Shown here: positions 1-64,000 of the stretch, one piece after another | How the letters are laid out: each line of letters opens with the position of its first letter | Numbering within the stretch: the first letter of the stretch is position 1 | NCBI GenBank assembly: GCA_019429105.1 | Contig: JAHYJE010000012.1 | Coordinates: 1 to 64,000, forward strand | DNA length: 64,000 bases | Origin: Syntrophobacterales bacterium | GTDB taxonomy: Bacteria; Desulfobacterota; Syntrophia; Syntrophales; UBA5619 | Direction of reading: 5' to 3' | Translations under genes and position numbers: made by a program | The notes under the pieces: generated by a model | Databases searched by the model: none | What the model was told of the DNA's origin: nothing | Seen by the model: only the letters and a program-made list of their open reading frames with translations

Positions 1-60
1 AGGATTCGGCGGGAATAACTCATTGCAGTTACGGCATATTTTCTCTTTTATTGGCTCCAT
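1..60 (-). CDS. 5' end of a gene leaving the window (CxxC protein)
   Basis: An ATG on the minus strand at position 60 opens a 20-codon reading frame that runs off the window edge without a stop. It begins MEPIKEKICRNC and so contains a Cys-x2-Cys pair, as in a zinc ribbon or rubredoxin-like knuckle. A Shine-Dalgarno core (AAGGAG on the minus strand, 72-77) lies about 11 bases upstream. Too little is visible to name a function. Confidence 0.45.
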   Translation of the reverse strand, partial: MEPIKEKICRNCNELFPPNP

Positions 61-375
61 TGACCTTGAATCTCCTTGGGGTCAATGGTAGAAGAAAATG
101 GAAGCTTTGTGAATTATGATAAAGAAATTGAGGGGAACAAAACGAAGAAAATGGAAGAAGAATATTTATAAATTTATTTCCAAGGAAGAAGACTCAGTTA
201 CGTCACACACCATGTTCGTCCCGCCAGCTTTAATACAATTCCAGGTCGCCGCTGGCAGGTTTTGCAATTGGCTCGATTAACCAACAGTTCTGCGGCGATT
301 GATTGTTTTACCCCCATTTGTCATTGCGAGCAAACCAAACTTCCAAGCGGCAAGTTCAATTTCCCGGCAACTGGT
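61..375. other. gene-free stretch upstream of the edge gene
   Basis: No convincing coding frame is seen here. It holds the ribosome binding site of the edge gene (72-77). At 259-274 it carries a 16-base exact match to the end of the MITE-like repeat found at 11.6, 51.4 and 53.4 kb. The rest of that repeat is absent, so this may be a relic or chance. Confidence 0.4.
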
Positions 376-1293
376 TCACTTGATTTCGAGCAGTTTGGCC
401 CGCGCTATTCTTGCCTGACTGGTATTGGGGAAATCCTTGGTAACCTGCTGTAAAAGCAGCCTGGCGCTATCCTTGTCTCCCAGTTTCAAAAACGAAAGCC
501 CCTGCTTGAGAAGGGCATAGGAGGTCTTGTTGCCTCCAGGAAAATCCTTTATTACCTTATCATACGCGACTATTGCCTTTTCATATTTTTTCTCGAAATA
601 ATAGCACTCGCCGATCCAGAATTGGACGTTGTCCGAGAATTCCGAGGCGGGATACTGTTTCAGGAAGCTTCCGAAAGCCTCCCGCGCTTTTTCGTACTTT
701 CCCTCTTTGAAAAGGGCAAATGCCGCCGCATACCGGGATGCCTTGTCCGTCTTGACCGGTTCAATGGTGGCGCCATCCTTGACAACCGGTTGCGCTGGCA
801 GGGGAGGTTTGTCGGCAGCAGCGCTGGAATTACGATGTTCCTCTTTCTTATCGATCCCCAGATAATTTTCAATAAAGTTTATCTTGAAGGTCAATGCATC
901 TATCTTTTCCCGGATGAACTTGTCTGCTTCCTGGCTTTTTACGGTTTTTGAGACTAATGAGGCATTTTCCTTGCGAATCTCCTCTTTTAAACTGTCAATC
1001 AGGCCTCTAAGTTGCTGAAGCTTTCCCCTGATATCGGTTATTTCTGTACGCAACTCGGCCTGAGCCGCCCGGATAGGGGGAAAATCAGCATTTGTTTTTT
1101 CAATTTTGTCTTGAAGACGGAGAATCTCTTCTTTAAGAGGCGGATATTGGCGTTCTATGGAAGCAATCTTTTCATTCTCCGCCTGTATCTGATAACTAAA
1201 TTCACCGCGCAGCCGATTGAGATCATCGGTCGTGGCACATCCGACCGCCAACAGGACAAATAAAGAGAAAAGAACCAAGAATTTCGCTCTCAC
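376..1293 (-). CDS. cpoB: Tol-Pal accessory protein CpoB/YbgF
   Basis: This periplasmic protein coordinates Tol-Pal action with peptidoglycan synthesis at the division site in characterised relatives. The 305-residue product starts with a hydrophobic signal ending in a lipobox-like LAVGC (Cys19), so it may be a lipoprotein, whereas E. coli CpoB is soluble. Residues about 25-115 are rich in charged heptads (coiled-coil trimerisation region). Residues about 185-305 carry tandem TPR-like repeats ending PNTSQARIARAKL. It is the last gene of the tolQRAB-pal-cpoB run, its usual place, and is separated from pal by a stem-loop. Confidence 0.9.
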   Translation of the reverse strand: MRAKFLVLFSLFVLLAVGCATTDDLNRLRGEFSYQIQAENEKIASIERQYPPLKEEILRLQDKIEKTNADFPPIRAAQAELRTEITDIRGKLQQLRGLIDSLKEEIRKENASLVSKTVKSQEADKFIREKIDALTFKINFIENYLGIDKKEEHRNSSAAADKPPLPAQPVVKDGATIEPVKTDKASRYAAAFALFKEGKYEKAREAFGSFLKQYPASEFSDNVQFWIGECYYFEKKYEKAIVAYDKVIKDFPGGNKTSYALLKQGLSFLKLGDKDSARLLLQQVTKDFPNTSQARIARAKLLEIK

Positions 1294-1363
1294 TGATCTT
1301 AACCTCCCTTACATTATCGTAACTGCTCATTCTGAGGCCCACACCGTCATGTAAAAAGACAAA

Positions 1364-1394
1364 TCCTGCAATCCAAGAAAAGCAGATTGCAGGA
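1364..1394 (-). terminator. stem-loop between pal and cpoB
   Basis: A perfect 10-base inverted repeat (TCCTGCAATC / GATTGCAGGA) with an 11-base loop is followed on the minus strand by a T-rich run. It lies in the 179-base gap between pal and cpoB. It could be a partial terminator that lowers cpoB expression, or an mRNA end stabiliser. Confidence 0.45.
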
Positions 1395-1472
1395 CTTATC
1401 CGCATGAGGAGCTGCTCCAAACCTCAATAAGCAAGCGAAAAGCACAAACCCCGGTTGAATTTAAGCTTAATT

Positions 1473-2102
1473 TTAAGGATTAACTACAAAATGCGCCCTT
1501 CTGTTTTTGGCCCATGCCACTTCATTACTGCCCTTGTCCAAAGGATTTTCCTCGCCGTAGCTTATCGTCTTGATTCGATCCTTGGCTATACCCAAATCAA
1601 CAAGAAACTTGGCGGCTTCATTGGCCCGCTTTTCTCCCAAGGCAAGGTTGTATTCAACGGTGCCCCGCTCATCGCAATGTCCCTCGACAACAAGCTTGGC
1701 ACTTCCGTATTTCAGGTAAGCCGGCGCGGCCTTCTTTAAAATATCCTGGGCTTCCGGTTTGAGATTATACTTGTCATAATCGAAGTTAATATCGGCAATC
1801 TGCAGTTCCTTAAGCATTGCCGCCTTAGCCGCAGCTTCCTTTGCCGCAGCTTCCCTTGCCGCCTTTTCCGCAGCCTCCCGCAAGGCCTGCTCGCGCAGGG
1901 CGCGCTCCCTGGCGGCTGCATCATCGGTAGTCGCCTTCGGAGCCACGTCCTTCACCGCGGTCTGGGGAACAACTGCTTGCTGCACTTGCGAAACACCGGC
2001 GCCATCCTTGATGGCCGCTTTTTTGGCGCAACCGGTTGTCAACGAAATAGAAACAAAAAGAACCAACAACATCAGACCGAACAAATTAAAACCTCGTCTC
2101 AT
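1473..2102 (-). CDS. pal: peptidoglycan-associated lipoprotein Pal
   Basis: Pal anchors the outer membrane to peptidoglycan and is the outer-membrane partner of TolB and TolA. The 209-residue product has a lipoprotein signal with lipobox LTTGC (Cys25). An Ala/Glu/Lys-rich helical linker covers about 60-97. An OmpA-like peptidoglycan-binding domain (about 98-209) contains the diagnostic VEGHCDERGTVEYN. The helical linker is longer than in E. coli Pal. It lies directly downstream of tolB. Confidence 0.95.
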   Translation of the reverse strand: MRRGFNLFGLMLLVLFVSISLTTGCAKKAAIKDGAGVSQVQQAVVPQTAVKDVAPKATTDDAAARERALREQALREAAEKAAREAAAKEAAAKAAMLKELQIADINFDYDKYNLKPEAQDILKKAAPAYLKYGSAKLVVEGHCDERGTVEYNLALGEKRANEAAKFLVDLGIAKDRIKTISYGEENPLDKGSNEVAWAKNRRAHFVVNP

Positions 2103-2209
2103 TGTAAATCTCCTTTCTTATGCATTAGTTTTTTTAGTATGAACTTTCGTTATCAAACTAAATGCAGCTTATAGATACATGAAGATTAAAAAGCAAGATA
2201 AAAATTGGT

Positions 2210-3523
2210 CTATTTCAAGCGCGGCGACCAAGCGGCGCTTTGACAGCCATCCTTGTCTTCATAAAGTACTCTCACGTTCTTGCCGTCGGCGTTCATGATT
2301 TCTATCCGACTGCGACCGTAACCGCTGACGCTGTAGGCCAGATATCTGCCGTCTGGCGACCATGACGGACTTTCATGATCCCAGGGATCGAAAGTCAACT
2401 GCTGGGGCTCGCCGCCGGCAATATCTATTAAAAAAAGCTGAAAACGGCCATTTACGGAACCTTCGTACGCAATCTTGCCGCCCCGGGGCGACCAGGCAGG
2501 CGTGGTATTGTAGTTGCCCTGACGGGTCAGCAATCGCACATTGCCCCCATCGGCCTCCATTATATACACTTGCGGAGCGCCGTTGCGATTGGAAACGAAG
2601 GCAACGCTTTTTTCATCCGGCGAGCGCACCGGCGAGACGTCTATCGAAAAATCGCGGGTAAGACGCTGCAGCAGGGAGTTTTTAACATTCATATCGTAGA
2701 TATCGGCATTGCCTTCACGACTGAGGGTGACAAGCAGCATCTCCCCGTTTTTCGACCATGATCCGGGAAGATTTACCCCTCGGTAGGAAGCGAGTTTTTT
2801 CGTTGTTCCGCTCTCCAAATTCCGCATATAGATATCCGGATTGCCGTCCTTGTAAGAGGTGAAAGCCAGGAACCTTCCATCAGCCGACCAGCGGGGCGCA
2901 AGAGTCAGAGAATTGTAATTGGTAATGCGGCGCAGGTCGGACCCGTCAAAGTTTATCGTGTAGATCTCTTTTGCTGTTCCGTTTTTTTTGACAAAGGCAA
3001 TGCGCGTGTTGAAATTTCCGCTCTCACCGGTCAGGACAGACAGCAGCTCGTCCACAAACCGCAGCACCATCTTTTTTTTATCTTCCGGTTTGCCGAGATA
3101 ACGTTTGCCGAGAACGAGTTCCCCCTTCACCACGTCAAACAGGCGAAACTCCGCCGTCAACCCTTGAGTGTTAGTCTGAAAACCGCCCTTGACAAGGTAT
3201 TCGGCGCCGATTGTCGTCCAATCGTCAAAGTGGATGCCCTCCGCGGTAATTCCGGCTTTTTGCTGATCTTCCAGAAATGACTTTCGGTCAAGTATATGAA
3301 AATAGCCGGTAATTTCCAGGCAGCGGGAAAGTTCGTCGGCGAACCAGGTATTGAGGTTATCTGCCTTGGCCACCGGCGCCAGGGGTTTAAATTCGGCAAC
3401 GGCAAGCGGAAATTTATGGAAAGAAGGGGAATCTATATCCAGGTAAACCTTCCCCCAGACATCTCCGGAAGCAGTGAAAAAGAGAGCGAACAGGATAAAA
3501 ATCATCTTTAATTGGTTGCGCAT
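2210..3523 (-). CDS. tolB: Tol-Pal system beta-propeller protein TolB
   Basis: TolB is the periplasmic protein that shuttles between Pal and TolA. The 437-residue product has an N-terminal signal (about 1-24), an alpha/beta domain to about 160, and a six-bladed propeller with repeated WSxDG blades (PRWSADGRFLAF, PAWSPRGGKIAY, PSWSPDGRYLAY). Its length is normal for the family. It sits between tolA and pal in the conserved order, 25 bases after tolA. Confidence 0.95.
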   Translation of the reverse strand: MRNQLKMIFILFALFFTASGDVWGKVYLDIDSPSFHKFPLAVAEFKPLAPVAKADNLNTWFADELSRCLEITGYFHILDRKSFLEDQQKAGITAEGIHFDDWTTIGAEYLVKGGFQTNTQGLTAEFRLFDVVKGELVLGKRYLGKPEDKKKMVLRFVDELLSVLTGESGNFNTRIAFVKKNGTAKEIYTINFDGSDLRRITNYNSLTLAPRWSADGRFLAFTSYKDGNPDIYMRNLESGTTKKLASYRGVNLPGSWSKNGEMLLVTLSREGNADIYDMNVKNSLLQRLTRDFSIDVSPVRSPDEKSVAFVSNRNGAPQVYIMEADGGNVRLLTRQGNYNTTPAWSPRGGKIAYEGSVNGRFQLFLIDIAGGEPQQLTFDPWDHESPSWSPDGRYLAYSVSGYGRSRIEIMNADGKNVRVLYEDKDGCQSAAWSPRLK

Positions 3524-3548
3524 TTTGACTTTCCTGAAGATAAATTTC

Positions 3549-4388
3549 CTAATTCATTAATTCAGAGGAGTGAAAGCGGATGCCGATATTCAAGTTGTTG
3601 CCGGTGAGCCAATCGGGCAAGGGCGGCAACGGGCTCGCTTTTTGAATTGCCTTCATGGCTGATTCGTCAAAATACCGGTTCCCTGATGGTTTTTCAAATC
3701 GAACCTCCGTAACCGCGCCGGTGCGAAGAATCGTTATCGAAATGACTGACTCCAGCGCTGTTTTGGGGATCATCCCGACCGGCAGCGCCCACTGCCCTTT
3801 AATTCGGAGCCATATTACCCGGTAATAAGCGTTGACTCTTGCATCTCCACCGGCATCCCCGCCGGCCGCCCCGCCGGAAGAAGCTGCCACGCCGCTGCCT
3901 GCCTCGACTGCGCCTTTCGCCTTTTCGGCCAAACCAGAGGTTCCGGCACTTGCCGTTCTATTCGAGGCGCCGGCCTGCTCCGGCGACCTTTGCGGCTCCC
4001 CGCTGGCAGCGGTTTTTTTTCTGATATTCTCTATCGCCTTCTCCACGGCGCGCTCATCCCGGCCACGGTTCTCTATTCTGCTGATCGGAACGGCAGGCAA
4101 GGCGGCCGAACTCCTTTTTACTGTCGTCTCAACCCGCTTTACCCCCTTGAACTCTTTTTCAACAGCGCGGGCATCGCCGCCGCTTGAGGAGGCATTGCCA
4201 CTTGCCGTAAACCCCCCGGGGGCCTCAACAAGAGAAACATTATAGACGGGACCAAAGGTGAGCTTCGGAGAAGGAAACGAAGGGGACAAAACAAGGAGGG
4301 CGAAAAGCGCCGCGTGCAGCAGCAATGACAAAACCAACGTGCCCTTCAAACCGCCTATCGCGCAACCTCTGTCGAACCCTTCGACCAT
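3549..4388 (-). CDS. tolA: TolA/TonB-type energy-transducing protein
   Basis: This inner-membrane protein links the TolQR motor to TolB and Pal. The 279-residue product has one N-terminal membrane helix (about 17-36), then a Gly/Ala/Ser/Lys-rich periplasmic stretch. It ends in a TonB/TolA C-terminal domain (about 190-279) with YYRVIWLRIKGQW and a GAVTEVRFEKPSGNRYFDESA segment. It is shorter than E. coli TolA (421) because the central helical domain is small. The start codon overlaps the tolR stop as TGATG, suggesting translational coupling. Confidence 0.88.
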   Translation of the reverse strand: MVEGFDRGCAIGGLKGTLVLSLLLHAALFALLVLSPSFPSPKLTFGPVYNVSLVEAPGGFTASGNASSSGGDARAVEKEFKGVKRVETTVKRSSAALPAVPISRIENRGRDERAVEKAIENIRKKTAASGEPQRSPEQAGASNRTASAGTSGLAEKAKGAVEAGSGVAASSGGAAGGDAGGDARVNAYYRVIWLRIKGQWALPVGMIPKTALESVISITILRTGAVTEVRFEKPSGNRYFDESAMKAIQKASPLPPLPDWLTGNNLNIGIRFHSSELMN

Positions 4389-4816
4389 CAGCGCCGCTCC
4401 TCGGGCGGCTCGGTTATCATGCCGAGCTTGTCCACACCAGCCTTTCTCACCGCCGCCATCACCTCGACCACAAACCCGTAAGGAACATTCCGGTCGGCCC
4501 GGAGATAAACTTCCCGGTCTATTCTCTGCTTAAAGATGCTTTCCAGCTTGACGCCGAGATCGGAGAGTTTAAGCGGACTTCTGTTGATAAATATCTCCCG
4601 GGCCTCGTTTATCGTCAAAACAATCTTTTCCTCTGCAACATCCACGCTTTTGGCCTTCACCCGCGGCAAATTTACATCGATCCCCGTCTGCAGCATCGGC
4701 GCGGTAACCATAAAGATTACCAAAAGCACCAGCATCACATCCACAAGGGGGGTAACGTTTATTTCGGCCATGGGGCGGTCGTAACCGTTGTTATTTCTGC
4801 GTCTCGAATATCTCAT
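4388..4816 (-). CDS. tolR: biopolymer transport protein TolR/ExbD
   Basis: TolR is the motor subunit that uses proton motive force with TolQ. The 142-residue product has a single membrane helix near 20-42 with the conserved proton-path motif PLVDVMLVLLVIF (Asp in the helix). A periplasmic ExbD fold follows with an EVYLRADRNVPYG segment. Length and position between tolQ and tolA are typical. Family ExbD is an alternative name, but the pal/tolB context favours TolR. Confidence 0.93.
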   Translation of the reverse strand: MRYSRRRNNNGYDRPMAEINVTPLVDVMLVLLVIFMVTAPMLQTGIDVNLPRVKAKSVDVAEEKIVLTINEAREIFINRSPLKLSDLGVKLESIFKQRIDREVYLRADRNVPYGFVVEVMAAVRKAGVDKLGMITEPPEERR

Positions 4817-4822
4817 GTCATC

Positions 4823-5572
4823 TCACTTTTTTACATAAAAACGTTCTATTATATTGACAAGTTCTGATGAAAAGCCATCCATCTCCGCGGTCATGCCCTT
4901 CACCTTGTTCAGATAATAGTTGTAGAAAATGACCGCGGGGATGGCCGCCGCCAGACCGGCCGCCGTGGCAATCAGGGCCTCCGAGATCCCCGGCGCGACA
5001 ACCGCGAGCGTCGCCGAACCGCGGGCGCCGATGCCCTTGAAGGTATCCATGATGCCCCAGACCGTCCCGAACAGGCCGATAAAGGGGCTGGCGCTGCCCG
5101 TCGTCGCCAGAAATCCGAGCGCCGCTTCCAGCTTTGTCGTCTCCATGTCGCAGGCCCTGTTCAGGGACCGCTCTACATTGTCGATTGCGCCTATTTCCAG
5201 ATTCGCCGCCAGGTTATCCGCGGCATCCCGGCCGACGACGTTTCCGCGGGCCGCCCGGGCAATCTTGACAAGCTCGTTGTAACCGCTGTTGAATACCCCG
5301 GCCAGGGTCGAATTTCGCATCCTTTTTGATTCGGGATATATTTCCGACAGTTTTGTACCCTTCATGTAGATATTCAAAAATAACTCATTTTCCTTGGTTA
5401 TTTTTCTCATGCTGAAATATTTCATCAGGATAATGGCCCAGGAAACAACGGAAAAAACAAAAAGCAGCAGCAGAACCAGTTGAACTATAAACCCGGCATT
5501 CAGCACCATGTCAAAAAGACTGCCATGAAAATTGCCGCCAAGATTCATCGTGGCGATTGATGTCTCTTTCAC
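4823..5572 (-). CDS. tolQ: Tol-Pal motor protein TolQ (MotA/TolQ/ExbB)
   Basis: TolQ is the proton-channel partner of TolR. The 249-residue product has an N-terminal membrane helix (about 26-48), a cytoplasmic loop, and two C-terminal helices (about 165-185 and 195-220). The family signature ATTGSASPFIGLFGTVWGIM lies at the start of the second helix. It is the first gene of the tol run and follows epmA by 31 bases, so the tol genes may be co-transcribed with the EF-P modification genes. Confidence 0.94.
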   Translation of the reverse strand: MKETSIATMNLGGNFHGSLFDMVLNAGFIVQLVLLLLFVFSVVSWAIILMKYFSMRKITKENELFLNIYMKGTKLSEIYPESKRMRNSTLAGVFNSGYNELVKIARAARGNVVGRDAADNLAANLEIGAIDNVERSLNRACDMETTKLEAALGFLATTGSASPFIGLFGTVWGIMDTFKGIGARGSATLAVVAPGISEALIATAAGLAAAIPAVIFYNYYLNKVKGMTAEMDGFSSELVNIIERFYVKK

Positions 5573-5603
5573 TGAAGATCTCCTTTATTGAAAATGATAT
5601 TTT

Positions 5604-6533
5604 CTACAGCAATTCCGGGGTAAAGGCGACGACCTCGTCTATCCTTTTTCTGCCGGCAAAAAGCATGGCGAGCCGATCCACTCCCAGGGCAATCCCCGCA
5701 GAGGGCGGCATTTGCGGGAGGGAATCGAGAAAAAACTCCGGTATTGGATACACGGAGGAACCGTTTTTCTCACGCTCCCGCGAGGCCTCCTCGAACCGGC
5801 GCCTCTGTTCCTCGGCATCGGTAAGCTCCGAAAAGGCATTGGCTATTTCAATTCCGTCGATATACAGCTCAAAGCGCTCAGCTTTGCTTGGGTCATCTTC
5901 CTTTAGACGCGCCAGCGCGCTTTGCTCCTGCGGATAATCATAAAGAAAAACAGGCGCATCAACGCCTAAGTTCGGCTCTACCCTCTCAGTCAGCCGCTCT
6001 TCGAAGCAATCCTTAGCCAGCGCCTCGGAAACATCCATCCTTGCATAGCGGAGAAATGCCTCCCCGACGGTTATTCGCTCCCACGGCTTATCCAGAATCA
6101 CCAGTCCGCCCCGGCGAGAGATAAAACTGGAGACGCCGAGCTCGCCTGCGATTCCCGAAAGCAGCTCCTCGCAGTCGTCCATGAGCGCCCGGTAATCGGC
6201 GTTTGCCCTGTACCACTCGAGAATGGTAAATTCCGGCAAATGACGTTCTCCGCGCTCTTTGTCCCGAAAACATTTACAAAGCTGATAGATTCTTTCATAG
6301 CCTGCCGCCAGAAGCCTCTTCATGCACAACTCCGGAGAGGTCTGCAGAAACCACTTGCCGGCGGCAACTGCGTCTATATGAACCTCCGGGGCCGGCGCCG
6401 GAATAAGAAGCGGCGTCTCAACTTCCAGAAAATCCCGCTCCCGGAAAAAACGGCGGACAGCCTGGATCATCCTGGCGCGTACACGCAGGTCGTCAAATTT
6501 GGCGGCCAGCTTCCAGGAATGATTGTCTGTCAT
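5604..6533 (-). CDS. epmA: EF-P--(R)-beta-lysine ligase EpmA
   Basis: EpmA (PoxA/GenX) is a class II lysyl-tRNA synthetase paralogue that attaches beta-lysine to a lysine of elongation factor P. The 309-residue product has class II motif 2 (FRDKERGERHLPEFTILEWY) and motif 3 (GIALGVDRLAMLFAG). It has no N-terminal anticodon-binding OB domain, which separates it from LysS (about 500 residues). Its start overlaps the efp stop by 4 bases (ATGA), so modifier and substrate are translationally coupled. Confidence 0.93.
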   Translation of the reverse strand: MTDNHSWKLAAKFDDLRVRARMIQAVRRFFRERDFLEVETPLLIPAPAPEVHIDAVAAGKWFLQTSPELCMKRLLAAGYERIYQLCKCFRDKERGERHLPEFTILEWYRANADYRALMDDCEELLSGIAGELGVSSFISRRGGLVILDKPWERITVGEAFLRYARMDVSEALAKDCFEERLTERVEPNLGVDAPVFLYDYPQEQSALARLKEDDPSKAERFELYIDGIEIANAFSELTDAEEQRRRFEEASREREKNGSSVYPIPEFFLDSLPQMPPSAGIALGVDRLAMLFAGRKRIDEVVAFTPELL

Positions 6534-7093
6534 CCCTTGACCCGGGTGAGATATTCGCCGCTGCGGGTGTCGATCCGGATCTTTTCGCCTTCTTCGATGA
6601 AGGGGGGAACCTGAAGCTGGTAACCGGTCTGGACGGTAACCGGCTTGGTGTTGCCCGAAACGGAATCGCCCCTGGCCCAGGGTTCGGCGCTGGTCACGAC
6701 AACATCTATGAAATTGGGAACGGTGATCCCCAATGGCTTGTTTTCAAAGAGCAGGACCTCGACCTCGATGTTATCAAGCAGGAAATTGCTGGCCTCGCCT
6801 ACCTGAGCCTCGGTCAGAAAAACCTGTTCGTAGCTTTCGTTATCCATAAAACAGTACTTGTCGCCCTCGTGATAGAGGTACTGCATCTTTTTTTCCTGCA
6901 GATCAGCCGTCTCAAACATATCAACCGAACGAAAGGTACGTTCAAACTGGTTTCCATTGACCATGTTTTTCAGCTTGCACCGGTAGAGCGCCTGCCCCTT
7001 CCCCGGCTTTACAAAATTGAACTCCGTCACGATGTACGGATCATTCTCTATCTTGATCCTCAATCCTTTTCTTAGATCACTGGCTGCGTACAT
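6530..7093 (-). CDS. efp: translation elongation factor P
   Basis: EF-P rescues ribosomes stalled at polyproline stretches. The 187-residue product has the three-domain EF-P length and begins MYAASDLRKG. The modification loop reads FVKPGKGQA, placing the acceptor lysine at residue 32 (E. coli Lys34). The presence of this Lys, not Arg, fits lysylation by the adjacent EpmA. A Shine-Dalgarno GGAGAAG lies just before the ATG. Confidence 0.96.
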   Translation of the reverse strand: MYAASDLRKGLRIKIENDPYIVTEFNFVKPGKGQALYRCKLKNMVNGNQFERTFRSVDMFETADLQEKKMQYLYHEGDKYCFMDNESYEQVFLTEAQVGEASNFLLDNIEVEVLLFENKPLGITVPNFIDVVVTSAEPWARGDSVSGNTKPVTVQTGYQLQVPPFIEEGEKIRIDTRSGEYLTRVKG

Positions 7094-7227
7094 GAATTTC
7101 TCTTCTCCTTTGGATTATGTCTGCGGTCTGCCGCCGCATCAAATATTTTTTGTTTCAGCTACATAGCCCAATAGCTAAAAAACTCTGTTTTCATAGTACA
7201 TTTCCCCGGGATTGTCAAAATAATGTT

Positions 7228-8295
7228 TTATTTCTGATTCTTTTCGGGAAGAAGGGAAAAGGGCTGAAGCGGTATTTTTCCGCGTCCCCCCGGGCTGTCA
7301 ATCACAAACCGCGGCAGGCAGAGTCCGGAGATGTTGCGCCAGAGTTTCTCCATAATCTCCATGCCGACGCAGATATCCGTCCGGAAATGATCGGTTCCGC
7401 GAACGGGGTCGCATTGAAACAGATAGTAGGGACGTACGGATATCCGCTCCAGCGAGTACAGCAGTTCCTTCATCGTCTCGTAGTCGTCGTTTACGCCTTT
7501 GAGCAGTACAGACTGGTTGCTGACGGGAATGCCCGCTTCAAGCAGCATCTCACAGGCCCTGGCCGCTTCCGGGGTGATTTCGCGGCGGTGGTTGAACTGC
7601 GTATTGAACCACAGGGGCCGATGGCGCCGCAGCATTGCGCACAGCTCTTTTGTGATCCGCATCGGCAAGACAGCCGGCGCCCGGCTGCCGATCCGCAGCG
7701 ACTGCACATTGGGCAGGGCTTTAAGCGAACCCAGAAACCAGTCGAGAGTCGCCTCGGGCATCATCAAGGGATCCCCGCCCGAAACAATTACCTCCCGCAC
7801 TTCCGGGGTGCGCGCCACACAAGAGATCATCGCCTGGAGCCTGTCCCTTGTGGTAGAGCTTTCCTTTTCCCAGAGCCGTTTTCGGTTGCAATGCCGACAG
7901 TAAACAGCGCAGGTGTTGGTGACAATCGCCAGGCAACGATCGGGATAGCGGTGAACCAACCCCGGAACGGGCATGTCTCTTGCCTCGTTCAGCGGATCTT
8001 CCACCCCGCCCAGCGAAAAGTTTATTTCCCGGGGGTCGGGAAAGCACTGCCTCCGCAGGGGGTCATTTTCGTCGGCAGGATCAAAAAGCGAGATAAAATA
8101 GGGGGTAATCGCCACTGGATATTCTTTAAGAACCTTGCGCCAGAAAGAAAGAGCCGCAACCGGCGTCTTCAGCAAGACACCCAGCTCGCTTAACGAACGC
8201 ACCCGGTTGCGGAACTGCCACCGCCAATCATTCCATTCGGCCGCGGAAAACATTTCTTTATCGATTACCCCGGCAATCTTAACCCTGTTTGCCAC
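7228..8295 (-). CDS. epmB: KamA-family radical SAM aminomutase, probable EF-P lysine 2,3-aminomutase
   Basis: This enzyme would convert lysine to beta-lysine for EpmA. The 355-residue product has the radical SAM cluster motif CAVYCRHC (Cx3Cx2C) and a C-terminal SPGGRGK segment holding the PLP lysine. Its start (AEWNDWRWQFRNRV) and NTCAVYCRHCNRKR resemble KamA lysine 2,3-aminomutase more than short EpmB, yet it lacks most of KamA's C-terminal extension. Adjacency to efp and epmA suggests the EF-P role. A lysine-degrading KamA is the alternative. Confidence 0.82.
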   Translation of the reverse strand: MANRVKIAGVIDKEMFSAAEWNDWRWQFRNRVRSLSELGVLLKTPVAALSFWRKVLKEYPVAITPYFISLFDPADENDPLRRQCFPDPREINFSLGGVEDPLNEARDMPVPGLVHRYPDRCLAIVTNTCAVYCRHCNRKRLWEKESSTTRDRLQAMISCVARTPEVREVIVSGGDPLMMPEATLDWFLGSLKALPNVQSLRIGSRAPAVLPMRITKELCAMLRRHRPLWFNTQFNHRREITPEAARACEMLLEAGIPVSNQSVLLKGVNDDYETMKELLYSLERISVRPYYLFQCDPVRGTDHFRTDICVGMEIMEKLWRNISGLCLPRFVIDSPGGRGKIPLQPFSLLPEKNQK

Positions 8296-8394
8296 AAGAC
8301 ACCATCTTCCCTCCCCCGTCCAGGCGCGAAGTAACTGTAACTAATTAGGTTGTTTAGACAAACGATCCACCTGAGTAGTTACTGTTTTTTCAGA

Positions 8395-9390
8395 TCAGAG
8401 TAAATCCGCCGGCGCATCGCCCGCATCATCGGCAACTTTGGCGCCCTTGTAAAGATACCGCTCCAGCAGACGGTGATAGGACGTCCAAGTGGACTCCTGA
8501 GTGCCGGGCTGCCGGATATACTCCTGAAAGGCATTCACTTTCGCGTCCATGTCATCCATGAAATGAACAATCAGGGCCTCCAGCGTTTTCGGGCGCTTGG
8601 GAGAGCCATATTCCAGTTCGCCGTGATGGCTGAGGATAATATGGCGAAGCTCCAGCGCCGTCTGCTTCGGAAAGTCCGGGATCGCGGCGATCCGCTCGTC
8701 AATCATCTCCAGCCCCATGACGATATGACCGATCAGGCGGCCGGGATCGCTGTACTCAACGACCCGCTCGTAGGATAGTTCATATATCTTCCCAATATCA
8801 TGCAATATTCCACCGGTGATCAGCAGGTCTTTGTCGAGATTCTCGTAATGCTCCCCCGCCATTTTCAGCAGGCCTACCACCGAAAGCGTATGCTCGATCA
8901 GGCCGCCGATGTAGATATGATGAAAACCCTTGGCAGCCGGCGCCTTCTGGAAAAGCGCCGCAATCTTCTCGTCTTGGAAAAAAGAATTAAGCAGCGCCTT
9001 TAGACAGGGGGTTTTTACCTGCTCGCAGTAGCCCAGCAATTCCTTGAACATCTCGGCGCGGTCCCGTTTGGCGGCCGGCAGGAACAGGGCAATATCCACT
9101 TCGCTGTCGTTTACCTTCTGTAATCCGGTTACCGATACCTGCACCGCGTTCTTGAAACTAAGCGCCCGCCCCTGGACGCGCAGAACATCGCCCTTCTTGA
9201 AAACCTTGTCCCAGGCAAGGGCATTGTCCCAGATTTTTGCGTCCACTTCGCCGGTTCGATCCTGAAGACGCAAATTAATATAGGGAGAGCCCTTCTGGGA
9301 ATATGCGAGCGTTTTTTCCGCCGCGATAAAAAGATCGTCAATCCGGTCGCCTGTATTGATATCCTTGACATATATTGCCTTTGCCGCCAA
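8395..9390 (-). CDS. OB-fold/HD-domain protein, 3'-5' exoribonuclease YhaM family
   Basis: The 331-residue product has an N-terminal OB-fold nucleic-acid binding region (about 1-105, with LRLQDRTGEVDAKIWD) and an HD phosphohydrolase domain (about 155-290) with GGILHDIGKIYELSY and LSHHGELEYG metal ligands. This order is that of YhaM/CBF1-type 3'-5' exoribonucleases, which trim RNA ends. It lies between selB and the EF-P genes on the same strand. Substrate here is not shown by the sequence. Confidence 0.85.
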   Translation of the reverse strand: MAAKAIYVKDINTGDRIDDLFIAAEKTLAYSQKGSPYINLRLQDRTGEVDAKIWDNALAWDKVFKKGDVLRVQGRALSFKNAVQVSVTGLQKVNDSEVDIALFLPAAKRDRAEMFKELLGYCEQVKTPCLKALLNSFFQDEKIAALFQKAPAAKGFHHIYIGGLIEHTLSVVGLLKMAGEHYENLDKDLLITGGILHDIGKIYELSYERVVEYSDPGRLIGHIVMGLEMIDERIAAIPDFPKQTALELRHIILSHHGELEYGSPKRPKTLEALIVHFMDDMDAKVNAFQEYIRQPGTQESTWTSYHRLLERYLYKGAKVADDAGDAPADLL

Positions 9391-9421
9391 ATTTACACCT
9401 GTTCCTTCCTTTATGACTTCT

Positions 9422-11347
9422 TTATGTTTCCGTTCTTTCTCTTAAAATTCGTTTGTCCCCGGCGCGCATGGTGAGTTTTGTTGAATCGAAGTATTCCATA
9501 AGCGGGATAATGAATTTACGCGAAAGGCCGGTCAGCTCTCGCACGCTCGCCGGCGTAGCCTCGCCGTCTTTAATTAGCATCCGTTTATATTCCTCGCGGA
9601 GCTTCACCAAAACGTCCCGATGAAAATTCAGATCCTCGCTGATTCTGACAATTTCCCCTTCCCGGAGCATCAGTTGCTCCAGACTTGCCACCTCTTTTTT
9701 CCGGTCGGGAAACATCGCCGCTATCTCCCGCGCCGTCGGCGGAGTCAGGCCGCCTTTCCTATAGGCGCTGGAAAGACTCTCCCGGAGCGATCCCAGATCC
9801 ACATCGAGCCGCACCTCATGCTCCTTGAGGCGGATCATCTCCCTTTCGACAACAATTTTCCCTTTTTTCTCCAGATCATGCAGGGCAATTAAAAAAATCT
9901 TCGGCCCGGCAGCGGCGCCGATCCCCGGCGTTGAGCGGAGCTCTTCCCGGGCAAGCGCTTCCCGAAGGGGATACTGCCTGTGGTAATCGGCGATTCTGCC
10001 GACTATCCACTCTTTGAGCTCCTCATAAACAACGGCAGATAAAACGCGCAGTTCCTCGCGATCAACTAAAATAACCTTCCTGTCCGCAAACATCCCTCCC
10101 AGAATTTTAGCGAGCCGTTTGGCGGGAATGCCGGCGCGCACAACAAGCGCCCCGCTGGCAATCCCCTCGATCCCGGCCCTTCTGACGATCACTTCTATTT
10201 TTCTGATCTCGTCATCACCGGCCAGTATCTCGAAATCACTGATTATTCCCGCCTCTGTTTTTTTATGCTTCGCCGGAAGCGGATCGACAATCACCCCGCC
10301 GCCGATCGTCGTTACCGGGGAATAGCTGCGCACGACAAATCTGTCTCCGGCAACCGCGGCCAAGGGTTCCTCCAGAACAAGCTGAACACAGCCCTCCTCC
10401 CCCGGTTCCAGAAAATCGCGATCGTAGAGAACAAACCTTGCCATGATCTCGCTTGTTCCCACATGCAGACGGACAATCGTCCTGTTCATTATTTTCTTCC
10501 CGGCGCTCTTTAAGTGATTGTATGCACAATCAAGCCGCCGGGATGCCTGCAATGAACCGACATTGGCCAGAATGGAGCCCCGTTCGATTTCCTCCCGGTC
10601 TGTTCCCTGCAGATTGACAGCCGTTCTCTGCCCCGCCTCAGCCGTTTTCACCGGTTCGTTATGCACCTGAATGCCGCGCACCTTCGCCCGAAAACCGGCC
10701 GGGAAAAATTCCACATCCTCGCCCACCGTCACACGGCCGGAGATCAGCGTCCCGGTGATGACGGTGCCGAACCCCTTCATCGAAAAAACCCTGTCCACAG
10801 GCAGGCGCAATATGCCGATATCCTGCGTCTCCTGTATCTCTTCGACGCTCTTTTCGATTACGTCCAGCAACGCCGGGATTCCCTCCCCGGTAAACGAGGA
10901 AACCGGAACGACCGGCATCCCCTCAAGGAACGTGCCCGTCAGGAAGGAGCGGATATCCTCCTGCACCAACTCCAGCCAATCCCGATCCACCATGTCGATC
11001 TTGGTAACAACGACAACCCCCTTGCGGATGCCGAGCAGGGAGCAGATCTGCATGTGCTCGCGGGTCTGCGGCATAACGCCCTCGTCGGCGGCAATGACCA
11101 TCGCCACAAGATCGATGCCGGCCGCACCCGCAACCATGTTTTTGACGAATCTTTCATGGCCGGGGACATCAACAATTCCGACCGTTTGTCCGCCGGGAAG
11201 CGCCAGCGAGGCAAAACCCATTTCAATGGTAATCCCGCGTTCCTTTTCCTCTTTCAGACGATCGGTGTCAACGCCGGTGAGTCTCTTGATCAGCGCCGTC
11301 TTGCCATGATCGACATGGCCGGCTGTCCCCATTACGATGTGTTTCAT
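9422..11347 (-). CDS. selB: selenocysteine-specific elongation factor SelB
   Basis: SelB delivers Sec-tRNA to UGA codons with a SECIS hairpin. The 641-residue product has an EF-Tu-like GTPase (GHVDHGKT at residues 9-16, [22 protein letters not shown]), two beta-barrel domains, and C-terminal winged-helix repeats (from about 440) that bind SECIS RNA. Length is typical. No selA, selC or selD is in this window, so the rest of the pathway must lie elsewhere. Confidence 0.95.
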
Positions 11348-11357
11348 GCGGCGGAAC

Positions 11358-11558
11358 CTAACAGACTATTCGGCTTTTCTCAAGAGAAAAAGGATTGCCG
11401 GGCAGGAGGCATCGGCAACTGTTGAAGAATGCGTCGGGAATGGGCCTGACATCCAGAAAATCGACCTTGCCGACCTGACGGACGCCTTTGAGAATCAATG
11501 GCTTGCGATACTTAGAATCTTTCCCTTTCAATAAATTGTTTAATATCAATCGCTCCAT
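11358..11558 (-). pseudogene. truncated AAA ATPase (DUF4143-type) remnant
   Basis: A good Shine-Dalgarno (GGGGAGG) precedes an ATG at 11558. The first 30 or so residues read like the N-terminus of the AAA_14/DUF4143 ATPases (MERLILNNLL, then PLILKGVRQVGK, the start of the P-loop). Homology stops after that GK. The frame runs on through unrelated residues to a stop at 11358. Family members are about 400 residues, so this is a 5' fragment joined to foreign DNA beside a MITE-like repeat. Confidence 0.6.
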
Positions 11559-11641
11559 ATTGCACCTCCCCCGCTGGTTGTGGCTCAGGTTAGTGCAGTG
11601 TTTCAGACTATCCACCTGCCGTTGAACATGCACTCTCTATT

Positions 11642-11777
11642 GAGCCAATTGCAAAACTATTTGTCATTCCCGAAAGCGGAGCTTAATGTACACAATGCTT
11701 CTATCGGGAATACGGTTTTTCAAGCAGTTGGAACCAGATTATGAACATTAAACTTCGTTTTCCCGCTTAAAATCATT
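11642..11777 (-). repeat. MITE-like repeat, copy A (partial, inverted)
   Basis: About 135 bases are nearly identical, in inverted orientation, to the repeats at 51424-51589 and 53437-53584. The 11642 end keeps the terminal sequence CCAATTGCAAAACT and the TTGTCATTCCCG block. The other end stops matching just after the TTTTAAGCGGGAA-type hairpin (here TTCCCGCTTAAAATCATTG), so the far terminus is lost or diverged. It follows the truncated ATPase. Confidence 0.85.
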
Positions 11778-12103
11778 GATGAAATCCTCGATGACACTGA
11801 ATATCACGATAGAGTTGAATCTCATTTCTGCGTATTTCAAGGGGGAAGACTCAGGATAAGAGGATAAATCCGGGAATAACCATTTACCCGGTTCCATCAA
11901 AAACTATTTCAGTTTATGCCCCCGTTTTGTCTCGGCACAAAAAGCAAAACTTTCAGATAATCGTGTATTCTCAGTAAAACCGGCTCTCGATAGATAAAAG
12001 ATAGATGGAATTAATGAAGCGATTAGGCGCTGGGGGTGGCGGGCGACGAAAGATCGGCCCGGCTGACTATCAGGTGGGAATGTCAACCGAAAATTGACAA
12101 CCT
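11778..12103. other. gene-free stretch with a small stem-loop
   Basis: No supported gene is seen between the repeat and the broken decarboxylase-family gene. At 11870-11891 lies a stem-loop (CCGGG..TAA, loop CCAT, TTA..CCCGG) that resembles another CCAT-loop hairpin at 26746-26778. Confidence 0.35.
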
Positions 12104-12814
12104 GTGATGGCCCAAGCCATCTTTGATATGGGATGGCGCATAAGGGAGATAACCACCCAGACAGAGCTGGATTCCGACAAAGTCGCCGAGGCTTTCTTTA
12201 CCAACATCAAGAAATACGATTACGATTTATGCTTTGGGACCTACATCGATCACGGTTATGGAGTTCCATCCCTCGGAGGCGTCCTTGATATCCCTGAAAA
12301 ATTTGGGGTCAGTGTTTCGGTCAAGGAACACCCCGTCAGTAAAAAGGAAGATTGGAACAGGATCAAAAAGAAATTTCCTCTCGACCCATTGAAACATGAC
12401 CGAATGCCCCAGGCGCTTAAGGCGCTCAAGGCGGTCTGCAAAGAGCTCGGTGCAACTCATCCTATTTCTCCGATGTCTTATGTGGGCATTGGGTTTGTTC
12501 AACATCTTTTCCGAAAAGTGAGCGACCTAACGGTTGACTGTTATGAAGATCCGGACTGGGTCGATGAAATGTGCCAAGTCGCCACCGATTTCAGCATGGA
12601 CTGGATCCGCGCGCAATACGAGGCCGGGGCCAATACCCATCTTACACTAAACGACTCTTTTGGAACCGAGCTTGGCGGGCCTGGTGGAGGCGTCCTCATG
12701 GCTCCGAGCTGCCAACTTCTTCCGGCGACACCAGGTTTACATTTCAAAGCCTGGGTGGATGCGACCCATAAATACGGGAAGTATCCTTCGGGATCATGGA
12801 AACAGGGATGTTGA
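12104..12814 (+). pseudogene. broken uroporphyrinogen decarboxylase/methyltransferase-family gene
   Basis: The 236-codon frame matches the middle of PF01208 proteins (URO-D, MtaA, CmuA-like corrinoid methyltransferases): DIPEKFGVSVSVKEHPV, ISPMSYVGIGF and NDSFGTELGGP, then FKAWVDATHKYGK. The usual N-terminal part is missing before MAQAIFDMG. After HKYGKY the frame turns to unrelated residues and stops where GxxVHxCG would be expected. A frame-1 stretch reading GMLIRERCGTPDQAI (stop at 12997-12999) may be the detached C-terminus. It is best read as a decayed gene. Confidence 0.65.
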
Positions 12815-13013
12815 GTGCCCTAACATCTTGGTACTCAAGAACTATTGGATACCGGTAACGCGTTTCCAACAGGAACAGGGCAAGATCGATTCCTCCCGCC
12901 GGGATGTTGATCCGGGAACGCTGTGGCACCCCCGATCAAGCGATTTTAAAAAGTTTTCTTGACAATATTCAGTTTCAGTACTATATAGCCAGCAAGTAAT
13001 ATATGGGGCAGCC

Positions 13014-13250
13014 ATGAAGACGCTTTCCGATCCCCAGCGCGTGAAGCTCGAAAAGATGCTTCAAAAAAGGACCCGTTGCATCTGCGAGGTTCATGCCGCG
13101 CCGGGAAGGCGTTGGCCTGGTGGGGGACTCTCCGCGAACTATTCCCTGACCGATGGCGGCAGCAGCACCGATGCAACGAACCTGCCGGTAAATATGATGC
13201 ACCGGTTTGCGGACGCCCCGGAGATTCGGGAGCTGCTTAAGAGGAGCTGA
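13014..13250 (+). pseudogene. ArsR/SmtB-like regulator lacking its HTH
   Basis: The 78-residue frame begins like ArsR repressors (MKTLSDPQRVKLEKMLQK, then CICEVHAA) and ends like them (NYSLTDG and APEIRELLK). The central part that should carry the recognition helix and the wing (a segment like QPTVSKHLKxLxxAGLV) is missing, and the junction reads APGRRWPGGGLS. Members are about 110 residues. The likely original role was metal- or arsenite-responsive repression of the following thioredoxin/CcdA genes. As it stands it should not bind DNA in the usual way. Confidence 0.6.
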
Positions 13251-13399
13251 GGCGTTCAGTGGGAGGATCTCTGCCGGACCCGTGCAATATTCTTCATATT
13301 TCCGCATCGCTATATGGTAAGATGGCCATCGAGGCCGTTTGTGCAGATTCGCACGACGTCAAAAAACTATGAAAAGCCTCTGTTGAAAGGAGATAAAAA

Positions 13400-13642
13400 A
13401 TGGAAATCAAGATATTGGGACCCGGGTGCGTCAATTGTCAGAAGGTGGAAACACTCGTCAGGGAGACGGTTGCCGAGGCCGGTATTGTGGCGGATATCGA
13501 GAAGGTTAACGACACCATGAAGATTGTCCAATACGGCGTCTTCGGCACGCCGGCGGTGGTCGTGGACGGCCAGGTCAAGTCCGTGGGGAAGATCCCGAAG
13601 AAGGAGGAGATTCTGGCCTGGCTGGGTCAAGGGGGGGCTTAA
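13400..13642 (+). CDS. small thioredoxin-like protein (TM0996/MTH895 family)
   Basis: The 80-residue cytoplasmic protein reads MEIKILGPGCVNCQKVE, with the redox pair Cys10-x2-Cys13, and GTPAVVVDGQVKSVGK, the cis-proline region of a thioredoxin fold. Length and motifs match the MTH895/TM0996 'redox-active disulfide' family. That family is often found in operons with arsR, permeases and ccdA, as here. A Shine-Dalgarno AAAGGAG precedes the ATG. Confidence 0.88.
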   Translation: MEIKILGPGCVNCQKVETLVRETVAEAGIVADIEKVNDTMKIVQYGVFGTPAVVVDGQVKSVGKIPKKEEILAWLGQGGA

Positions 13643-13721
13643 CGGCCTCGGGGAAATGATCTCTAAAGAACGGTCGTTTGCCGAGCGAGACCGATCCGAG
13701 GGGAAAATCTGGAGGAGTTTT

Positions 13722-14105
13722 ATGATGAAAATGAATAGTTCCGCAGTTATGGCCGGCATCTTCTGCCTTCTGCTCCTGTTTGCACTGCCGCCGGCTCTCT
13801 TCGCCGCCGAGGAGGAAGTTCCCGTCAAAGGGATGGTCACGCTGGTCGATCTGGGTGCCGGAGAGTGTATTCCCTGCAAAATGATGGCGCCGATCCTGGC
13901 GAAGTTGAAAAATCAGTATGCCGGGAAGGCGGCTGTAATCTTCCTCGATGTCTGGAAGGACCAGGCGCCGGCCAGACGCTTCGGCATCCGAACCATTCCC
14001 ACGCAGATCTTCTTCGATAAAAAGGGCAAGGAGGTTTACCGGCATGTGGGATTTCTGAGTGAGGAGGAGATCGTCCGCCGCTTCAAGGATATGGGCGTAA
14101 AATAG
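13722..14105 (+). CDS. secreted or membrane-anchored thioredoxin-family protein
   Basis: The ATG at 13722 is chosen because GGAGGAG lies just before it and the protein then opens with a signal peptide (MMKMNSSAVMAGIFCLL, Ala-x-Ala near FAAEE). The 127-residue product has a thioredoxin fold with active site GECIPCKMM (Cys-x2-Cys) and the cis-Pro motif IRTIPTQIFFD. It likely acts as an extracytoplasmic thiol reductase fed by the CcdA-like gene just downstream. Confidence 0.88.
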   Translation: MMKMNSSAVMAGIFCLLLLFALPPALFAAEEEVPVKGMVTLVDLGAGECIPCKMMAPILAKLKNQYAGKAAVIFLDVWKDQAPARRFGIRTIPTQIFFDKKGKEVYRHVGFLSEEEIVRRFKDMGVK

Positions 14106-14116
14106 AAAGGGCAGCC

Positions 14117-14823
14117 ATGCTGACGCCATTTTTTCTCACCATCAACGACTGGATCACCAGTGCGACCTATCTGGCAGGGCTGGGCTGTTTTTTGTGGGGA
14201 ATGGTCAGCGTTCTTTTCAGTCCCTGCCACCTGGCCTCCATCCCGCTGGTCGTGGCCTACGTGGCCGGGCAGGATAATGTTCTGAAACCGAGGCAAGCCG
14301 CCCATTACGCCCTCCTTTTTACCGTGGGGCTGTTCATCACGATCGCCGCGATCGGCGTCATCTGCGCGCTCCTGGGCCGGATGCTCGGGGATGTGGGCAG
14401 TTACTGGCAGATCGCGGTCGGTCTCGTTCTGATCTGGGTCGCCCCGGGGAGCTGGGGGTGGAGAAGTGCAACCTCTCCGGCAGCCGGTTGCACCGGCTGA
14501 ATGTCAAGGGCCGTCGCGGGGCTTTCCTGCTAGGACTGGCCTACGGGGTTCTTTCCGGCTCCTGCACGTTCGGCTTCATTGCCCCGATCCTGGCGATCAT
14601 CACGGTCCAACAGAAGGTACTGACCGGCGTTCTGCTGATCCTGCTTTTTGCCCTCGGCCACTGCCTCCCCATCATGGTCGCCGGCAGCTCCACCGCGGTG
14701 GTTCGCCGCCTGACGGAAAGCGCGACCTGGATCGGTTCGGGGGGCTGGTTCCGCAAAGGCGCCGGGGTCGTCATCGGCCTTTTGGGGGTCTATTTCATCG
14801 GCAGTCCCTTTTTGATCGGGTAA
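14117..14823 (+). pseudogene. ccdA: CcdA/DsbD-type thiol transporter, frameshifted
   Basis: Two overlapping frames together make one CcdA-like membrane protein that moves reducing equivalents across the membrane. The first (14117-14500) has MVSVLFSPCHLASIPLVVAY with the first redox Cys. The second (from about 14450) has VEKCNLSGS and VLSGSCTFGFIAPILAI with the second redox Cys. About six membrane helices result. The frame shifts near 14440-14455 in a G/C-rich run. It could be a real mutation or a sequencing error. Confidence 0.75.
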
Positions 14824-15016
14824 ATTCAATGGAACACAGCCACGAACCGCCAGCTTCGCTGAAAAAGGGGTTAATCCCCCTTTTCGGCGACGGAAACGGC
14901 ATGGGGAACGTTGCCTTCTGGTTCCATCAACGCTACTTCATCGCCCAAACTCAGACAATAGCAACCCGCTGAAGGGAACCTTCTCTGCCGGTAACCAGCG
15001 AGAAAAGGGACTGACG

Positions 15017-15850
15017 ATGCCTGTAGATTTATTGCTGACAACATTCCCTGACAGGGCAGAATTTAAAAGGGCCTTGACTGCTCTGGAAACCCTGGACGCC
15101 GAATATGAGCTTCTTGATCCGAGTTCGGCGCTGTCCCTGGTCGCGGCGCCGGCGCTCGTCATGACCCGGGAAGTCCGGGGTCGTCTGGAGGCGGCAGCGC
15201 CGACGGTCGTTTTTTCCGGCTGGATCGATTACCGTGCGTCCCTTGTGGAGATGCCCAACGACCCGGTGCCGCAAGAGCCATCTCCTGACGACTGTTTTCG
15301 GCATGCTGCGGTGATGTTTCTGGGCCCATGCGTTGCCGACGAAACGAAAATCAGGCTGATTGCGCACATAGAGGGCGATTTGGGGCCGGTTCTGCCTTAC
15401 CTGAACGCTGTGATACCGCAGGCATCGTACACCCCCGCGGCAGAAACGCTTACCTATATGGACGGATACAGGATGATCGCCCTTTACCGCCACCGCATCA
15501 CCATCGCCAAGGCGGACGATATTCTGGATGCCTGGCGAACCCTCGAAGAGATTCGCCAACTGGCGATGCAGACATGGAGCGACCGAAACTCGATCTCGGC
15601 TTCCTTCGAAAGCCGGAGGAAGCCGCCGGCTTTCGAAATTTTCAAACGGCTGCCCCGGACGAACTGCGGCTTATGCGGCGAGCCGACCTGTCTCGCTTTT
15701 GCTGTAAAGGTCTGGGCGGGAGAAATCCCCGTAAGCCTGTGCTTCCCTGTCTTTCAGGAAGGCGGGATTTTTCAGCGCTTGCGAGAACCCTTGCTTGAAA
15801 TCTGTGCCGGGATGGGGATAATGAAAACGTCAATAAACCCGAGAAAATAA
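15017..15850 (+). CDS. Fe-S cluster protein with N-terminal DUF3343-like domain
   Basis: The 277-residue product has three parts. Residues about 1-62 look like the DUF3343 (putative Se/S carrier-like) fold. A middle domain (about 100-180) has KIRLIAHIEGDLGPVLPYLN. A C-terminal FeS domain (PF04060 type) has TNCGLCGEPTC followed by a fourth Cys (Cx2Cx4Cx16C), able to bind a 4Fe-4S cluster. A second, truncated copy of the middle domain is at 18933. The neighbourhood suggests a redox role; the substrate is unknown. Confidence 0.72.
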   Translation: MPVDLLLTTFPDRAEFKRALTALETLDAEYELLDPSSALSLVAAPALVMTREVRGRLEAAAPTVVFSGWIDYRASLVEMPNDPVPQEPSPDDCFRHAAVMFLGPCVADETKIRLIAHIEGDLGPVLPYLNAVIPQASYTPAAETLTYMDGYRMIALYRHRITIAKADDILDAWRTLEEIRQLAMQTWSDRNSISASFESRRKPPAFEIFKRLPRTNCGLCGEPTCLAFAVKVWAGEIPVSLCFPVFQEGGIFQRLREPLLEICAGMGIMKTSINPRK

Positions 15851-15934
15851 TGGCGGAGGTGGAATATGTCACAATTTGAAATAATGGGATGAACTAAATG
15901 AGGCGATTGCGAACTGCCGACAGTTAGTCGGCGC

Positions 15935-16192
15935 ATGCTGAAATTTTCTGACAGTACACAGGTCCGCGTTAATGGGTTGGTCGAGATAATGGCCGATCTT
16001 TACTCTAATGGCAGACAGGCCAACCAGGAGGCCGCCGAAGAGATTATCAACAGGCTGGAGGGAAAAAACTATATTCCCTCGTCTTACCTCGCCCGGAAAG
16101 AGTATATTTATGTCCTGTTGAAGGAGTACGAGGAGTACATAAAAGGTAGAGTCGACAGCAACCCGCAACAGGGGATTATTCCGGGGAGATAA
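15935..16192 (+). CDS. small conserved-looking hypothetical protein
   Basis: The 85-residue frame (MLKFSDSTQVRVNGL) is acidic and mostly helical, with an Asn-rich centre and YLARKEYIYVLLKEYEEY. I recognise no named domain; codon use and composition look like a real gene. No strong Shine-Dalgarno is seen, so it may be coupled to, or a relic of, the Fe-S protein operon upstream. Confidence 0.55.
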   Translation: MLKFSDSTQVRVNGLVEIMADLYSNGRQANQEAAEEIINRLEGKNYIPSSYLARKEYIYVLLKEYEEYIKGRVDSNPQQGIIPGR

Positions 16193-16556
16193 TACCATTT
16201 TGCGGAGGGCGTATGCAGTACCTGGATCAGGAAAGGTTGTCTGCGCCGGCAAATGAACTGGGCGACGCCGAGCTCATACTATTTAAAACTGGCTTACGTT
16301 AACTTGAAAATGCGTACATAAATTATTGATATGCAATGGTTTATTTTTTTCAAAATCGCCACGGACGCGGCGGAGCGCGTCCCTCCAGACAAATTTTATG
16401 AACATTAAACTGCGTTTTCAGCCTTCGTGGTGCCTTCTCTGGGATATTCGGTAGTTCTCTCCCTAATATATGCAAATACTGAAATATAAATAAGCAAAGA
16501 CAAAGGTTGGGAAAGCTATTGATTATTCTTGTTATATTTGTAACTAAAATTATTTC
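16193..16556. other. gene-free stretch with hairpin and repeat fragment
   Basis: No gene is seen. A stem-loop GGACGCG-6-CGCGTCC (16363-16382) is followed by a 21-base segment (about 16397-16417) nearly identical to the middle of the MITE-like repeat (ATGAACATTAAACTGCGTTT). The promoter of the MFS gene follows. Confidence 0.4.
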
Positions 16557-16585
16557 TTGACAAGGCCTTAGACGAGGCCTATATT
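16557..16585 (+). promoter_or_regulatory. sigma70-type promoter with palindromic spacer
   Basis: TTGACA (16557-16562), a 17-base spacer and TATATT (16580-16585) form a near-consensus promoter. The spacer holds two AGGCCT palindromes (16563-16568 and 16575-16580). An imperfect dyad ATATTCC-5-GGAAATAT starts at the -10. Such dyads suggest a repressor site. It drives the MFS transporter downstream. Confidence 0.7.
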
Positions 16586-16612
16586 CCTACACGGAAATAT
16601 AAAGGAGATGTC

Positions 16613-16645
16613 ATGAAGGAAGTTGTTGCTCGGGCAAAGGAATGA
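16613..16645 (+). CDS. 10-codon upstream ORF coupled to the MFS gene
   Basis: An ATG at 16613 preceded by AAAGGAG encodes MKEVVARAKE and stops in ATGA, whose ATG at 16642 starts the MFS gene. The strong ribosome site belongs to this short frame. It may be a leader that couples translation, or the first codons of a deleted gene such as a regulator. Confidence 0.45.
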   Translation: MKEVVARAKE

Positions 16646-18054
16646 AATTTCTGACTGAAGAAAAACAATATGCAAAATCCAGACTCATTCTCTTCACGGT
16701 CATGATCGGCGCGTTCATGTCCATGTTCGACAGCGGGGTGGTCAACGTCGGCCTTCCTGTCATTGCCGAGCAGTTTCGGACGGATATCAGCGCCGTGCAG
16801 TGGATCGTTTCGATTTATCTGCTGGTGATGTCGGCGCTGCTGCCGATTCTGGGTACCGTGGCCGACCACTTCGGCCGCCGCAAGATTTACAATACGGGAT
16901 TTTTCGTGATCTCGATCTTCACTTTGCTCTGTGGTTTTTCTACAAACCTGCCCATGCTGATCGTTATGCGGATTCTTCAAGCCGTCGGCGGAGCGATGGT
17001 GATGGCAAACGGGATGGCGATTGCTACCGAAAATTACCCGTCTTCCGAAAGAGGCAGAAATCTCGGGTTGTTGGTGACAATGATGGCCATCGGGAGCATC
17101 GCCGGGCCGCCGTTAGGCGGGATAGCGATCGGCCTCTGGGGGTGGCGGTCGGTCTTTTACCTGACCTTTCTCGTCTCCATCGTCGGGTTCATCGTTTCCT
17201 ATATCTCCATTCCCCGCGACCGAAAAACCCGCAAGGTCGGCTATCGATTTGACCTCGTCGGCTCTCTGTTGCTGGTCGTCTCGGTCGTCACGTTCATCTA
17301 CGGGTTTTCCAATGTCGCCGGCATGGGCATCGGAACCCCGCTGGTCTTTACGAGCGTTTTGGTCTTCGCGGCGTCGTTCATTCTTTTTATCGTCATTGAA
17401 AAGCGAAAGATGCATCCCGTGGTCCATCTGGACCTTTTTCAAAATTGGATTTTTTCAACCTCGGTCATTGCCTCATTGCTTTCCTTTGTGACGATGTTCG
17501 CCCCGGCCGTTTTGATCCCTTTTTATTATCAAAAAGTTCTGGGAATTTCGCCCCAAACGGCCGGTATGTACATGATGGCGTTTCCGGTGGCGATGGCGGT
17601 GGTGTCGCCCTTCAGCGGCGCCCTATCCGATAAGATCGGTTCAGCCATTCTGACGACGGCGGGGTTGGTCATCAACGGAATTGCGTTGATTTTGCTGGCA
17701 AATATCAACCTGCAAACCCCGATTGTGCTGATTTTGATCTATGTGGCCCTCATGGGGCTGTCGCTGGGGCTGTTTCAGTCGCCCAACAACAGCGGGATCA
17801 TGGGGAGCGTTCCCAAAAATAAGCTCGGGGCGGCCAACGGGATTACGCAATTGATAAAAAATATCGGCATGGTGATCGGGATTGCTTTTTCGGTTTCCCT
17901 CTTTACCGCGTTTTTGGGGACAAGTCCCATCCAGGACGGATCGGCGTTTCTTCAAAGCGCCAAATATGTGTATTATATCGCTGCCGGATTGAGCTTTGTT
18001 GGCGCGATGGTTTCGGCGGTTCGCAATAAACGGTTGAAAATTATGGAGGAGTGA
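16642..18054 (+). CDS. MFS drug/metabolite exporter (EmrB/QacA, DHA2 family)
   Basis: The 470-residue protein has many hydrophobic helices consistent with the 14-helix DHA2 family. Motif A-like GTVADHFGRRKIY lies after helix 2, and LLVTMMAIGSIAGPPLGG matches motif C, typical of proton antiporters. The N-terminal IGAFMSMFDSGVVNVGLP matches EmrB-type starts. It likely exports a toxic compound by proton exchange; the substrate is not predictable. It is intact, unlike most neighbours, and has its own promoter. Confidence 0.9.
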   Translation: MKFLTEEKQYAKSRLILFTVMIGAFMSMFDSGVVNVGLPVIAEQFRTDISAVQWIVSIYLLVMSALLPILGTVADHFGRRKIYNTGFFVISIFTLLCGFSTNLPMLIVMRILQAVGGAMVMANGMAIATENYPSSERGRNLGLLVTMMAIGSIAGPPLGGIAIGLWGWRSVFYLTFLVSIVGFIVSYISIPRDRKTRKVGYRFDLVGSLLLVVSVVTFIYGFSNVAGMGIGTPLVFTSVLVFAASFILFIVIEKRKMHPVVHLDLFQNWIFSTSVIASLLSFVTMFAPAVLIPFYYQKVLGISPQTAGMYMMAFPVAMAVVSPFSGALSDKIGSAILTTAGLVINGIALILLANINLQTPIVLILIYVALMGLSLGLFQSPNNSGIMGSVPKNKLGAANGITQLIKNIGMVIGIAFSVSLFTAFLGTSPIQDGSAFLQSAKYVYYIAAGLSFVGAMVSAVRNKRLKIMEE

Positions 18055-18076
18055 AAAGTGAAGCAAGAAGTTTCTG

Positions 18077-18319
18077 ATGAGAGCAATGGCGCCGGATCTC
18101 TCGACGGGGTCATTAGCGAGGGGGATTGTCGCCATTGACGGTTGTCCGATGCATTGCGCCCTGAAAACACTAAAAAAGGCCGATTTTGAAGTGGATAAAC
18201 ACATGACCCTTTCCAAGGACTTGGAGATACCGAAAAATTTCAACTTGAATTCGGCAACCGACGCGGCGAAGATCGCCAAGGCGATAGAACAGGGAATCAT
18301 TGAAGTTTATAACAAATAA
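18077..18319 (+). pseudogene. DGC-domain (putative zinc-binding) protein, C-terminal fragment
   Basis: The 80-residue frame carries VAIDGCPMHCALKTL and VDKHMTL, the core of DGC-domain proteins (PF08859), which are small Cys-rich putative metal-binding proteins. The expected N-terminal part with the CSG-type cysteines is absent. The frame starts in unrelated residues (MRAMAPDLSTGS) 23 bases after the MFS stop. It is probably a 5'-deleted remnant; expression as a short protein cannot be excluded. Confidence 0.6.
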
Positions 18320-18335
18320 CAAGAGGAACACCGAC

Positions 18336-18884
18336 ATGGGACACGAACATGACCACGACCCCGGCCCCGGTCACAACCGCAGTCACGAACAGCCGGAGTC
18401 GCTGAAGAATCTGATCCTCGCCATCATAATCAATGGGGGGATCGTAGCTTTCGAAATGGTCCTCGGCCTGATCATTCAGAGCATGGCGCTGATCTCGGAC
18501 GCCGTCCACAACCTGAGCGACATCGCTCACATGCTCTTCAGCTACTGGGCGGAGAAGGTTGCCCACCGTCCCGCGAATGAACGGAAAACCTACGGCTATC
18601 GGAAAATCGAGTTCATCGCCGCCTTCGTCAACAGCATCGGTCTGTCCGTTGTGATTGCCTTTGTCTTCTGGGAGACCCTCAAGAGGTTCACAGCGCCGAC
18701 GGAAGTTCCCGGTCAGGTGATGCTCTGGGTCGCCGTCGTGGCCTTTGTCGGGAACGGGGCGGCCACTTTCCTGCTGCAGAAGATTTCGGCGCGGAATATC
18801 AATATGAAAAGCGCCTGGCTCCATTCGCTCCAGATCCTGCCCGCCTCGGCAGGGGAGATGGAGCATTGCAACCACTGCAATTGA
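18336..18884 (+). pseudogene. CDF cation efflux protein, C-terminally truncated
   Basis: The start at 18336 is chosen for the preceding AAGAGGA and the His-rich start (MGHEHDHDPGPGHNRSHE). Four membrane helices follow, with the first metal site SDAVHNLSD in helix 2 as in CzcD/ZitB zinc and cobalt exporters. Homology ends at NMKSAWLHSLQ, just where the second site (HxxxD of helix 5) should follow, and a short unrelated tail ends at 18884. The 182 residues are about 60 percent of normal, so transport is unlikely. Confidence 0.75.
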
Positions 18885-18932
18885 GAAGTATCACGCGTGA
18901 TCTTTACCGTGTCCCTGCTTCAGGAGGGAAAA

Positions 18933-19250
18933 ATGGAAAAAGAGCGAGTATTGAAAGGGGATAAATTGATTCACGGCTATACGCTGGAATTGATTGAACC
19001 GCCCTGCAGCCCGGGAGCGAAAGAATGGACTGCAAAGGCGCATCTCGAAGACAATATTGCCGGCTTGCTGCCCTATCTGAACGCCGAATTCATGAAGGCG
19101 TTAAAAATCCCTTTTGCCGTCAAAGTAGGCAAACTGAACATGCAGAAGGTGTATTTGGGAAACACAATGACCGCTTTTTTGCAGCGTCTTTTGCCATTCT
19201 CTGGCATAACTCCTTGTTTGCAAATAGCGGAGATAATATCAGTTTATTAA
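18933..19250 (+). pseudogene. truncated Fe-S protein middle domain
   Basis: The ATG at 18933 follows CAGGAGG. The first 75 or so residues contain WTAKAHLEDNIAGLLPYLN, matching the middle domain of the Fe-S protein at 15017 (IRLIAHIEGDLGPVLPYLN). The C-terminal four-Cys FeS domain is missing and the tail (FSGITPCLQIAEI) looks unrelated. It appears to be a 3'-deleted paralogue. Confidence 0.55.
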
Positions 19251-19523
19251 ATTCCTTGCTGTATGGATCGGCATTCCGGGCATTGACCAATTTTTTTTCC
19301 GAAATAACCGATTTGTTCTTCAAAAACGAATGAAGAAAAGGTTTTCAGATAACAATCGGCATCATTCTGATGTTAGTTTCATTCAAGTTGATCTGAACCC
19401 CGTACATGATTTCATGAACGATTTTGGTCAATAAGTTTGAGCCAGAGGGGAATAATTTAAGGAGCGCCTCTCGTCCAGACGGAGGGGCGGGTATCGCGGC
19501 GAGCAGGCAGGCCCGAGGAGGCG

Positions 19524-19727
19524 ATGTTGGATTTTTGGAGCGGCAAGACACCCTGCTGGGACTTTCTGGGGTGTCCGGAGCAGGTGTATTCCCGGTGTGC
19601 GGCCTATCGACGCCGGGAACGACCCTGTTGGGAGGTTGCGGACACTCAGTGCAGGAAGATCCTCAATTTCGACTGGGAATGTCGGGATTGCAAAGTATTC
19701 AGGCTGTACGACCGTTCCGATGAGTGA
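19524..19727 (+). CDS. small Cys/Trp-rich protein (two-CW type)
   Basis: The 67-residue protein has paired Cys-Trp units: PCWDFLGCPEQVYSRCAAY, then PCWEVADTQC and ECRDCKVF, eight cysteines in all. This spacing matches small 'two-CW domain' proteins and the N-terminal knuckles of some deltaproteobacterial signalling proteins; I infer metal binding. A GAGGAG ribosome site precedes the ATG. It is the last plus-strand gene of the accessory region. Confidence 0.65.
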   Translation: MLDFWSGKTPCWDFLGCPEQVYSRCAAYRRRERPCWEVADTQCRKILNFDWECRDCKVFRLYDRSDE

Positions 19728-20103
19728 CCGCAAGAGAATGCACTCATGAAAGAAAGTTGAGGTATGCTGTTGGAAAGTCGCTTTCGGTGCGCTTCAGTTC
19801 AGGACGCGGATTGCCGTCGGCAAAATGAAATTGTCGATTGGAATACCACCCTTTAGCCGTACTTACAAAGAAAAATAGAGGTTCATACGGTTGATGCGCA
19901 CTTTTTGATTTTACTGAAATAGATCAGCCCTGACTGCTCGCTTTCATACCCTACGAGTCAATGACGCTCATTGACGAATTTGGGTGAGGATTACCGCTTA
20001 TAATCACGCCTCACCAAATTTAAGACCCTTTGGTGTCATTATGATCTTCCGGGTTCCTATTGGAGTGCACCCAGCTCCTTGCATATGGAGTGATATTTCT
20101 CTT
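19728..20103. other. gene-free stretch with nested inverted repeats
   Basis: No gene is seen. Two inverted repeats stand back to back: GTCAATGA-3-TCATTGAC (19957-19975) and AATTTGGGTGAGG-19-CCTCACCAAATT (19977-20020, one mismatch). They lie just past the stop of the minus-strand operon end (20104) and could end its transcripts, although no T run follows. Confidence 0.45.
19957..20020. repeat. tandem pair of inverted repeats
   Basis: A perfect 8-base dyad with a 3-base loop is followed by a 12-13-base dyad with a 19-base loop. Both can fold in RNA of either strand. The arrangement may be a bidirectional terminator or a mobile-element end; the sequence does not decide. Confidence 0.5.
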
Positions 20104-20871
20104 TCATAGATATCTCTGATAGAAGTCATCAACGATTTCAATCAGATCTGGCGTCAGGCGTTCCCGGGCCTGTTTTTTGATGCTTTCGGGCACCCCACCG
20201 TAGAACGCCTCGGCGATTCCTCCTGTAATGCACGCCAGGGTGTCGCTGTCGCCGCCCAAGGAAACGGCGTTACGAATGGCGTCCTCATAGGTCGTCGAAT
20301 CCAGAAACGCAACGATCGCCTCCGGCACCGTTCCCTGGCACGACACGTCAAAGGCGTAGCCGGGACGAATCTCGTCCACGGTGCGGTTCAGGTCATAGCC
20401 AAACTGTACGGCGATGCGGTTCCGGATCTGTTCTTTGTCCTTTCCCGTTCTTGCAAGAAAGATCGCGATCGCCGCTGCCTGCGCCCCCTTGATGCCCTCC
20501 GGGTGGTTGTGGGTCACTTCGGCAGTCAACTTGGCCTGTCGTAGGACTTCCTCTTCCGTAGCAAAGGCAAAACCCACGGGACTCACGCGCATCGCCGCAC
20601 CGTTTCCCCAGCTGCCGTAGGGACGCGGGGTATCGGAGGAAAGCCAAAGGAAGAATTCGCCGCCGTAACCGGCCTGCGCATAGCGCCTACCCATGTCATG
20701 GAGGGCTTCTCCGTAAGGCCGTCCATGACAAATGGCACGGCCAATCGCCGCCGTCAGGACCGTATCGTCGGTGAAGCGACTAAGGTCGGTAAAGAGGCCA
20801 AACTCCTTGGTCTTAATCGGTCGATGTTCGTAAACCGACCCGATAATGTCTCCCGCGATGGCGCCAATCAT
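20104..20871 (-). CDS. ADP-ribosylglycohydrolase family protein (DraG/ARH-like)
   Basis: These enzymes remove ADP-ribose from proteins or small molecules using a di-metal centre. The ATG at 20871 is chosen because GGAGGGAGCAGGAG lies directly before it. The 255-residue product then starts MIGAIAGDIIGSVYE, the family N-terminal motif. Metal ligands are FTDDTVLT near the start and GGDSDTLACITGGIAEAFYG near the end. Its target is unknown. It is the last gene of the seven-gene run and is 105 bases downstream of the PEBP gene. Confidence 0.88.
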   Translation of the reverse strand: MIGAIAGDIIGSVYEHRPIKTKEFGLFTDLSRFTDDTVLTAAIGRAICHGRPYGEALHDMGRRYAQAGYGGEFFLWLSSDTPRPYGSWGNGAAMRVSPVGFAFATEEEVLRQAKLTAEVTHNHPEGIKGAQAAAIAIFLARTGKDKEQIRNRIAVQFGYDLNRTVDEIRPGYAFDVSCQGTVPEAIVAFLDSTTYEDAIRNAVSLGGDSDTLACITGGIAEAFYGGVPESIKKQARERLTPDLIEIVDDFYQRYL

Positions 20872-20976
20872 CTCCTGCTCCCTCCCTCTGATAAGCGTCA
20901 CCTTTGTCAACGGACCATTGAAAGTGCGCCATTTGTCTGTCCTTTCGTCGCAAAACCATGACCCGCTGCGGGGAGA

Positions 20977-21456
20977 TCATGGTCTGTCGTAGGTTCCTAC
21001 AAGGCGATTCATGCCGAGCACATGGGGCTCGATGCGCTCCAGCAGTTGCCAAAGGGTAAGATCGTTGTCCAGGTTGAGTTCCGCATCCAGGGCGAACAGG
21101 CAGAAGAAATAGTGGTGCACCCCATGCCCATTGGGTGGCATTGGCCCCATGTAGCCGGTGTTGCCGCGGCCGTTCAGCCCTCTGGTGTATTCTGAGACTC
21201 CTTCGGACAAACCGGTCACCAAGCCCGGAATGTTATAGAGAACCCAGTGGACAAAACCATAGGCGCCTTCAGGCGAAACCAGGGGGGCGTCGGGGTCATG
21301 GCAGGTGACTGCAAAAGAGCGCGTTCCTTCCGGAACTTGCCTCCATTGCAGTGGCGGCGATACGTCCCGTCCTTCGCCGGTGTACTTTGCCGGGATCCTT
21401 TCGAGGTGTTTAAATGCGGTGCTTTCCAGTTTCAATTTTGATAAAGCAAATCCCAT
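20977..21456 (-). CDS. YbhB/YbcL family PEBP protein (Raf kinase inhibitor-like)
   Basis: The ATG at 21456, preceded by AGGAGG, gives 159 residues. DVSPPLQW, VTCHDPDAPL and HWVLYNIP are the ligand-pocket motifs of phosphatidylethanolamine-binding-like proteins of the bacterial YbhB/YbcL group. GHGVHHYFFCLFALD completes the fold. The bacterial family has no settled biochemical role. It lies 14 bases after the ureohydrolase stop, so it is almost surely co-transcribed. Confidence 0.88.
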   Translation of the reverse strand: MGFALSKLKLESTAFKHLERIPAKYTGEGRDVSPPLQWRQVPEGTRSFAVTCHDPDAPLVSPEGAYGFVHWVLYNIPGLVTGLSEGVSEYTRGLNGRGNTGYMGPMPPNGHGVHHYFFCLFALDAELNLDNDLTLWQLLERIEPHVLGMNRLVGTYDRP

Positions 21457-21470
21457 GATATTCCTCCTTA

Positions 21471-22304
21471 CTAAACAAGATCGGGCAATTGCCGCGAGCG
21501 GATGAGGGCGCCGCAGAGCTTGTAGAGGATGCGGGCGCCGACGTTGCCGTCCCATTCTCCATGCTTTCCCGGGGCCACTTCGCACAGATCGAACCCCACA
21601 ATCCATCTTTCGCTTTCGGCCAACCGCTCGATCAGATAGACACCCTGTTGATAGGTCAAGCCGCCGGGGACCGGGGTTCCTGTGCAGGGACAGTTTGTGG
21701 GATCCAAACCATCAATATCGAATGACACATAGACATTCTGCGGCAATGCCGCGATGATCCCGTCGACGATCGTCTTATAGGCGCCGCCTTCCGCCAGGGC
21801 GCGGAAGATTTCATCGCTGTAGAATGTCGTGATCCCTGTGTGAGCTGCCGCGAGGCGATGCTCGGCCTGGGAAAAGTCGCGAACGGCGACGGAGACAAGC
21901 TGGGTGACCACAGGGATCTCCTGCAGGGCATTGAACATGATCGATGCGTGGGAATGAATGAATTCTTCGTAGGCATCCCGCAGGTCATGATGCGCATCGA
22001 TATGCAGAATCCCAAACCCCGCTTTGTCGAAACGCTGCGCCAGGGCCTTGAGCAGGCCGAGCGGCGTGCTATGGTCGCCGCCGATCAGGCCGACGCATTT
22101 GCCCTTCTCCAGCCAGCGGTTGGCGAGATCTTCGGTCCTTTGCATCACTTCCCGGGTTGCCTCGTTCACCTTGGCAAGTGCCTTGGAATCGACCTTTGCC
22201 GGGCCCTCGGACTCGATCGTTGCCCCGAAGATGCCCCCCTCCTGTGAGGCCGGCAGTCCCAGTGCCAGGTGTTTCAATGCGTCTCTCGTTTTCTTTGAAG
22301 CCAT
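21471..22304 (-). CDS. ureohydrolase (agmatinase/arginase family), N-terminal region short
   Basis: These Mn enzymes hydrolyse guanidino compounds to urea and an amine. The 277-residue product has all three metal motifs: GGDHSTPLG, IDAHHDLRDAYE and SFDIDGLDP, plus the C-terminal GFDLCEVAPG. Relatives I know begin with a segment (LIPVPxDxTxSYxxGT..GP) between the IFG start and the first motif. Here SQEGGIFG runs directly to ATIESEG, so about 60-70 residues seem deleted or naturally absent. The start at 22304 follows GGAGATACC. Confidence 0.75.
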   Translation of the reverse strand: MASKKTRDALKHLALGLPASQEGGIFGATIESEGPAKVDSKALAKVNEATREVMQRTEDLANRWLEKGKCVGLIGGDHSTPLGLLKALAQRFDKAGFGILHIDAHHDLRDAYEEFIHSHASIMFNALQEIPVVTQLVSVAVRDFSQAEHRLAAAHTGITTFYSDEIFRALAEGGAYKTIVDGIIAALPQNVYVSFDIDGLDPTNCPCTGTPVPGGLTYQQGVYLIERLAESERWIVGFDLCEVAPGKHGEWDGNVGARILYKLCGALIRSRQLPDLV

Positions 22305-22347
22305 GGTATCTCCTTTTCCCCGGTGCCTCCCGGGCGATGCGTCCCCG

Positions 22348-24501
22348 CTACGCCGCCTCGGTCGATTTTTGGCAAGGCAAGATCCCTTTTGCGTCCATCG
22401 ACCCTTCCGGAAGGTCTTTCCTGCGGAAAAGATGTTCGGGAATGAATCGCGTCCTTTGGTCCGCATGCGTGACGATGAGCCGATGCATGGCGCGCGTGCA
22501 GGCCACGTAAAGCAGGTTTCTGTCCAGTGCGGTTGCGTAGTGATCCGCCGTCGCCTGGGGCACGAGAACCTGGTCGAATTCCAGTCCCTTGGCCAGATGG
22601 GCGGTGCAAATCACCGCGCCCTGCCGGAAGGTCGTGCTGCCGGCGGTCAGCCGATGCACACCCGGCGTCGTCGCCTGGAGGTCCCGGTGCAGTTGCTCCG
22701 CCTGCCGGTCCGTCTTGCAGATGATCCCCAGGGTGCGGTAGCTGCGTTCCGCAAATCCGGCGATCGCCTGCCCGATATAATCCCTTTCCGATTGAAGGTT
22801 TTGAAAAGCCAAAACCAGGGGCGCCTCCCCGTGGCGCTCGACGGGAACCAGGTCGGCGTTGGGCGAGATGCCCTGGGCGAACTGGGTGATTTCGTAGCTC
22901 GATCGGTAGCTCTTGCAGAGTTTGACCACCTCCGCCTGCCGGAAGACCTGGCTGATCGTCTCGGCCGACGAGGCGCTGAAGGGGTTGACGGACTGGTTCA
23001 CGTCCCCGAGGATCGTTTTTTCGCAGGGGAAGAGCCGGGCGATCACGGCGTACTGCACCGGCGTGTAGTCCTGCATTTCGTCGATCAGCAGATGCTTGAC
23101 CTGCCGGCGCCGAACCGGCTCCCCGTCCAGGAGCAGCTTGAGATAGATGAGGGGGAAGACGTCGGCGTATTCGAGCGCGCCGTTTCGGGCGGTCTTGAAG
23201 AGCTCGGGCCGGCCCAGCCAGGTAAAGAATTCCCGGTAGAGGGTTCGCAGGGCGGCGTTCCGGTACATTTTTTTTACCGAAGCCCTGATTCGGTCCCGTT
23301 CCTTGGCCTTGACCTCATGGCGATATTCGACCCAGAGGCGGTGTTCGACCATCTCGGCCGCCCACCGCAAACGCTCCGTCACGGGCCTGCCGCGCCGCTG
23401 CCGGAAGGCCTCGGCGATGACCCCGGCCGGAACCAGCCGACCGCCGATCTCCACATCGACAGGGGAAAAACGCGCCTGTTCCACCTGCGCGCCATAGGCC
23501 TCCACCTGATGGAGAAAGGCCAGGGAGGCCTTCGCCTCGATTCTGCGCCCCATCCCTTGATCCCGGGTTTCATGCAGCAGGGCCGACTGTTCGATGAAGG
23601 TCTGGAAAGGGTATTTACCCTCCACGAGTTCCCTGGCCAGCTCCTCCATCCCCAATTCGCCGATCTGCTCCTCCCCGAGTTCCGGAAGGACATTGGAGAT
23701 AAAATCGGCAAAAACCTTGTTCGGCGAAAGGATCAGGATGTCCTGAGAAGTCAGGCGATCCCGATGCCGGTAGAGCAAGAAGGCGATCCTGTGCAGGGCG
23801 ATCGACGTCTTGCCCGATCCTGCGACGCCCTGGATGATGAGGACCTTGGCCGCCTCGTTGCGGATGATGGCGTTCTGGTCCCGCTGGATCGTGGCGACGA
23901 TGGTCTTCATCCGCTCGTCGGAGTTCCGGCTGAGCTCTTCCTGGAGAACGTCGTCGAGGATGCTGATCCCGCTCTCCAGCATGAAGAACATCCGGCCCTC
24001 GCGGATCCGGAACTGGCGCTTCAGGAGTATCTCCCCGACGACGGGGCCCGCCGGCGATTCGTAGCGCGCCGCGCCCGTTTCATAGTCGTAGAACATCGTC
24101 GCAATGGGCGCGCGCCAGTCAAAAATCAGGTGCTCCCCCGCCTTTTCATCCGAGAAGGCGTGGAGGCCCACATAAACCGGCGTCGGCGGCGTCTGGTCCC
24201 CTTCGCACCGGAAATCGAAACGTCCGAAATAGGGCGACGGGAGGAGCTTGCCCAGGCGGTTGCGGGCCGCCTGCGCCATCTCGCCGCTGAGGACCATCTG
24301 GTGCGCCGATTGCCGCGCCGAGACCTTCTCGACGTGATCCATGTCCGCCTTGTGCTCCCACAAATAGGCCTTTTGTTCCTGAATCTCCTGAGCGTAGCGC
24401 CTTACCCGTCCGCCGAGCTCCTCCAGCGCGTCGGCGAGTTTCCGCTTCACCGATTCAAGATAGGCCTTTTCCGCTGATTCCGACGGGTTGATCATTCTCA
24501 T
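22348..24501 (-). CDS. HelD-type superfamily 1 helicase/ATPase
   Basis: HelD proteins are UvrD-like motors that bind RNA polymerase and clear stalled complexes in Gram-positive bacteria. The 717-residue product has an N-terminal coiled-coil, a P-loop GVAGSGKTSIALHRIAFLLY, a Walker B region LLIDEMQDYTPVQY, and UvrD motifs GDVNQSVNPF and AHLAKGLEFDQVLVPQA. HFDWRAPIA-like residues (LIFDWRAPIATMFYDYE) before the P-loop are characteristic of the HelD group. Its ATG overlaps the stop of the TraR/DksA gene (ATGA). Confidence 0.85.
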   Translation of the reverse strand: MRMINPSESAEKAYLESVKRKLADALEELGGRVRRYAQEIQEQKAYLWEHKADMDHVEKVSARQSAHQMVLSGEMAQAARNRLGKLLPSPYFGRFDFRCEGDQTPPTPVYVGLHAFSDEKAGEHLIFDWRAPIATMFYDYETGAARYESPAGPVVGEILLKRQFRIREGRMFFMLESGISILDDVLQEELSRNSDERMKTIVATIQRDQNAIIRNEAAKVLIIQGVAGSGKTSIALHRIAFLLYRHRDRLTSQDILILSPNKVFADFISNVLPELGEEQIGELGMEELARELVEGKYPFQTFIEQSALLHETRDQGMGRRIEAKASLAFLHQVEAYGAQVEQARFSPVDVEIGGRLVPAGVIAEAFRQRRGRPVTERLRWAAEMVEHRLWVEYRHEVKAKERDRIRASVKKMYRNAALRTLYREFFTWLGRPELFKTARNGALEYADVFPLIYLKLLLDGEPVRRRQVKHLLIDEMQDYTPVQYAVIARLFPCEKTILGDVNQSVNPFSASSAETISQVFRQAEVVKLCKSYRSSYEITQFAQGISPNADLVPVERHGEAPLVLAFQNLQSERDYIGQAIAGFAERSYRTLGIICKTDRQAEQLHRDLQATTPGVHRLTAGSTTFRQGAVICTAHLAKGLEFDQVLVPQATADHYATALDRNLLYVACTRAMHRLIVTHADQRTRFIPEHLFRRKDLPEGSMDAKGILPCQKSTEAA

Positions 24502-24854
24502 CTCTTCTCCGCCAACGTCTGGCAACGGAGGCAAAAAAGCGTCTCGGGCCTTGCCCGGAGCCGCCGGTATCCGATCGGCTCGTCGCACCGGCGGCAACAG
24601 CCGTACGTGCCTGCGGCCGCCGCGGCCAGGGCCGCGACGATCTGGTGGATGCGCTGTTCCTGGGCGGCCGCACCGGCCTGGGCCATTTGCTGCTGCTGAA
24701 TGGCGTCCACCCGGGAGATCCTCCCGATAGGAAGTCCTAAATCCACAGGCTTTCCGCTGTTCCTCGAACCCTGGAGGGCCTCGGCGAGTTCCGACCGCAG
24801 CCCCTCCAAGAGGCCCGTCAGCTCTTGAATCTGTTCAGGGGTGAGTTCATCCAC
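24498..24854 (-). CDS. TraR/DksA-type zinc-finger protein
   Basis: DksA and TraR insert into the RNA polymerase secondary channel and change promoter response. The 118-residue product has an N-terminal helical part and a C-terminal Cys4 finger: YGCCRRCDEPIGYRRLRARP then LFCLRCQ. The IPxxRLxARPxxxxCxxCQ spacing is that of the family. It overlaps the methyltransferase upstream by 37 bases and helD downstream by 4, so the genes are tightly coupled. Confidence 0.87.
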   Translation of the reverse strand: MDELTPEQIQELTGLLEGLRSELAEALQGSRNSGKPVDLGLPIGRISRVDAIQQQQMAQAGAAAQEQRIHQIVAALAAAAAGTYGCCRRCDEPIGYRRLRARPETLFCLRCQTLAEKR

Positions 24855-25696
24855 GGCTTGTCCTCCTTTCTCAGAATGACCACACGGTCGCCGTCATCGA
24901 AGATCCTGCTAAATCCGAAGGCGCGGCACAGAAAATCGAAGGTCCGGGCATGATAAAAGGACACGTGCGTCGGATCCCGCGCGTAGTGCCATTGGGAAAA
25001 GTGCGCCAGATCCTTCCACTGCTGGGTCATGACGATCAGCAATCCCTTTTCCCGAAGCAAGGCCCGGATCTTCCGGATTTCCCTGCCCGGGTGAAAAAAG
25101 TGTTCAAACGCCTCAGTCGAAAAGACGAAATCGAAGGTTTTCTGCAAGGGATGATCGACAAAAAAAGGGTCGTAGTCCTCGCAGCCGATCCCCTCGCGGC
25201 GCAGCAACGCCGAGAGGGTGGGAACCGGGCCGCAGCCGTAATCCAAGCCCGTCATGCCTGCGGTCAGGAATGCGAGCGCCGGATCGATGGCGCGGCGGAG
25301 AAAGCTCACGTATCCCTGATGCTCGATGCCGTTTTGGTGGGTGAGGTAGCGCGACCTTTCCTCCTGCCGGCCGGGGAAATGCACCGCGCTTACGCCGATC
25401 AGGCCACAGCGGTCGCACAGGAAGTAGCGTCTCTCGTCCAATCCGCCGACGGGCTGCAAGCCCTCTCGGGATTGACACAATCGGCAGATCACGCGTTCAG
25501 TCTCCATGTTCCGTCGTTCGCCGGTGCCGGCCGGGACATCTCTTCGGCAATCACGGCATCGCTGATCGCCTTGCCGCCGGAAAGGGATCACGGTGCGCAG
25601 AAAACCGTTTTCCCGATCGGTCATTGAGATCAGGCGGGCCTCCGTTGCCTCGCAGAGCATGCAGGGCTGACAACAGGCCACAGGTTCGTTCATCAT
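24818..25696 (-). CDS. class I SAM methyltransferase with Cys-rich N-terminus
   Basis: The ATG at 25696 is chosen because AAGGAGG lies 9 bases before it and it overlaps the upstream stop (ATGATGA). The 292-residue product has a Cys-rich N-terminus (CCQPCMLC, then CRDC), a second zinc-ribbon pair (VICRLCQ and LCDRCGLIG), and a SAM-binding domain (TGLDYGCGPVPTLS, then FDFVFSTEAFEHFFHP). The substrate is unknown. An internal ATG at 25507 would give a 229-residue form with only the second ribbon. Confidence 0.78.
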   Translation of the reverse strand: MMNEPVACCQPCMLCEATEARLISMTDRENGFLRTVIPFRRQGDQRCRDCRRDVPAGTGERRNMETERVICRLCQSREGLQPVGGLDERRYFLCDRCGLIGVSAVHFPGRQEERSRYLTHQNGIEHQGYVSFLRRAIDPALAFLTAGMTGLDYGCGPVPTLSALLRREGIGCEDYDPFFVDHPLQKTFDFVFSTEAFEHFFHPGREIRKIRALLREKGLLIVMTQQWKDLAHFSQWHYARDPTHVSFYHARTFDFLCRAFGFSRIFDDGDRVVILRKEDKPWMNSPLNRFKS

Positions 25697-26472
25697 CTCG
25701 TGTTTCCTCCTTTTTCGTCGTTCCTCCAGAACACCAGGCTCGTCCCCTTGAGGTGTCTCAACCCCAGGCTCCGCTGGGCTTCGATCTCCTCGATCGCCCG
25801 GGTCACCCCTTCCCAGACCCCATAGTCGTGCCAGACGATGATGCCGCCGACCGCCACGAGGTCCAGCGCCCGATCCGTATCGGACAATACGTAGTCGTAG
25901 GCGTGCGAACCGTCCACAAACACCAGGCTGCACCGCCTTCGGAAAGCCGAAAAATCGAAAGCGGCGGAGTCCCCCAGGAGCTGGGTGATCCGGCCGGCGC
26001 TTTCGGGCCGGTTTTCGCGGTGCTTCCTGTACCGCAGGCCGGGCGTCGGCTTGTCGACAAAATGGCGCTCTCCCGAGGCCAGGGCATATCTGGGCTCCGT
26101 ATCGGGGCGCAGGTCGAGGGTGAAGATGCGGCACGTCCGCGGGGCGTTGATCGCCAGGTTGAGCGTGGTTCGGCCATCGAAGGTGCCGATCTCGAAGAGG
26201 GTCGATCCCTCCGGGCAGTTCGCCGCCATCTGGGCCAGAATACCCAGCTCGCTGATCCGGACGTTTCCGTTTTCCGACCGATGCTCCAGAAGGTGGATGG
26301 GTTTGGGCGTAATGCACCGACGCCAGGAAATCGATGGCAGATGCGTATCCTGCATGAAAGCGTCCGCCTTTCCCAAGCGCCTTCGCCAATGATCCCGCCA
26401 CCGTTTCGACAGGGCCGAAAAGGGGAGGTAAAGGTGGGTGGCATATAATCCGTGAAACCTTTCCGTCAGCAT
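25693..26472 (-). CDS. class I SAM methyltransferase (Methyltransf_24 type)
   Basis: The 259-residue product has the SAM motif TLFEIGTFDGRTTLNLAIN and SLVFVDGSHAYDYVLSDTD, followed by GGIIVWHDYG. These are the hallmarks of the Methyltransf_24/CmcI-like family, often O-methyltransferases of sugars or antibiotics. It is the first gene of the seven-gene minus-strand run. Its stop overlaps the start of the next methyltransferase by 4 bases. Confidence 0.82.
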   Translation of the reverse strand: MLTERFHGLYATHLYLPFSALSKRWRDHWRRRLGKADAFMQDTHLPSISWRRCITPKPIHLLEHRSENGNVRISELGILAQMAANCPEGSTLFEIGTFDGRTTLNLAINAPRTCRIFTLDLRPDTEPRYALASGERHFVDKPTPGLRYRKHRENRPESAGRITQLLGDSAAFDFSAFRRRCSLVFVDGSHAYDYVLSDTDRALDLVAVGGIIVWHDYGVWEGVTRAIEEIEAQRSLGLRHLKGTSLVFWRNDEKGGNTR

Positions 26473-26569
26473 AGGGTCTCCTTTTCCGCTCCTTCGTCCA
26501 TTGTGGTTTTCTCCGATGCTGTCCCCAGTACAAGGCCGGCGCGTTGCCGGCGGTTGTTCCCTTTGTCCT

Positions 26570-26698
26570 TCACAGACGCTCCTTGATTTTGACGAAGCCG
26601 ATCTCCGGCCATTGTTCCTCTACTACGAACGGGAGGCGGTATTCGCTTTGGGCCAGGTAGGTCAGAGCTCCTTCCGATTTGCCTTTTTCGGCAATAAG
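26570..26698 (-). pseudogene. orphan C-terminal protein fragment
   Basis: The frame is open between an upstream TAG (26701-26699) and a TGA at 26572-26570, about 42 codons without ATG. Its composition is protein-like (LIAEKGKSEGALTYL, then EIGFVKIKERL). I do not recognise the family. It probably marks the 3' end of a deleted gene. Confidence 0.3.
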
Positions 26699-26745
26699 CT
26701 AATATGTTTATGTAGATGACGGATCCGTTGGGACCGTCAAAGGCC

Positions 26746-26778
26746 TTTGTCGGGGGGTAACCATTTACCCTCGACAAA
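26746..26778. repeat. stem-loop with CCAT loop
   Basis: TTTGTCG..GGGTAA, loop CCAT, TTACCC.CGACAAA gives about 13 paired bases with a small bulge. A smaller hairpin with the same TAA-CCAT-TTA core is at 11870-11891, at the other side of the accessory region. Confidence 0.5.
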
Positions 26779-27197
26779 CCTCTTTCGTTAGAACCGCTGA
26801 TTTGTCTCTTGCAGGACGGGTCTATGCGCACCCGAACGCCCTGTCCAGAGAGGCGTTAAAGTCGAAAAGAATGGGCTAAGAGGCTTTTTTCGTACTAAAA
26901 CGGGGATGTCGAGACAGGGAATGCTTCTCTCACGGATGTCGAGCCTGCGTTCAGGGTGGCGTCACGCCGATAAAGAAGTTGAAGGTCACAATCACATGCT
27001 TGGTATGCGAAGAAAAGGACCAGCTCGGTGGATTCATACTGCTCATTGATAAAAGATCTCCCGTTGGCATTGATTCATACCTTTTGGGGACGGTTCTGTC
27101 AAGACAATCCTTCAGACATGCCTTTCAGACGTTTTGCTGATTTCAGGAAGCTACGCAAGAACCGGATGAACCAAAATTGAAAAATGCCTGAAGAGGA

Positions 27198-27371
27198 ATG
27201 GCAGTGGAACGGGCGGCGGCATGCGCCGGCGCGAAAACGGTCCTTTTCACCGGGGATGCCAGCCACGGGCTTTCCTACTTTCCCTTCCGGAAGGCCGAGC
27301 GTTCGCTTCTCGAAAAAGTCAATCCGGGAATGGATTCAGAAAAAATCCTTGCGCCGTTAGAAATCTGTTAG
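27198..27371 (+). CDS. short unrecognised ORF, possible gene fragment
   Basis: The 57-codon frame starts at an ATG after GAAGAGGA and reads MAVERAAACAGAKTVLFTGD, then YFPFRKAERSLLEKV. Its composition is enzyme-like but I recognise no family, and it ends just before the tRNA terminator. It may be the end of a deleted gene at the island edge. Confidence 0.3.
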   Translation: MAVERAAACAGAKTVLFTGDASHGLSYFPFRKAERSLLEKVNPGMDSEKILAPLEIC

Positions 27372-27390
27372 AAAAATCCCCCAAAAATGC

Positions 27391-27421
27391 AAAAAAGGGA
27401 TTAGCCGCTTTGGCTAACCCC
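27391..27421 (-). terminator. rho-independent terminator of tRNA-fMet
   Basis: On the minus strand GGGGTTAGCC-AAAG-CGGCTAATCCC is followed by TTTTTT. It begins 11 bases after the tRNA 3' end, in the right orientation. Confidence 0.85.
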
Positions 27422-27431
27422 CTGATTTCTT

Positions 27432-27508
<77 letters not shown>

Positions 27509-27678
27509 TCATTTAATATTCGGAGCCTATAACGCACGAGCCGCCTATTGTCAAGGTTTATTTCAATTTGCGATAGTTTTCTTGACTTAAAACATAACCT
27601 TGCTATTATCGCCGCTGATTTTATGAGAGTCATCAAAGAAACGATAACATCTTCAAACTGATAAAGAGGAAATGCTCC

Positions 27679-29925
27679 GTGAAAAAAATCCTGAATAAAT
27701 TGCTTTCCGTATCGCCTTTGAAGATCGCTGTTTTGGTGATAGCGGTCGCCATAGTCCTCTTTTTTATTGATTCCAGCTTCCTGCGCTTTATGGAATTAAA
27801 GGCCTTCGACTTGCGCACCGTCTCCCGCGGAGCGGTCCCCGCGGGGCAAGAGACCGTTATCGTAACCATTGATGAAAAGAGTCTGAGCGAATTGGGAAGA
27901 TGGCCTTGGCCGAGAACAACGATTGCCGAGCTTACCAAAAAATTAAAAGAACAGGGCGCCAAGGCTGTCGGATTTGATATAGTTTTTGCAGAGCCGGACA
28001 ATAACTCCAGCCTTAAAACGGTACAGGAAATCCTGCGTGATGTTAAAAATACCGGCGCCGACGGCAAATTTACCAATATCCTGGAGAAGAAAAAAAATGA
28101 GGCGGACACCGACGCCCTCCTTGCCGAATCCATCGCAAAAGCCCAAAATGTAACCCTCGGTTATTTCTTTCATCTCAGCGCAAAAGAGGTTGGCCATCTG
28201 CAAGAGGCTCAGATCAAAGCTTCGGAGGAGGCGATCGCCAATGGCCGTTTTTCGATGGTGAAAAGAACAAAAGAAGCCGACGAAAGGCCAATAGTCCATG
28301 CCTATGCGGTGCAGCCCAATCTCCCGGTCATATCGGAAGCGGCTGAAAATGGCGGATACTTCAATGCCTTCCCCGATAGGGACGGAATTATCCGCTGGTC
28401 GCCGCTCGTGATTAAATTCCGTGACAACTACTATTCATCCCTGGCGCTTTCGCTGCTCGTTCAGTATCTGGAATGGCCCATGCTTGCCCTGAACATAGCC
28501 GATTTTGGAGTGGAAAGCATCCGTCTTGACAAGCTTCGAATACCGACTGACGAGGAGGGCAGACTGCTCATCAACTACCTTGGGCCGCCCAAAACATTTC
28601 CCCACTATTCGGTTTCGGATATCCTGAAGGGGCGCATCCCCCCCTATAAAATAAAGGGAAAGATCGTGCTGGTCGGCGCCACGGCAACGGGCATCTATGA
28701 CATGAGAACCACCCCCTTCAGCTCCTTTTATCCGGGTGTGGAGATTCATGCAACCGTCATCGACAATATCCTGCGCCAAAATTTTCTTATCCACTCCGGA
28801 TGGATAAAATTCATTGATGTCTGCATTATTGTCATGGTCGGTCTGCTTATCGGATTTCTGCTCCCCCGCCTGAAGGCAATGGCGGGAATGGCCTTGAGCG
28901 GTTCGCTCATCGCGGCCTTTATAATCATCAACACTAATATCTTTATCCATTACAACGTCTGGATGAACATGATTTATCCGTTGCTCACGATGATTGCCTC
29001 CTATCTGGGAATAACGGTTTATCGCTACGTAACGGAAGAACGGGAAAAGAAGAAGATCCGGGGCGCCTTTCAATACTACCTGACCGCTTCCGTCGTAAAC
29101 GAAATATTGAAGGACCCCAGCAAATTAAAACTGGGCGGCGACAAAAAAAACCTGTCGGTGATGTTCTCCGACATCAGAGGCTTCACCAGCATTTCTGAAC
29201 AGCTCGCCCCCGAACAGTTGGTACAGCTTTTAAACGAGTACCTGACCGCCATGACGAACATCGTCTTCAAGCACGAGGGGCTGCTGGACAAATACATCGG
29301 TGACGCGATCATGGCTGTTTTCGGCGCCCCGCTGGACCAGCCCGACCATGCCCGGCGCGCCTGCCTGACCGCCGTGGAGATGATGTCGGAATTAAAACGC
29401 CTGCGAATAAAGTGGGCCAGTGAGGGGTGGCCGCCGATAAATATCGGGATCGGGATCAACACCGGTGATATGGTAGTAGGAAACATGGGCTCCGAAATGC
29501 GGTTTGACTACACAGTCATGGGAGACAGCGTGAATCTTTCCTCCCGGCTGGAGGGAACCAATAAAGAATATGGAACAAACATCATCGTCAGCGAGTTTAC
29601 TCACGAAATCGTGAAGGATGAATTTTTCTTCAGGGAATTGGATGCCGTTCGTGTTAAAGGGAAAAAACTGCCGGTACGGATATTCGAGCTGCTCGGAGAA
29701 CAAAAAGACAAGGCGCAATGGCAAGGATTTGCAGATATCTTCGCAACTGGTCTGCAATCGTACCGGGAGGGCAGATGGGATGAAGCAATAGCCCAATTCA
29801 ACAAGGTTTTAGGGGCAAAACCGGGTGATTATCCGGCACAGCTCTACCTCGAGCGCTGTGAGGCGTTAAAAGAGAATCCTCCCGAGGGCGAGTGGGACGG
29901 CGTATTTACGATGACAAAAAAATAA
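27679..29925 (+). CDS. CHASE2-domain adenylate/guanylate cyclase
   Basis: This is a membrane sensor making cyclic nucleotide. The 748-residue product has an N-terminal helix (about 15-31), an extracytoplasmic CHASE2 domain (about 40-370, with VIVTIDEKSLSELGRWPWPR), three membrane helices (about 375-450) and a class III cyclase domain (about 480-650, SVMFSDIRGFTSISEQ; DKYIGDAIMAVFG). A C-terminal TPR-like pair covers about 685-745. The metal-binding Asp of FSDIRGF is present. The ligand and downstream target are unknown. Confidence 0.93.
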   Translation: MKKILNKLLSVSPLKIAVLVIAVAIVLFFIDSSFLRFMELKAFDLRTVSRGAVPAGQETVIVTIDEKSLSELGRWPWPRTTIAELTKKLKEQGAKAVGFDIVFAEPDNNSSLKTVQEILRDVKNTGADGKFTNILEKKKNEADTDALLAESIAKAQNVTLGYFFHLSAKEVGHLQEAQIKASEEAIANGRFSMVKRTKEADERPIVHAYAVQPNLPVISEAAENGGYFNAFPDRDGIIRWSPLVIKFRDNYYSSLALSLLVQYLEWPMLALNIADFGVESIRLDKLRIPTDEEGRLLINYLGPPKTFPHYSVSDILKGRIPPYKIKGKIVLVGATATGIYDMRTTPFSSFYPGVEIHATVIDNILRQNFLIHSGWIKFIDVCIIVMVGLLIGFLLPRLKAMAGMALSGSLIAAFIIINTNIFIHYNVWMNMIYPLLTMIASYLGITVYRYVTEEREKKKIRGAFQYYLTASVVNEILKDPSKLKLGGDKKNLSVMFSDIRGFTSISEQLAPEQLVQLLNEYLTAMTNIVFKHEGLLDKYIGDAIMAVFGAPLDQPDHARRACLTAVEMMSELKRLRIKWASEGWPPINIGIGINTGDMVVGNMGSEMRFDYTVMGDSVNLSSRLEGTNKEYGTNIIVSEFTHEIVKDEFFFRELDAVRVKGKKLPVRIFELLGEQKDKAQWQGFADIFATGLQSYREGRWDEAIAQFNKVLGAKPGDYPAQLYLERCEALKENPPEGEWDGVFTMTKK

Positions 29926-29966
29926 TTGCCGGTGGGGCGCTTTGACCGGCGGATGGAAATATTTTA

Positions 29967-31925
29967 ATGACTCTTCAGGAAACACAGCCGTATCGAAGTT
30001 GGGTAGAGGTTGACCTCGGCCACTTTGCCGCAAACTGGAAGGCGATAAAAAGGCTCCTCGCACCCGGCGTTCAGATCATGCAGGTTGTAAAGGCGGATGG
30101 CTACGGCCACGGGGCGATTGAAATATCCAATGCGGCCCTGCAAAACGGCGCCTCTTTTCTCGGCGTCGCCAACGCCGATGAAGGCGTTCAGCTGCGCGTC
30201 AGCGGAATAACCGCACCGATCGTTATCCTCTCCCCCGCGACAGCCCCGGAAATTGAGCAGATCATCAAATACAAGCTGACACCCTCGGTTTCCGCCTGGG
30301 ATTTCGCCCGGGAACTTAATGAAAAAGCTCACAAGGCGGAACTTGTCGTACCGGTGCACATTGAGGTAGATACCGGCATGGGCCGGGGGGGAATGCTTTG
30401 CAAAGAGGCACTGGAGGCCATCCGGGGAATCGCCGCCTTCCCCAATCTGAAGATAGAAGGGATCTTCACCCATTTTTCGGAAAGCGAAATCACCTCTTTC
30501 TACAACAATTTGCAGGGAAAGGCGTTTCAGGACATGTTAACGCGCCTCGAGGCAACCGGCTTGAATATCCCGATTCGCCACATCGCCAACAGCGGAGCAA
30601 TCGTCAACTATCCGCAGTACAACCTCGACATGGTGCGGCCGGGGCTTATAACCTATGGCATCCATCCTTCTCCGGAGACAACGGAAAAGCTCGCGCTCAG
30701 CCCGGTCATGAGCTTCAAGACACGGGTGGCCCTGATCAAGAATTTTCCCGAGGGGTACGGGATAGGCTATGGACGGACCTTCATAACGCGAAAACCGACA
30801 CGCATCGCTACGATCCCCGTAGGCTACGGCGACGGCCTCAGTTGGCTGCTCTCCAATAAGGGCGAAGCGCTCGTCCGGGGCAAAAGGGTTCCAATCGTCG
30901 GACGAATCTCGATGGACATGTGCACGCTCGACATAAGCGGCCTGGGAGATTGCGCAGTGGGCGACGAGGTCCTGCTGATGGGAAAGCAGGGAAACGAAAC
31001 GATTACCGCCGAAGAGATAGCCGCAAAATCGCACTCCATCAGCTATGAAATCCTCTGCGCCGTCGGCAAACGGGCGCCGCGGGTCTTTTGCCGGGACGGC
31101 CGACCTGACCGGATAGAACCGCGCCTCCGTCGCATTTTTATCCCCGGCGAGGAGCGGTCGATCGCCAGAATTGATGGAATTATCCGTAGTTGCTTTCAGG
31201 CACGGGCGAAAAACGACGAACTGGGCAACGCGATTTACAGTGAGATGTTTGAACTTCTGTTCGGTAAAAACGATCGGCGCCTCGATTTGAGAAACAACTT
31301 TTGCTACGCTGTCACATTTTCCGAATTTTCTGCTGCGGAAATTGACAAAAACCCGGCCCGCAAAAGCTCCTTCAAGGTAACAACCCATATTGAATACACA
31401 AAAGAGCTGCGAAATTCGCAATTCATGATTGGCTGCGCCTTCAATGATGAACAGTTGGCTGCGCTTTTCGAAAACGGTCTTTGCGAATACCGCTGGCAGA
31501 TGAACAAAGAAGATGATTTGGGAAAAGATGTTGATTTCACGGTAAAAACTGTCATTATCGATAACGAAAGCATTCCCCTGCTCAAAACCGCCACATCCGA
31601 AAACGGGTTTGAGGCATGGTTCGGAACGGACGACCTGCGGAAAAAGATAAACACCCTTGCCCGCGTCGCGATCGAGATCGAAACCAAGCAAAATAAGGAG
31701 AATCGGTTATTTTCCGCCTACGTGGTATATCCGACAAGGGGCGTGCAGATCTCGTTCGACTACCGGGGAACGGGCATAAAAAATGTCCGGGATGTCTGCT
31801 TTTTCTCCGGGAAAAACCACAATCCGGAAATACTTCGCATACCGGACGAATCCGTTACGCTGCGCCTGCCCGAAGACTCGTGGATATTTCCGACCAGCGG
31901 CGTTACCTTTTTCTGGGATCTTTAA
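29967..31925 (+). CDS. alr: alanine racemase with unrecognised C-terminal domain
   Basis: Alanine racemase makes D-Ala for peptidoglycan. Residues about 1-375 form a full PLP enzyme: MQVVKADGYGHG with the PLP lysine, GYGIGYGRTF with the catalytic Tyr region, and VGRISMDMCTLD. A further 275 residues follow (from about RRIFIPGEERS to the end at WIFPTSGVTFFWDL). These are beta-rich in appearance and match no family I know. Usual Alr length is about 370. The adjacent ddl gene uses its product. Confidence 0.9.
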   Translation: MTLQETQPYRSWVEVDLGHFAANWKAIKRLLAPGVQIMQVVKADGYGHGAIEISNAALQNGASFLGVANADEGVQLRVSGITAPIVILSPATAPEIEQIIKYKLTPSVSAWDFARELNEKAHKAELVVPVHIEVDTGMGRGGMLCKEALEAIRGIAAFPNLKIEGIFTHFSESEITSFYNNLQGKAFQDMLTRLEATGLNIPIRHIANSGAIVNYPQYNLDMVRPGLITYGIHPSPETTEKLALSPVMSFKTRVALIKNFPEGYGIGYGRTFITRKPTRIATIPVGYGDGLSWLLSNKGEALVRGKRVPIVGRISMDMCTLDISGLGDCAVGDEVLLMGKQGNETITAEEIAAKSHSISYEILCAVGKRAPRVFCRDGRPDRIEPRLRRIFIPGEERSIARIDGIIRSCFQARAKNDELGNAIYSEMFELLFGKNDRRLDLRNNFCYAVTFSEFSAAEIDKNPARKSSFKVTTHIEYTKELRNSQFMIGCAFNDEQLAALFENGLCEYRWQMNKEDDLGKDVDFTVKTVIIDNESIPLLKTATSENGFEAWFGTDDLRKKINTLARVAIEIETKQNKENRLFSAYVVYPTRGVQISFDYRGTGIKNVRDVCFFSGKNHNPEILRIPDESVTLRLPEDSWIFPTSGVTFFWDL

Positions 31926-31973
31926 AACCGGGCGCAACAGGTACATTTATTACTATTTCAAGGGGTCATTTTT

Positions 31974-33029
31974 GTGGATAAATTAAGAATAGGCGTAGTT
32001 TTGGGGGGAATGTCGTCTGAAAGGGAGGTTTCCCTCAACAGCGGCAGAAATGTTTACGACAATCTCGATCGGGACACATACGAGCCGGTCCCGATTTTTA
32101 TGGATGCAACAGGGCGTCTCTGGGTGATTCCCTGGCAGCTCATCTCGCAGAACACAACGAAAGATATTGCCGAACGTCTTGAAAAGGAAGCGCGGCGCAT
32201 TTCCTATGAGGGTCTAAAAAACGAAATTGATTTCGCCTTCATTTCGCTGCACGGTAAATTTGGCGAAGACGGCTGCCTGCAGGGGCTCATGGAGTTGCTC
32301 GGCATTCCTTACACCGGCGCCGGCGTGCTGGCCTCCGCGCTCGGCATGGACAAGCATATTCAGCAGAAAATACTGCAAGCCGAGGGGCTCGGCGTCCCCC
32401 GCAGTATTTTAGTCCCGGAACGGGAGTGGCTGGAAGACCCACAGAAAATAACAGGAGAAATTACCGATGTTATTGGTTTTCCCTGTTTTGCCAAACCACC
32501 CCGGGAGGGATCGAGCATCGGCGTTACGCTCGTGCGTAACGCAGCAACTCTTGCCGCCGGCATCACCGAGGCCATGAAGTGGGACCGAGCCGTTCTCGTT
32601 GAGGAATTTCTCGACGGAACGGAGTTTTCCACAATAATACTGGAGGAAGATGGCGAATATCAGGCCCTGGAAGTAACCGAGATTTACCCTCAGAGCGAAT
32701 ATTTTACCTATGACGACAAGTACATGCCCGGGCGTTGCCGAAAATTTACCCCGCCCAGAAATATCTCGGCGGAAGATGTGGAAAAGATAAAGCAGGAGGC
32801 CATCCGCGCCTTTCGCGCCCTCGGATTTCGCTCCTATGGACGGATAGACGGATTTTATATGAAAAACGGCCGGATATTGATTACCGACCCGAACTCCTCG
32901 TCCGGCATGGCGCCCTCGTCTTTTTTCTTTGAGCAGGCCGCAAGCGCCGGGATGCTGCCCTCAATGATCATCAGCCGCCTGATCGAAAACGCCCTAATCA
33001 TCCACAAAGAAAAAAAGGGGCCCCTCTAA
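31974..33029 (+). CDS. ddl: D-alanine--D-alanine ligase
   Basis: Ddl is an ATP-grasp enzyme that joins two D-Ala for cell-wall precursors. The GTG start at 31974 follows AAGGGG. The 351-residue product has LGGMSSEREVSLNSG, SLHGKFGEDGCLQGLMELLG and GIPYTGAGVLASALGMDK at the N-terminus. ATP-grasp motifs VEEFLDGTEFS and ITDPNSSSGMAPSSFFF follow. The usual metal-binding NxxPG near the end is replaced by DPNSSSGM, a point to check. It is downstream of alr. Confidence 0.88.
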   Translation: MDKLRIGVVLGGMSSEREVSLNSGRNVYDNLDRDTYEPVPIFMDATGRLWVIPWQLISQNTTKDIAERLEKEARRISYEGLKNEIDFAFISLHGKFGEDGCLQGLMELLGIPYTGAGVLASALGMDKHIQQKILQAEGLGVPRSILVPEREWLEDPQKITGEITDVIGFPCFAKPPREGSSIGVTLVRNAATLAAGITEAMKWDRAVLVEEFLDGTEFSTIILEEDGEYQALEVTEIYPQSEYFTYDDKYMPGRCRKFTPPRNISAEDVEKIKQEAIRAFRALGFRSYGRIDGFYMKNGRILITDPNSSSGMAPSSFFFEQAASAGMLPSMIISRLIENALIIHKEKKGPL

Positions 33030-33038
33030 AGGACGAGC

Positions 33039-33767
33039 TCAAAACATCCCGCCGTTTACTGAAATTACCTGGCCGGTAATGTATGAAGAATCGTCTGAAC
33101 AGAGAAAACGAATTACCCTTGCCACTTCTTCGGGACGTCCGAGACGTCCCATCGGGATCAGCTCTTTTATTTTTTGCCGGGGGATGCCCTTTGTCATTTC
33201 AGTGTCTATCGCCCCGGGGGCAACTACATTTATTCGGACTCCGAATCTTGCAGATTCAGCGGCAATGGTGCGGCTGGCGGCAATAATGCCGGCCTTGGCC
33301 GCCGCGTAATTGGCCTGTCCCGGGTTTCCGACCAGAGCCGAAACAGAGGACAAAGAGACAATTGTCCCCTTTTTACGGCGAATCATCCCCCGCAAGACCG
33401 GTCTCGTCACATTGTAAAAACCGTTTAGGTTCGTCTCGATCACCCGCTGCCAACTGGCAGGGGACATCGTCATGAAAAGCCCGTCCTCCGCAATTCCGGC
33501 GTTATTTATCAATGCATCAACGTGCCCCAGCCGCTTAAGCAGATCATCCATCGCCTGCCCTGTCTCATCGGCGCAGGCGATGTCAAACTTTACCGCCTCC
33601 GCGCTCCCGCCCGCCTCCCTGATCACTCTGAGCGACTCCCCGGCAGCCTCGTCGTTTTGCCTGTACGTGATTGCGACCTTATATCCGTGCGCGGCCAGAT
33701 CAACGGCAACGGCCCGGCCTATTCCCCGGCTTCCCCCGGTGACAATCGCAATGAGCATCTCCCCCAT
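33039..33767 (-). CDS. fabG: 3-oxoacyl-ACP reductase FabG (SDR family)
   Basis: FabG reduces 3-oxoacyl-ACP with NADPH in fatty-acid synthesis. The 242-residue short-chain dehydrogenase has the cofactor motif TGGSRGIGRA, NNAG, and the catalytic set SLSSVSALVGNPGQANYAAAK (Ser, Tyr-x3-Lys, given here over two segments). It ends ITGQVISVNGGMF as FabG proteins do. It stands alone and is convergent with ddl. Other SDR substrates are possible. Confidence 0.85.
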   Translation of the reverse strand: MGEMLIAIVTGGSRGIGRAVAVDLAAHGYKVAITYRQNDEAAGESLRVIREAGGSAEAVKFDIACADETGQAMDDLLKRLGHVDALINNAGIAEDGLFMTMSPASWQRVIETNLNGFYNVTRPVLRGMIRRKKGTIVSLSSVSALVGNPGQANYAAAKAGIIAASRTIAAESARFGVRINVVAPGAIDTEMTKGIPRQKIKELIPMGRLGRPEEVARVIRFLCSDDSSYITGQVISVNGGMF

Positions 33768-34088
33768 ATTTCCGTTTCTCCATACTTGCCGCTCCTGTGA
33801 AAAGTTATTAACATTTCACGCTCCGCGGCTTAGGACAAAATTTACTTTTGACGAAGGCATTAACTATACTTTCCGAAAAGCTGTGTCAAGAATTCTTCCA
33901 GTTTGCGAATCCCGGCAAACATCTCAGCAAAACTTATTGACAATATTGAATGCATTGAGATAGAAGTATAACAGTAATCTGCCTTCATCATTACATATAG
34001 ATAGGAGTACTTTAAATTACGGTGATTTAGCATTACTGCAAGGCGAAAAGGGAACTTTCAGGCAATAATTTATCACCCTTTTAAAAAA
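33768..34088. other. intergenic stretch upstream of the amino-acid ABC operon
   Basis: No gene is seen. A TTGACA at 33937-33942 has no good -10 at the right spacing. The better promoter candidate lies at 34089-34110. Confidence 0.4.
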
Positions 34089-34110
34089 ACCGGAGAGACC
34101 GGTTTATAAT
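34089..34110 (+). promoter_or_regulatory. putative promoter and operator of the amino-acid ABC operon
   Basis: A perfect -10 TATAAT (34105-34110) lies 24 bases before the start codon, with a dyad ACCGG-5-CCGGT (34089-34103) just upstream of it. The -35 region is poor (TAAAAA), which fits a regulated promoter. A bound regulator is an inference. Confidence 0.45.
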
Positions 34111-34133
34111 TGTCAACAACTTGGGAGGGAAAA

Positions 34134-35153
34134 ATGAAGACAGCAAGATTATATTTGTTGGTTGTGGCTTTTGTCGTCATGCTGACGGGGCTTGCCTTTG
34201 CCGGACAGACTTTTGACAACGTTAAGGCGAAGGGTTATGTAACCGTCGGCGTTAATGGCGACCTTTTCGGGTTCGGAAAACCGAACGAAAAAGGGGTATG
34301 GGGCGGCCTTGATGTCGATACCGGCCATGCGATCGCGGTCGCGGTCTTTGGGGATGCCAGCAAGATCAAGTTCATTCCCTTGACAGCCGTCCAGCGTTTC
34401 ACCGCCCTGCAGGCTGGCGAAATAGATGTCCTCTGCCGCAACGCGACCCAGACGCTCGGGCGCGACACGGAGCTCGGCCTCGATTTTGTTCATGTCAACT
34501 ATTACGATGGCCAGGGTTTTCTGGTTCCCAAAAAACTGAATATAAAAAGCGCCAGGGAGCTTGACGGCGCCACCGTTTGCGTTCTGCCGGGCACCACCAC
34601 CGAGTTGAACGTCGCCGATTATTTCCGAACCAACAAGATGAAGATGAAACCGGTCGTTATCGAAAACACCGCGGAGCTTGCCAAGGCCTTCTTCGCCGGC
34701 AGATGCGACGTACTTACCTCCGACGCATCGCAGTTGGCCGGAACAAGGGCCGTCGCCCCCCACCCGAGCGATTATGTAATCCTTCCCGACATCATTTCCA
34801 AGGAGCCGCTTGCCCCGGCCGTACGGCATGGGGACGACCAGTGGCGAGACATTGTTAACTACGCGGTTATGGCCATGATCGAAGCCGAGGAACTCGGCAT
34901 CACCTCCAAAAACGTCGATCAGATGCTCAAGAGCAATAATCCCAACGTAAAGCGATTTCTCGGGGTAACGCCGGGCAATGGTAAAGCCCTCGGCGTCAAT
35001 GAAAAATGGGCATACAACATCATCAAACAGGTGGGAAACTACGGCGAGGTGTTTGAACGCAATGTCGGTGAAAATACGCCTTTGAAGATTAGACGCGGCC
35101 TGAACGCCCTCTGGAATAACGGCGGCATAATGTACACGCCGCCCTTTAAATAA
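34134..35153 (+). CDS. aapJ: amino-acid ABC transporter substrate-binding protein (AapJ-like)
   Basis: This periplasmic protein captures L-amino acids. The ATG at 34134 follows GGGAGGGA. The 339-residue product has a signal peptide ending AFA (about residue 23), then VKAKGYVTVGVNGDLFGF and WGGLDVDTGHAIAVAVFGD, the general amino-acid-binding (AapJ/BztA) start. VNYYDGQGFLVPKKL and GTTTELNVADYF follow. It heads an operon with two permeases and an ATPase, the Aap/Bzt arrangement. Confidence 0.9.
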   Translation: MKTARLYLLVVAFVVMLTGLAFAGQTFDNVKAKGYVTVGVNGDLFGFGKPNEKGVWGGLDVDTGHAIAVAVFGDASKIKFIPLTAVQRFTALQAGEIDVLCRNATQTLGRDTELGLDFVHVNYYDGQGFLVPKKLNIKSARELDGATVCVLPGTTTELNVADYFRTNKMKMKPVVIENTAELAKAFFAGRCDVLTSDASQLAGTRAVAPHPSDYVILPDIISKEPLAPAVRHGDDQWRDIVNYAVMAMIEAEELGITSKNVDQMLKSNNPNVKRFLGVTPGNGKALGVNEKWAYNIIKQVGNYGEVFERNVGENTPLKIRRGLNALWNNGGIMYTPPFK

Positions 35154-35186
35154 ATCCCTGCCCCTCCGTTTGGGACGATCATGGAC

Positions 35187-35217
35187 GGCAGGGACGGGTT
35201 TATCACCCGTCCCTGCC
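35187..35217 (+). repeat. 13-bp perfect intercistronic hairpin
   Basis: GGCAGGGACGGGT, a five-base loop, then its exact complement lie in the gap between the binding-protein and permease genes. There is no strong T run, so it more likely stabilises the upstream mRNA end or partially terminates, giving more binding protein than permease. Confidence 0.7.
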
Positions 35218-35260
35218 AATGGCTCTGTATGTTGTTTCTATTTTCTTGTAAAGTGCGCGG

Positions 35261-36457
35261 ATGAGAAAAAACAGGGACGCGAATTCTGTAAACGGCATTG
35301 AAAGCAAAGCAAACCTTCTGAACGATCCCAAGTTCAGGTCTATCGCCTACCAGCTTTTAGCACTCCTGACAGTTGGCATTGTCGGCTATTACCTTTTTGC
35401 CAATACTTCCGCAAACCTGAAAAGACAGGCCATCGCAACTGGCTTCAGTTTTCTTCAAAAAGAGGCTGCCTTTGAGATCGGCGAAGCGGTGATTGCCTAT
35501 TCGCCCGCTGATACCTACCTGAGGGCTCTTTTCGTCGGCGCCTTAAATACCGTCAAGGTCGCCTTTATCGGCATAATTCTGACCACAATCCTCGGGACAT
35601 TTATCGGGATAGCGAGGCTTTCCAAAAACTGGCTCGTCTCCCGACTTGCCGGCGCCTATGTCGAGCTATTTCAGGATATCCCTATTTTGTTGCAGTTGTT
35701 CTTCTGGTACAGCCTTTTCTGCGAGATTCTGCCCTCGCCCAAGGCCGCAATCGCGCTCGGCTCCGGCATCTTTCTCAGCAATCGCGGCATGTTGCTGGCT
35801 GTACCCGAATGGAATCAAGCCTATCAATATGTCCTCGTCGCCTTCGCGATCGGCATTCTGACGGCTTTTTTCGCGCGGCGCGCTGCCCGCAGCCATCAGA
35901 AAAAAACTGGCCAGATATTGCCCACTCTCAGTATTTCCTCAGCGATAATCGTCGGTTTTCCCCTTTTTGTCTGGCTCTTCGCCGGGGCGCCTCTGAAAAT
36001 GAGCGTCCCGCACTTAAGCGGCTTTAATTTTCAGGGAGGTCTTGCGGTAAGTCCGGAATTCTCCGCTCTCTTGCTGGGGCTCGTTCTCTATACGGCGGCC
36101 TTCGTCGCGGAAATAGTCAGAGCCGGGATTCAGGCAATCGGCCACGGACAAACAGAGGCGGCAATCTCGCTGGGGCTGAAGCCTTCTTTGGTGCTGAGGC
36201 TGGTCATCCTGCCCCAGGCCCTGCGGGTGATTATCCCCCCCCTGACCAGCCAGATGCTCAACCTGACCAAAAACAGTTCCCTTGCCGTCGCCATCGGCTT
36301 TCCGGATTTCGTATCCGTAGCCAGCACAACGATCAACCAGACCGGACAAGCCATCGAGGGAATTTTGATGATCATGACTGTCTATCTTTTTTTCAGCCTG
36401 GTCACCTCGCTTTTCATGAACTGGTACAACAAGAAAATGGCACTTGTGGAAAGATAA
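35261..36457 (+). CDS. aapQ: amino-acid ABC transporter permease (AapQ-like)
   Basis: The 398-residue inner-membrane protein has about eight helices and the HAAP permease motifs. GALNTVKVAFIGIILTTILG starts the transport domain. The EAA loop reads EAAISLGLKPSLVLRLVILPQALRVI (split as EAAISLGLKPS and VLRLVILPQALRVI). The long insertion between helices (about 160-260) is normal for AapQ/BztB. It pairs with the next permease. Confidence 0.9.
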   Translation: MRKNRDANSVNGIESKANLLNDPKFRSIAYQLLALLTVGIVGYYLFANTSANLKRQAIATGFSFLQKEAAFEIGEAVIAYSPADTYLRALFVGALNTVKVAFIGIILTTILGTFIGIARLSKNWLVSRLAGAYVELFQDIPILLQLFFWYSLFCEILPSPKAAIALGSGIFLSNRGMLLAVPEWNQAYQYVLVAFAIGILTAFFARRAARSHQKKTGQILPTLSISSAIIVGFPLFVWLFAGAPLKMSVPHLSGFNFQGGLAVSPEFSALLLGLVLYTAAFVAEIVRAGIQAIGHGQTEAAISLGLKPSLVLRLVILPQALRVIIPPLTSQMLNLTKNSSLAVAIGFPDFVSVASTTINQTGQAIEGILMIMTVYLFFSLVTSLFMNWYNKKMALVER

Positions 36458-36464
36458 AGACGTT

Positions 36465-37526
36465 ATGCGTAACGAACAACCAAAACATCCGCCTGTCAAA
36501 CGCACGATTCTCTGGCTAAGGGAAAACCTGTTCAACGGTGTTTTTAATTCCATCGTCACGGTTGTCCTTCTTTTTGCCCTCTACAAGATTATACCGCCCT
36601 TCATCAGATGGGCCTTCGTTGACAGTCTGTGGGCTTCTACCCCGGCGGCGTGCCGGGCGGGAAACGGCGCCTGCTGGTCGGTGATCACCTCCAACATCCG
36701 TTTCATAATCTTCGGTTTTTATCCCCATGACCTGCACTGGCGGCCTTTGCTGGCGATGATCATGCTGGTCGGGCTGCTTCTTTACAGCAAGAACAGGAAT
36801 AACTGGCACAAGTCTCTTTTTTATCTCTGGATGGCGGGCCTTTTCATCATGGGTCTCTTGATGAAAGGCGGCCTGTTGGGGTTGACCCCGGTGGAAAGCG
36901 ATAAATGGGGGGGGCTGCCCCTGACCATGATGCTCGCCTTTTTCGGAATGATCGCAGCCTATCCCCTCGGCGTCATTCTGGCCCTGGGAAGAAGATCAAC
37001 AATGTCCGCCATCAAGATTTTCTCGGTTTTGTACATCGAGCTGATAAGAGGGGTGCCGCTGATCAGCCTGTTGTTTATGTCCTCCATTTTGTTTCCATTA
37101 TTTCTGCCGGAGGGACTTACCATCAACAAGATCATCCGCGCCCAGATGGCGATAATCATTTTCACCGCGGCCTACATAGCGGAGGTCGTCCGCGGCGGCC
37201 TGCAGGCCATCACCAAAGAACAGTATGAAGCCGCCGATTCCCTGGGCTTGAGTTTTTCCCAGAAAATGCGGCTCATCATCCTCCCGCAGGCGCTGAAAAT
37301 CGTCATTCCGCCCTCCGTGGGCATACTGATTTCCGCCTTCAAGGATACGTCGCTGGTTGTAATCATCGCCCTTTACGATCTGCTGAAGACCAGCAAATCG
37401 ACGCTTTCCAATCCGGACTGGATGGGATTCAGCCCGGAGGTTTATCTGTTTGTCGCGACGATCTATTTCATCTCCTGCTATGCGATGTCGAGCTACAGCC
37501 GCAGACTGGAAAGGGAATTGCACTGA
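36465..37526 (+). CDS. aapM: amino-acid ABC transporter permease (AapM-like)
   Basis: The ATG at 36465, 8 bases after the aapQ stop, is preferred to a TTG at 36444 inside aapQ. The 353-residue protein has a long N-terminal part with membrane helices and WSVITSNIRFIIFGFYP, as in AapM/BztC. A C-terminal permease domain has the EAA loop EAADSLGLSFSQKMRLIILP. It forms the channel with AapQ. Confidence 0.9.
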   Translation: MRNEQPKHPPVKRTILWLRENLFNGVFNSIVTVVLLFALYKIIPPFIRWAFVDSLWASTPAACRAGNGACWSVITSNIRFIIFGFYPHDLHWRPLLAMIMLVGLLLYSKNRNNWHKSLFYLWMAGLFIMGLLMKGGLLGLTPVESDKWGGLPLTMMLAFFGMIAAYPLGVILALGRRSTMSAIKIFSVLYIELIRGVPLISLLFMSSILFPLFLPEGLTINKIIRAQMAIIIFTAAYIAEVVRGGLQAITKEQYEAADSLGLSFSQKMRLIILPQALKIVIPPSVGILISAFKDTSLVVIIALYDLLKTSKSTLSNPDWMGFSPEVYLFVATIYFISCYAMSSYSRRLERELH

Positions 37527-37562
37527 CAATAAAAACCACATAAAAAATCACAGGAACTGCAA

Positions 37563-38336
37563 ATGAATAACGAAGCAACGGCTGCAATAAACAGAGACCA
37601 GGAAGATAAAATCATCGCCATAACCGGTTTGCACAAATGGTTTGGCGAACTGCACGTCCTGCAGGATATCAATCTGAATGTTTACAAGGGAGAAAGGATC
37701 GTCATCTGCGGCCCTTCCGGCTCAGGGAAATCAACCCTGATCCGCTGCATCAACCGCCTTGAAAAGCATCAGAAGGGCACAATCTCCGTTGGCGGAATTG
37801 AGCTTTCCGATAATATTAAAAATATAGAAAAAATAAGAACGGAGGTCGGAATGGTTTTTCAGCATTTCAACCTCTTTCCCCACCTTTCGATTCTGGAAAA
37901 CCTGACGCTTGGCCCGATCTGGGTCCGTAAAACACCCCAGAAAGAGGCGGAAGAGACGGCCATGTTCTATCTGGAAAAGGTACATATCGCCGAGCAGGCA
38001 AAAAAATACCCCGGACAGCTCTCCGGCGGCCAGCAGCAGCGGGTAGCGATTGCCCGGAGCCTCTGCATGAAGCCGAAAATCATGCTCTTTGACGAACCGA
38101 CGTCGGCGCTCGATCCGGAGATGGTCAAGGAGGTGCTTGATGTCATGATAAACTTGGCCGAGGAGGGAATGACCATGATCGTCGTTTCGCACGAGATGGG
38201 CTTTGCCAAAAGCGTCGCCCACCGGGTTTTGTTTGTCGATTACGGAAAAATCGTCGAGGAGAACACCCCGCACGATTTTTTCGACCATCCCCAACACGAG
38301 CGGACAAAACTGTTTTTAAGCCAGATACTCTACTAA
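37563..38336 (+). CDS. aapP: amino-acid ABC transporter ATP-binding protein (AapP-like)
   Basis: This ATPase drives the transporter. The 257-residue protein has Walker [14 protein letters not shown], the signature [15 protein letters not shown], Walker [18 protein letters not shown] and the H-loop VVSHEMGF. It closely follows polar-amino-acid ATPases (GlnQ/AapP). The last 4 bases overlap the convergent radical SAM gene. Confidence 0.93.
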
Positions 38337-40009
38337 TCTTTCGGCAAATCCTTGCTCCCGCGCATTAAGCAAAAAGGGGCGTGGTTGGAGGTGAAAAATG
38401 GCGGATCGCGCCGGAGAATCTTCGCAACGGCAGGTCTTCTTTTAAACTCACCTTCGAGAAAACGCCTTACCTCTCTCCTGTTCCAGCCTTCCGGATGGAC
38501 AAAAGGCCTGTACAGGGAAAGATCCCCCTCATAGAATTCGCCGGACGCGTACAGCGCTGCTTCGGGGGAGTAAGCGGGGAGATTGAAAAGCGCCAGATTC
38601 AGAAACGCTATCTCGTGGGCATGCTCATCGACAAAGGAAAGCGTCCTTCTCGCCGCTGCCACGTTTTCCGCCGGCGTCCCAAAAAGAAGATAGACGTAAG
38701 CGGCGATCCCGACCTCTTTCAGATTCCTGAGAGCCGCGGCAACGGTGGGCAGGTCGATCCCCTTCCGGAGCGCCTCCAGAACAAATGGATCCCCCGACTC
38801 TATTCCCAGTTTCAGCATGACGCACCCGGAATTGCGCAAACTCCGGCAAAAATCGGCATCAGCGAGACGGGCGTCAACCCTGGCAAAGCCATACCATGGA
38901 GCTCCAAGCGCTTTGGCAATGAATGCGTCGAGCAGAGCGGGGGCAAGCGCATTATCGAGCATATGGATCAGCCGCGGCTTCGTCTTTTCAACAAGGGCGG
39001 CAATATCTGCGACTACCCTCTGTGGAGAAAACGGCAGATAGGGATTACCCTCGGCAACCTCGGGACAAAACGTACAGCGCTGCCACCAGCAGCCGCCGGA
39101 GGCGCTGTAGGGAAGGACAAAACCGGGCGCAAAATAATCGGCCAGGGGAAAATCGTCGAAAGCGGGCAGGGAGAAATTGCCTGCAGTTGCGCCGCCGAGC
39201 ATGGACAGCAGCGGGACCTCCCCGGGTCCGGCAACCATTTCGTCAATCAGCCCGGCAAAAGGGTTATTCCAGTCGGGGCGCCGCATCCAGGAGGTTATCA
39301 AGCCGCCGCCGACAACTATCCGAATCTGCGGATATTCCCGACGTAAAAACCCGATCATCGAGAAGGTTGTCAGCGCCTGACTGAGATAATTGAGTGAAAA
39401 ACCCGCATAAGAAAAATCCCTTTCCCCAAGAATCAGCGGCAGTCGGTTGCTGAACCACTCATAAAAGGGGTTTCGCTGCGGCTCTTTCGCCGCATGGAGA
39501 AGATCGGCGCTCCTGACCGGCGAAAGCCGCTCGTCCTGGTAATCGGCAAGGGTCATCCGCACCCCGAACGGCCTGCCCGCGGCGGCAAGCAGGCAATTAA
39601 GATCAAGAACGGCCCTGCGGTAACGATCACTATTAAGATAGCCCCCGGCTGACCGCAGAAAATCGATATTTTCCGTTACATGGCGAGCCGCCCGTCTTAG
39701 CCAGACCTTATTTTTATCCCCTTTTTTGCCGGCGTCCGGGAAAAAATTGACTGCACCGATATTTTCGTCCTTACCAGCCAACCCCTTCAATATCAATGAC
39801 TTATCGGAGATGCTTTCTTCGCTGGCTGTAGCCTTCAGCAGGGCGGTCTGCCCCTCGATGTTTGCATCCCATACCCGACAGGATATGCCGCTGCGGCCCA
39901 ACGCCCCGACAAGGCGCGCCGGACCGCCCGGAGGTTCGGACGCTTTGGCCAGCGGCGGGTAAATCAGCAGGATCGCCTTTAAACTGCCCTCTTTCTTAGT
40001 CATAATCAT
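38333..40009 (-). CDS. B12-binding-type radical SAM protein
   Basis: The 558-residue product has an N-terminal Rossmann-like part ([20 protein letters not shown], then IRIVVGGGL) of the B12-binding radical SAM type. The cluster motif [16 protein letters not shown] is Cx4Cx2C, one residue longer than the classical Cx3Cx2C, as known in some B12 radical SAM groups. Elp3-like [22 protein letters not shown] follows. The usual DxHxxGxR cobalamin motif is not seen. The substrate is unknown. Confidence 0.82.
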
Positions 40010-40099
40010 TATATTTTCTTGACTTCCAGTCTTCTTTAACTTATCTCGACTCCGCTATGATGGAATCCTTAATTTTTCCTCTTTTGACGGCGCGCCGCC

Positions 40100-41410
40100 A
40101 TGAATGATTCATCCCTCTCGTTTAGTGAGCCTCTGCAACTCCGCCGCTGGTTTGTTTTTGCCGTCGGAGCGCTGAACTTTTTCCTTTCACAACTTTACCG
40201 GACAGCCAACGCCGTGCTCGCCCCCTCGCTTATCGCTGATTTATCGCTGGACAGCAACGAGATAGGCCTGATCTCGGCGGCTTTTTTCTATGCCTTTGCC
40301 CTGACGCAGATACCGATCATGATGCTTCTCGACAAGACAGGACCACGAAAACTCATGACGTTTTTTTCAGTCGTCGGCGTCATCGGCGCAATTGTCTTTT
40401 CCCTGTCGCAGGGTCTTATGTCCGCCCTTGCGGGGCGCATTCTGCTCGGCATCGGCATGTCCTGCGCCTTTATGGGAAGCCTGAAACTGCTTTCTGACTG
40501 GTTTCCACCGCTGATTTTTGCCTCGCTTGCGGGGATACTGACCGCCACGGGTACGCTCGGCAACATGATGTCCGCAACCCCGCTTGCCATGATGGCGGAA
40601 AGCTATGGGTGGAGACAAAGCTTTATGGCAATCGCCGCGTTCAACGCCCTGTTGACAATCGCCCTGTATGTGATTCTTCGGGATAAGCCGCCGGCCGGCA
40701 GCAATGTCCACCCGGTTAACTCCTCGCCGGATGCTCCCTCTCCCTTTTCCAGCGTTTTACATCTTCTCCGCTCCAAAGACTACTGGTTTATCTCGATCGG
40801 CTCCTTCATCCGCTACGGAACCTTTGCCGCGCTTCAAGCCCTTTGGGCAGGACCCCTGCTGCTTGTAGTTTTGAAATACAGCACTTTCCAGGCAGGAAAC
40901 ATCATCCTGGCCATGAACATCGGCATCCTGGCAGGGCTCCCTTTTTGGGGAATCATTTCCGACCGCTTGTTGCACACCCGCAAATGGCTAGTTGTTTCAG
41001 GGCTTTTCCTGCTGGCGGCCACCACCCTGTTGCTCAGCCAGATGCGCACTGGCGCCCCTGCGGCTGCGACCGGACTTATTTTTTTCTTCTTCGGCTTCTT
41101 CAACGCCAGCGGGCAACTGATGTACACCCAGATCAAGGAGCTTTTCCCAGCCACGATGACGGGCGCCGCCCTGACCGGCATAAATTTTTTCACGATGACC
41201 GGTCCCGCCTTTTTCCTCCAAATGATCGGCTTCATTATGCAAAAAATCTACCCAAACGCCTCCTTCAGCCAAGAGGCTTTTAGCGTTTCCCTCTATTTTT
41301 GTTTCTTCTGTCAGTTATTGGCGGGTCTGATCTATCTACTGACCAAAGAAAAAAACTGCAAAAACAGCGTCCTGACGGGTGAATGCCTTGTACCGCCTCG
41401 TTATTTTTAA
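40100..41410 (+). CDS. MFS transporter, 12-helix
   Basis: The 436-residue protein has about 12 membrane helices. FYAFALTQIPIMMLLDKTGPRKLM is the motif A region (D-x2-G-x-R/K), and SLKLLSDWFPP with LTATGTLGNMMSATPL resembles sugar-phosphate/nitrate-type MFS carriers. It diverges from the radical SAM gene across a 90-base gap. The substrate cannot be told. Confidence 0.88.
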   Translation: MNDSSLSFSEPLQLRRWFVFAVGALNFFLSQLYRTANAVLAPSLIADLSLDSNEIGLISAAFFYAFALTQIPIMMLLDKTGPRKLMTFFSVVGVIGAIVFSLSQGLMSALAGRILLGIGMSCAFMGSLKLLSDWFPPLIFASLAGILTATGTLGNMMSATPLAMMAESYGWRQSFMAIAAFNALLTIALYVILRDKPPAGSNVHPVNSSPDAPSPFSSVLHLLRSKDYWFISIGSFIRYGTFAALQALWAGPLLLVVLKYSTFQAGNIILAMNIGILAGLPFWGIISDRLLHTRKWLVVSGLFLLAATTLLLSQMRTGAPAAATGLIFFFFGFFNASGQLMYTQIKELFPATMTGAALTGINFFTMTGPAFFLQMIGFIMQKIYPNASFSQEAFSVSLYFCFFCQLLAGLIYLLTKEKNCKNSVLTGECLVPPRYF

Positions 41411-41583
41411 CTAAATTACGACAGCACTGAAAAAACTTGACAGATTGTCAAAAAATATTAGAGTGCCGCCAGTGATCCATCCTCAATACGAAAAAAACTG
41501 TTTGGCGACGGCAAATAGGCGGTCCCATTTTTGCTCTCCTGGAGCAGTAAAGACGGCAATAAATTAAATAAAAAGGAGCGGAC

Positions 41584-43476
41584 ATGTCAAAGTATGAAGA
41601 TTTGTTGAGAAATATTATGAGCGAAAAAAGCTTCGGAAAGCTAAAAGCCCTAAACAACGACAAAGCATTGGCTTTCATAGGGGAATTTGCGGAACACTGC
41701 AATCCTAAGTCCCTTTACGTCTGCGACGACAGCGAGGCAGACAGGATTTTTATCCGCGAAACTTCGATAAAGAAGGGAGAAGAAAAAAACATCTACCTGA
41801 AAAACCAGACAATCCATTGGGATGGCTACAACGATCAGGGACGCGACAAGGTAAACACCCGCTACCTTGTACGCCCCGAAAACATGGAGCGGATGAAGGC
41901 TCTAAACTCGCTTTCCTTCGACGAAGGCTACAAAGAGATCATGGAAATCTCGAAAAATATCATGGCTGGCAAGGACGCGCTTGTTCAGTTCTTCTGCGAG
42001 GGGCCGGCGGAGAGCGTCTTCAGCGTCCCCTGCATCCAGATAACCGATTCTTTTTACGTGGCCCATTCCGAAACCATCCTCTACCGCCCCGGTTACAACC
42101 ATTTTTTCCATATGAAAGAAGCGGATAAGAACGATTTCTTCGGTTTTGTCCACTCCGCGGGGCAGCTCGACGAGCGGGGCTGCACGGTCAATGTCGATAA
42201 TAGACGCATCTACATGGATACCCAGAACAATATCGTCTATTCCCTGAACAATCAGTACGCCGGAAATTCGGTTGGTCTCAAGAAACACTCGATGAGACTG
42301 GCGATCAATAAATCCGGGAAAGAAGGCTGGCTCTGCGAACACATGTTTCTGATGTCGGTCCTCAATGGCGATAAGGGCCGCAAGACGTACTTTGCCGGCG
42401 CTTACCCCTCCGCGTGCGGCAAGACCTCGACCGCGATGATCCCCGGCGAAAAGATCGTCGGCGACGACATTGCCTATTTCCGCAATATCAATGGCGAATT
42501 CCGCGGCGTCAACATGGAACAGGGGATCTTCGGCATCATCCAGGATGTAAACGTCAGCGACGACCCGGTCATCTTCGCCAACCTGATGAAAGACCAGGAA
42601 ACCATCTTTTCCAATATCCTGATCGGCCCCGACAATAAACCCTACTGGCTGGGCTGCGGGATGGAAACTCCGGACAGCGGCAGCAATCACAGCGGTTCCT
42701 GGAAGAAGGGGAACAAGGATGCCAAGGGCAACGAGATCCCGCTGGCCCATTCCAACGGCCGCTACACGATCCGCCTCGACTATCTGCAAAATTTCGATAA
42801 GGAGGGGTTCGAAAACAAGGAAGGGGTAAGGGTGCAGGGCATTCTCTACGGCGGCAGAGACAGCGACACAACCGTGCCGGTTGAAGAATCGCCCTCCTGG
42901 AAAGACGGCATTCTGTTGAAGGCCTGCACTCTGGAGTCGGAAACGACCAGCGCCACGCTCGGCAAGGAAGGCGTTCGTTCCCCATCGCCTATGGCCAATC
43001 TGGATTTCGTCTCCTACCCAGTCGGCGAATACACAACCAATAACATCAATTTTATCGAAGGCATCAAACAGCAACCGCGAATTTTCAGCACCAACTATTT
43101 CATGAGAGACCCGAACGGAAAATTCGTAACCAGCAAGCTTGCCAAAAAGGTTTGGCTCCACTGGGCCGAGGGGCGAATCCACGGGGAATACGAGGCCTGG
43201 GATACCCCGACCGGAAAAATTCCCCGTTACAAGGATCTGCAGAAGCTCTTCCGGGACCTCCTGAATGAGGATTTCTCGGAAAATGACTACATTTATCTTT
43301 TCACCTTCCGCTGCGCCTGCTGGATCGAGAAACTGAATCGCACCGCGGCGTTCTTCAAGAAAATCGACCCCGGCACGCCGGCGGATATTTTCACCTACTG
43401 GGAGGAAGCAAAAAAGAAGATCGCGGCAGCCCAGGCGAAATATGGGGATAACATCAAACCAGGCGATTATTATTGA
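41584..43476 (+). CDS. pckG: phosphoenolpyruvate carboxykinase (GTP)
   Basis: This cytosolic enzyme interconverts oxaloacetate and PEP with GTP/GDP. The 630-residue product has the kinase loop AGAYPSACGKTSTAMIP, the metal-binding region VGDDIAYFRNINGEFRGVN, and GRDSDTTVPVEESPSW. These and the length mark the GTP family, not the ATP family (about 540). The gene has GGAG before its ATG and is convergent with polA, 5 bases apart. Confidence 0.95.
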   Translation: MSKYEDLLRNIMSEKSFGKLKALNNDKALAFIGEFAEHCNPKSLYVCDDSEADRIFIRETSIKKGEEKNIYLKNQTIHWDGYNDQGRDKVNTRYLVRPENMERMKALNSLSFDEGYKEIMEISKNIMAGKDALVQFFCEGPAESVFSVPCIQITDSFYVAHSETILYRPGYNHFFHMKEADKNDFFGFVHSAGQLDERGCTVNVDNRRIYMDTQNNIVYSLNNQYAGNSVGLKKHSMRLAINKSGKEGWLCEHMFLMSVLNGDKGRKTYFAGAYPSACGKTSTAMIPGEKIVGDDIAYFRNINGEFRGVNMEQGIFGIIQDVNVSDDPVIFANLMKDQETIFSNILIGPDNKPYWLGCGMETPDSGSNHSGSWKKGNKDAKGNEIPLAHSNGRYTIRLDYLQNFDKEGFENKEGVRVQGILYGGRDSDTTVPVEESPSWKDGILLKACTLESETTSATLGKEGVRSPSPMANLDFVSYPVGEYTTNNINFIEGIKQQPRIFSTNYFMRDPNGKFVTSKLAKKVWLHWAEGRIHGEYEAWDTPTGKIPRYKDLQKLFRDLLNEDFSENDYIYLFTFRCACWIEKLNRTAAFFKKIDPGTPADIFTYWEEAKKKIAAAQAKYGDNIKPGDYY

Positions 43477-43481
43477 AATAA

Positions 43482-46169
43482 TTAGGTATGCGCCTCGTCC
43501 CAGTTTTTCCCGGCGGCGATCTCCACCTTCAAGGGCACGGACAGTTCCAGCGCGCCTTCCATCTCCTTGCGCACCAGCTCCGCCAGCGCTTCGCGTTCGG
43601 CAACAGGCGCCTCGAAGACCAGCTCGTCGTGCACCTGCATGATCATCACCGCAGAGAATTTTTCTTCCTGAAGGCGCTGGTGGATTTTCACCATCGCAAT
43701 CTTGATCAGGTCCGCCGCGGTTCCCTGAATCGGCGCGTTGATCGCCGTCCGCTCGGCAAATTGGCGAATCTGGGCATGGGGACTGGCAATCTCCGGCAGA
43801 TAGCGCCTTCTCTGAAGAAGCGTCGTCACATAGCCATCGCGCATCGCCCCGTCCAGGATGCCGTCAAGATACGAGCGAACCCCGCTGTATCTCTGAAAAT
43901 AGCTGTCTATGTAGGCCTGGGCCAGTTTCTGAGACACGCCCAGTTCCTTGGCAAGCCCAAAGGCGCTCATCCCGTAGAGCACCCCGAAGTTGATCACCTT
44001 CGCCTGCCGGCGCATGTCGGGGCTGACCATTTCCGGAAAGACCCCGAAAATGTCGGCCGCGGTGCGGCTGTGAATGTCCTCGCCGGAGGCAAAGGCGTCT
44101 TGCAGCGTCGCATCGCCGGAGAGATGGGCAAGTACCCGCAACTCGATCTGCGAGTAGTCGGCCGAGACGATCTCCCATCCGGGCGGGGCAATGAAGGCCT
44201 GCCTGATTCTTTTCCCTTCCGTGGTTCGGATTGGAATGTTTTGCAGATTGGGGTTGCTGCTGGAGAGCCTTCCTGTCGCCGTCGCCGTCTGGTTGTAGGT
44301 CGTATGCACCCTCCCCGTTCGGGGGTTCACAAGCGCGGGCAGCGCATCGATATAGGTTGATTTGAGCTTCATCATCCCGCGGTAGGAGATTATCTCCGCG
44401 GGCAGCTCGTGACTGAGGGCCAGATAGCTAAGCACATCGACATCGGTGGAGTACCCCTCCTTGGTCTTGCGGCCGTGGGGAAGCCCCAGTTTGTCGAAAA
44501 GGATATACTGCAACTGCTTGGGAGAGTTGATGTTGAAAGCCTCCCCGGCCAGGGCATGGATTTTCTCCTCCGAAAGCTGGAGCAGTTGCGCTATTTCGCC
44601 CGACATCTCTCGCAACAGGCTTAAGTCAAGAAGAACCCCGCGGCTCTCCATTGCTGAAAGAACACGGACAAGCGGCATCTCCACGTCCTCCAGGAGCCCC
44701 TTCATCCCCATGTAGTCAAGCTTTACATACAGGTCTTCAACAAGCGGCAATAAAACATCCGCGCGTTCTACCGCATAGGCCGCCGCCTTTTCCACCGGAA
44801 CGGAGGAAAACGAAGCAGCCTTCGCGCCGCTCCCCAAAAGATCTTTTTGCGAGGGAACCTGACTGCCAAGATTTTCAAAGACTACGTCGGCAAGTTCGAA
44901 TCCGTGCCGTGCCTGATTCACCAGATAAGAGGCAACCATCGTGTCACAGCCGAGACCTTCCATAAAAACACCGGAGCGGGCCAGCACAATAAGCGCCGTT
45001 TTCAGGTCATGGCCATGCTTGAGGAGAGAAGGATCGGCAAAAAAAGGGGCCAGTCCGGAAAAAACATCGTCAGCAAAAGGCAAAGGAGCTCCCTCATCGC
45101 TGGCTAAAGGAATGTAGAACCCTTCCCCCCTCCCGGAAGAAACGGCCATCCCCATCACAGAGGCCCTCATCGCCTCCACTGAAGAAAGCAAAAGCTCAAC
45201 GGAAAATTCTTTAACCTCGCCCAGCATCTCCGTAAGAGCGGAGATACCCTCACGACTATCGCAAACTATGTATTTTACAACCTTTTTCCCCTCGTGAAGT
45301 TTAAGTTCATTCAAAAGCGATGAGAACTCGAACTCCCGGAAGTAATTCATCAGCCGGTCGCGATCAGGCTCGTTGCGGCGGCACTGGGCGATATCGAAGT
45401 CGAATTTTGCGTCGGTCCTGATCAGCGCCAGATCGCGACTCATAGTCGCCTGAGCGGCGTATTGCAGCATCGCCTTTCGCGTTTTTTCATTATGAATGCG
45501 TTCCGGGGCGGCAATGATCTCCGCAACACTGCCAAACTGCTCGATCAGCCGCGCTGCGCCCTTCGGCCCGATGCCGGGAACCCCGGGGATGTTGTCGGAT
45601 GTATCTCCCATCACCCCCAGAACATCTGCAACCTGCGCAGGTTCGACGCCGAAACGCTCCTTTACCGCCGCAATGTCGTAGGTTTTATTCTTCATCGCAT
45701 CGAACATGACAATGTCTGGTGAAACAAGCTGCATCATATCCTTGTCGCCGGAGGCGATAATCACCTCCATCCCCTGCCCTGCCGCAAACACGGCAACGGT
45801 ACCGATTATGTCATCGGCCTCCAGTCCCTGCTTTTCGATGATCGGGATGGAAAAAGAGCGGATGACATCCTTGACAACGGGAATCTGCGGGATCAGGGCG
45901 TCCGGAGTAGCCCGCCTGGTTGCTTTGTACCCTTCATAGACTTCATGGCGAAAAGTCGGCCCCTTGACGTCGAAGGCGATCGCGATGTAGTCCGGATCGA
46001 GCTCCCGGAGCAGCTTCATCAGCATGTTGGTAAAGCCGTAAATTGCGTTGGTCGGAAAACCCTTGGAATTGGAGAGTTCACGGATTGCGTAGAAGGCGCG
46101 AAAAAGGTAATTGCTGCCGTCCACGATGACAAAGCGGGGACGGGTTTTTTGTTTTTCTGTTTCCACCAT
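43482..46169 (-). CDS. polA: DNA polymerase I, proofreading site degenerate
   Basis: Pol I fills gaps and removes RNA primers. From the ATG at 46169 the 895-residue product has a 5'-3' nuclease (1-300; FVIVDGSNYLFRAFYA, GDKDMMQL), a central 3'-5' exonuclease fold, and the polymerase (RRQAKVINFGVLYGMSAFG; MQVHDELVFE). The exonuclease looks inactive: where FDTET, the Lys-x-Asp and the YAAED-type motifs should be, it reads FSVEL, LKTAL and YAVERAD. An ATG at 46229 would add 20 residues but lacks a ribosome site. Confidence 0.94.
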   Translation of the reverse strand: MVETEKQKTRPRFVIVDGSNYLFRAFYAIRELSNSKGFPTNAIYGFTNMLMKLLRELDPDYIAIAFDVKGPTFRHEVYEGYKATRRATPDALIPQIPVVKDVIRSFSIPIIEKQGLEADDIIGTVAVFAAGQGMEVIIASGDKDMMQLVSPDIVMFDAMKNKTYDIAAVKERFGVEPAQVADVLGVMGDTSDNIPGVPGIGPKGAARLIEQFGSVAEIIAAPERIHNEKTRKAMLQYAAQATMSRDLALIRTDAKFDFDIAQCRRNEPDRDRLMNYFREFEFSSLLNELKLHEGKKVVKYIVCDSREGISALTEMLGEVKEFSVELLLSSVEAMRASVMGMAVSSGRGEGFYIPLASDEGAPLPFADDVFSGLAPFFADPSLLKHGHDLKTALIVLARSGVFMEGLGCDTMVASYLVNQARHGFELADVVFENLGSQVPSQKDLLGSGAKAASFSSVPVEKAAAYAVERADVLLPLVEDLYVKLDYMGMKGLLEDVEMPLVRVLSAMESRGVLLDLSLLREMSGEIAQLLQLSEEKIHALAGEAFNINSPKQLQYILFDKLGLPHGRKTKEGYSTDVDVLSYLALSHELPAEIISYRGMMKLKSTYIDALPALVNPRTGRVHTTYNQTATATGRLSSSNPNLQNIPIRTTEGKRIRQAFIAPPGWEIVSADYSQIELRVLAHLSGDATLQDAFASGEDIHSRTAADIFGVFPEMVSPDMRRQAKVINFGVLYGMSAFGLAKELGVSQKLAQAYIDSYFQRYSGVRSYLDGILDGAMRDGYVTTLLQRRRYLPEIASPHAQIRQFAERTAINAPIQGTAADLIKIAMVKIHQRLQEEKFSAVMIMQVHDELVFEAPVAEREALAELVRKEMEGALELSVPLKVEIAAGKNWDEAHT

Positions 46170-46273
46170 TTTATGAACAGCAAGACCCCCCGGAAACCGC
46201 GTGGTTGCGGATAGTTTCGTTGATAGCATAATTAAATGTTTTAACCTGTAAGCTTCGGAAAACTCAGCGGCGT

Positions 46274-47371
46274 TCAACCCCGCTTGGGCTCGTAGATGCA
46301 ATATGGCTCGGCGGCGAGATAATCGCCGGTCTCCTCGTAGGCGCGCGCCCGACAACCGCCACATACCTTCAAAAATTCACAGCGACCGCATTTGCCTTTG
46401 TAGCGACCCAAATCACGCAAATCATTGAAAATGAGTGATTTCCCCCAGATATCGATGAAGCTGTTCTCCTTTAACTGACCGCAGTCCAGCTCGAGGTATC
46501 CGCACGGCTGAACCTGACCGGTATGGGAAATAAAACAGAAGGAACTTCCCCCCATGCAGCCGCGGGTCATCGAGTGCAGCGTCCGGACGTCTTTAGTGCG
46601 CTGCGTGGCCATTTCCCCGGTGGCGTTTTTGAGCTCCTTTTGCCTCTGGTGGAAGATCCGGTAGTAATGCGGGGCGCAGGTCGCCTTCAATTGCATGCTG
46701 CAGGTCAGGCCCGTATCGAAAAACCAGTCCAGCGTCTCTTCATATTGCAAGGGCTTGATCTCCTGATCGGCCATCTCCTTGCCCCGTCCCGTCGGCACAA
46801 GCAGAAAGATATGGTGGGCCACTGCGCCGACGCTATGGGCAAGATCATGCAGGCTTTGAATCTGGGAGAGGTTGCCCTTCGTAATCGTCGTATTGATCTG
46901 GAACTCCAGTCCGGCCCGTTTCATTGCCGCAATGCCCTGCATCGTCCCGGCAAACGCCCCCGGAACACCCCGGAATTTGTCGTGACTTTCCGGATCGGGG
47001 CCATCGATGCTGACGCTTACCCGTTTTATCCCGGAAGCGATCAATTTGTGAACAATTTCATCGCTCATCAGCGTGCCGTTGGTCGCAAGCACCATCCGCA
47101 ACCCCAGCGAATCTCCATAAGCGGCAAGCTCATACACATCTTTGCGCAAAAGCGGCTCTCCGCCGGTAAGGATAATGACCGGTTTGCCGACGGCGGCAAT
47201 CTCGTCAAGCACCTGCATCGCTTTTTCGGTGCTTAGTTCTCCGGGGTAAGGACCCTGCATTGCCGAAGCGCGGCAGTGTTTGCAGGAAAGGTTGCAACTG
47301 CGGGTGATCTCCCAGGCAACCATCCTCAAGGTATTGGGCAGAATCAGCGAGGAATCATTTTTCGTTGTCAT
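46274..47371 (-). CDS. ahbD: radical SAM/SPASM protein, AhbD-like heme synthase
   Basis: The ATG at 47371 follows TTGGAG. The 365-residue product has the radical SAM motif RSCNLSCKHCRAS (Cx3Cx2C), ILTGGEPLLR and VSIDGPDPESHDKFRG. A C-terminal SPASM region follows (CMGGSSF, VQPCGYLELDCG, GKCGRCEFLKVCGGCRAR). AhbD converts iron-coproporphyrin III to heme b in the siroheme-dependent pathway. hemB, hemC, hemD and hemA nearby support this. AhbC/NirJ-type or another SPASM role is possible. Confidence 0.75.
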   Translation of the reverse strand: MTTKNDSSLILPNTLRMVAWEITRSCNLSCKHCRASAMQGPYPGELSTEKAMQVLDEIAAVGKPVIILTGGEPLLRKDVYELAAYGDSLGLRMVLATNGTLMSDEIVHKLIASGIKRVSVSIDGPDPESHDKFRGVPGAFAGTMQGIAAMKRAGLEFQINTTITKGNLSQIQSLHDLAHSVGAVAHHIFLLVPTGRGKEMADQEIKPLQYEETLDWFFDTGLTCSMQLKATCAPHYYRIFHQRQKELKNATGEMATQRTKDVRTLHSMTRGCMGGSSFCFISHTGQVQPCGYLELDCGQLKENSFIDIWGKSLIFNDLRDLGRYKGKCGRCEFLKVCGGCRARAYEETGDYLAAEPYCIYEPKRG

Positions 47372-47553
47372 ATCATTGTGCTCCAAAGGTTGACACTGTT
47401 GTATAATGCGCAGTTTGAAGAGCGCAAATGGAAAGCATCATAAACAATACATCTTCTATTGTTAAGCGGTTTTCAGGGCATGCTCCCATCAATATTTCCC
47501 GTAATATAAGGCTCATGCAGCCTGGCAGATAATCGGTCGCTCAGTCGCTTGCT

Positions 47554-48543
47554 TCAAATGCCGTTCGTGCGGTTCCGCAAAAATTCAGCCGCCTCGGGGG
47601 CAAAATAGGTGATTATCATATCCGCCCCGGCCCGTTTGATCGCTGTCAGGGATTCCATCATCGCCCGCTCGCCATCGAGCCACCCCATACTGGCCGCGGC
47701 CTTGATCATCGCAAACTCGCCGCTGACGTTATAGGCGGCAAGGGGAAGGTCGAACTCTTCCTTCGCCCGGCGGATCAGATCGAGATACGGCAGAGCCGGC
47801 TTGACCATAATTATGTCTGCGCCTTCCTCTACATCGAGGGTGATTTCGCGAATCGCCTCGTCCCCGTTTGCCGGGTCCATCTGGTAGCCCCGGCGATCCC
47901 CGAAGGCGGGGGCGCTTTCTGCCGCCTCCCGAAACGGACCGTAAAAACAGGAGGCGAATTTGGCCGAATAACCCATAATCGGGATGGACTCAAAACCTGC
48001 TTCATCAAGACCCTCCCGGATCGCGCCCACCTGCCCGTCCATCATCGCCGACGGGGCAACCATGTCGGCCCCGGCCTTGGCATGGGAAACGGCCATTTCG
48101 GAGAGCACTTCCAGCGTCATGTCGTTGTGCACTTCCCCTTTTTCGATGATGCCGCAATGGCCGTGGCTCGTGTATTCGCAAACGCAGACGTCGGTTATAA
48201 CAATGATATCCGGCACCTTTGCCTTGATTTCCCGGCTGGCCATCTGGACCACGCCGCCCTCGATCAGCGCCTGCGAGGCAATGTCGTCTTTTTTATCGGG
48301 GATCCCGAAAAGAATCACCGCGGGAATCCCCAGCTCTTTGAGCCTTGTCGCCTCCTTGACGATGTTGTCCACCGACATCTGGAAATTCCCCGGCATCGAC
48401 GGGATCGGTTTTTTCACCCTTTTCCCGGGGACAACAAAAAGCGGGTAGATGAGATTATCTACCGACAGGCGCGTCTCGCGCACCATCCGTCGGAGAGTGT
48501 CGTTTTTTCTAAGCCGGCGCGGCCGATATTCCGGAAATTGCAT
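47554..48543 (-). CDS. hemB: delta-aminolevulinic acid dehydratase (porphobilinogen synthase)
   Basis: HemB joins two 5-aminolevulinate into porphobilinogen. The ATG at 48543 is chosen for its GGGAG site; the 329-residue protein then begins [12 protein letters not shown]. The metal site [14 protein letters not shown] has three cysteines, the zinc-dependent type. The two catalytic lysines lie in [13 protein letters not shown] and [11 protein letters not shown]. It sits between ilvN and the AhbD-like gene. Confidence 0.95.
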
Positions 48544-48686
48544 CGTAATTCTCCCTTCATTAAAGAATTGCATCGCCCCTTCTGCTTCGTTATCTTTTCA
48601 TCGGTAAGAAAGCCAAGCGCATCGTATCCCTAAAACCGGACCGAACTTATCAGCTATCAAGACGGATTGCAATCCCAATGTATTCC

Positions 48687-49175
48687 TTACTCTCCATCTT
48701 CAATCGCCACCACGCCTGTCCGGGAAAAATCTTCCATCCCGAATTGTTTGAGCGCCATTATCTCTTTCAGCAGAACCCCGTTTTCCCCGGTAATTTCCAG
48801 TACGCATCTTTGCTCGTCAGCGCTGAGAATTTTCCAGTTTTTTTCCTGCGCGAGCGCTTCAAGCTTTTTTCTCTCTCCCTCTTTCGACCAGTTCAGCCTG
48901 ACCAGAAACAGCTCGCGCCGGACGGCTTTGCGTCCCGTCAAATCGGCTACCTCGATGATGTCAACCAGCCGGGCAATCTGTTTGAGTATCCTTGTGAGCG
49001 TCGCGTTGTCCCCGATTGTGGTGATGATGATTCTTGTCCTCGCAGGGTCCATCGTAACATTGGCGGAGATGCTTTCAATGTTGAACCCTCTGCCGCTGAG
49101 CGTGCCCGATATCCGTGCCAGGACATCGGGTTTGTTGTTGACCAGAATAGATATTACGTTTTCTCGCACTTCCAT
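48687..49175 (-). CDS. ilvN: acetolactate synthase small (regulatory) subunit
   Basis: This subunit gives valine feedback control of acetolactate synthase. The 162-residue protein has an N-terminal ACT domain (VISILVNNKPDVLARISG and GRGFNIESISAN) and a C-terminal ALS_ss domain (about 85-162). It follows ilvB by 18 bases and so shares the ilv attenuator upstream of ilvB. Confidence 0.93.
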   Translation of the reverse strand: MEVRENVISILVNNKPDVLARISGTLSGRGFNIESISANVTMDPARTRIIITTIGDNATLTRILKQIARLVDIIEVADLTGRKAVRRELFLVRLNWSKEGERKKLEALAQEKNWKILSADEQRCVLEITGENGVLLKEIMALKQFGMEDFSRTGVVAIEDGE

Positions 49176-49193
49176 GGCTTTAACATCCTTTCT

Positions 49194-50942
49194 CTAATTA
49201 AATGAACGGGTAAACGGGTCATCCCCATTTTCGGCAACTGCCGCTCCTTTTGTCGCCATCGGGCCAAAATCTATTTCGTTAAGCGGCGCCCCCGGTTTTA
49301 CCATCGGATAAACGCCCTCTTCCCTGTCAACGATAAAATCCATAACCACTACCCCTTCCGTGGCAAAGGCCTCCTTGATCACCTCTTCAACTTCTGCCAC
49401 TGTCCGCGCCCGCAGCCCCTTGGCGCCATAGGCCTCGGCAATTTTCAAGAAATCGGGATTGTCATCGAGGATAGTCTGGGAATAGCGCTTCTGATAGAAC
49501 TTCTCCTGCCACTGACGAACCATACCCAGGAAACTATTGTTAAGAATCGCTATCTTAACCGGCAGTTTATTCTGCACAGCCGTGCCCAGCTCCTGGATAT
49601 TCATCTGGATACTGCCGTCGCCGGCGACATCGATCACCAGTTTGTCCGGGCACGCCACCTGCGCACCGATGGCGGCAGGGAAGCCGAAGCCCATCGTTCC
49701 CAATCCCCCCGAGGTAAGGAAGCAGTTCGGCTCGTTGTACTGAAAAAACTGCGCCGCCCACATCTGATTCTGCCCCACTTCCGTGGCGATGACGGCTTTG
49801 CCTTGGGATAACTCGTAGAGTTTTTCCACAACAAACTGCGGTTTGATGACATCGCCATTGCTCTTGTAACCCAGCGGATGTTCTCTTTTCCAGGTCATAA
49901 CCTGTTCCTGCCAATCCTTGATGGCGCCGGGCTGGAGATCATTTCTTTCTTTCAATCTGGCAACAAGGACAGAAAGCGCCTGTTTTGCGTCGGCAACGAT
50001 AGAGAGATTCGTCCTGACAATTTTATCGATGGAAACGGGATCAATATCAATGTGAATGATCTGGGCGCGGGGCGCAAAGGCTTCGACCTTGGAAGTTACC
50101 CGGTCATCAAAACGCACGCCAACCCCGATCACAAGATCGCAATTGGTAAAAGCCATATTTGCCGCATAGGTTCCGTGCATTCCCGCCATTCCCAGCCAAA
50201 GCGGATCTGATGCGGGAAACGCGCCCAACCCCATCAGTGTCGAAGTAACCGGAGCGCCAATCATTCTTGCCAATTCCCGCAACTCGCCGGACGCCTTGCC
50301 CAGTGAAACCCCGCCCCCGGCAAAGACAAGGGGATTCCGAGCGGCGGCGACCATTGCCGCGGCCTTGTCTATTGCAGAGGCGGCGGGCATCTCTTCGGCA
50401 TACTGGTAGCCGCTCTGAAAACAGACATCCGCTTCTTCCATTTCCGCCTGCATGACATCCTTGGGAAGATCAACCAGCACGGGGCCAGGTCTGCCCGAAC
50501 GGGCAATATGAAACGCCTCCCGCACAACCTTTCCCAGTTCGGCGACATTGCGCACAAGAAAGTTGTGTTTGGTGCAGGGGCGAGTAATCCCCATTATATC
50601 AACCTCTTGAAAAGCATCGCTGCCGATCAGGGGAGTTGGCACCTGCCCCGTCAGGATAACGACAGGGATGGAATCGCTATGCGCGTTGGCGATTCCGGTA
50701 ACCGTATTGGTGGCGCCGGGACCGGAAGTCACCAGACAGACGCCGACCTTTCCTGAAGCCCGCGCGTAACCGTCGGCGGCGTGAATGGCGCCTTGTTCGT
50801 GCCTGACCAGAATATGCCGTACCTTTTGGCGATACAATTCGTCATAGATGCCGATAACCGCTCCCCCCGGATAGCCAAAGATTACTTCAACCTTCTCCAT
50901 TTCTAATGCCTTGAACAGAATTTGCGCTCCTGATACCTTCAC
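49194..50942 (-). CDS. ilvB: acetolactate synthase large subunit
   Basis: This ThDP enzyme condenses pyruvate with pyruvate or 2-oxobutyrate for branched-chain amino acids. The GTG at 50942 is chosen because GGAGG lies 7 bases upstream. The 582-residue product then starts MKVSGAQILFKALE. Motifs include FGYPGGAVIGIYDEL with the catalytic Glu region (VRHEQGAIHAADGYAR) and the ThDP site GDGSIQMNIQELGT. The mRNA begins at a promoter and attenuator at 51.0-51.2 kb. Confidence 0.95.
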   Translation of the reverse strand: MKVSGAQILFKALEMEKVEVIFGYPGGAVIGIYDELYRQKVRHILVRHEQGAIHAADGYARASGKVGVCLVTSGPGATNTVTGIANAHSDSIPVVILTGQVPTPLIGSDAFQEVDIMGITRPCTKHNFLVRNVAELGKVVREAFHIARSGRPGPVLVDLPKDVMQAEMEEADVCFQSGYQYAEEMPAASAIDKAAAMVAAARNPLVFAGGGVSLGKASGELRELARMIGAPVTSTLMGLGAFPASDPLWLGMAGMHGTYAANMAFTNCDLVIGVGVRFDDRVTSKVEAFAPRAQIIHIDIDPVSIDKIVRTNLSIVADAKQALSVLVARLKERNDLQPGAIKDWQEQVMTWKREHPLGYKSNGDVIKPQFVVEKLYELSQGKAVIATEVGQNQMWAAQFFQYNEPNCFLTSGGLGTMGFGFPAAIGAQVACPDKLVIDVAGDGSIQMNIQELGTAVQNKLPVKIAILNNSFLGMVRQWQEKFYQKRYSQTILDDNPDFLKIAEAYGAKGLRARTVAEVEEVIKEAFATEGVVVMDFIVDREEGVYPMVKPGAPLNEIDFGPMATKGAAVAENGDDPFTRSFN

Positions 50943-50998
50943 TTCCGACCTCCAGTTTTTGAGGATTTTCCCAATTTGACGCGCCCTGCCCGGCGCAC

Positions 50999-51036
50999 AA
51001 AAAAAAACCGTTGCCAACCTTTTCGGCTGGCAACGG
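50999..51036 (-). terminator. ilvBN attenuator terminator
   Basis: On the minus strand CCGTTGCCA, an 11-base loop and TGGCAACGG are followed by nine T's. It lies between the Ile-rich leader ORF and ilvB, the place expected of an attenuator. Confidence 0.85.
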
Positions 51037-51059
51037 TTTAAATGCAAAACAACAAACCA

Positions 51060-51131
51060 CTATCCAGCCGGGACCTCCCCGATAATAATTATGCTGATAA
51101 TAATGGTTGCTGCCGTTATGTTTAACATCAT
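51060..51131 (-). CDS. Ile-rich leader peptide of the ilvBN operon
   Basis: A 23-codon ORF (ATG at 51131, TAG at 51062-51060) preceded by GGAGAG encodes a peptide beginning MMLNITAAT. Runs of three and four isoleucine codons follow, separated by Ser: 8 of 23 residues are Ile (ATT, ATC and ATA), with one Leu and one Val. The stop lies 23 bases before a T-tailed hairpin that precedes ilvB. Ribosome stalling at Ile codons when Ile-tRNA is short would favour read-through. This is inferred from the classical attenuation model. Confidence 0.85.
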   Translation of the reverse strand: MMLNITAATIIISIIIIGEVPAG

Positions 51132-51154
51132 ACTCTCCATGTAATGTTGCCATG

Positions 51155-51184
51155 CCTATAGCAACAGTCTGTTTCTTTTGTCAA
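51155..51184 (-). promoter_or_regulatory. promoter of the ilvBN leader
   Basis: On the minus strand TTGACA (51184-51179), an 18-base spacer and TATAGG (51160-51155) give a sigma70-like promoter about 24 bases before the leader-peptide ATG. Confidence 0.6.
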
Positions 51185-51207
51185 GAATTATTTATCTGCG
51201 TGCGGCT

Positions 51208-51390
51208 CTAAGGATGGGCAGTCAGCAAATCAATGAGCGGCGCATAAAATCCTCCCCAATAAGTTAGAGCCAGCAAAATAACCGTAGCAATGAAACTTGC
51301 CAGGGAATTGCGGTTGCTGTCAATCATTGAAGTAATGAAATTAAACACAAGCGCCGCGATAAAAATTATCTGAGGCAAGGCTTCTTGCAT
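51208..51390 (-). CDS. small two-helix membrane protein
   Basis: The 60-residue protein has two hydrophobic helices (about 7-23 and 30-52; LPQIIFIAALVFNFITS and LASFIATVILLALTYWGGFY) split by a short polar turn (DSNRN). A GGAG site precedes the ATG. It resembles small phage-type membrane proteins in layout, but I recognise no named family. It lies between ilvB and a MITE-like repeat. Confidence 0.6.
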   Translation of the reverse strand: MQEALPQIIFIAALVFNFITSMIDSNRNSLASFIATVILLALTYWGGFYAPLIDLLTAHP

Positions 51391-51423
51391 TCATATTCTC
51401 CTATTAAAATAAATAAGTAGAGG

Positions 51424-51589
51424 CAATTGCAAAACTCTCACATTCTGTCATTCCCGCAATGATTTTAAGCGGGAAAACGAAGTTTAATGTTCATAATCTG
51501 GTTCTAACTGCTTGAAAAACCGTATTCCCGATAGAAGCATTGTGTACATTAAGCTCCGCTTTCGGGAATGACAAATAGTTTTGCAATTG
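51424..51589 (+). repeat. MITE-like repeat, copy B (full length)
   Basis: The 166-base element has perfect 13-base terminal inverted repeats CAATTGCAAAACT / AGTTTTGCAATTG, extendable to GAG.CAATTG at both ends. Inside are TGTCATTCCCGC and GCGGGAA hairpin arms at the left, and ATTCCCGA / TCGGGAAT arms at the right. It encodes no protein. Near-identical copies are at 53437-53584 and, inverted, at 11642-11777. Confidence 0.9.
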
Positions 51590-51617
51590 GCTCAGTATGG
51601 TCGAATAATTTTGCCTC

Positions 51618-52403
51618 TCAACCTGCAAAGGCGGCGGTAAGTGCGTCAACCAGCTCCGGGATAGTGGCGCGCTTTTGACGGATATGGACGGGTAACCCCG
51701 CCTTTTCCGCCGCCGCCTCCGTTACCGGGCCAATAGTCGCCACCTTGACCTGGGACGGAAGATGGAAATTCCCTCCCATGATCTTCATAAAATTGACGAC
51801 GGTAGAACCACTGGTAAAGATAAGGACGGAAATCTCACCATCCTCAAAAAGGCGAATCAGTTCAGATGGATCCCTGTCCGTGCCAATCGTTCGATACACA
51901 GTTGCCACCTCGACGGTTGCGCCCAGCCTGGCAAGTCCTGCGGGGATAACATCGCGCGCTTCCTGAGCGCGGGGCAGCAGAACACTGCATCCCTGCAAAT
52001 CACGCCCGGCAAAGGCCTTAACCACCCCCTCCGAAACGAATTCATCCGGCATCAGATCGACTTTTATTCCCCATGCCTCGATTGCCGCTGCCGTTGCCGG
52101 GCCGATAGCGGCAATCTTTACGCCCTGGAGCGCCCGGATGTCTTTCCCCTGCTCTCTCAGACGCCCAAAGAAAAAAGCCACCCCGTTGGCGCTGGTAAAA
52201 ATAATCCAGCGATAAGATTCCAGCTTCTCGAGCGCCCTATCCAGCATAGACCAGTCTGCGGGCGGCGCTATTTGGATGACCGGAAAATTTATCACCCTCG
52301 CCCCCCGGGCTGAAAGCAACCTCGTCAGCTCTCCCGACTGCTTCTCCGGCCTGGTGATAACGACCCCTCTGCCAGACAGGGGTTTTGTCTCAATCCCGTT
52401 CAT
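51618..52403 (-). CDS. hemD: uroporphyrinogen-III synthase
   Basis: HemD closes hydroxymethylbilane to uroporphyrinogen III. The 261-residue protein has GVVITRPEKQSGELTRLLSA at the N-terminus, RWIIFTSANGVAFFFGRL, and ISVLIFTSGSTVVNFMKIMG at the C-terminal lobe, typical of this weakly conserved family. It is a stand-alone gene; many relatives fuse it to the CobA methyltransferase. It follows hemC by 44 bases. Confidence 0.9.
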   Translation of the reverse strand: MNGIETKPLSGRGVVITRPEKQSGELTRLLSARGARVINFPVIQIAPPADWSMLDRALEKLESYRWIIFTSANGVAFFFGRLREQGKDIRALQGVKIAAIGPATAAAIEAWGIKVDLMPDEFVSEGVVKAFAGRDLQGCSVLLPRAQEARDVIPAGLARLGATVEVATVYRTIGTDRDPSELIRLFEDGEISVLIFTSGSTVVNFMKIMGGNFHLPSQVKVATIGPVTEAAAEKAGLPVHIRQKRATIPELVDALTAAFAG

Positions 52404-52447
52404 CGTATTCCCCGTATTTTGCCCGGATAAATGAGCCGGGCATCAGT

Positions 52448-53383
52448 TCAAGATAAGTTTTCCTGATTAATTTCAGCAAGCAGCACGTCCCCTCCCCGCA
52501 GCAGGATGGTTTCCGCCAAGCCTCTGCCGAGCTTTCGGTAATCGCCGGCTTCCCCCTCGGCGCGCTCGCGGATCACGACCTTCCCGTCGAGACTCCCCAC
52601 CATGCCCTCAATGACTATCTTTCCCCCGTTTTTTTTCGCGAATCCGGCAATAGGAAGCTGGCAACCGCCGCCGAGTCGCTCCAGAAATGCCCGTTCCGCT
52701 CCTGCTTCTACAAAAGTGACGGGATCATTCAAAAATTCAATAATATTCAGGCTGCGGTCATCGCCCCGTCTCGTTTCCAACCCCAGCACCCCCTGCCCTA
52801 CGGCCGGCAGCAACATATCCACAGGAATAAATTGAGAAACGCGGGAACTCCATCCCATCCTCGCGATCCCCGCCGCGGCAAGGATAACGCCGCTCAAATT
52901 TTCCGTGTCCAGCTTCCTTATTCTCGTATCGAGGTTGCCCCGCATCGGCACAATCTCAAAACCGGGGAAACGGTTTTTCAATTGCAGCTCGCGCCTGAGC
53001 GAACCGGTCCCTATTTTCGCACCCGGAGGCATTTCTGCAAGCTTGCGGCCGCCTTTCGAGATCAGAACGTCGCGGGGATCCTCCCTCAGAGGCGTTACGG
53101 CAATTTCCAGTTTGTCCGGGAGTTCTGCCGGGACGTCCTTCATACTGTGGACGGCCAGATCGACATCGTTCCTGAGCAGGGCCTCTTCGATCTCCTTGAT
53201 AAAGACCCCCTTGCCGCCAATCACGGACAGGGCGACGTTCTGCATGATGTCCCCCTTGGTTCGAATTATCCGCAGCTCGACCTCAAGGCCAGGATGCCTC
53301 CCCCGGATGAGGTCGGCGATCATCCCCGACTGGGTAAGCGCCAAGGCGCTGCCTCTCGTTCCAATGATGAATTTATTTAAAAT
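52448..53383 (-). CDS. hemC: porphobilinogen deaminase (hydroxymethylbilane synthase)
   Basis: HemC links four porphobilinogens. The protein begins NKFIIGTRGSALALTQSGM and carries the dipyrromethane cofactor cysteine in LGGGCQLPIAGFA. Length is about 310. The start is unusual: the only in-frame ATG/GTG/TTG before the conserved start is a TTG at 53410 without a ribosome site. A perfect AGGAGG lies five bases before an in-frame ATT at 53383, which I take as the probable start. Confidence 0.9.
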   Translation of the reverse strand: MLNKFIIGTRGSALALTQSGMIADLIRGRHPGLEVELRIIRTKGDIMQNVALSVIGGKGVFIKEIEEALLRNDVDLAVHSMKDVPAELPDKLEIAVTPLREDPRDVLISKGGRKLAEMPPGAKIGTGSLRRELQLKNRFPGFEIVPMRGNLDTRIRKLDTENLSGVILAAAGIARMGWSSRVSQFIPVDMLLPAVGQGVLGLETRRGDDRSLNIIEFLNDPVTFVEAGAERAFLERLGGGCQLPIAGFAKKNGGKIVIEGMVGSLDGKVVIRERAEGEAGDYRKLGRGLAETILLRGGDVLLAEINQENLS

Positions 53384-53436
53384 AACAACCTCCTGAGCCT
53401 TAAGCTGCAAAGTTAGATAAATTTAAACAAGCGAGG

Positions 53437-53584
53437 AAATTGCAAAACTCTCACATTCTGTCATTCCCGCAATGATTTTAAGCGGGAATCTGGTTCTAAC
53501 TGCTTGAAAAACCGTATTCCCGATAGAAGCATTGTGTACATTAAGCTCCGCTTTCGGGAATGACAAATAGTTTTGCAATTGGCT
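53437..53584 (+). repeat. MITE-like repeat, copy C (21-bp internal deletion)
   Basis: It is nearly identical to copy B but lacks 21 bases after GCGGGAA. The terminal repeats AATTGCAAAACT / AGTTTTGCAATT are intact. It fills the gap between hemA (stop at 53591) and hemC, inside what should be one transcript. Confidence 0.9.
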
Positions 53585-53590
53585 CAAGCG

Positions 53591-54856
53591 TCAAAGCTTG
53601 AAAAGTCGGCGAATAGCCGCCATATCGGGCAGCTCGTCCCCCTCGCTGCTTTCCTCCTTCAAGACGGTTATCGGGTCGTGGAGTATCTTGTTTACAACCG
53701 AGGATACCAGCCATTCGACATGGGCGCGGTCCTCTTCCTTAAGTCCTCCCAGCCACGCAGAAAATCGGGCCAGCTCTCCCTGCACGATACTGTCCGTCTT
53801 TTCACGCAGTCTCACGATCGCCGGCACGGCGGCCAGCGAATTGAACCATTTTTCAAATCCCGCCACCTCTTCGGCAATGAGTTCCTCAGCCCGCAGGGCT
53901 TCTCCCCGGCGCATTGCCCTGTTCGCATCAACGACATCCTGAAGATGGTCTATATTGTACAAATAAACGTTATCAAGTTCTCCTACTTCGGGCTCTATGT
54001 CCCTCGGAACGGCGATATCTATCAAAAACAGCATATGCTGCTTATGTTTATGCTTCTTCAAGGCAGCGGCAACCATCGGGGCGGTGAGGATATAGCCCGG
54101 GGCGCCGGTTGAAGCGATAACGATATCAACCTCCGGCAGAAACGAGGGAAATTCATCAAAAGAGACGGCGGCGCCATGAAATTCCTCCGCCATTTGCTGC
54201 GCCCTCGCGATAGTTCTATTGGCGATGAAGAGGTTGCCGGCGCCCTGACGAATCAGATGGCGGGCGGCAAGTTCCGACATCTCGCCTGCGCCTATCAGGA
54301 GCGCCGCCTTTCCCTTGAGGCTGCCGAATATCTTTTTCGCCAGTTCCACGGCGGCATAACTTACCGAAACGGCATTGCCGGCAATTTCCGTCTCGCTTCT
54401 CACCCTCTTTGCCACCTGAAAGGCATGGTGGGTAAGGCGGTTCAGCAGAACGCCGGTGGCATGGCGATCAACGGCCATCCGATAGGCATCCTTTATCTGC
54501 CCAAGGATCTGCGGCTCCCCCATAACCATTGAATCAAGGCTGGATGCAACCCTAAAGAGGTGCAGCACTGCATCGATATCCCTGTAAATGTAAAGATATT
54601 TTTCCGTTTCATTGATATCGAAATTTCCCTGTGTGCACATGAAATTCTTCAGAAAATCCTCGCCCCGCGCCGTATCGCCGAGACGGGCGATCACCTCAAT
54701 CCGGTTGCAGGTTGCAAGGCAGATCGCCTCTTTTATCTCGGGGTTCATCATCAAATCAGGGAGGGCGACGTCCTGATCCGAGCAGTAGTTCTGGAGGCGC
54801 TCGCGAAGCTCGACGGGCGCTGTTTTATAATTCATGCCGACAAGGATAAGTTTCAT
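53591..54856 (-). CDS. hemA: glutamyl-tRNA reductase
   Basis: HemA reduces Glu-tRNA to glutamate-1-semialdehyde, the first step of C5 tetrapyrrole synthesis. The 421-residue protein has VGMNYKTAPVELRERL, the catalytic cysteine in CLATCNRIEVIA, the NADPH domain (ALLIGAGEMSELAARHL) and a C-terminal dimerisation helix region. It follows the ccsA-like gene by 4 bases, the common hemX-hemA pairing. Confidence 0.95.
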   Translation of the reverse strand: MKLILVGMNYKTAPVELRERLQNYCSDQDVALPDLMMNPEIKEAICLATCNRIEVIARLGDTARGEDFLKNFMCTQGNFDINETEKYLYIYRDIDAVLHLFRVASSLDSMVMGEPQILGQIKDAYRMAVDRHATGVLLNRLTHHAFQVAKRVRSETEIAGNAVSVSYAAVELAKKIFGSLKGKAALLIGAGEMSELAARHLIRQGAGNLFIANRTIARAQQMAEEFHGAAVSFDEFPSFLPEVDIVIASTGAPGYILTAPMVAAALKKHKHKQHMLFLIDIAVPRDIEPEVGELDNVYLYNIDHLQDVVDANRAMRRGEALRAEELIAEEVAGFEKWFNSLAAVPAIVRLREKTDSIVQGELARFSAWLGGLKEEDRAHVEWLVSSVVNKILHDPITVLKEESSEGDELPDMAAIRRLFKL

Positions 54857-54860
54857 AGGT

Positions 54861-55679
54861 TCACATAAAGGTATGCGCCGAACGGAAAAGAAAACTTTCC
54901 AGAACGAACATTAATAACAAAGCGAAAAACGCCATAAGCGACCAGCGGGCAGCCTTGCGTCCCTGCCAGCCGATGGCCAGCCTCTGATGAAGCAAAAAGG
55001 CGTAAAATCCCCAGGCAAGAAGCGTCCACACCTGTTTGGGGTCCCACTGCCAGTGACTTCCCCAGGCAATGCGCGCCCAGAAGGAACCGGCCAGAATTCC
55101 CAGGGTCAGCAGCGAAAAACCCCAGAAGAGGCAAATATAATTGATCCGATCGAGATCGTGGAGTGAGGGAAAAAGATGAATCAGGCTTCTGTCCCGTTTC
55201 TTTCTGAGGAGGCGATCCTGGATCAGATACATAATGCCTGCAAGCGTCGCAACTGCGAACAGGGCCTCGCCGGCTACCGAGAGCATCACATGGATGATCA
55301 CCAGCGTTCCTTTCAGGGCTGACGAACCGACGACGCTTCCCCCCAGATCGATGGAAGCAACGATCATGAGGACCGAGATGACCGGCGCGACAAATGCCCC
55401 CAGCACGCGGGTTTTGGTTCTCAACTGCATTGCCAGATAAGAAGCCGCCATTGCCCAGGCAAAAAAGGAGAGGGTATCGTAAACATCAACCGAGGGGATG
55501 TCTGCCTCCCCAATCCAGCGAAAAAGATAATAAAAGGTATGGATGCCCAGGGCGACAAGCATCAGGCCCGCGCCGAAGCGCGCGGTCAGAACCCTTCTTT
55601 TCAGAAGAGACCCCCCATAAACGAAGGCAGAGGCCACATATGCGGCCAGAGCCGCCTTGAAAAGCACTGTTTCTGTCAT
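54861..55679 (-). CDS. ccsA: cytochrome c assembly protein CcsA/HemX-like
   Basis: The 272-residue membrane protein has about eight helices and the heme-handling WWD-type region AWGSHWQWDPKQVWTLLAW, followed by AFLLHQRLAIGWQGRKAA. These belong to the CcmC/CcsA (PF01578) family, which handles heme for cytochrome c; just before hemA the gene is often called hemX. Its role here is either heme export/assembly or control of HemA. Confidence 0.87.
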   Translation of the reverse strand: MTETVLFKAALAAYVASAFVYGGSLLKRRVLTARFGAGLMLVALGIHTFYYLFRWIGEADIPSVDVYDTLSFFAWAMAASYLAMQLRTKTRVLGAFVAPVISVLMIVASIDLGGSVVGSSALKGTLVIIHVMLSVAGEALFAVATLAGIMYLIQDRLLRKKRDRSLIHLFPSLHDLDRINYICLFWGFSLLTLGILAGSFWARIAWGSHWQWDPKQVWTLLAWGFYAFLLHQRLAIGWQGRKAARWSLMAFFALLLMFVLESFLFRSAHTFM

Positions 55680-56023
55680 CTATCTTCTACCTCCATCTCT
55701 ACTCCGCTCAGTCTGCGTTTGAGCCCGCCTTTTCCTTCCCGCGTCCGGCACGGATATTAATCAGAGCTTCTGAATATAAAAACCGATTCAAATAGTTCGC
55801 GCACAAAGTTCTGAATCATCTCCTGCGGCAAGAAACTTTTTTTCAGCCAACTCCAAGTACGCAGCGGGACTATCATAAATATTGTCAAAATTCAATAAAC
55901 TTGAAATATATTTATCAAAAAGTTATAGATGCGCCTGGGTTCGGCGTTGACAGCATTTTACAAAACCGTCAACAGCCGCTGATTTGATTTTAAATTGAGT
56001 TATACGAAAGGGGTACAAACGTA
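55680..56023. other. divergent promoter region ccsA / prmA
   Basis: No gene is seen. An inverted repeat GTTGAC-16-GTCAAC (55946-55973) and A/T-rich flanks suggest control sequences. I could not fix a -10/-35 pair for either gene. An AAAGGGG site precedes prmA. Confidence 0.4.
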
Positions 56024-56980
56024 ATGCCTGAAAAACATGAAAGCTCGCCGGCTGACAAGGCGGACTGGCTGAAAATAGAGATTTACTCGCCGCTGGAAAT
56101 GATCGATGCCCTGAACAACTTCGTTGCGGAAATTGGCGCTGAAGGGGCGTTTCAGGAATACGCGGCGCAACCCCAAAACGGCTTGCCTGAATCAGCTACC
56201 CCCGAGATACTGAAGGTGTTTTTGCCCTGCGATATTCGTCTTAAGCAACGTATTGCGTCTTTACAGACTTACATGGACAGTCTGGCCGAGATTTTCCCGG
56301 AGCTGGAAAAACCGACAATGAAAACAGCAACCATCCATGATCCGGATTGGGGCGAAGCATGGAAAAAATACTTCAAACCGCTTAGAGTAACCAAAACTAT
56401 CGTCATCAAACCGACATGGGAGAGATATTTGCCGGCGGGCAAGGATGTCGTCATCGATATAGACCCGGGAATGGCCTTCGGAACCGGGCAGCACCCCTCC
56501 ACGCGGATGTGTCTCGAGGCGCTCGAAAATATCCTGCTGCACGAAAGAGCGATCGATAAATGGCGGGTTCTCGACGTCGGAACGGGAACGGGCATCCTCG
56601 GCATCGCCGCCGCAAAACTTAAGGAAGCGAATGTTCTGTGCGTGGACACCGACAAAAAGGCCGTAGAAATCGCCATCGAAAACGTAATGATCAATAATAT
56701 GGAAAGGCATGTCGAGGTAAGGCACTGCGAGATCGCTGCCCTTGACGAAACATTTGAACTGATCGTCGCCAACATAACGGCAAAGACGCTGATCAAGCTC
56801 CGCCCGCACCTGCAGCGCCTGCTTAAGCAGAATGGATATCTGGTTATTTCGGGAATTATCGAACAGGACAAAAAGGACATAGAGGAGCATTTCCCCACTG
56901 CCGCCTTCCCCGTTCATCAACTCCTCACGGAGAAGGAATGGCTGTGTTTTGCGCTGAGGAAGGGAAATCCTCACGCATGA
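56024..56980 (+). CDS. prmA: ribosomal protein L11 methyltransferase
   Basis: PrmA trimethylates ribosomal protein L11. The 318-residue product has an N-terminal substrate-recognition domain (to about 110), a linker with DPDWGEAWKKYFKPL, and a SAM domain with PGMAFGTGQHPSTRMCLE, LDVGTGTGILGIAAAKL and LIVANITAKTL. It overlaps rsmE by 4 bases (ATGA), as often seen. Confidence 0.94.
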   Translation: MPEKHESSPADKADWLKIEIYSPLEMIDALNNFVAEIGAEGAFQEYAAQPQNGLPESATPEILKVFLPCDIRLKQRIASLQTYMDSLAEIFPELEKPTMKTATIHDPDWGEAWKKYFKPLRVTKTIVIKPTWERYLPAGKDVVIDIDPGMAFGTGQHPSTRMCLEALENILLHERAIDKWRVLDVGTGTGILGIAAAKLKEANVLCVDTDKKAVEIAIENVMINNMERHVEVRHCEIAALDETFELIVANITAKTLIKLRPHLQRLLKQNGYLVISGIIEQDKKDIEEHFPTAAFPVHQLLTEKEWLCFALRKGNPHA

Positions 56981-57786
56981 CCGCCACCCGCCTCTATCTT
57001 CCCATCTTGCTCCAGCGGGGAGACGTTTGCCGGACTGCCGCCGATCAAGCGCACTATCTCGGCTCTGTCTTGAGAATGAAGGAAGGCAGTCGTTTGACTG
57101 TTTTCAATGGAGCTGGCGCCGAGTACGAAACCGTCATCAAAAGTTACACTGAAGAAGGCGCTGAATTGGAGATACTGGAAAAGCGGGAGCTTCCCGTTTC
57201 TGATATCGTGGTAACCCTGTGTCAGGCGATCCCCAAAGCCGAAAAAATCGAGGGAATAATCCGCCATGCAACGGAATTGGGGGCAAATCGGATTATCCCT
57301 TTCCTATCCGCCCGCTCCATACCGCGCCCTGGTTCGTCTAAATCTTCACGACGGGCAAAAATTAATGACCCTAATGAGAAGATTAGCGTTCATAAGCTGG
57401 AGCGGTGGCGCAAGATAGCCGTCGAGGCCTGTCGCCAATCGGGTCGGGCCGACATTCCTGAAATAACTGATATTATGACGTTTAACAACATGCTTGCGAC
57501 TCTTCCGCCGGGCGGATTGAGATTAATCCCCTGGGAAGAGGAGACAGAGGTTTCTCTTTGCGATGTTTTTACAAAACAACGATTAATCTCCAGTAATGAC
57601 TCCAGCATCCCCATAAAGAAGATCATGCTTGCAATCGGCCCGGAAGGGGGATTCAGCGTAGAGGAAATCGACTTGGCCAGGCGTGCCGGTTTCATCTCCG
57701 TAAGTTTGGGGAAACGGGTGCTGCGGGTAGAGACGGCTTCGCTTGCCGCCCTTGCCGTTATCCAGTATGAGCTTAAATACATTTGA
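56977..57786 (+). CDS. rsmE: 16S rRNA (uracil1498-N3)-methyltransferase
   Basis: RsmE methylates U1498 of 16S rRNA. The ATG at 56977 gives 269 residues starting MTATRLYLP. An N-terminal PUA-like part (HYLGSVLRMKEGSRLTVFNG) precedes a SPOUT domain with RHATELGANRIIPF, EACRQSGR and the knotted SAM site LAIGPEGGFSVEEI. It is translationally coupled to prmA. Confidence 0.93.
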   Translation: MTATRLYLPILLQRGDVCRTAADQAHYLGSVLRMKEGSRLTVFNGAGAEYETVIKSYTEEGAELEILEKRELPVSDIVVTLCQAIPKAEKIEGIIRHATELGANRIIPFLSARSIPRPGSSKSSRRAKINDPNEKISVHKLERWRKIAVEACRQSGRADIPEITDIMTFNNMLATLPPGGLRLIPWEEETEVSLCDVFTKQRLISSNDSSIPIKKIMLAIGPEGGFSVEEIDLARRAGFISVSLGKRVLRVETASLAALAVIQYELKYI

Positions 57787-57795
57787 GGTTAATTA

Positions 57796-58368
57796 ATGAC
57801 AAATATCCGCTACGCAGGTTTCTGGAGACGACTTCCGGCATTTATGATCGACAAGGCCATTGTCTATGCGATCTCGCTAAATGTTTCACTTATCGCCCTT
57901 TTTGCCGTCGGCCTGGGAAGCGACATCATGAAACTCCTCCAGTCTCCCCCGGAAGAGTTAGCACGCGGGGCAGGCGCGCTTACGTTTCTGTGTGTCTTTC
58001 TTTCACTTGTCGTTGACATGACCTACTTCACCTGGTTTCACGGAATCAGCGGGCAAACTCCGGGGAAAATGCTCCTTCGCCTCCGCGTCATTGCCGTATC
58101 GGGCGAACCAGTAACCACCGGGACAGCATTTCTGCGCTGGGCAGGCTACCTGATTTCGGGGCTTTTTTTCTCGATTGGCTTTTTATGGGTCGCCTTTGAC
58201 CGCAAGAAACAGGGATGGCACGACAAGATAGCCATGACTATTGTAGTTTGTGTGGATAAAGCCACAACCACGCCCTCTTCTTCCCTCCCCTCCCTTGCGG
58301 AACCCCCGCTTTCCGAACCCCCTTCAACCAAGGAAGACAACCAAAATGAAACATCCACTGCTTCCTAA
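57796..58368 (+). CDS. RDD family membrane protein
   Basis: The 190-residue protein has the RDD-type start (YAGFWRRLPAFMIDKAIV, with Arg-Asp) and three to four membrane helices. GQTPGKMLLRLRVI and the C-terminal DRKKQGWHDKIAMTIVV are typical of the family. A Ser/Pro/Glu-rich tail follows (about 155-190). The family has been linked to transport, but no function can be assigned. Confidence 0.85.
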   Translation: MTNIRYAGFWRRLPAFMIDKAIVYAISLNVSLIALFAVGLGSDIMKLLQSPPEELARGAGALTFLCVFLSLVVDMTYFTWFHGISGQTPGKMLLRLRVIAVSGEPVTTGTAFLRWAGYLISGLFFSIGFLWVAFDRKKQGWHDKIAMTIVVCVDKATTTPSSSLPSLAEPPLSEPPSTKEDNQNETSTAS

Positions 58369-58461
58369 TTTTAAAACATCGAAGCGCCGCGAAAAACGGC
58401 TTGACAAACAAGTCCAGATTTTATAGAGGACTGCCGCAATATAGAGAAGCGCTTATCAAGA

Positions 58462-58537
<76 letters not shown>

Positions 58538-58545
58538 TAAGAATC

Positions 58546-58579
58546 AAGGGGTTGCGAAGGAACACCGTAACCCCTTTTT
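58546..58579 (+). terminator. rho-independent terminator of tRNA-Phe
   Basis: AAGGGGTTGCG, a short loop and CGTAACCCCTT end in a T run just after the tRNA. One G-A mismatch interrupts the stem. Confidence 0.8.
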
Positions 58580-58704
58580 CTTTACCCCGCTTTCCAGTCC
58601 CACTATAGTTCCGCTTTTTGCTCTGAAATATCATGACGGATAGTGAGCGCCTTCCCATAAAAAACGGCGGATGCTCTCGCACCCGCTCGGAGGCTTATGA
58701 ATAT

Positions 58705-60075
58705 TCAGGAAGCGGGGAATAACGCTCTCAATTCCTCAAGAACGCTGAGCTGAACATCCAAAGCAGGGATCTCCGCGTGCATCTTTTCCAGGTGTGGAAT
58801 TTCCTTGCCCATCATTTTTACAAGCTTTTTCAACCCGGGAAACATCGCTGCCGGGGGATACTGTGAACGTTCAAGATGATGAACGAGTCTCAGGGTTTTC
58901 AGGCCGTCAAACCAGACATGGAATTGCCGAAGCAAGTGCTCCGAATCCGCGCAGTTCTTGCGCATGCTCTCCCAATTGCCAGGAAAGCCGGCGAGCGTGA
59001 GATATTCATGCAGAAGGGGATGAATGTTTTTTGCCGCCTTCATGATTGCCCCGGCGTTTCTATCCGGGTCAGACTTTATTTCTGCCAGCCATTGGCGGAT
59101 AAATATAAATATATCAGGATTGTGGATAAGATGCTCCGCTCTGCCTTCTTCGAGGAAATAGAGCATCTTCCGTCCGGTGCCAAACGCCACCCGGCGGGAA
59201 GGACGCGCCGAAGGGTGGACTGTTGTGCCCTCGATTAGGCCGATCCTGCCCAGTTTGGCAAGTTTGTCGAGAAAATGAAAATCCTCCGCGACTGCCCTTC
59301 GGTTCATTCCCCTCACGGCAATGTAGGAATCCGCCGTGCAGGAGATCGTCGAGCCAATCGCCGGAAAGGCGTAAGGGGAGGCGGCAAACGAAAGTCCGAT
59401 CACGTAGGCGCGCAGAAATATCTCGTAGCGGCAAATGGCGGAAAGCAGATTGATATCTTCAGGTTTCTGGTGGGCATAACCAACCGTCGCCGCCGGGCAA
59501 TTATTCTTCTGGAAAAAAGAAGCAATTGCCGCGAGATAGTTCTCTTCCACGCATGTATCGGCATCCAGGCAGGAGATGATGCCGGAGCCCCGCGACCGGG
59601 CAGTCAGAATCATCACCGCGGCATCCATGCCAATCTTTCTCGCGGCGCCGACCCCGCCGGCGCTCTCCGGAATCTCCCTCCCCGGAGAGGAGGCGTCGAT
59701 TGCCGCCAGCCGCAATCCGCTCTTCGCAATAATCTCACAATCATCTTTAATGTTTATATTAGAGGATACTGAAACAGTTTCCTTTTTTACCAAACATCTC
59801 AGAATGGCGAGCGTTTCCTGATTATCGGCGACTGCCCTGCCGCCGGCAAGAGAGGGACGGTGATTGTTGACGACGCAGATCACCGCTGTCCGGCCGAGAT
59901 CGGCAGGGGGATTTTTCGCAACGGAGGCAAGCGTTTGAAAAAGCGAATCCCGCTCCTCCAGCGCCGGGATCACGACGGCGTTTTCCACCCCTTCCCGTGT
60001 TTGGACAAGGATCTGCCTGTCCCCGAGGATTGAGTATTTTTGCAGATATTTGTCCGCTTTGGAGAGTTTAATCAT
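58705..60075 (-). CDS. family 2 glycosyltransferase
   Basis: The 456-residue protein has a GT-A type domain: NAVVIPALEERDSLFQTLAS at the start, then GIISCLDADTCVEENYL with the metal-binding Asp-x-Asp. AVAEDFHFLDKLAKLGRI resembles the acceptor/ED region. No membrane helices stand out. The C-terminal 120 residues are helical and unassigned. It overlaps the miaA stop by 8 bases. Acceptor and sugar are unknown. Confidence 0.8.
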   Translation of the reverse strand: MIKLSKADKYLQKYSILGDRQILVQTREGVENAVVIPALEERDSLFQTLASVAKNPPADLGRTAVICVVNNHRPSLAGGRAVADNQETLAILRCLVKKETVSVSSNINIKDDCEIIAKSGLRLAAIDASSPGREIPESAGGVGAARKIGMDAAVMILTARSRGSGIISCLDADTCVEENYLAAIASFFQKNNCPAATVGYAHQKPEDINLLSAICRYEIFLRAYVIGLSFAASPYAFPAIGSTISCTADSYIAVRGMNRRAVAEDFHFLDKLAKLGRIGLIEGTTVHPSARPSRRVAFGTGRKMLYFLEEGRAEHLIHNPDIFIFIRQWLAEIKSDPDRNAGAIMKAAKNIHPLLHEYLTLAGFPGNWESMRKNCADSEHLLRQFHVWFDGLKTLRLVHHLERSQYPPAAMFPGLKKLVKMMGKEIPHLEKMHAEIPALDVQLSVLEELRALFPAS

Positions 60076-61018
60076 CGCCCTCGTTCATCATCAGAAAAAG
60101 CGCCGCCTCTACATCGGGGCGATTGAGCCAGTTAATGCGAACGCCGTTTTTTTCCATTTTCCGGAACCATGTTTCCTGTCTCTTGGCGAACTGGTGAATT
60201 CTGGTATTGAGAAGGGCTGTCATGTCGGAAAGACCGATTTCTCCCCGCAAATAAAGTGCGACGTAGCGATATTCCAGCCCGAGGGCAGCGAGACGTTCCC
60301 AGCCTACGCCGTTTGCATGAAGATGGCGCACCTCTTCGATCATTCCCGCATCGAGACGCTCCCTGAGACGGACAGTTATTTGCCGGCGCAGTTCCTCCCT
60401 TGGGGGATGAATGCCGATCACAAAGGGTGACAGGTGGGGAAAATCCGGATGCCGTCCCGCTTCCCCATGCTGAAAAAGCGCGATTTCAATAGCCCTTAAC
60501 AGCCTTTCTCTCTCAAGAAGATCCGTTTTGTTATGTAAATGGGGATTGAGCAACTCCAGACGCGCGCGCAGTGAATCCATGTCCTCGTGAAGCAGTGTTT
60601 CGCGCATCTGCTTATTTTCAGGCACCTCCTCCATCCGGTATCCGCGCAATATTGAATCAAGATACAGCCCCGTGCCGCCTGCCATGAGCGGCAAGCCGCC
60701 GCGCCGGGAGATTTCCTGAAAAACTCCGACAAATTGTTTCTGGAAGGCAAAGACGCTGAACTCTTCATCCGGGTCAATGATATCCAGCAGATGAACCGGA
60801 ATCACACCCCCCTCACCCGTATAGTCGGCAAGGTCCTTTCCCGTTCCTATATCCAGTCCGCGATAAACCTGCCGGGAATCAGCGGAAATAATTTCTCCCC
60901 CGACGACCCTGGCCAGGCCCACGGCAAGCTTGGTCTTGCCCGCGGCGGTTGGCCCCAATACGACGAGCAGATTATGCCTATCCTTGAATTTATTGAGATT
61001 TGCCTCAGAAAAGACCAC
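60068..61018 (-). CDS. miaA: tRNA dimethylallyltransferase
   Basis: MiaA prenylates A37 of tRNAs reading UNN codons. The protein has the P-loop LGPTAAGKTKLAVGLA, SADSRQVYRGLDIGTGKD, and MAGGTGLYLDSILRG. Length is about 316. An ATG at 61054 lies inside the cold-shock terminator hairpin and is unlikely to start translation. I use a GTG at 61018, though another GTG at 61027 is possible and neither has a good ribosome site. Confidence 0.93.
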   Translation of the reverse strand: MVFSEANLNKFKDRHNLLVVLGPTAAGKTKLAVGLARVVGGEIISADSRQVYRGLDIGTGKDLADYTGEGGVIPVHLLDIIDPDEEFSVFAFQKQFVGVFQEISRRGGLPLMAGGTGLYLDSILRGYRMEEVPENKQMRETLLHEDMDSLRARLELLNPHLHNKTDLLERERLLRAIEIALFQHGEAGRHPDFPHLSPFVIGIHPPREELRRQITVRLRERLDAGMIEEVRHLHANGVGWERLAALGLEYRYVALYLRGEIGLSDMTALLNTRIHQFAKRQETWFRKMEKNGVRINWLNRPDVEAALFLMMNEGDD

Positions 61019-61029
61019 TTGACGCACCC

Positions 61030-61063
61030 AAAAAAAATCCCGACCGCAAAACACGGCCGGGAT
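61030..61063 (-). terminator. rho-independent terminator of the cold-shock gene
   Basis: On the minus strand ATCCCGGCC-loop-GGTCGGGAT is followed by a run of T's, 22 bases after the csp stop. It separates csp from miaA. Confidence 0.85.
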
Positions 61064-61084
61064 GTAAACTGTTAAATAATTGCC

Positions 61085-61285
61085 TTATAACGGTTTCACG
61101 TTTACCGCGGCAGGGCCTTTTTTCCCCTGCTCAATGTCGAAGCTGATTCTCTGCCCTTCATAAAGGGTTTTAAACCCGTCGCCTGTTATAGCGCTGAAAT
61201 GCACAAAAACATCCCCGCCCTCGTCATTTTCGATAAAGCCAAACCCCTTCTTTTCGTTGAACCACTTCACTTTTCCTTCTGCCAA
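61085..61285 (-). CDS. cold-shock domain protein (CspA family)
   Basis: This small RNA/DNA-binding protein acts as an RNA chaperone. All 66 residues form one cold-shock domain: [18 protein letters not shown] carries RNP1, and DVFVHFSAI carries RNP2. Length is standard. The gene is single-copy in this window and ends at its own terminator; cold induction cannot be judged from sequence. Confidence 0.96.
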
Positions 61286-61501
61286 TTTTTGTTCCCCCTT
61301 TCAAAAAGATTAGCTACGTTGTTTTTCATACCCCCCAAAAAGCAAAAAACCACCTTCATTCAGAAATTATCTCTGAATTGACGGCGGCTTGATTTTCTGC
61401 CTAACACATTCTGGAAGATATGAGTTCCCAACTTTTACCTATTCCCACCACTTAATTTAAAGCACATCCTTTTTGATATGTACTCTGGGCGGTGATCGGT
61501 G

Positions 61502-62503
61502 CTAACACCGTTTTTTTGCAAATGCAAGCTTTTTTTTATCGGTTTTATGGCACGCCGCCCGATGTTCAGGGCCAAACTCTTCCAGAATTGGCAACTGCTT
61601 AGCACAAATATCTTCCCGGAAGGGGCAGCGGGGAAAAAATGAGCAGCCTCTCGAATAAATATGTGTAGAGTCAAAATCAGCAGTTGCCGTTCTTTTTTTT
61701 CTATTTTTTGCCGGGTCTATTTCCGGCACGGCGGAAACAAGGGCCCGGGTATAAGGATGAACCGGCGCTTCGCAGACCTGCGCCGTTTTACCCAGTTCAA
61801 CAATTTTACCAAGATACATGACGGCAATCCGGTCGCTCATATGCTGAACTACCCCAAAGTCGTGGGTAATAAACAGATAGGTAAGCTCCAACTCATTCTG
61901 AAGGCTTTTAAGGAGATTGAGTATCTGCGCCTGGACAGACAAATCAAGGGATGAAACCGGTTCATCGGCTATAATCAAGCGCGGCCGGAGAATAAGCGCG
62001 CGGGCAATCCCGATTCTTTGCCTCTGTCCGCCGCTGAACTCATGTGGATACCTCTTCAATTGCTCCTCATTGAGACCGACAAGCTGCGCCATTTCCCTGA
62101 GCTTCTTTCCGCCCTCTCTCTCCGCCGAAAGATTGTGAATTCTCAGCGGCTCCTCGATGATGTCGCCCGCTGTTCGACGCGGATTCAACGAGGAATAGGG
62201 ATCCTGGAAGATCATCTGCACGCTGCGGCGGTATTCCTTCAGCCTTGCCCCTTTTAATTTAAAGATGTCCTCATTGTCGAATAATATTGAACCCTCTGTC
62301 GGCTCATCCAGACGGACGATCAGGCGGGCCAGTGTCGATTTTCCGCATCCGGACTCCCCGACCAGCCCCAGGGTTTCTGCCCGTTTTACCTGAAGAGTGA
62401 CGCCATCAACCGCGCGCACGACGACATCATTACCCTGAAAAAATCCGCTGCGGGCGCCGAAACTCTTTTTTAATTCAATTATTTCGAGAAGTTTTTGGTT
62501 CAT
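61502..62503 (-). CDS. oppF: oligopeptide/dipeptide ABC transporter ATP-binding protein (OppF/DppF)
   Basis: From the ATG at 62503 the 333-residue protein has Walker A GESGCGKSTLARL, signature SGGQRQRIGIARAL and Walker B LIIADEPVSSLD. A C-terminal oligopeptide-transporter extension has Cys-rich SRGCSFFPRCPF. It starts 11 bases after the oppD-like stop, and the two ATPases pair. The permeases and binding protein are not in this window. Confidence 0.9.
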   Translation of the reverse strand: MNQKLLEIIELKKSFGARSGFFQGNDVVVRAVDGVTLQVKRAETLGLVGESGCGKSTLARLIVRLDEPTEGSILFDNEDIFKLKGARLKEYRRSVQMIFQDPYSSLNPRRTAGDIIEEPLRIHNLSAEREGGKKLREMAQLVGLNEEQLKRYPHEFSGGQRQRIGIARALILRPRLIIADEPVSSLDLSVQAQILNLLKSLQNELELTYLFITHDFGVVQHMSDRIAVMYLGKIVELGKTAQVCEAPVHPYTRALVSAVPEIDPAKNRKKRTATADFDSTHIYSRGCSFFPRCPFREDICAKQLPILEEFGPEHRAACHKTDKKKLAFAKKRC

Positions 62504-62513
62504 CTTTTTTTTG

Positions 62514-63494
62514 CTAATGCCTCCAGCAGCGGCACGAACGCCCGGGGGCAACTTGCTTAAGCAGGGGTTCCTCTTCCCGACAAATCGGGAGAACCTCTGC
62601 GCAGCGTCCCTGGAAGCGACAACCGGGCGGCAGGTCATAAAGGGGAGGAACCATTCCGGGAATCGCTTTGAGGAAGCTGTCTCGGCCCAAAGCAGCCTTT
62701 CTGCCGGGAAGAGAATTTATCAGCCCGTTTGTGTAGGGATGCAGCGGAGAAATTAACAGCTCCCTTGCCGGAGCGCTCTCCACTATGCGACCGGCATACA
62801 TGACAAAGGCAAAATCGGCCGCCTCGGAGACAACTCCCAAGTCATGGGTGATAAGCAGGACGGATGTCCCTGTTCGCTGCTGCAGGGAAAGAATAAGTTG
62901 GATTATCTGGGCCTGAATGGTGACGTCAAGCGCGGTCGTAGGTTCATCCGCCAGCATGACCCGAGGACGGCACGCCATCGCGATGGCAATCATCACCCGC
63001 TGTCTCATCCCTCCGCTCATCTGATGCGGGTAGTCCCTCGCCCTCTTTTCCGGGGAGGGAATCCCGACCAGCCGCAGCATATCGACACTATTGATATGAG
63101 CTTCTCTTCTGCCCATTTTCTGGTGCAGTCGGAATACCTCGGCAATCTGCTCGCCGATCGGGAAAACCGGGTTCAGCGAGGTCATCGGTTCCTGAAAGAT
63201 CATCGAAATATCGCGCCCCCTGACCTTTCTCATCTCATCTTCAGAAAGGTCAAGAAGGTTTACGCCCTGCAAAAGAACCTCTCCGCCGGAAATTCGGCCC
63301 GGCGGTGACGGCAATAGCCTCAGGATGGAGAGGGCCAGAACCGTTTTCCCGCACCCCGACTCCCCGACTACCGCGACCGTCTGTCCGGCCCCGATTTTCA
63401 GGCTCACCTCGTCAACAGCCCTGACAATGCCCCGTTCGGTTTCAAAATGCGAGGAAAGCTCCCGTATTTCCAGAATTGTTTCGGCTTCGGTCAT
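62514..63494 (-). CDS. oppD: oligopeptide/dipeptide ABC transporter ATP-binding protein (OppD/DppD)
   Basis: The 326-residue protein has Walker [18 protein letters not shown], signature [14 protein letters not shown], Walker [20 protein letters not shown] and the C-terminal OppD extension with [10 protein letters not shown]. It lies 15 bases after the aminopeptidase stop. Peptide uptake next to a peptidase suggests peptide use. Nickel or other Opp-family substrates cannot be excluded. Confidence 0.9.
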
Positions 63495-63509
63495 GGATTA
63501 AAAAAACAG

Positions 63510-64000
63510 TTACTGTTTTTCAGTGGTCATGCTTCTCAGCAATTGGACCAGCAGACGAACCCCGATGCCCGAGGCACCCTTGGGAATGTACGGCTTGGCT
63601 TTTTCAAACCAGGAGGGGCCGGCGATATCGAGATGAACCCACTTACTGCCCCCGACAAACTTGCCCAAGAAGGTGGCGGCGGTAATCGCGCCCCCCGTTC
63701 GACCGCCGGAGTTTTTATAATCGGCAACATCGCTCTTAATCATCTCGTCGTACTGCTCCCCGAGGGGCAATTCCCAAACCTTTTCTCCTGTTACAGCAGC
63801 GGCCTCCCTGATCAGGCCTTTAAGTTCGGCATCCGTTCCCAGCATGCCGATGACTTCGTCTCCCAAGGCGACGATACAAGCCCCGGTAAGGGTAGCCAAA
63901 TCAATGATCGCGGCTGGATTGAAACGACTGGCATAGGTAAGCGCATCAGCCAGAATAACCCTTCCCTCGGCATCGGTATTTACCACTTCTATCGTCTGTC
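63510..64000 (-). CDS. pepA: leucyl aminopeptidase (M17), 3' part
   Basis: The frame is open to the window edge (reading QTIEVVNTDAEGR from there), so the N-terminal two-thirds lie outside. The visible 163 residues carry the M17 signature NTDAEGRVILADAL with two metal ligands and the catalytic Arg. SDVADYKNSGG and WVHLDIAGPSW follow, as in PepA. This enzyme removes N-terminal residues from peptides. Confidence 0.93.
   Translation of the reverse strand, partial: QTIEVVNTDAEGRVILADALTYASRFNPAAIIDLATLTGACIVALGDEVIGMLGTDAELKGLIREAAAVTGEKVWELPLGEQYDEMIKSDVADYKNSGGRTGGAITAATFLGKFVGGSKWVHLDIAGPSWFEKAKPYIPKGASGIGVRLLVQLLRSMTTEKQ

Follow-up and report, generated by a model that had tools for sequence, protein, structure and literature searches.

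The Chunjie miniature inverted-repeat transposable element (MITE) of Geobacter uraniireducens is 178-235 bp long and occurs in many copies, and there is a precedent, judged by the title of a Chunjie study referenced in the same article, for a MITE inside an operon that was left working (PMC10969869, in the part consulted). The family described here resembles Chunjie in being a short element with terminal inverted repeats and direct repeats, in its many copies and size variation, and in having a copy in an operon. It is, however, 132-176 bp rather than 178-235 bp long, the likeness drawn here covers these descriptive features, and 21-bp modular units such as those of the present MITE are not mentioned in the consulted part of PMC10969869. 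These units invite comparison with other dispersed repeats. Like the REP elements of TnpA-REP (RAYT) systems, the unit is a putative short DNA hairpin of high copy number that lies beside a short conserved motif and can be tandem, but REP elements carry GTAG within the element, whereas GAA is supplied by the target of the unit, which is 21 bp long with a 4-bp stem and occurs also in coding starts (PMC8266576, sections consulted). Rickettsia palindromic elements likewise insert in frame into genes that are unrelated to one another, but they are palindromes of about 150 bp; the unit is in frame but has only 21 bp and lies at start codons and inside MITEs, so it does not qualify as one of them (PMC10969869, same part). 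PARCEL repeats, which are also palindromic, coding, tandem and dispersed, are 25-residue repeats in arrays, as opposed to the 7-residue start-codon insert that the unit encodes (PMC2996958, in excerpt). Our literature searches found no paper pairing 'miniature inverted-repeat transposable' with Syntrophus and none with the unit strings or heptapeptide strings; nothing like the unit was found.

The window, by which we mean the whole 64,000-nucleotide stretch of Syntrophobacterales DNA analysed here, holds three copies of a palindromic repeat (Table 1), which we read, with a probability of roughly 0.88, as members of a recently amplified MITE family with a modular core and 21-bp units, the units being separately dispersed micro-inserts. 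The original prediction of a MITE was right, given many copies, target duplications and an insertion sequence (IS) with matching ends, as was its view that the copy at 11.6 kb is inverted and partial. Copies B and C are complete, whereas 136 of the first 137 bases of copy A are identical to copy B, after which homology ends and the second end is absent. The terminal inverted repeats are real, with GAGSYAATTGCAAAAC at both MITE ends, but the 12-13 bases first assigned to them were too few; the true ends lie 1-4 bases further out and the repeat begins at GAG. The ends of copies B and C read GAG(G/C)(C/T)AATTGCAAAAC, the outermost bases being GAGGC or GAGCC followed by AATTGCAAAACT. Two small fragments had also been suspected. 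That at 259-274 is an exact lone MITE end, and that at 16397-16417 is real but not a MITE, being the solo 21-bp unit listed in Table 1.

Table 1. Coordinates of the repeats, units and heme genes in the window.
Feature	Position	Strand	Remarks
MITE copy A	11642 to about 11778	-	inverted, truncated; keeps one terminal repeat
MITE copy B	51420..51593	+	174 bp = 132-bp core + two 21-bp units; target duplication AGTA/AGTA
MITE copy C	53433..53585	+	153 bp = core + one unit (site R only); target duplication AAGC/AAGC
Lone terminal repeat GAGCCAATTGCAAAAC, exact end	259..274	-	partner end not seen
21-bp unit, site R, copy A	11675..11695	+	
21-bp unit, site L, copy A	11739..11759	-	
Solo 21-bp unit AACGCAGTTTAATGTTCATAA, outside any MITE	16396..16416	-	directly after CTGAA
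21-bp unit, site L, copy B, AACGAAGTTTAATGTTCATAA	51476..51496	+	directly after GGGAA
21-bp unit, site R, copy B, AGCGGAGCTTAATGTACACAA	51540..51560	-	directly after CCCGAA
21-bp unit, site R, copy C	53532..53552	-	
hemD, uroporphyrinogen-III synthase	51618..52403	-	Pfam
hemC, porphobilinogen deaminase	52448..53410	-	Pfam
hemA, glutamyl-tRNA reductase (GlutR)	53591..54856	-	Pfam

The search for further copies reveals a large family. The exact 16-base MITE end occurs 191 times in the 3.1-Mb genome (95 + 96), which is far above chance, as the reversed-pattern control does not occur; the core 31-mer, at up to 3 mismatches, occurs at least 64 times in this genome and not at all in 20 other genomes, one of which is of the same genus. 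A DNA search with copy B, which scored only 40 of the 191 first-look candidates, gave at least 45 matches; 40 span nearly the whole element, and their identities are 96-100%. The 16-base end is present in 25 of the 149 genomes of the order, including the source genome, with differing interiors, and the 31 MITE copies of 174 bp found here have a mean identity of 98.9%; thus the family is old and the burst in this genome young. Target-site duplications, the other feature that had been proposed for checking, are 4 bp long. The loci examined contain 51 separate copies that have both ends (one a nested composite), and the duplication is exact in 37, has one mismatch in 5 and more mismatches in 9, compared with 0-2 exact when the frame is shifted by 1-6 bases and 0.8% with random pairing. 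One MITE, at L051:2664-2974, is nested in a MITE of a different subfamily and has its own 4-bp duplication, TCCA. Copy B has no match in the phage and plasmid collections, and Rfam has none for positions 50800-54200. A viral scan with the 16-base end gave at least 120 stretches, with a single match each among the 80 listed, which were treated as chance and not used. At the level of sequence comparison the MITE has demonstrably been mobile, and its nature is settled in kind: the family is new, the type of element known.

With a length of 132-176 bp and terminal inverted repeats of about 17 bp, the MITE is too short to encode a transposase. The prediction had called for a transposase with the same ends, and one is present in a relative (genome G004), though none was found in the source assembly. 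The relative carries a 1510-bp IS with MITE-type ends, GAGGTAATTGCAAAAGTC and GAGCCAATTGCAAAACTC, a TGTT duplication and a 365-aa ORF with Pfam domains DUF772 and DDE_Tnp_1, the product of which has 100% protein identity to one in MICJ01000061.1 of Syntrophobacterales bacterium GWC2_56_13. The likeness between the MITE interior and this IS is confined to the ends. The 365-aa transposase is present in 7 of 149 genomes, and it has no match at E<=1e-10 in the source genome or its congener. Its Pfam domains and its best NCBIfam matches, to the IS1182 and IS5 models, liken it to IS5/IS1182-type enzymes, but with scores of 68.8 of 270 and 63.3 of 140 it is far below the curated cut-offs, no NCBIfam model being exceeded, and its GAG-type ends and 4-bp duplications look like those of a separate group. 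The public genomes yielded 139 relatives of the transposase, from which 80 loci were kept and 54 scanned; GAG-type ends with an exact 4-bp duplication flank 15 of the 54, three from one chromosome, a count biased upward by a locus ranking that rewarded a duplication.

We infer that a DDE transposase, duplicating 4 bp of the target, would mobilise the MITE hairpins, which are non-coding, in trans; from its sequence, the 365-aa DUF772/DDE_Tnp_1 protein is the best enzyme candidate and its IS the likely autonomous partner. An autonomous copy in this organism could be hidden by loss of collapsed repeat contigs from the draft assembly, in which several contigs break off about 105-130 bp into a MITE. 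The genome's own IS transposases (PF01609, 6 hits) were also considered; an IS5-like element (L051) and an IS701-like element (L055) were checked, and neither is enclosed between two MITE ends. The IS701-like element (G000:C17, 775-2380 of the locus) directly adjoins half a MITE, the other half of which is missing.

The difference between copies C and B proved more informative than the clean 21-base deletion first reported for copy C. The 21-base difference is real, exactly AACGAAGTTTAATGTTCATAA being missing up to an AA common to the junction, but it is not a private deletion; it is the presence or absence of a separate repeat unit, common to other copies. At up to 3 mismatches AACGAAGTTTAATGTTCATAA has 144 matches in the source genome, many in MITEs and others alone or as 21-bp tandem pairs. 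By length and unit content, 59 MITE copies comprise 4 with no unit (131-133 bp), 15 with one, 39 of two-unit length (173-176 bp; called by length, with a second unit on the opposite strand in the examples printed) and 1 nested composite. Copy C is filled at site R only, L351 and L100 at site L only, and copy B at both, each site (GCGGGAA^TCTGG and CCCGAA^TGCTTC) being precisely filled or empty. Since copies have neither, either or both units, the MITE is modular, with a core of about 132 bp and two sites that are each empty or hold one unit. At L098:1411-1473 (reverse strand of the locus) three tandem units occupy site R. Units also lie outside the MITE, including in an unrelated hairpin repeat that is filled in 5 contexts and empty in 3; between L413, which is filled, and L069, which is empty, the flanks hardly differ and the unit makes the difference. 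A longer context, GGGCACAACGAATGA followed by the unit and then by a stretch with GATACGGGGTC, recurs at L404, L405, L409, L418 and others, and is apparently another repeat family that carries the unit. The filled and empty sites lead us to read the unit as a dispersed micro-insert placed 3' of GAA, as the sequences demonstrate at each such pair. The possibility that units are arrays of protein-binding sites was set aside given the exact filled/empty pairs.

The unit has the consensus A-N-C-GNA-G-N'-TT-AATGTTCATAA. A set for analysis was defined from 963 contexts with the 13-base tail at up to 3 mismatches, of which 162 have C3 and G7; requiring also A1 and up to 2 tail mismatches leaves 118 contexts with 52 distinct sequences. 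Positions 2 and 8 of these 118 are A-T in 59, G-C in 40, T-A in 10 and other in 9; they are thus Watson-Crick in 109 of 118, compared with a maximum of 68 in 20,000 shuffles, with the proviso that related units are not independent. A second pair-count tool, applied to the 52 distinct units, gave 25 double changes compared with 7.9 on shuffling, none of 500 shuffles being as high, a count to be read for a stem in which only one of four pairs varies, C3 and G7 are required by the set and the outermost base was added by the analyst. The loop is GNA in 111 of 118 contexts, and GAA stands just upstream in 86, being present also in empty sites; tandem second units follow ATAA or ACAA instead of GAA. 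Extraordinary stability is described for DNA mini-hairpins in which two or more G-C pairs close a GNA loop (PMC4686876, in the part consulted), an arrangement that only the AGCGNAGCT variants have. The unit has a predicted 4-bp stem and a GNA loop, with covariation at one pair, but a weak folding energy (-1.3 to 0 kcal/mol with standard DNA parameters). Given the covariation, the short DNA hairpin probably matters for spread of the unit. A 25-mer search at up to 3 mismatches finds the unit in 12 of 149 genomes: the source genome has 113 matches and its congener 63, seven members of genus g40 have 3-8 apiece, G003 has 3, and G013 and G077 have a single one each; viral contigs have no exact unit match.

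Placed 3' of NTG-AA, the unit reads K-TKFNVH and adds seven amino acids, also to products of essential genes. One case is IspD, which was matched in 54 of 61 genomes. Among the 30 IspD N-termini read, 28 lack the unit at their start and mostly read MKTVAIIPAGG, that of the congener carries one unit (MK-TKFNVHK-TVAIIPAGG) and that of the source genome two (MK-TKFNVHK-TKFNVHK-TVAIIPAGG). In ten of ten hand-picked long tagged ORFs the Pfam match starts after the tag; the matches are to IspD, GFO/IDH/MocA, POR, class-V aminotransferase, YitT, penicillin amidase, periplasmic binding protein, HD, biotin-lipoyl (below cut-off) and POTRA/FtsQ-type domains. At L369:493-999 the N-terminus of an FtsQ-type POTRA protein carries two units that have diverged, MKPDVNVHKPKFNVHK. 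Of the 40 NTGAA contexts, the majority open no long ORF, and start codons may therefore be no more than positions that tolerate an in-frame insert.

Our preferred reading of the unit is that of a micro-insert whose spread does not depend on MITEs. It sits 3' of GAA and is found alone and, often, in tandem, in some cases in frame just behind a start codon. We lean, with some reserve, towards a 21-nucleotide mini-hairpin that is independently mobile, and so about as small as such an element can be pictured, inserts precisely 3' of GAA, extends in tandem seven-codon steps, colonises MITEs and other repeats, repeatedly lands after starts, and gives proteins such as IspD and one resembling FtsQ an MK(TKFNVHK)n tag. 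As to how it would move, insertion of a single-stranded hairpin, by a mechanism of REP/IS200 type, is our leading guess, favoured over template switching. A minimal single-stranded-DNA element moved by a putative HUH (Y1, REP-type) transposase and inserted 3' of a short target is a tentative proposal, consistent with the covariation-conserved hairpin and its GNA loop, with an orientation fixed 3' of GAA and with the lack of a clear target duplication; REP elements are likewise short hairpins beside a tetranucleotide (PMC8266576, sections consulted). The 4-bp stem is, however, very small for such an element, and the conserved tetranucleotide within the element, usually GTAG, that marks REP elements is not found in the unit, the GAA of which belongs to the target, lying upstream in 86 of 118 contexts and also in empty sites. 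We are more doubtful that the unit spreads by replication template switching between microhomologous AA pairs, a process that would need no enzyme of its own and in which the 21-bp length would come from tandem donors. Both junctions are AA and tandem arrays are present, as such switching would have it, but it leaves the GAA preference (86/118), the covarying stem and the GNA loop unexplained.

It is improbable that selection, rather than insertion, gave rise to the unit at many genes as a regulatory or translation-enhancing motif. AT-rich early codons can aid translation, and several units do lie at start codons or in 5' regions, but the exact 21-bp filled/empty pairs, the units inside MITEs and other repeats, and the near-identity of the 21-mers over their whole length all argue for insertion. 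Slightly less probable still is that the unit spreads only as a passenger of the MITE, with solo copies as MITE relics; many units are inside MITEs, but ispD differs between genomes by precisely one unit or two, free of any MITE sequence, the 63 unit matches of the congener are accompanied by none of the MITE core, and the unrelated hairpin repeat is filled in 5 contexts and empty in 3, with L413 and L069 nearly the same in their flanks.

In the heme operon, as predicted, copy C fills the gap between hemA and hemC, with the hemA stop on one side and the ribosome-binding region of hemC on the other, and copy B follows hemD, the genes being confirmed by Pfam. Of 20 relatives, 19 gave a hemA match; with tblastn the hemA-hemC gap is readable in 16 of the 19 loci, the other three having no hemC downstream within the locus, and the MITE is absent from all 16 readable gaps, including that of the congener. 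Three relatives (G002, G005 and G007, at L316, L317 and L319) have a different palindromic repeat, GGGGACACGATGCGGCATCGTGTCCCC, in the same gap, which thus receives unrelated repeats. The RNAs of the two hem MITEs, on the transcribed strand, have predicted folding energies of -52.6 and -57.6 kcal/mol (z about -6; -6.0 to -6.9 for the element), and the terminator scan found no terminator-like site inside copy B or C. Most likely, on this modelling, copy C would add a stable, non-terminating hairpin to the hemA-hemC mRNA, and hem transcription would be expected to continue, with local mRNA structure. That the element is not mobile but instead serves the hem operon as a conserved hairpin for regulation or processing, the outcome that the original prediction tied to only these copies existing and being conserved in place, is very improbable despite the stable fold and the two copies flanking hemC-hemD, given the 64 or more cores across the genome, the target duplications, the missing terminator-like sites and the empty hemA-hemC site in 16/16 readable relatives; conservation in place is rejected as its primary origin.

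The overall results have implications at two scales. The MITE, with its candidate transposase, is a good system in which to study insertion inside an essential operon because it is recent. The micro-insert matters more than the MITE. The exact filled/empty pairs make its mobility directly testable, and a 21-bp hairpin that moves by itself would be far below the minimum size usually assumed for mobile elements. If it does move so, the unit alters protein N-termini in frame and would provide a compact substrate for finding the responsible enzyme.
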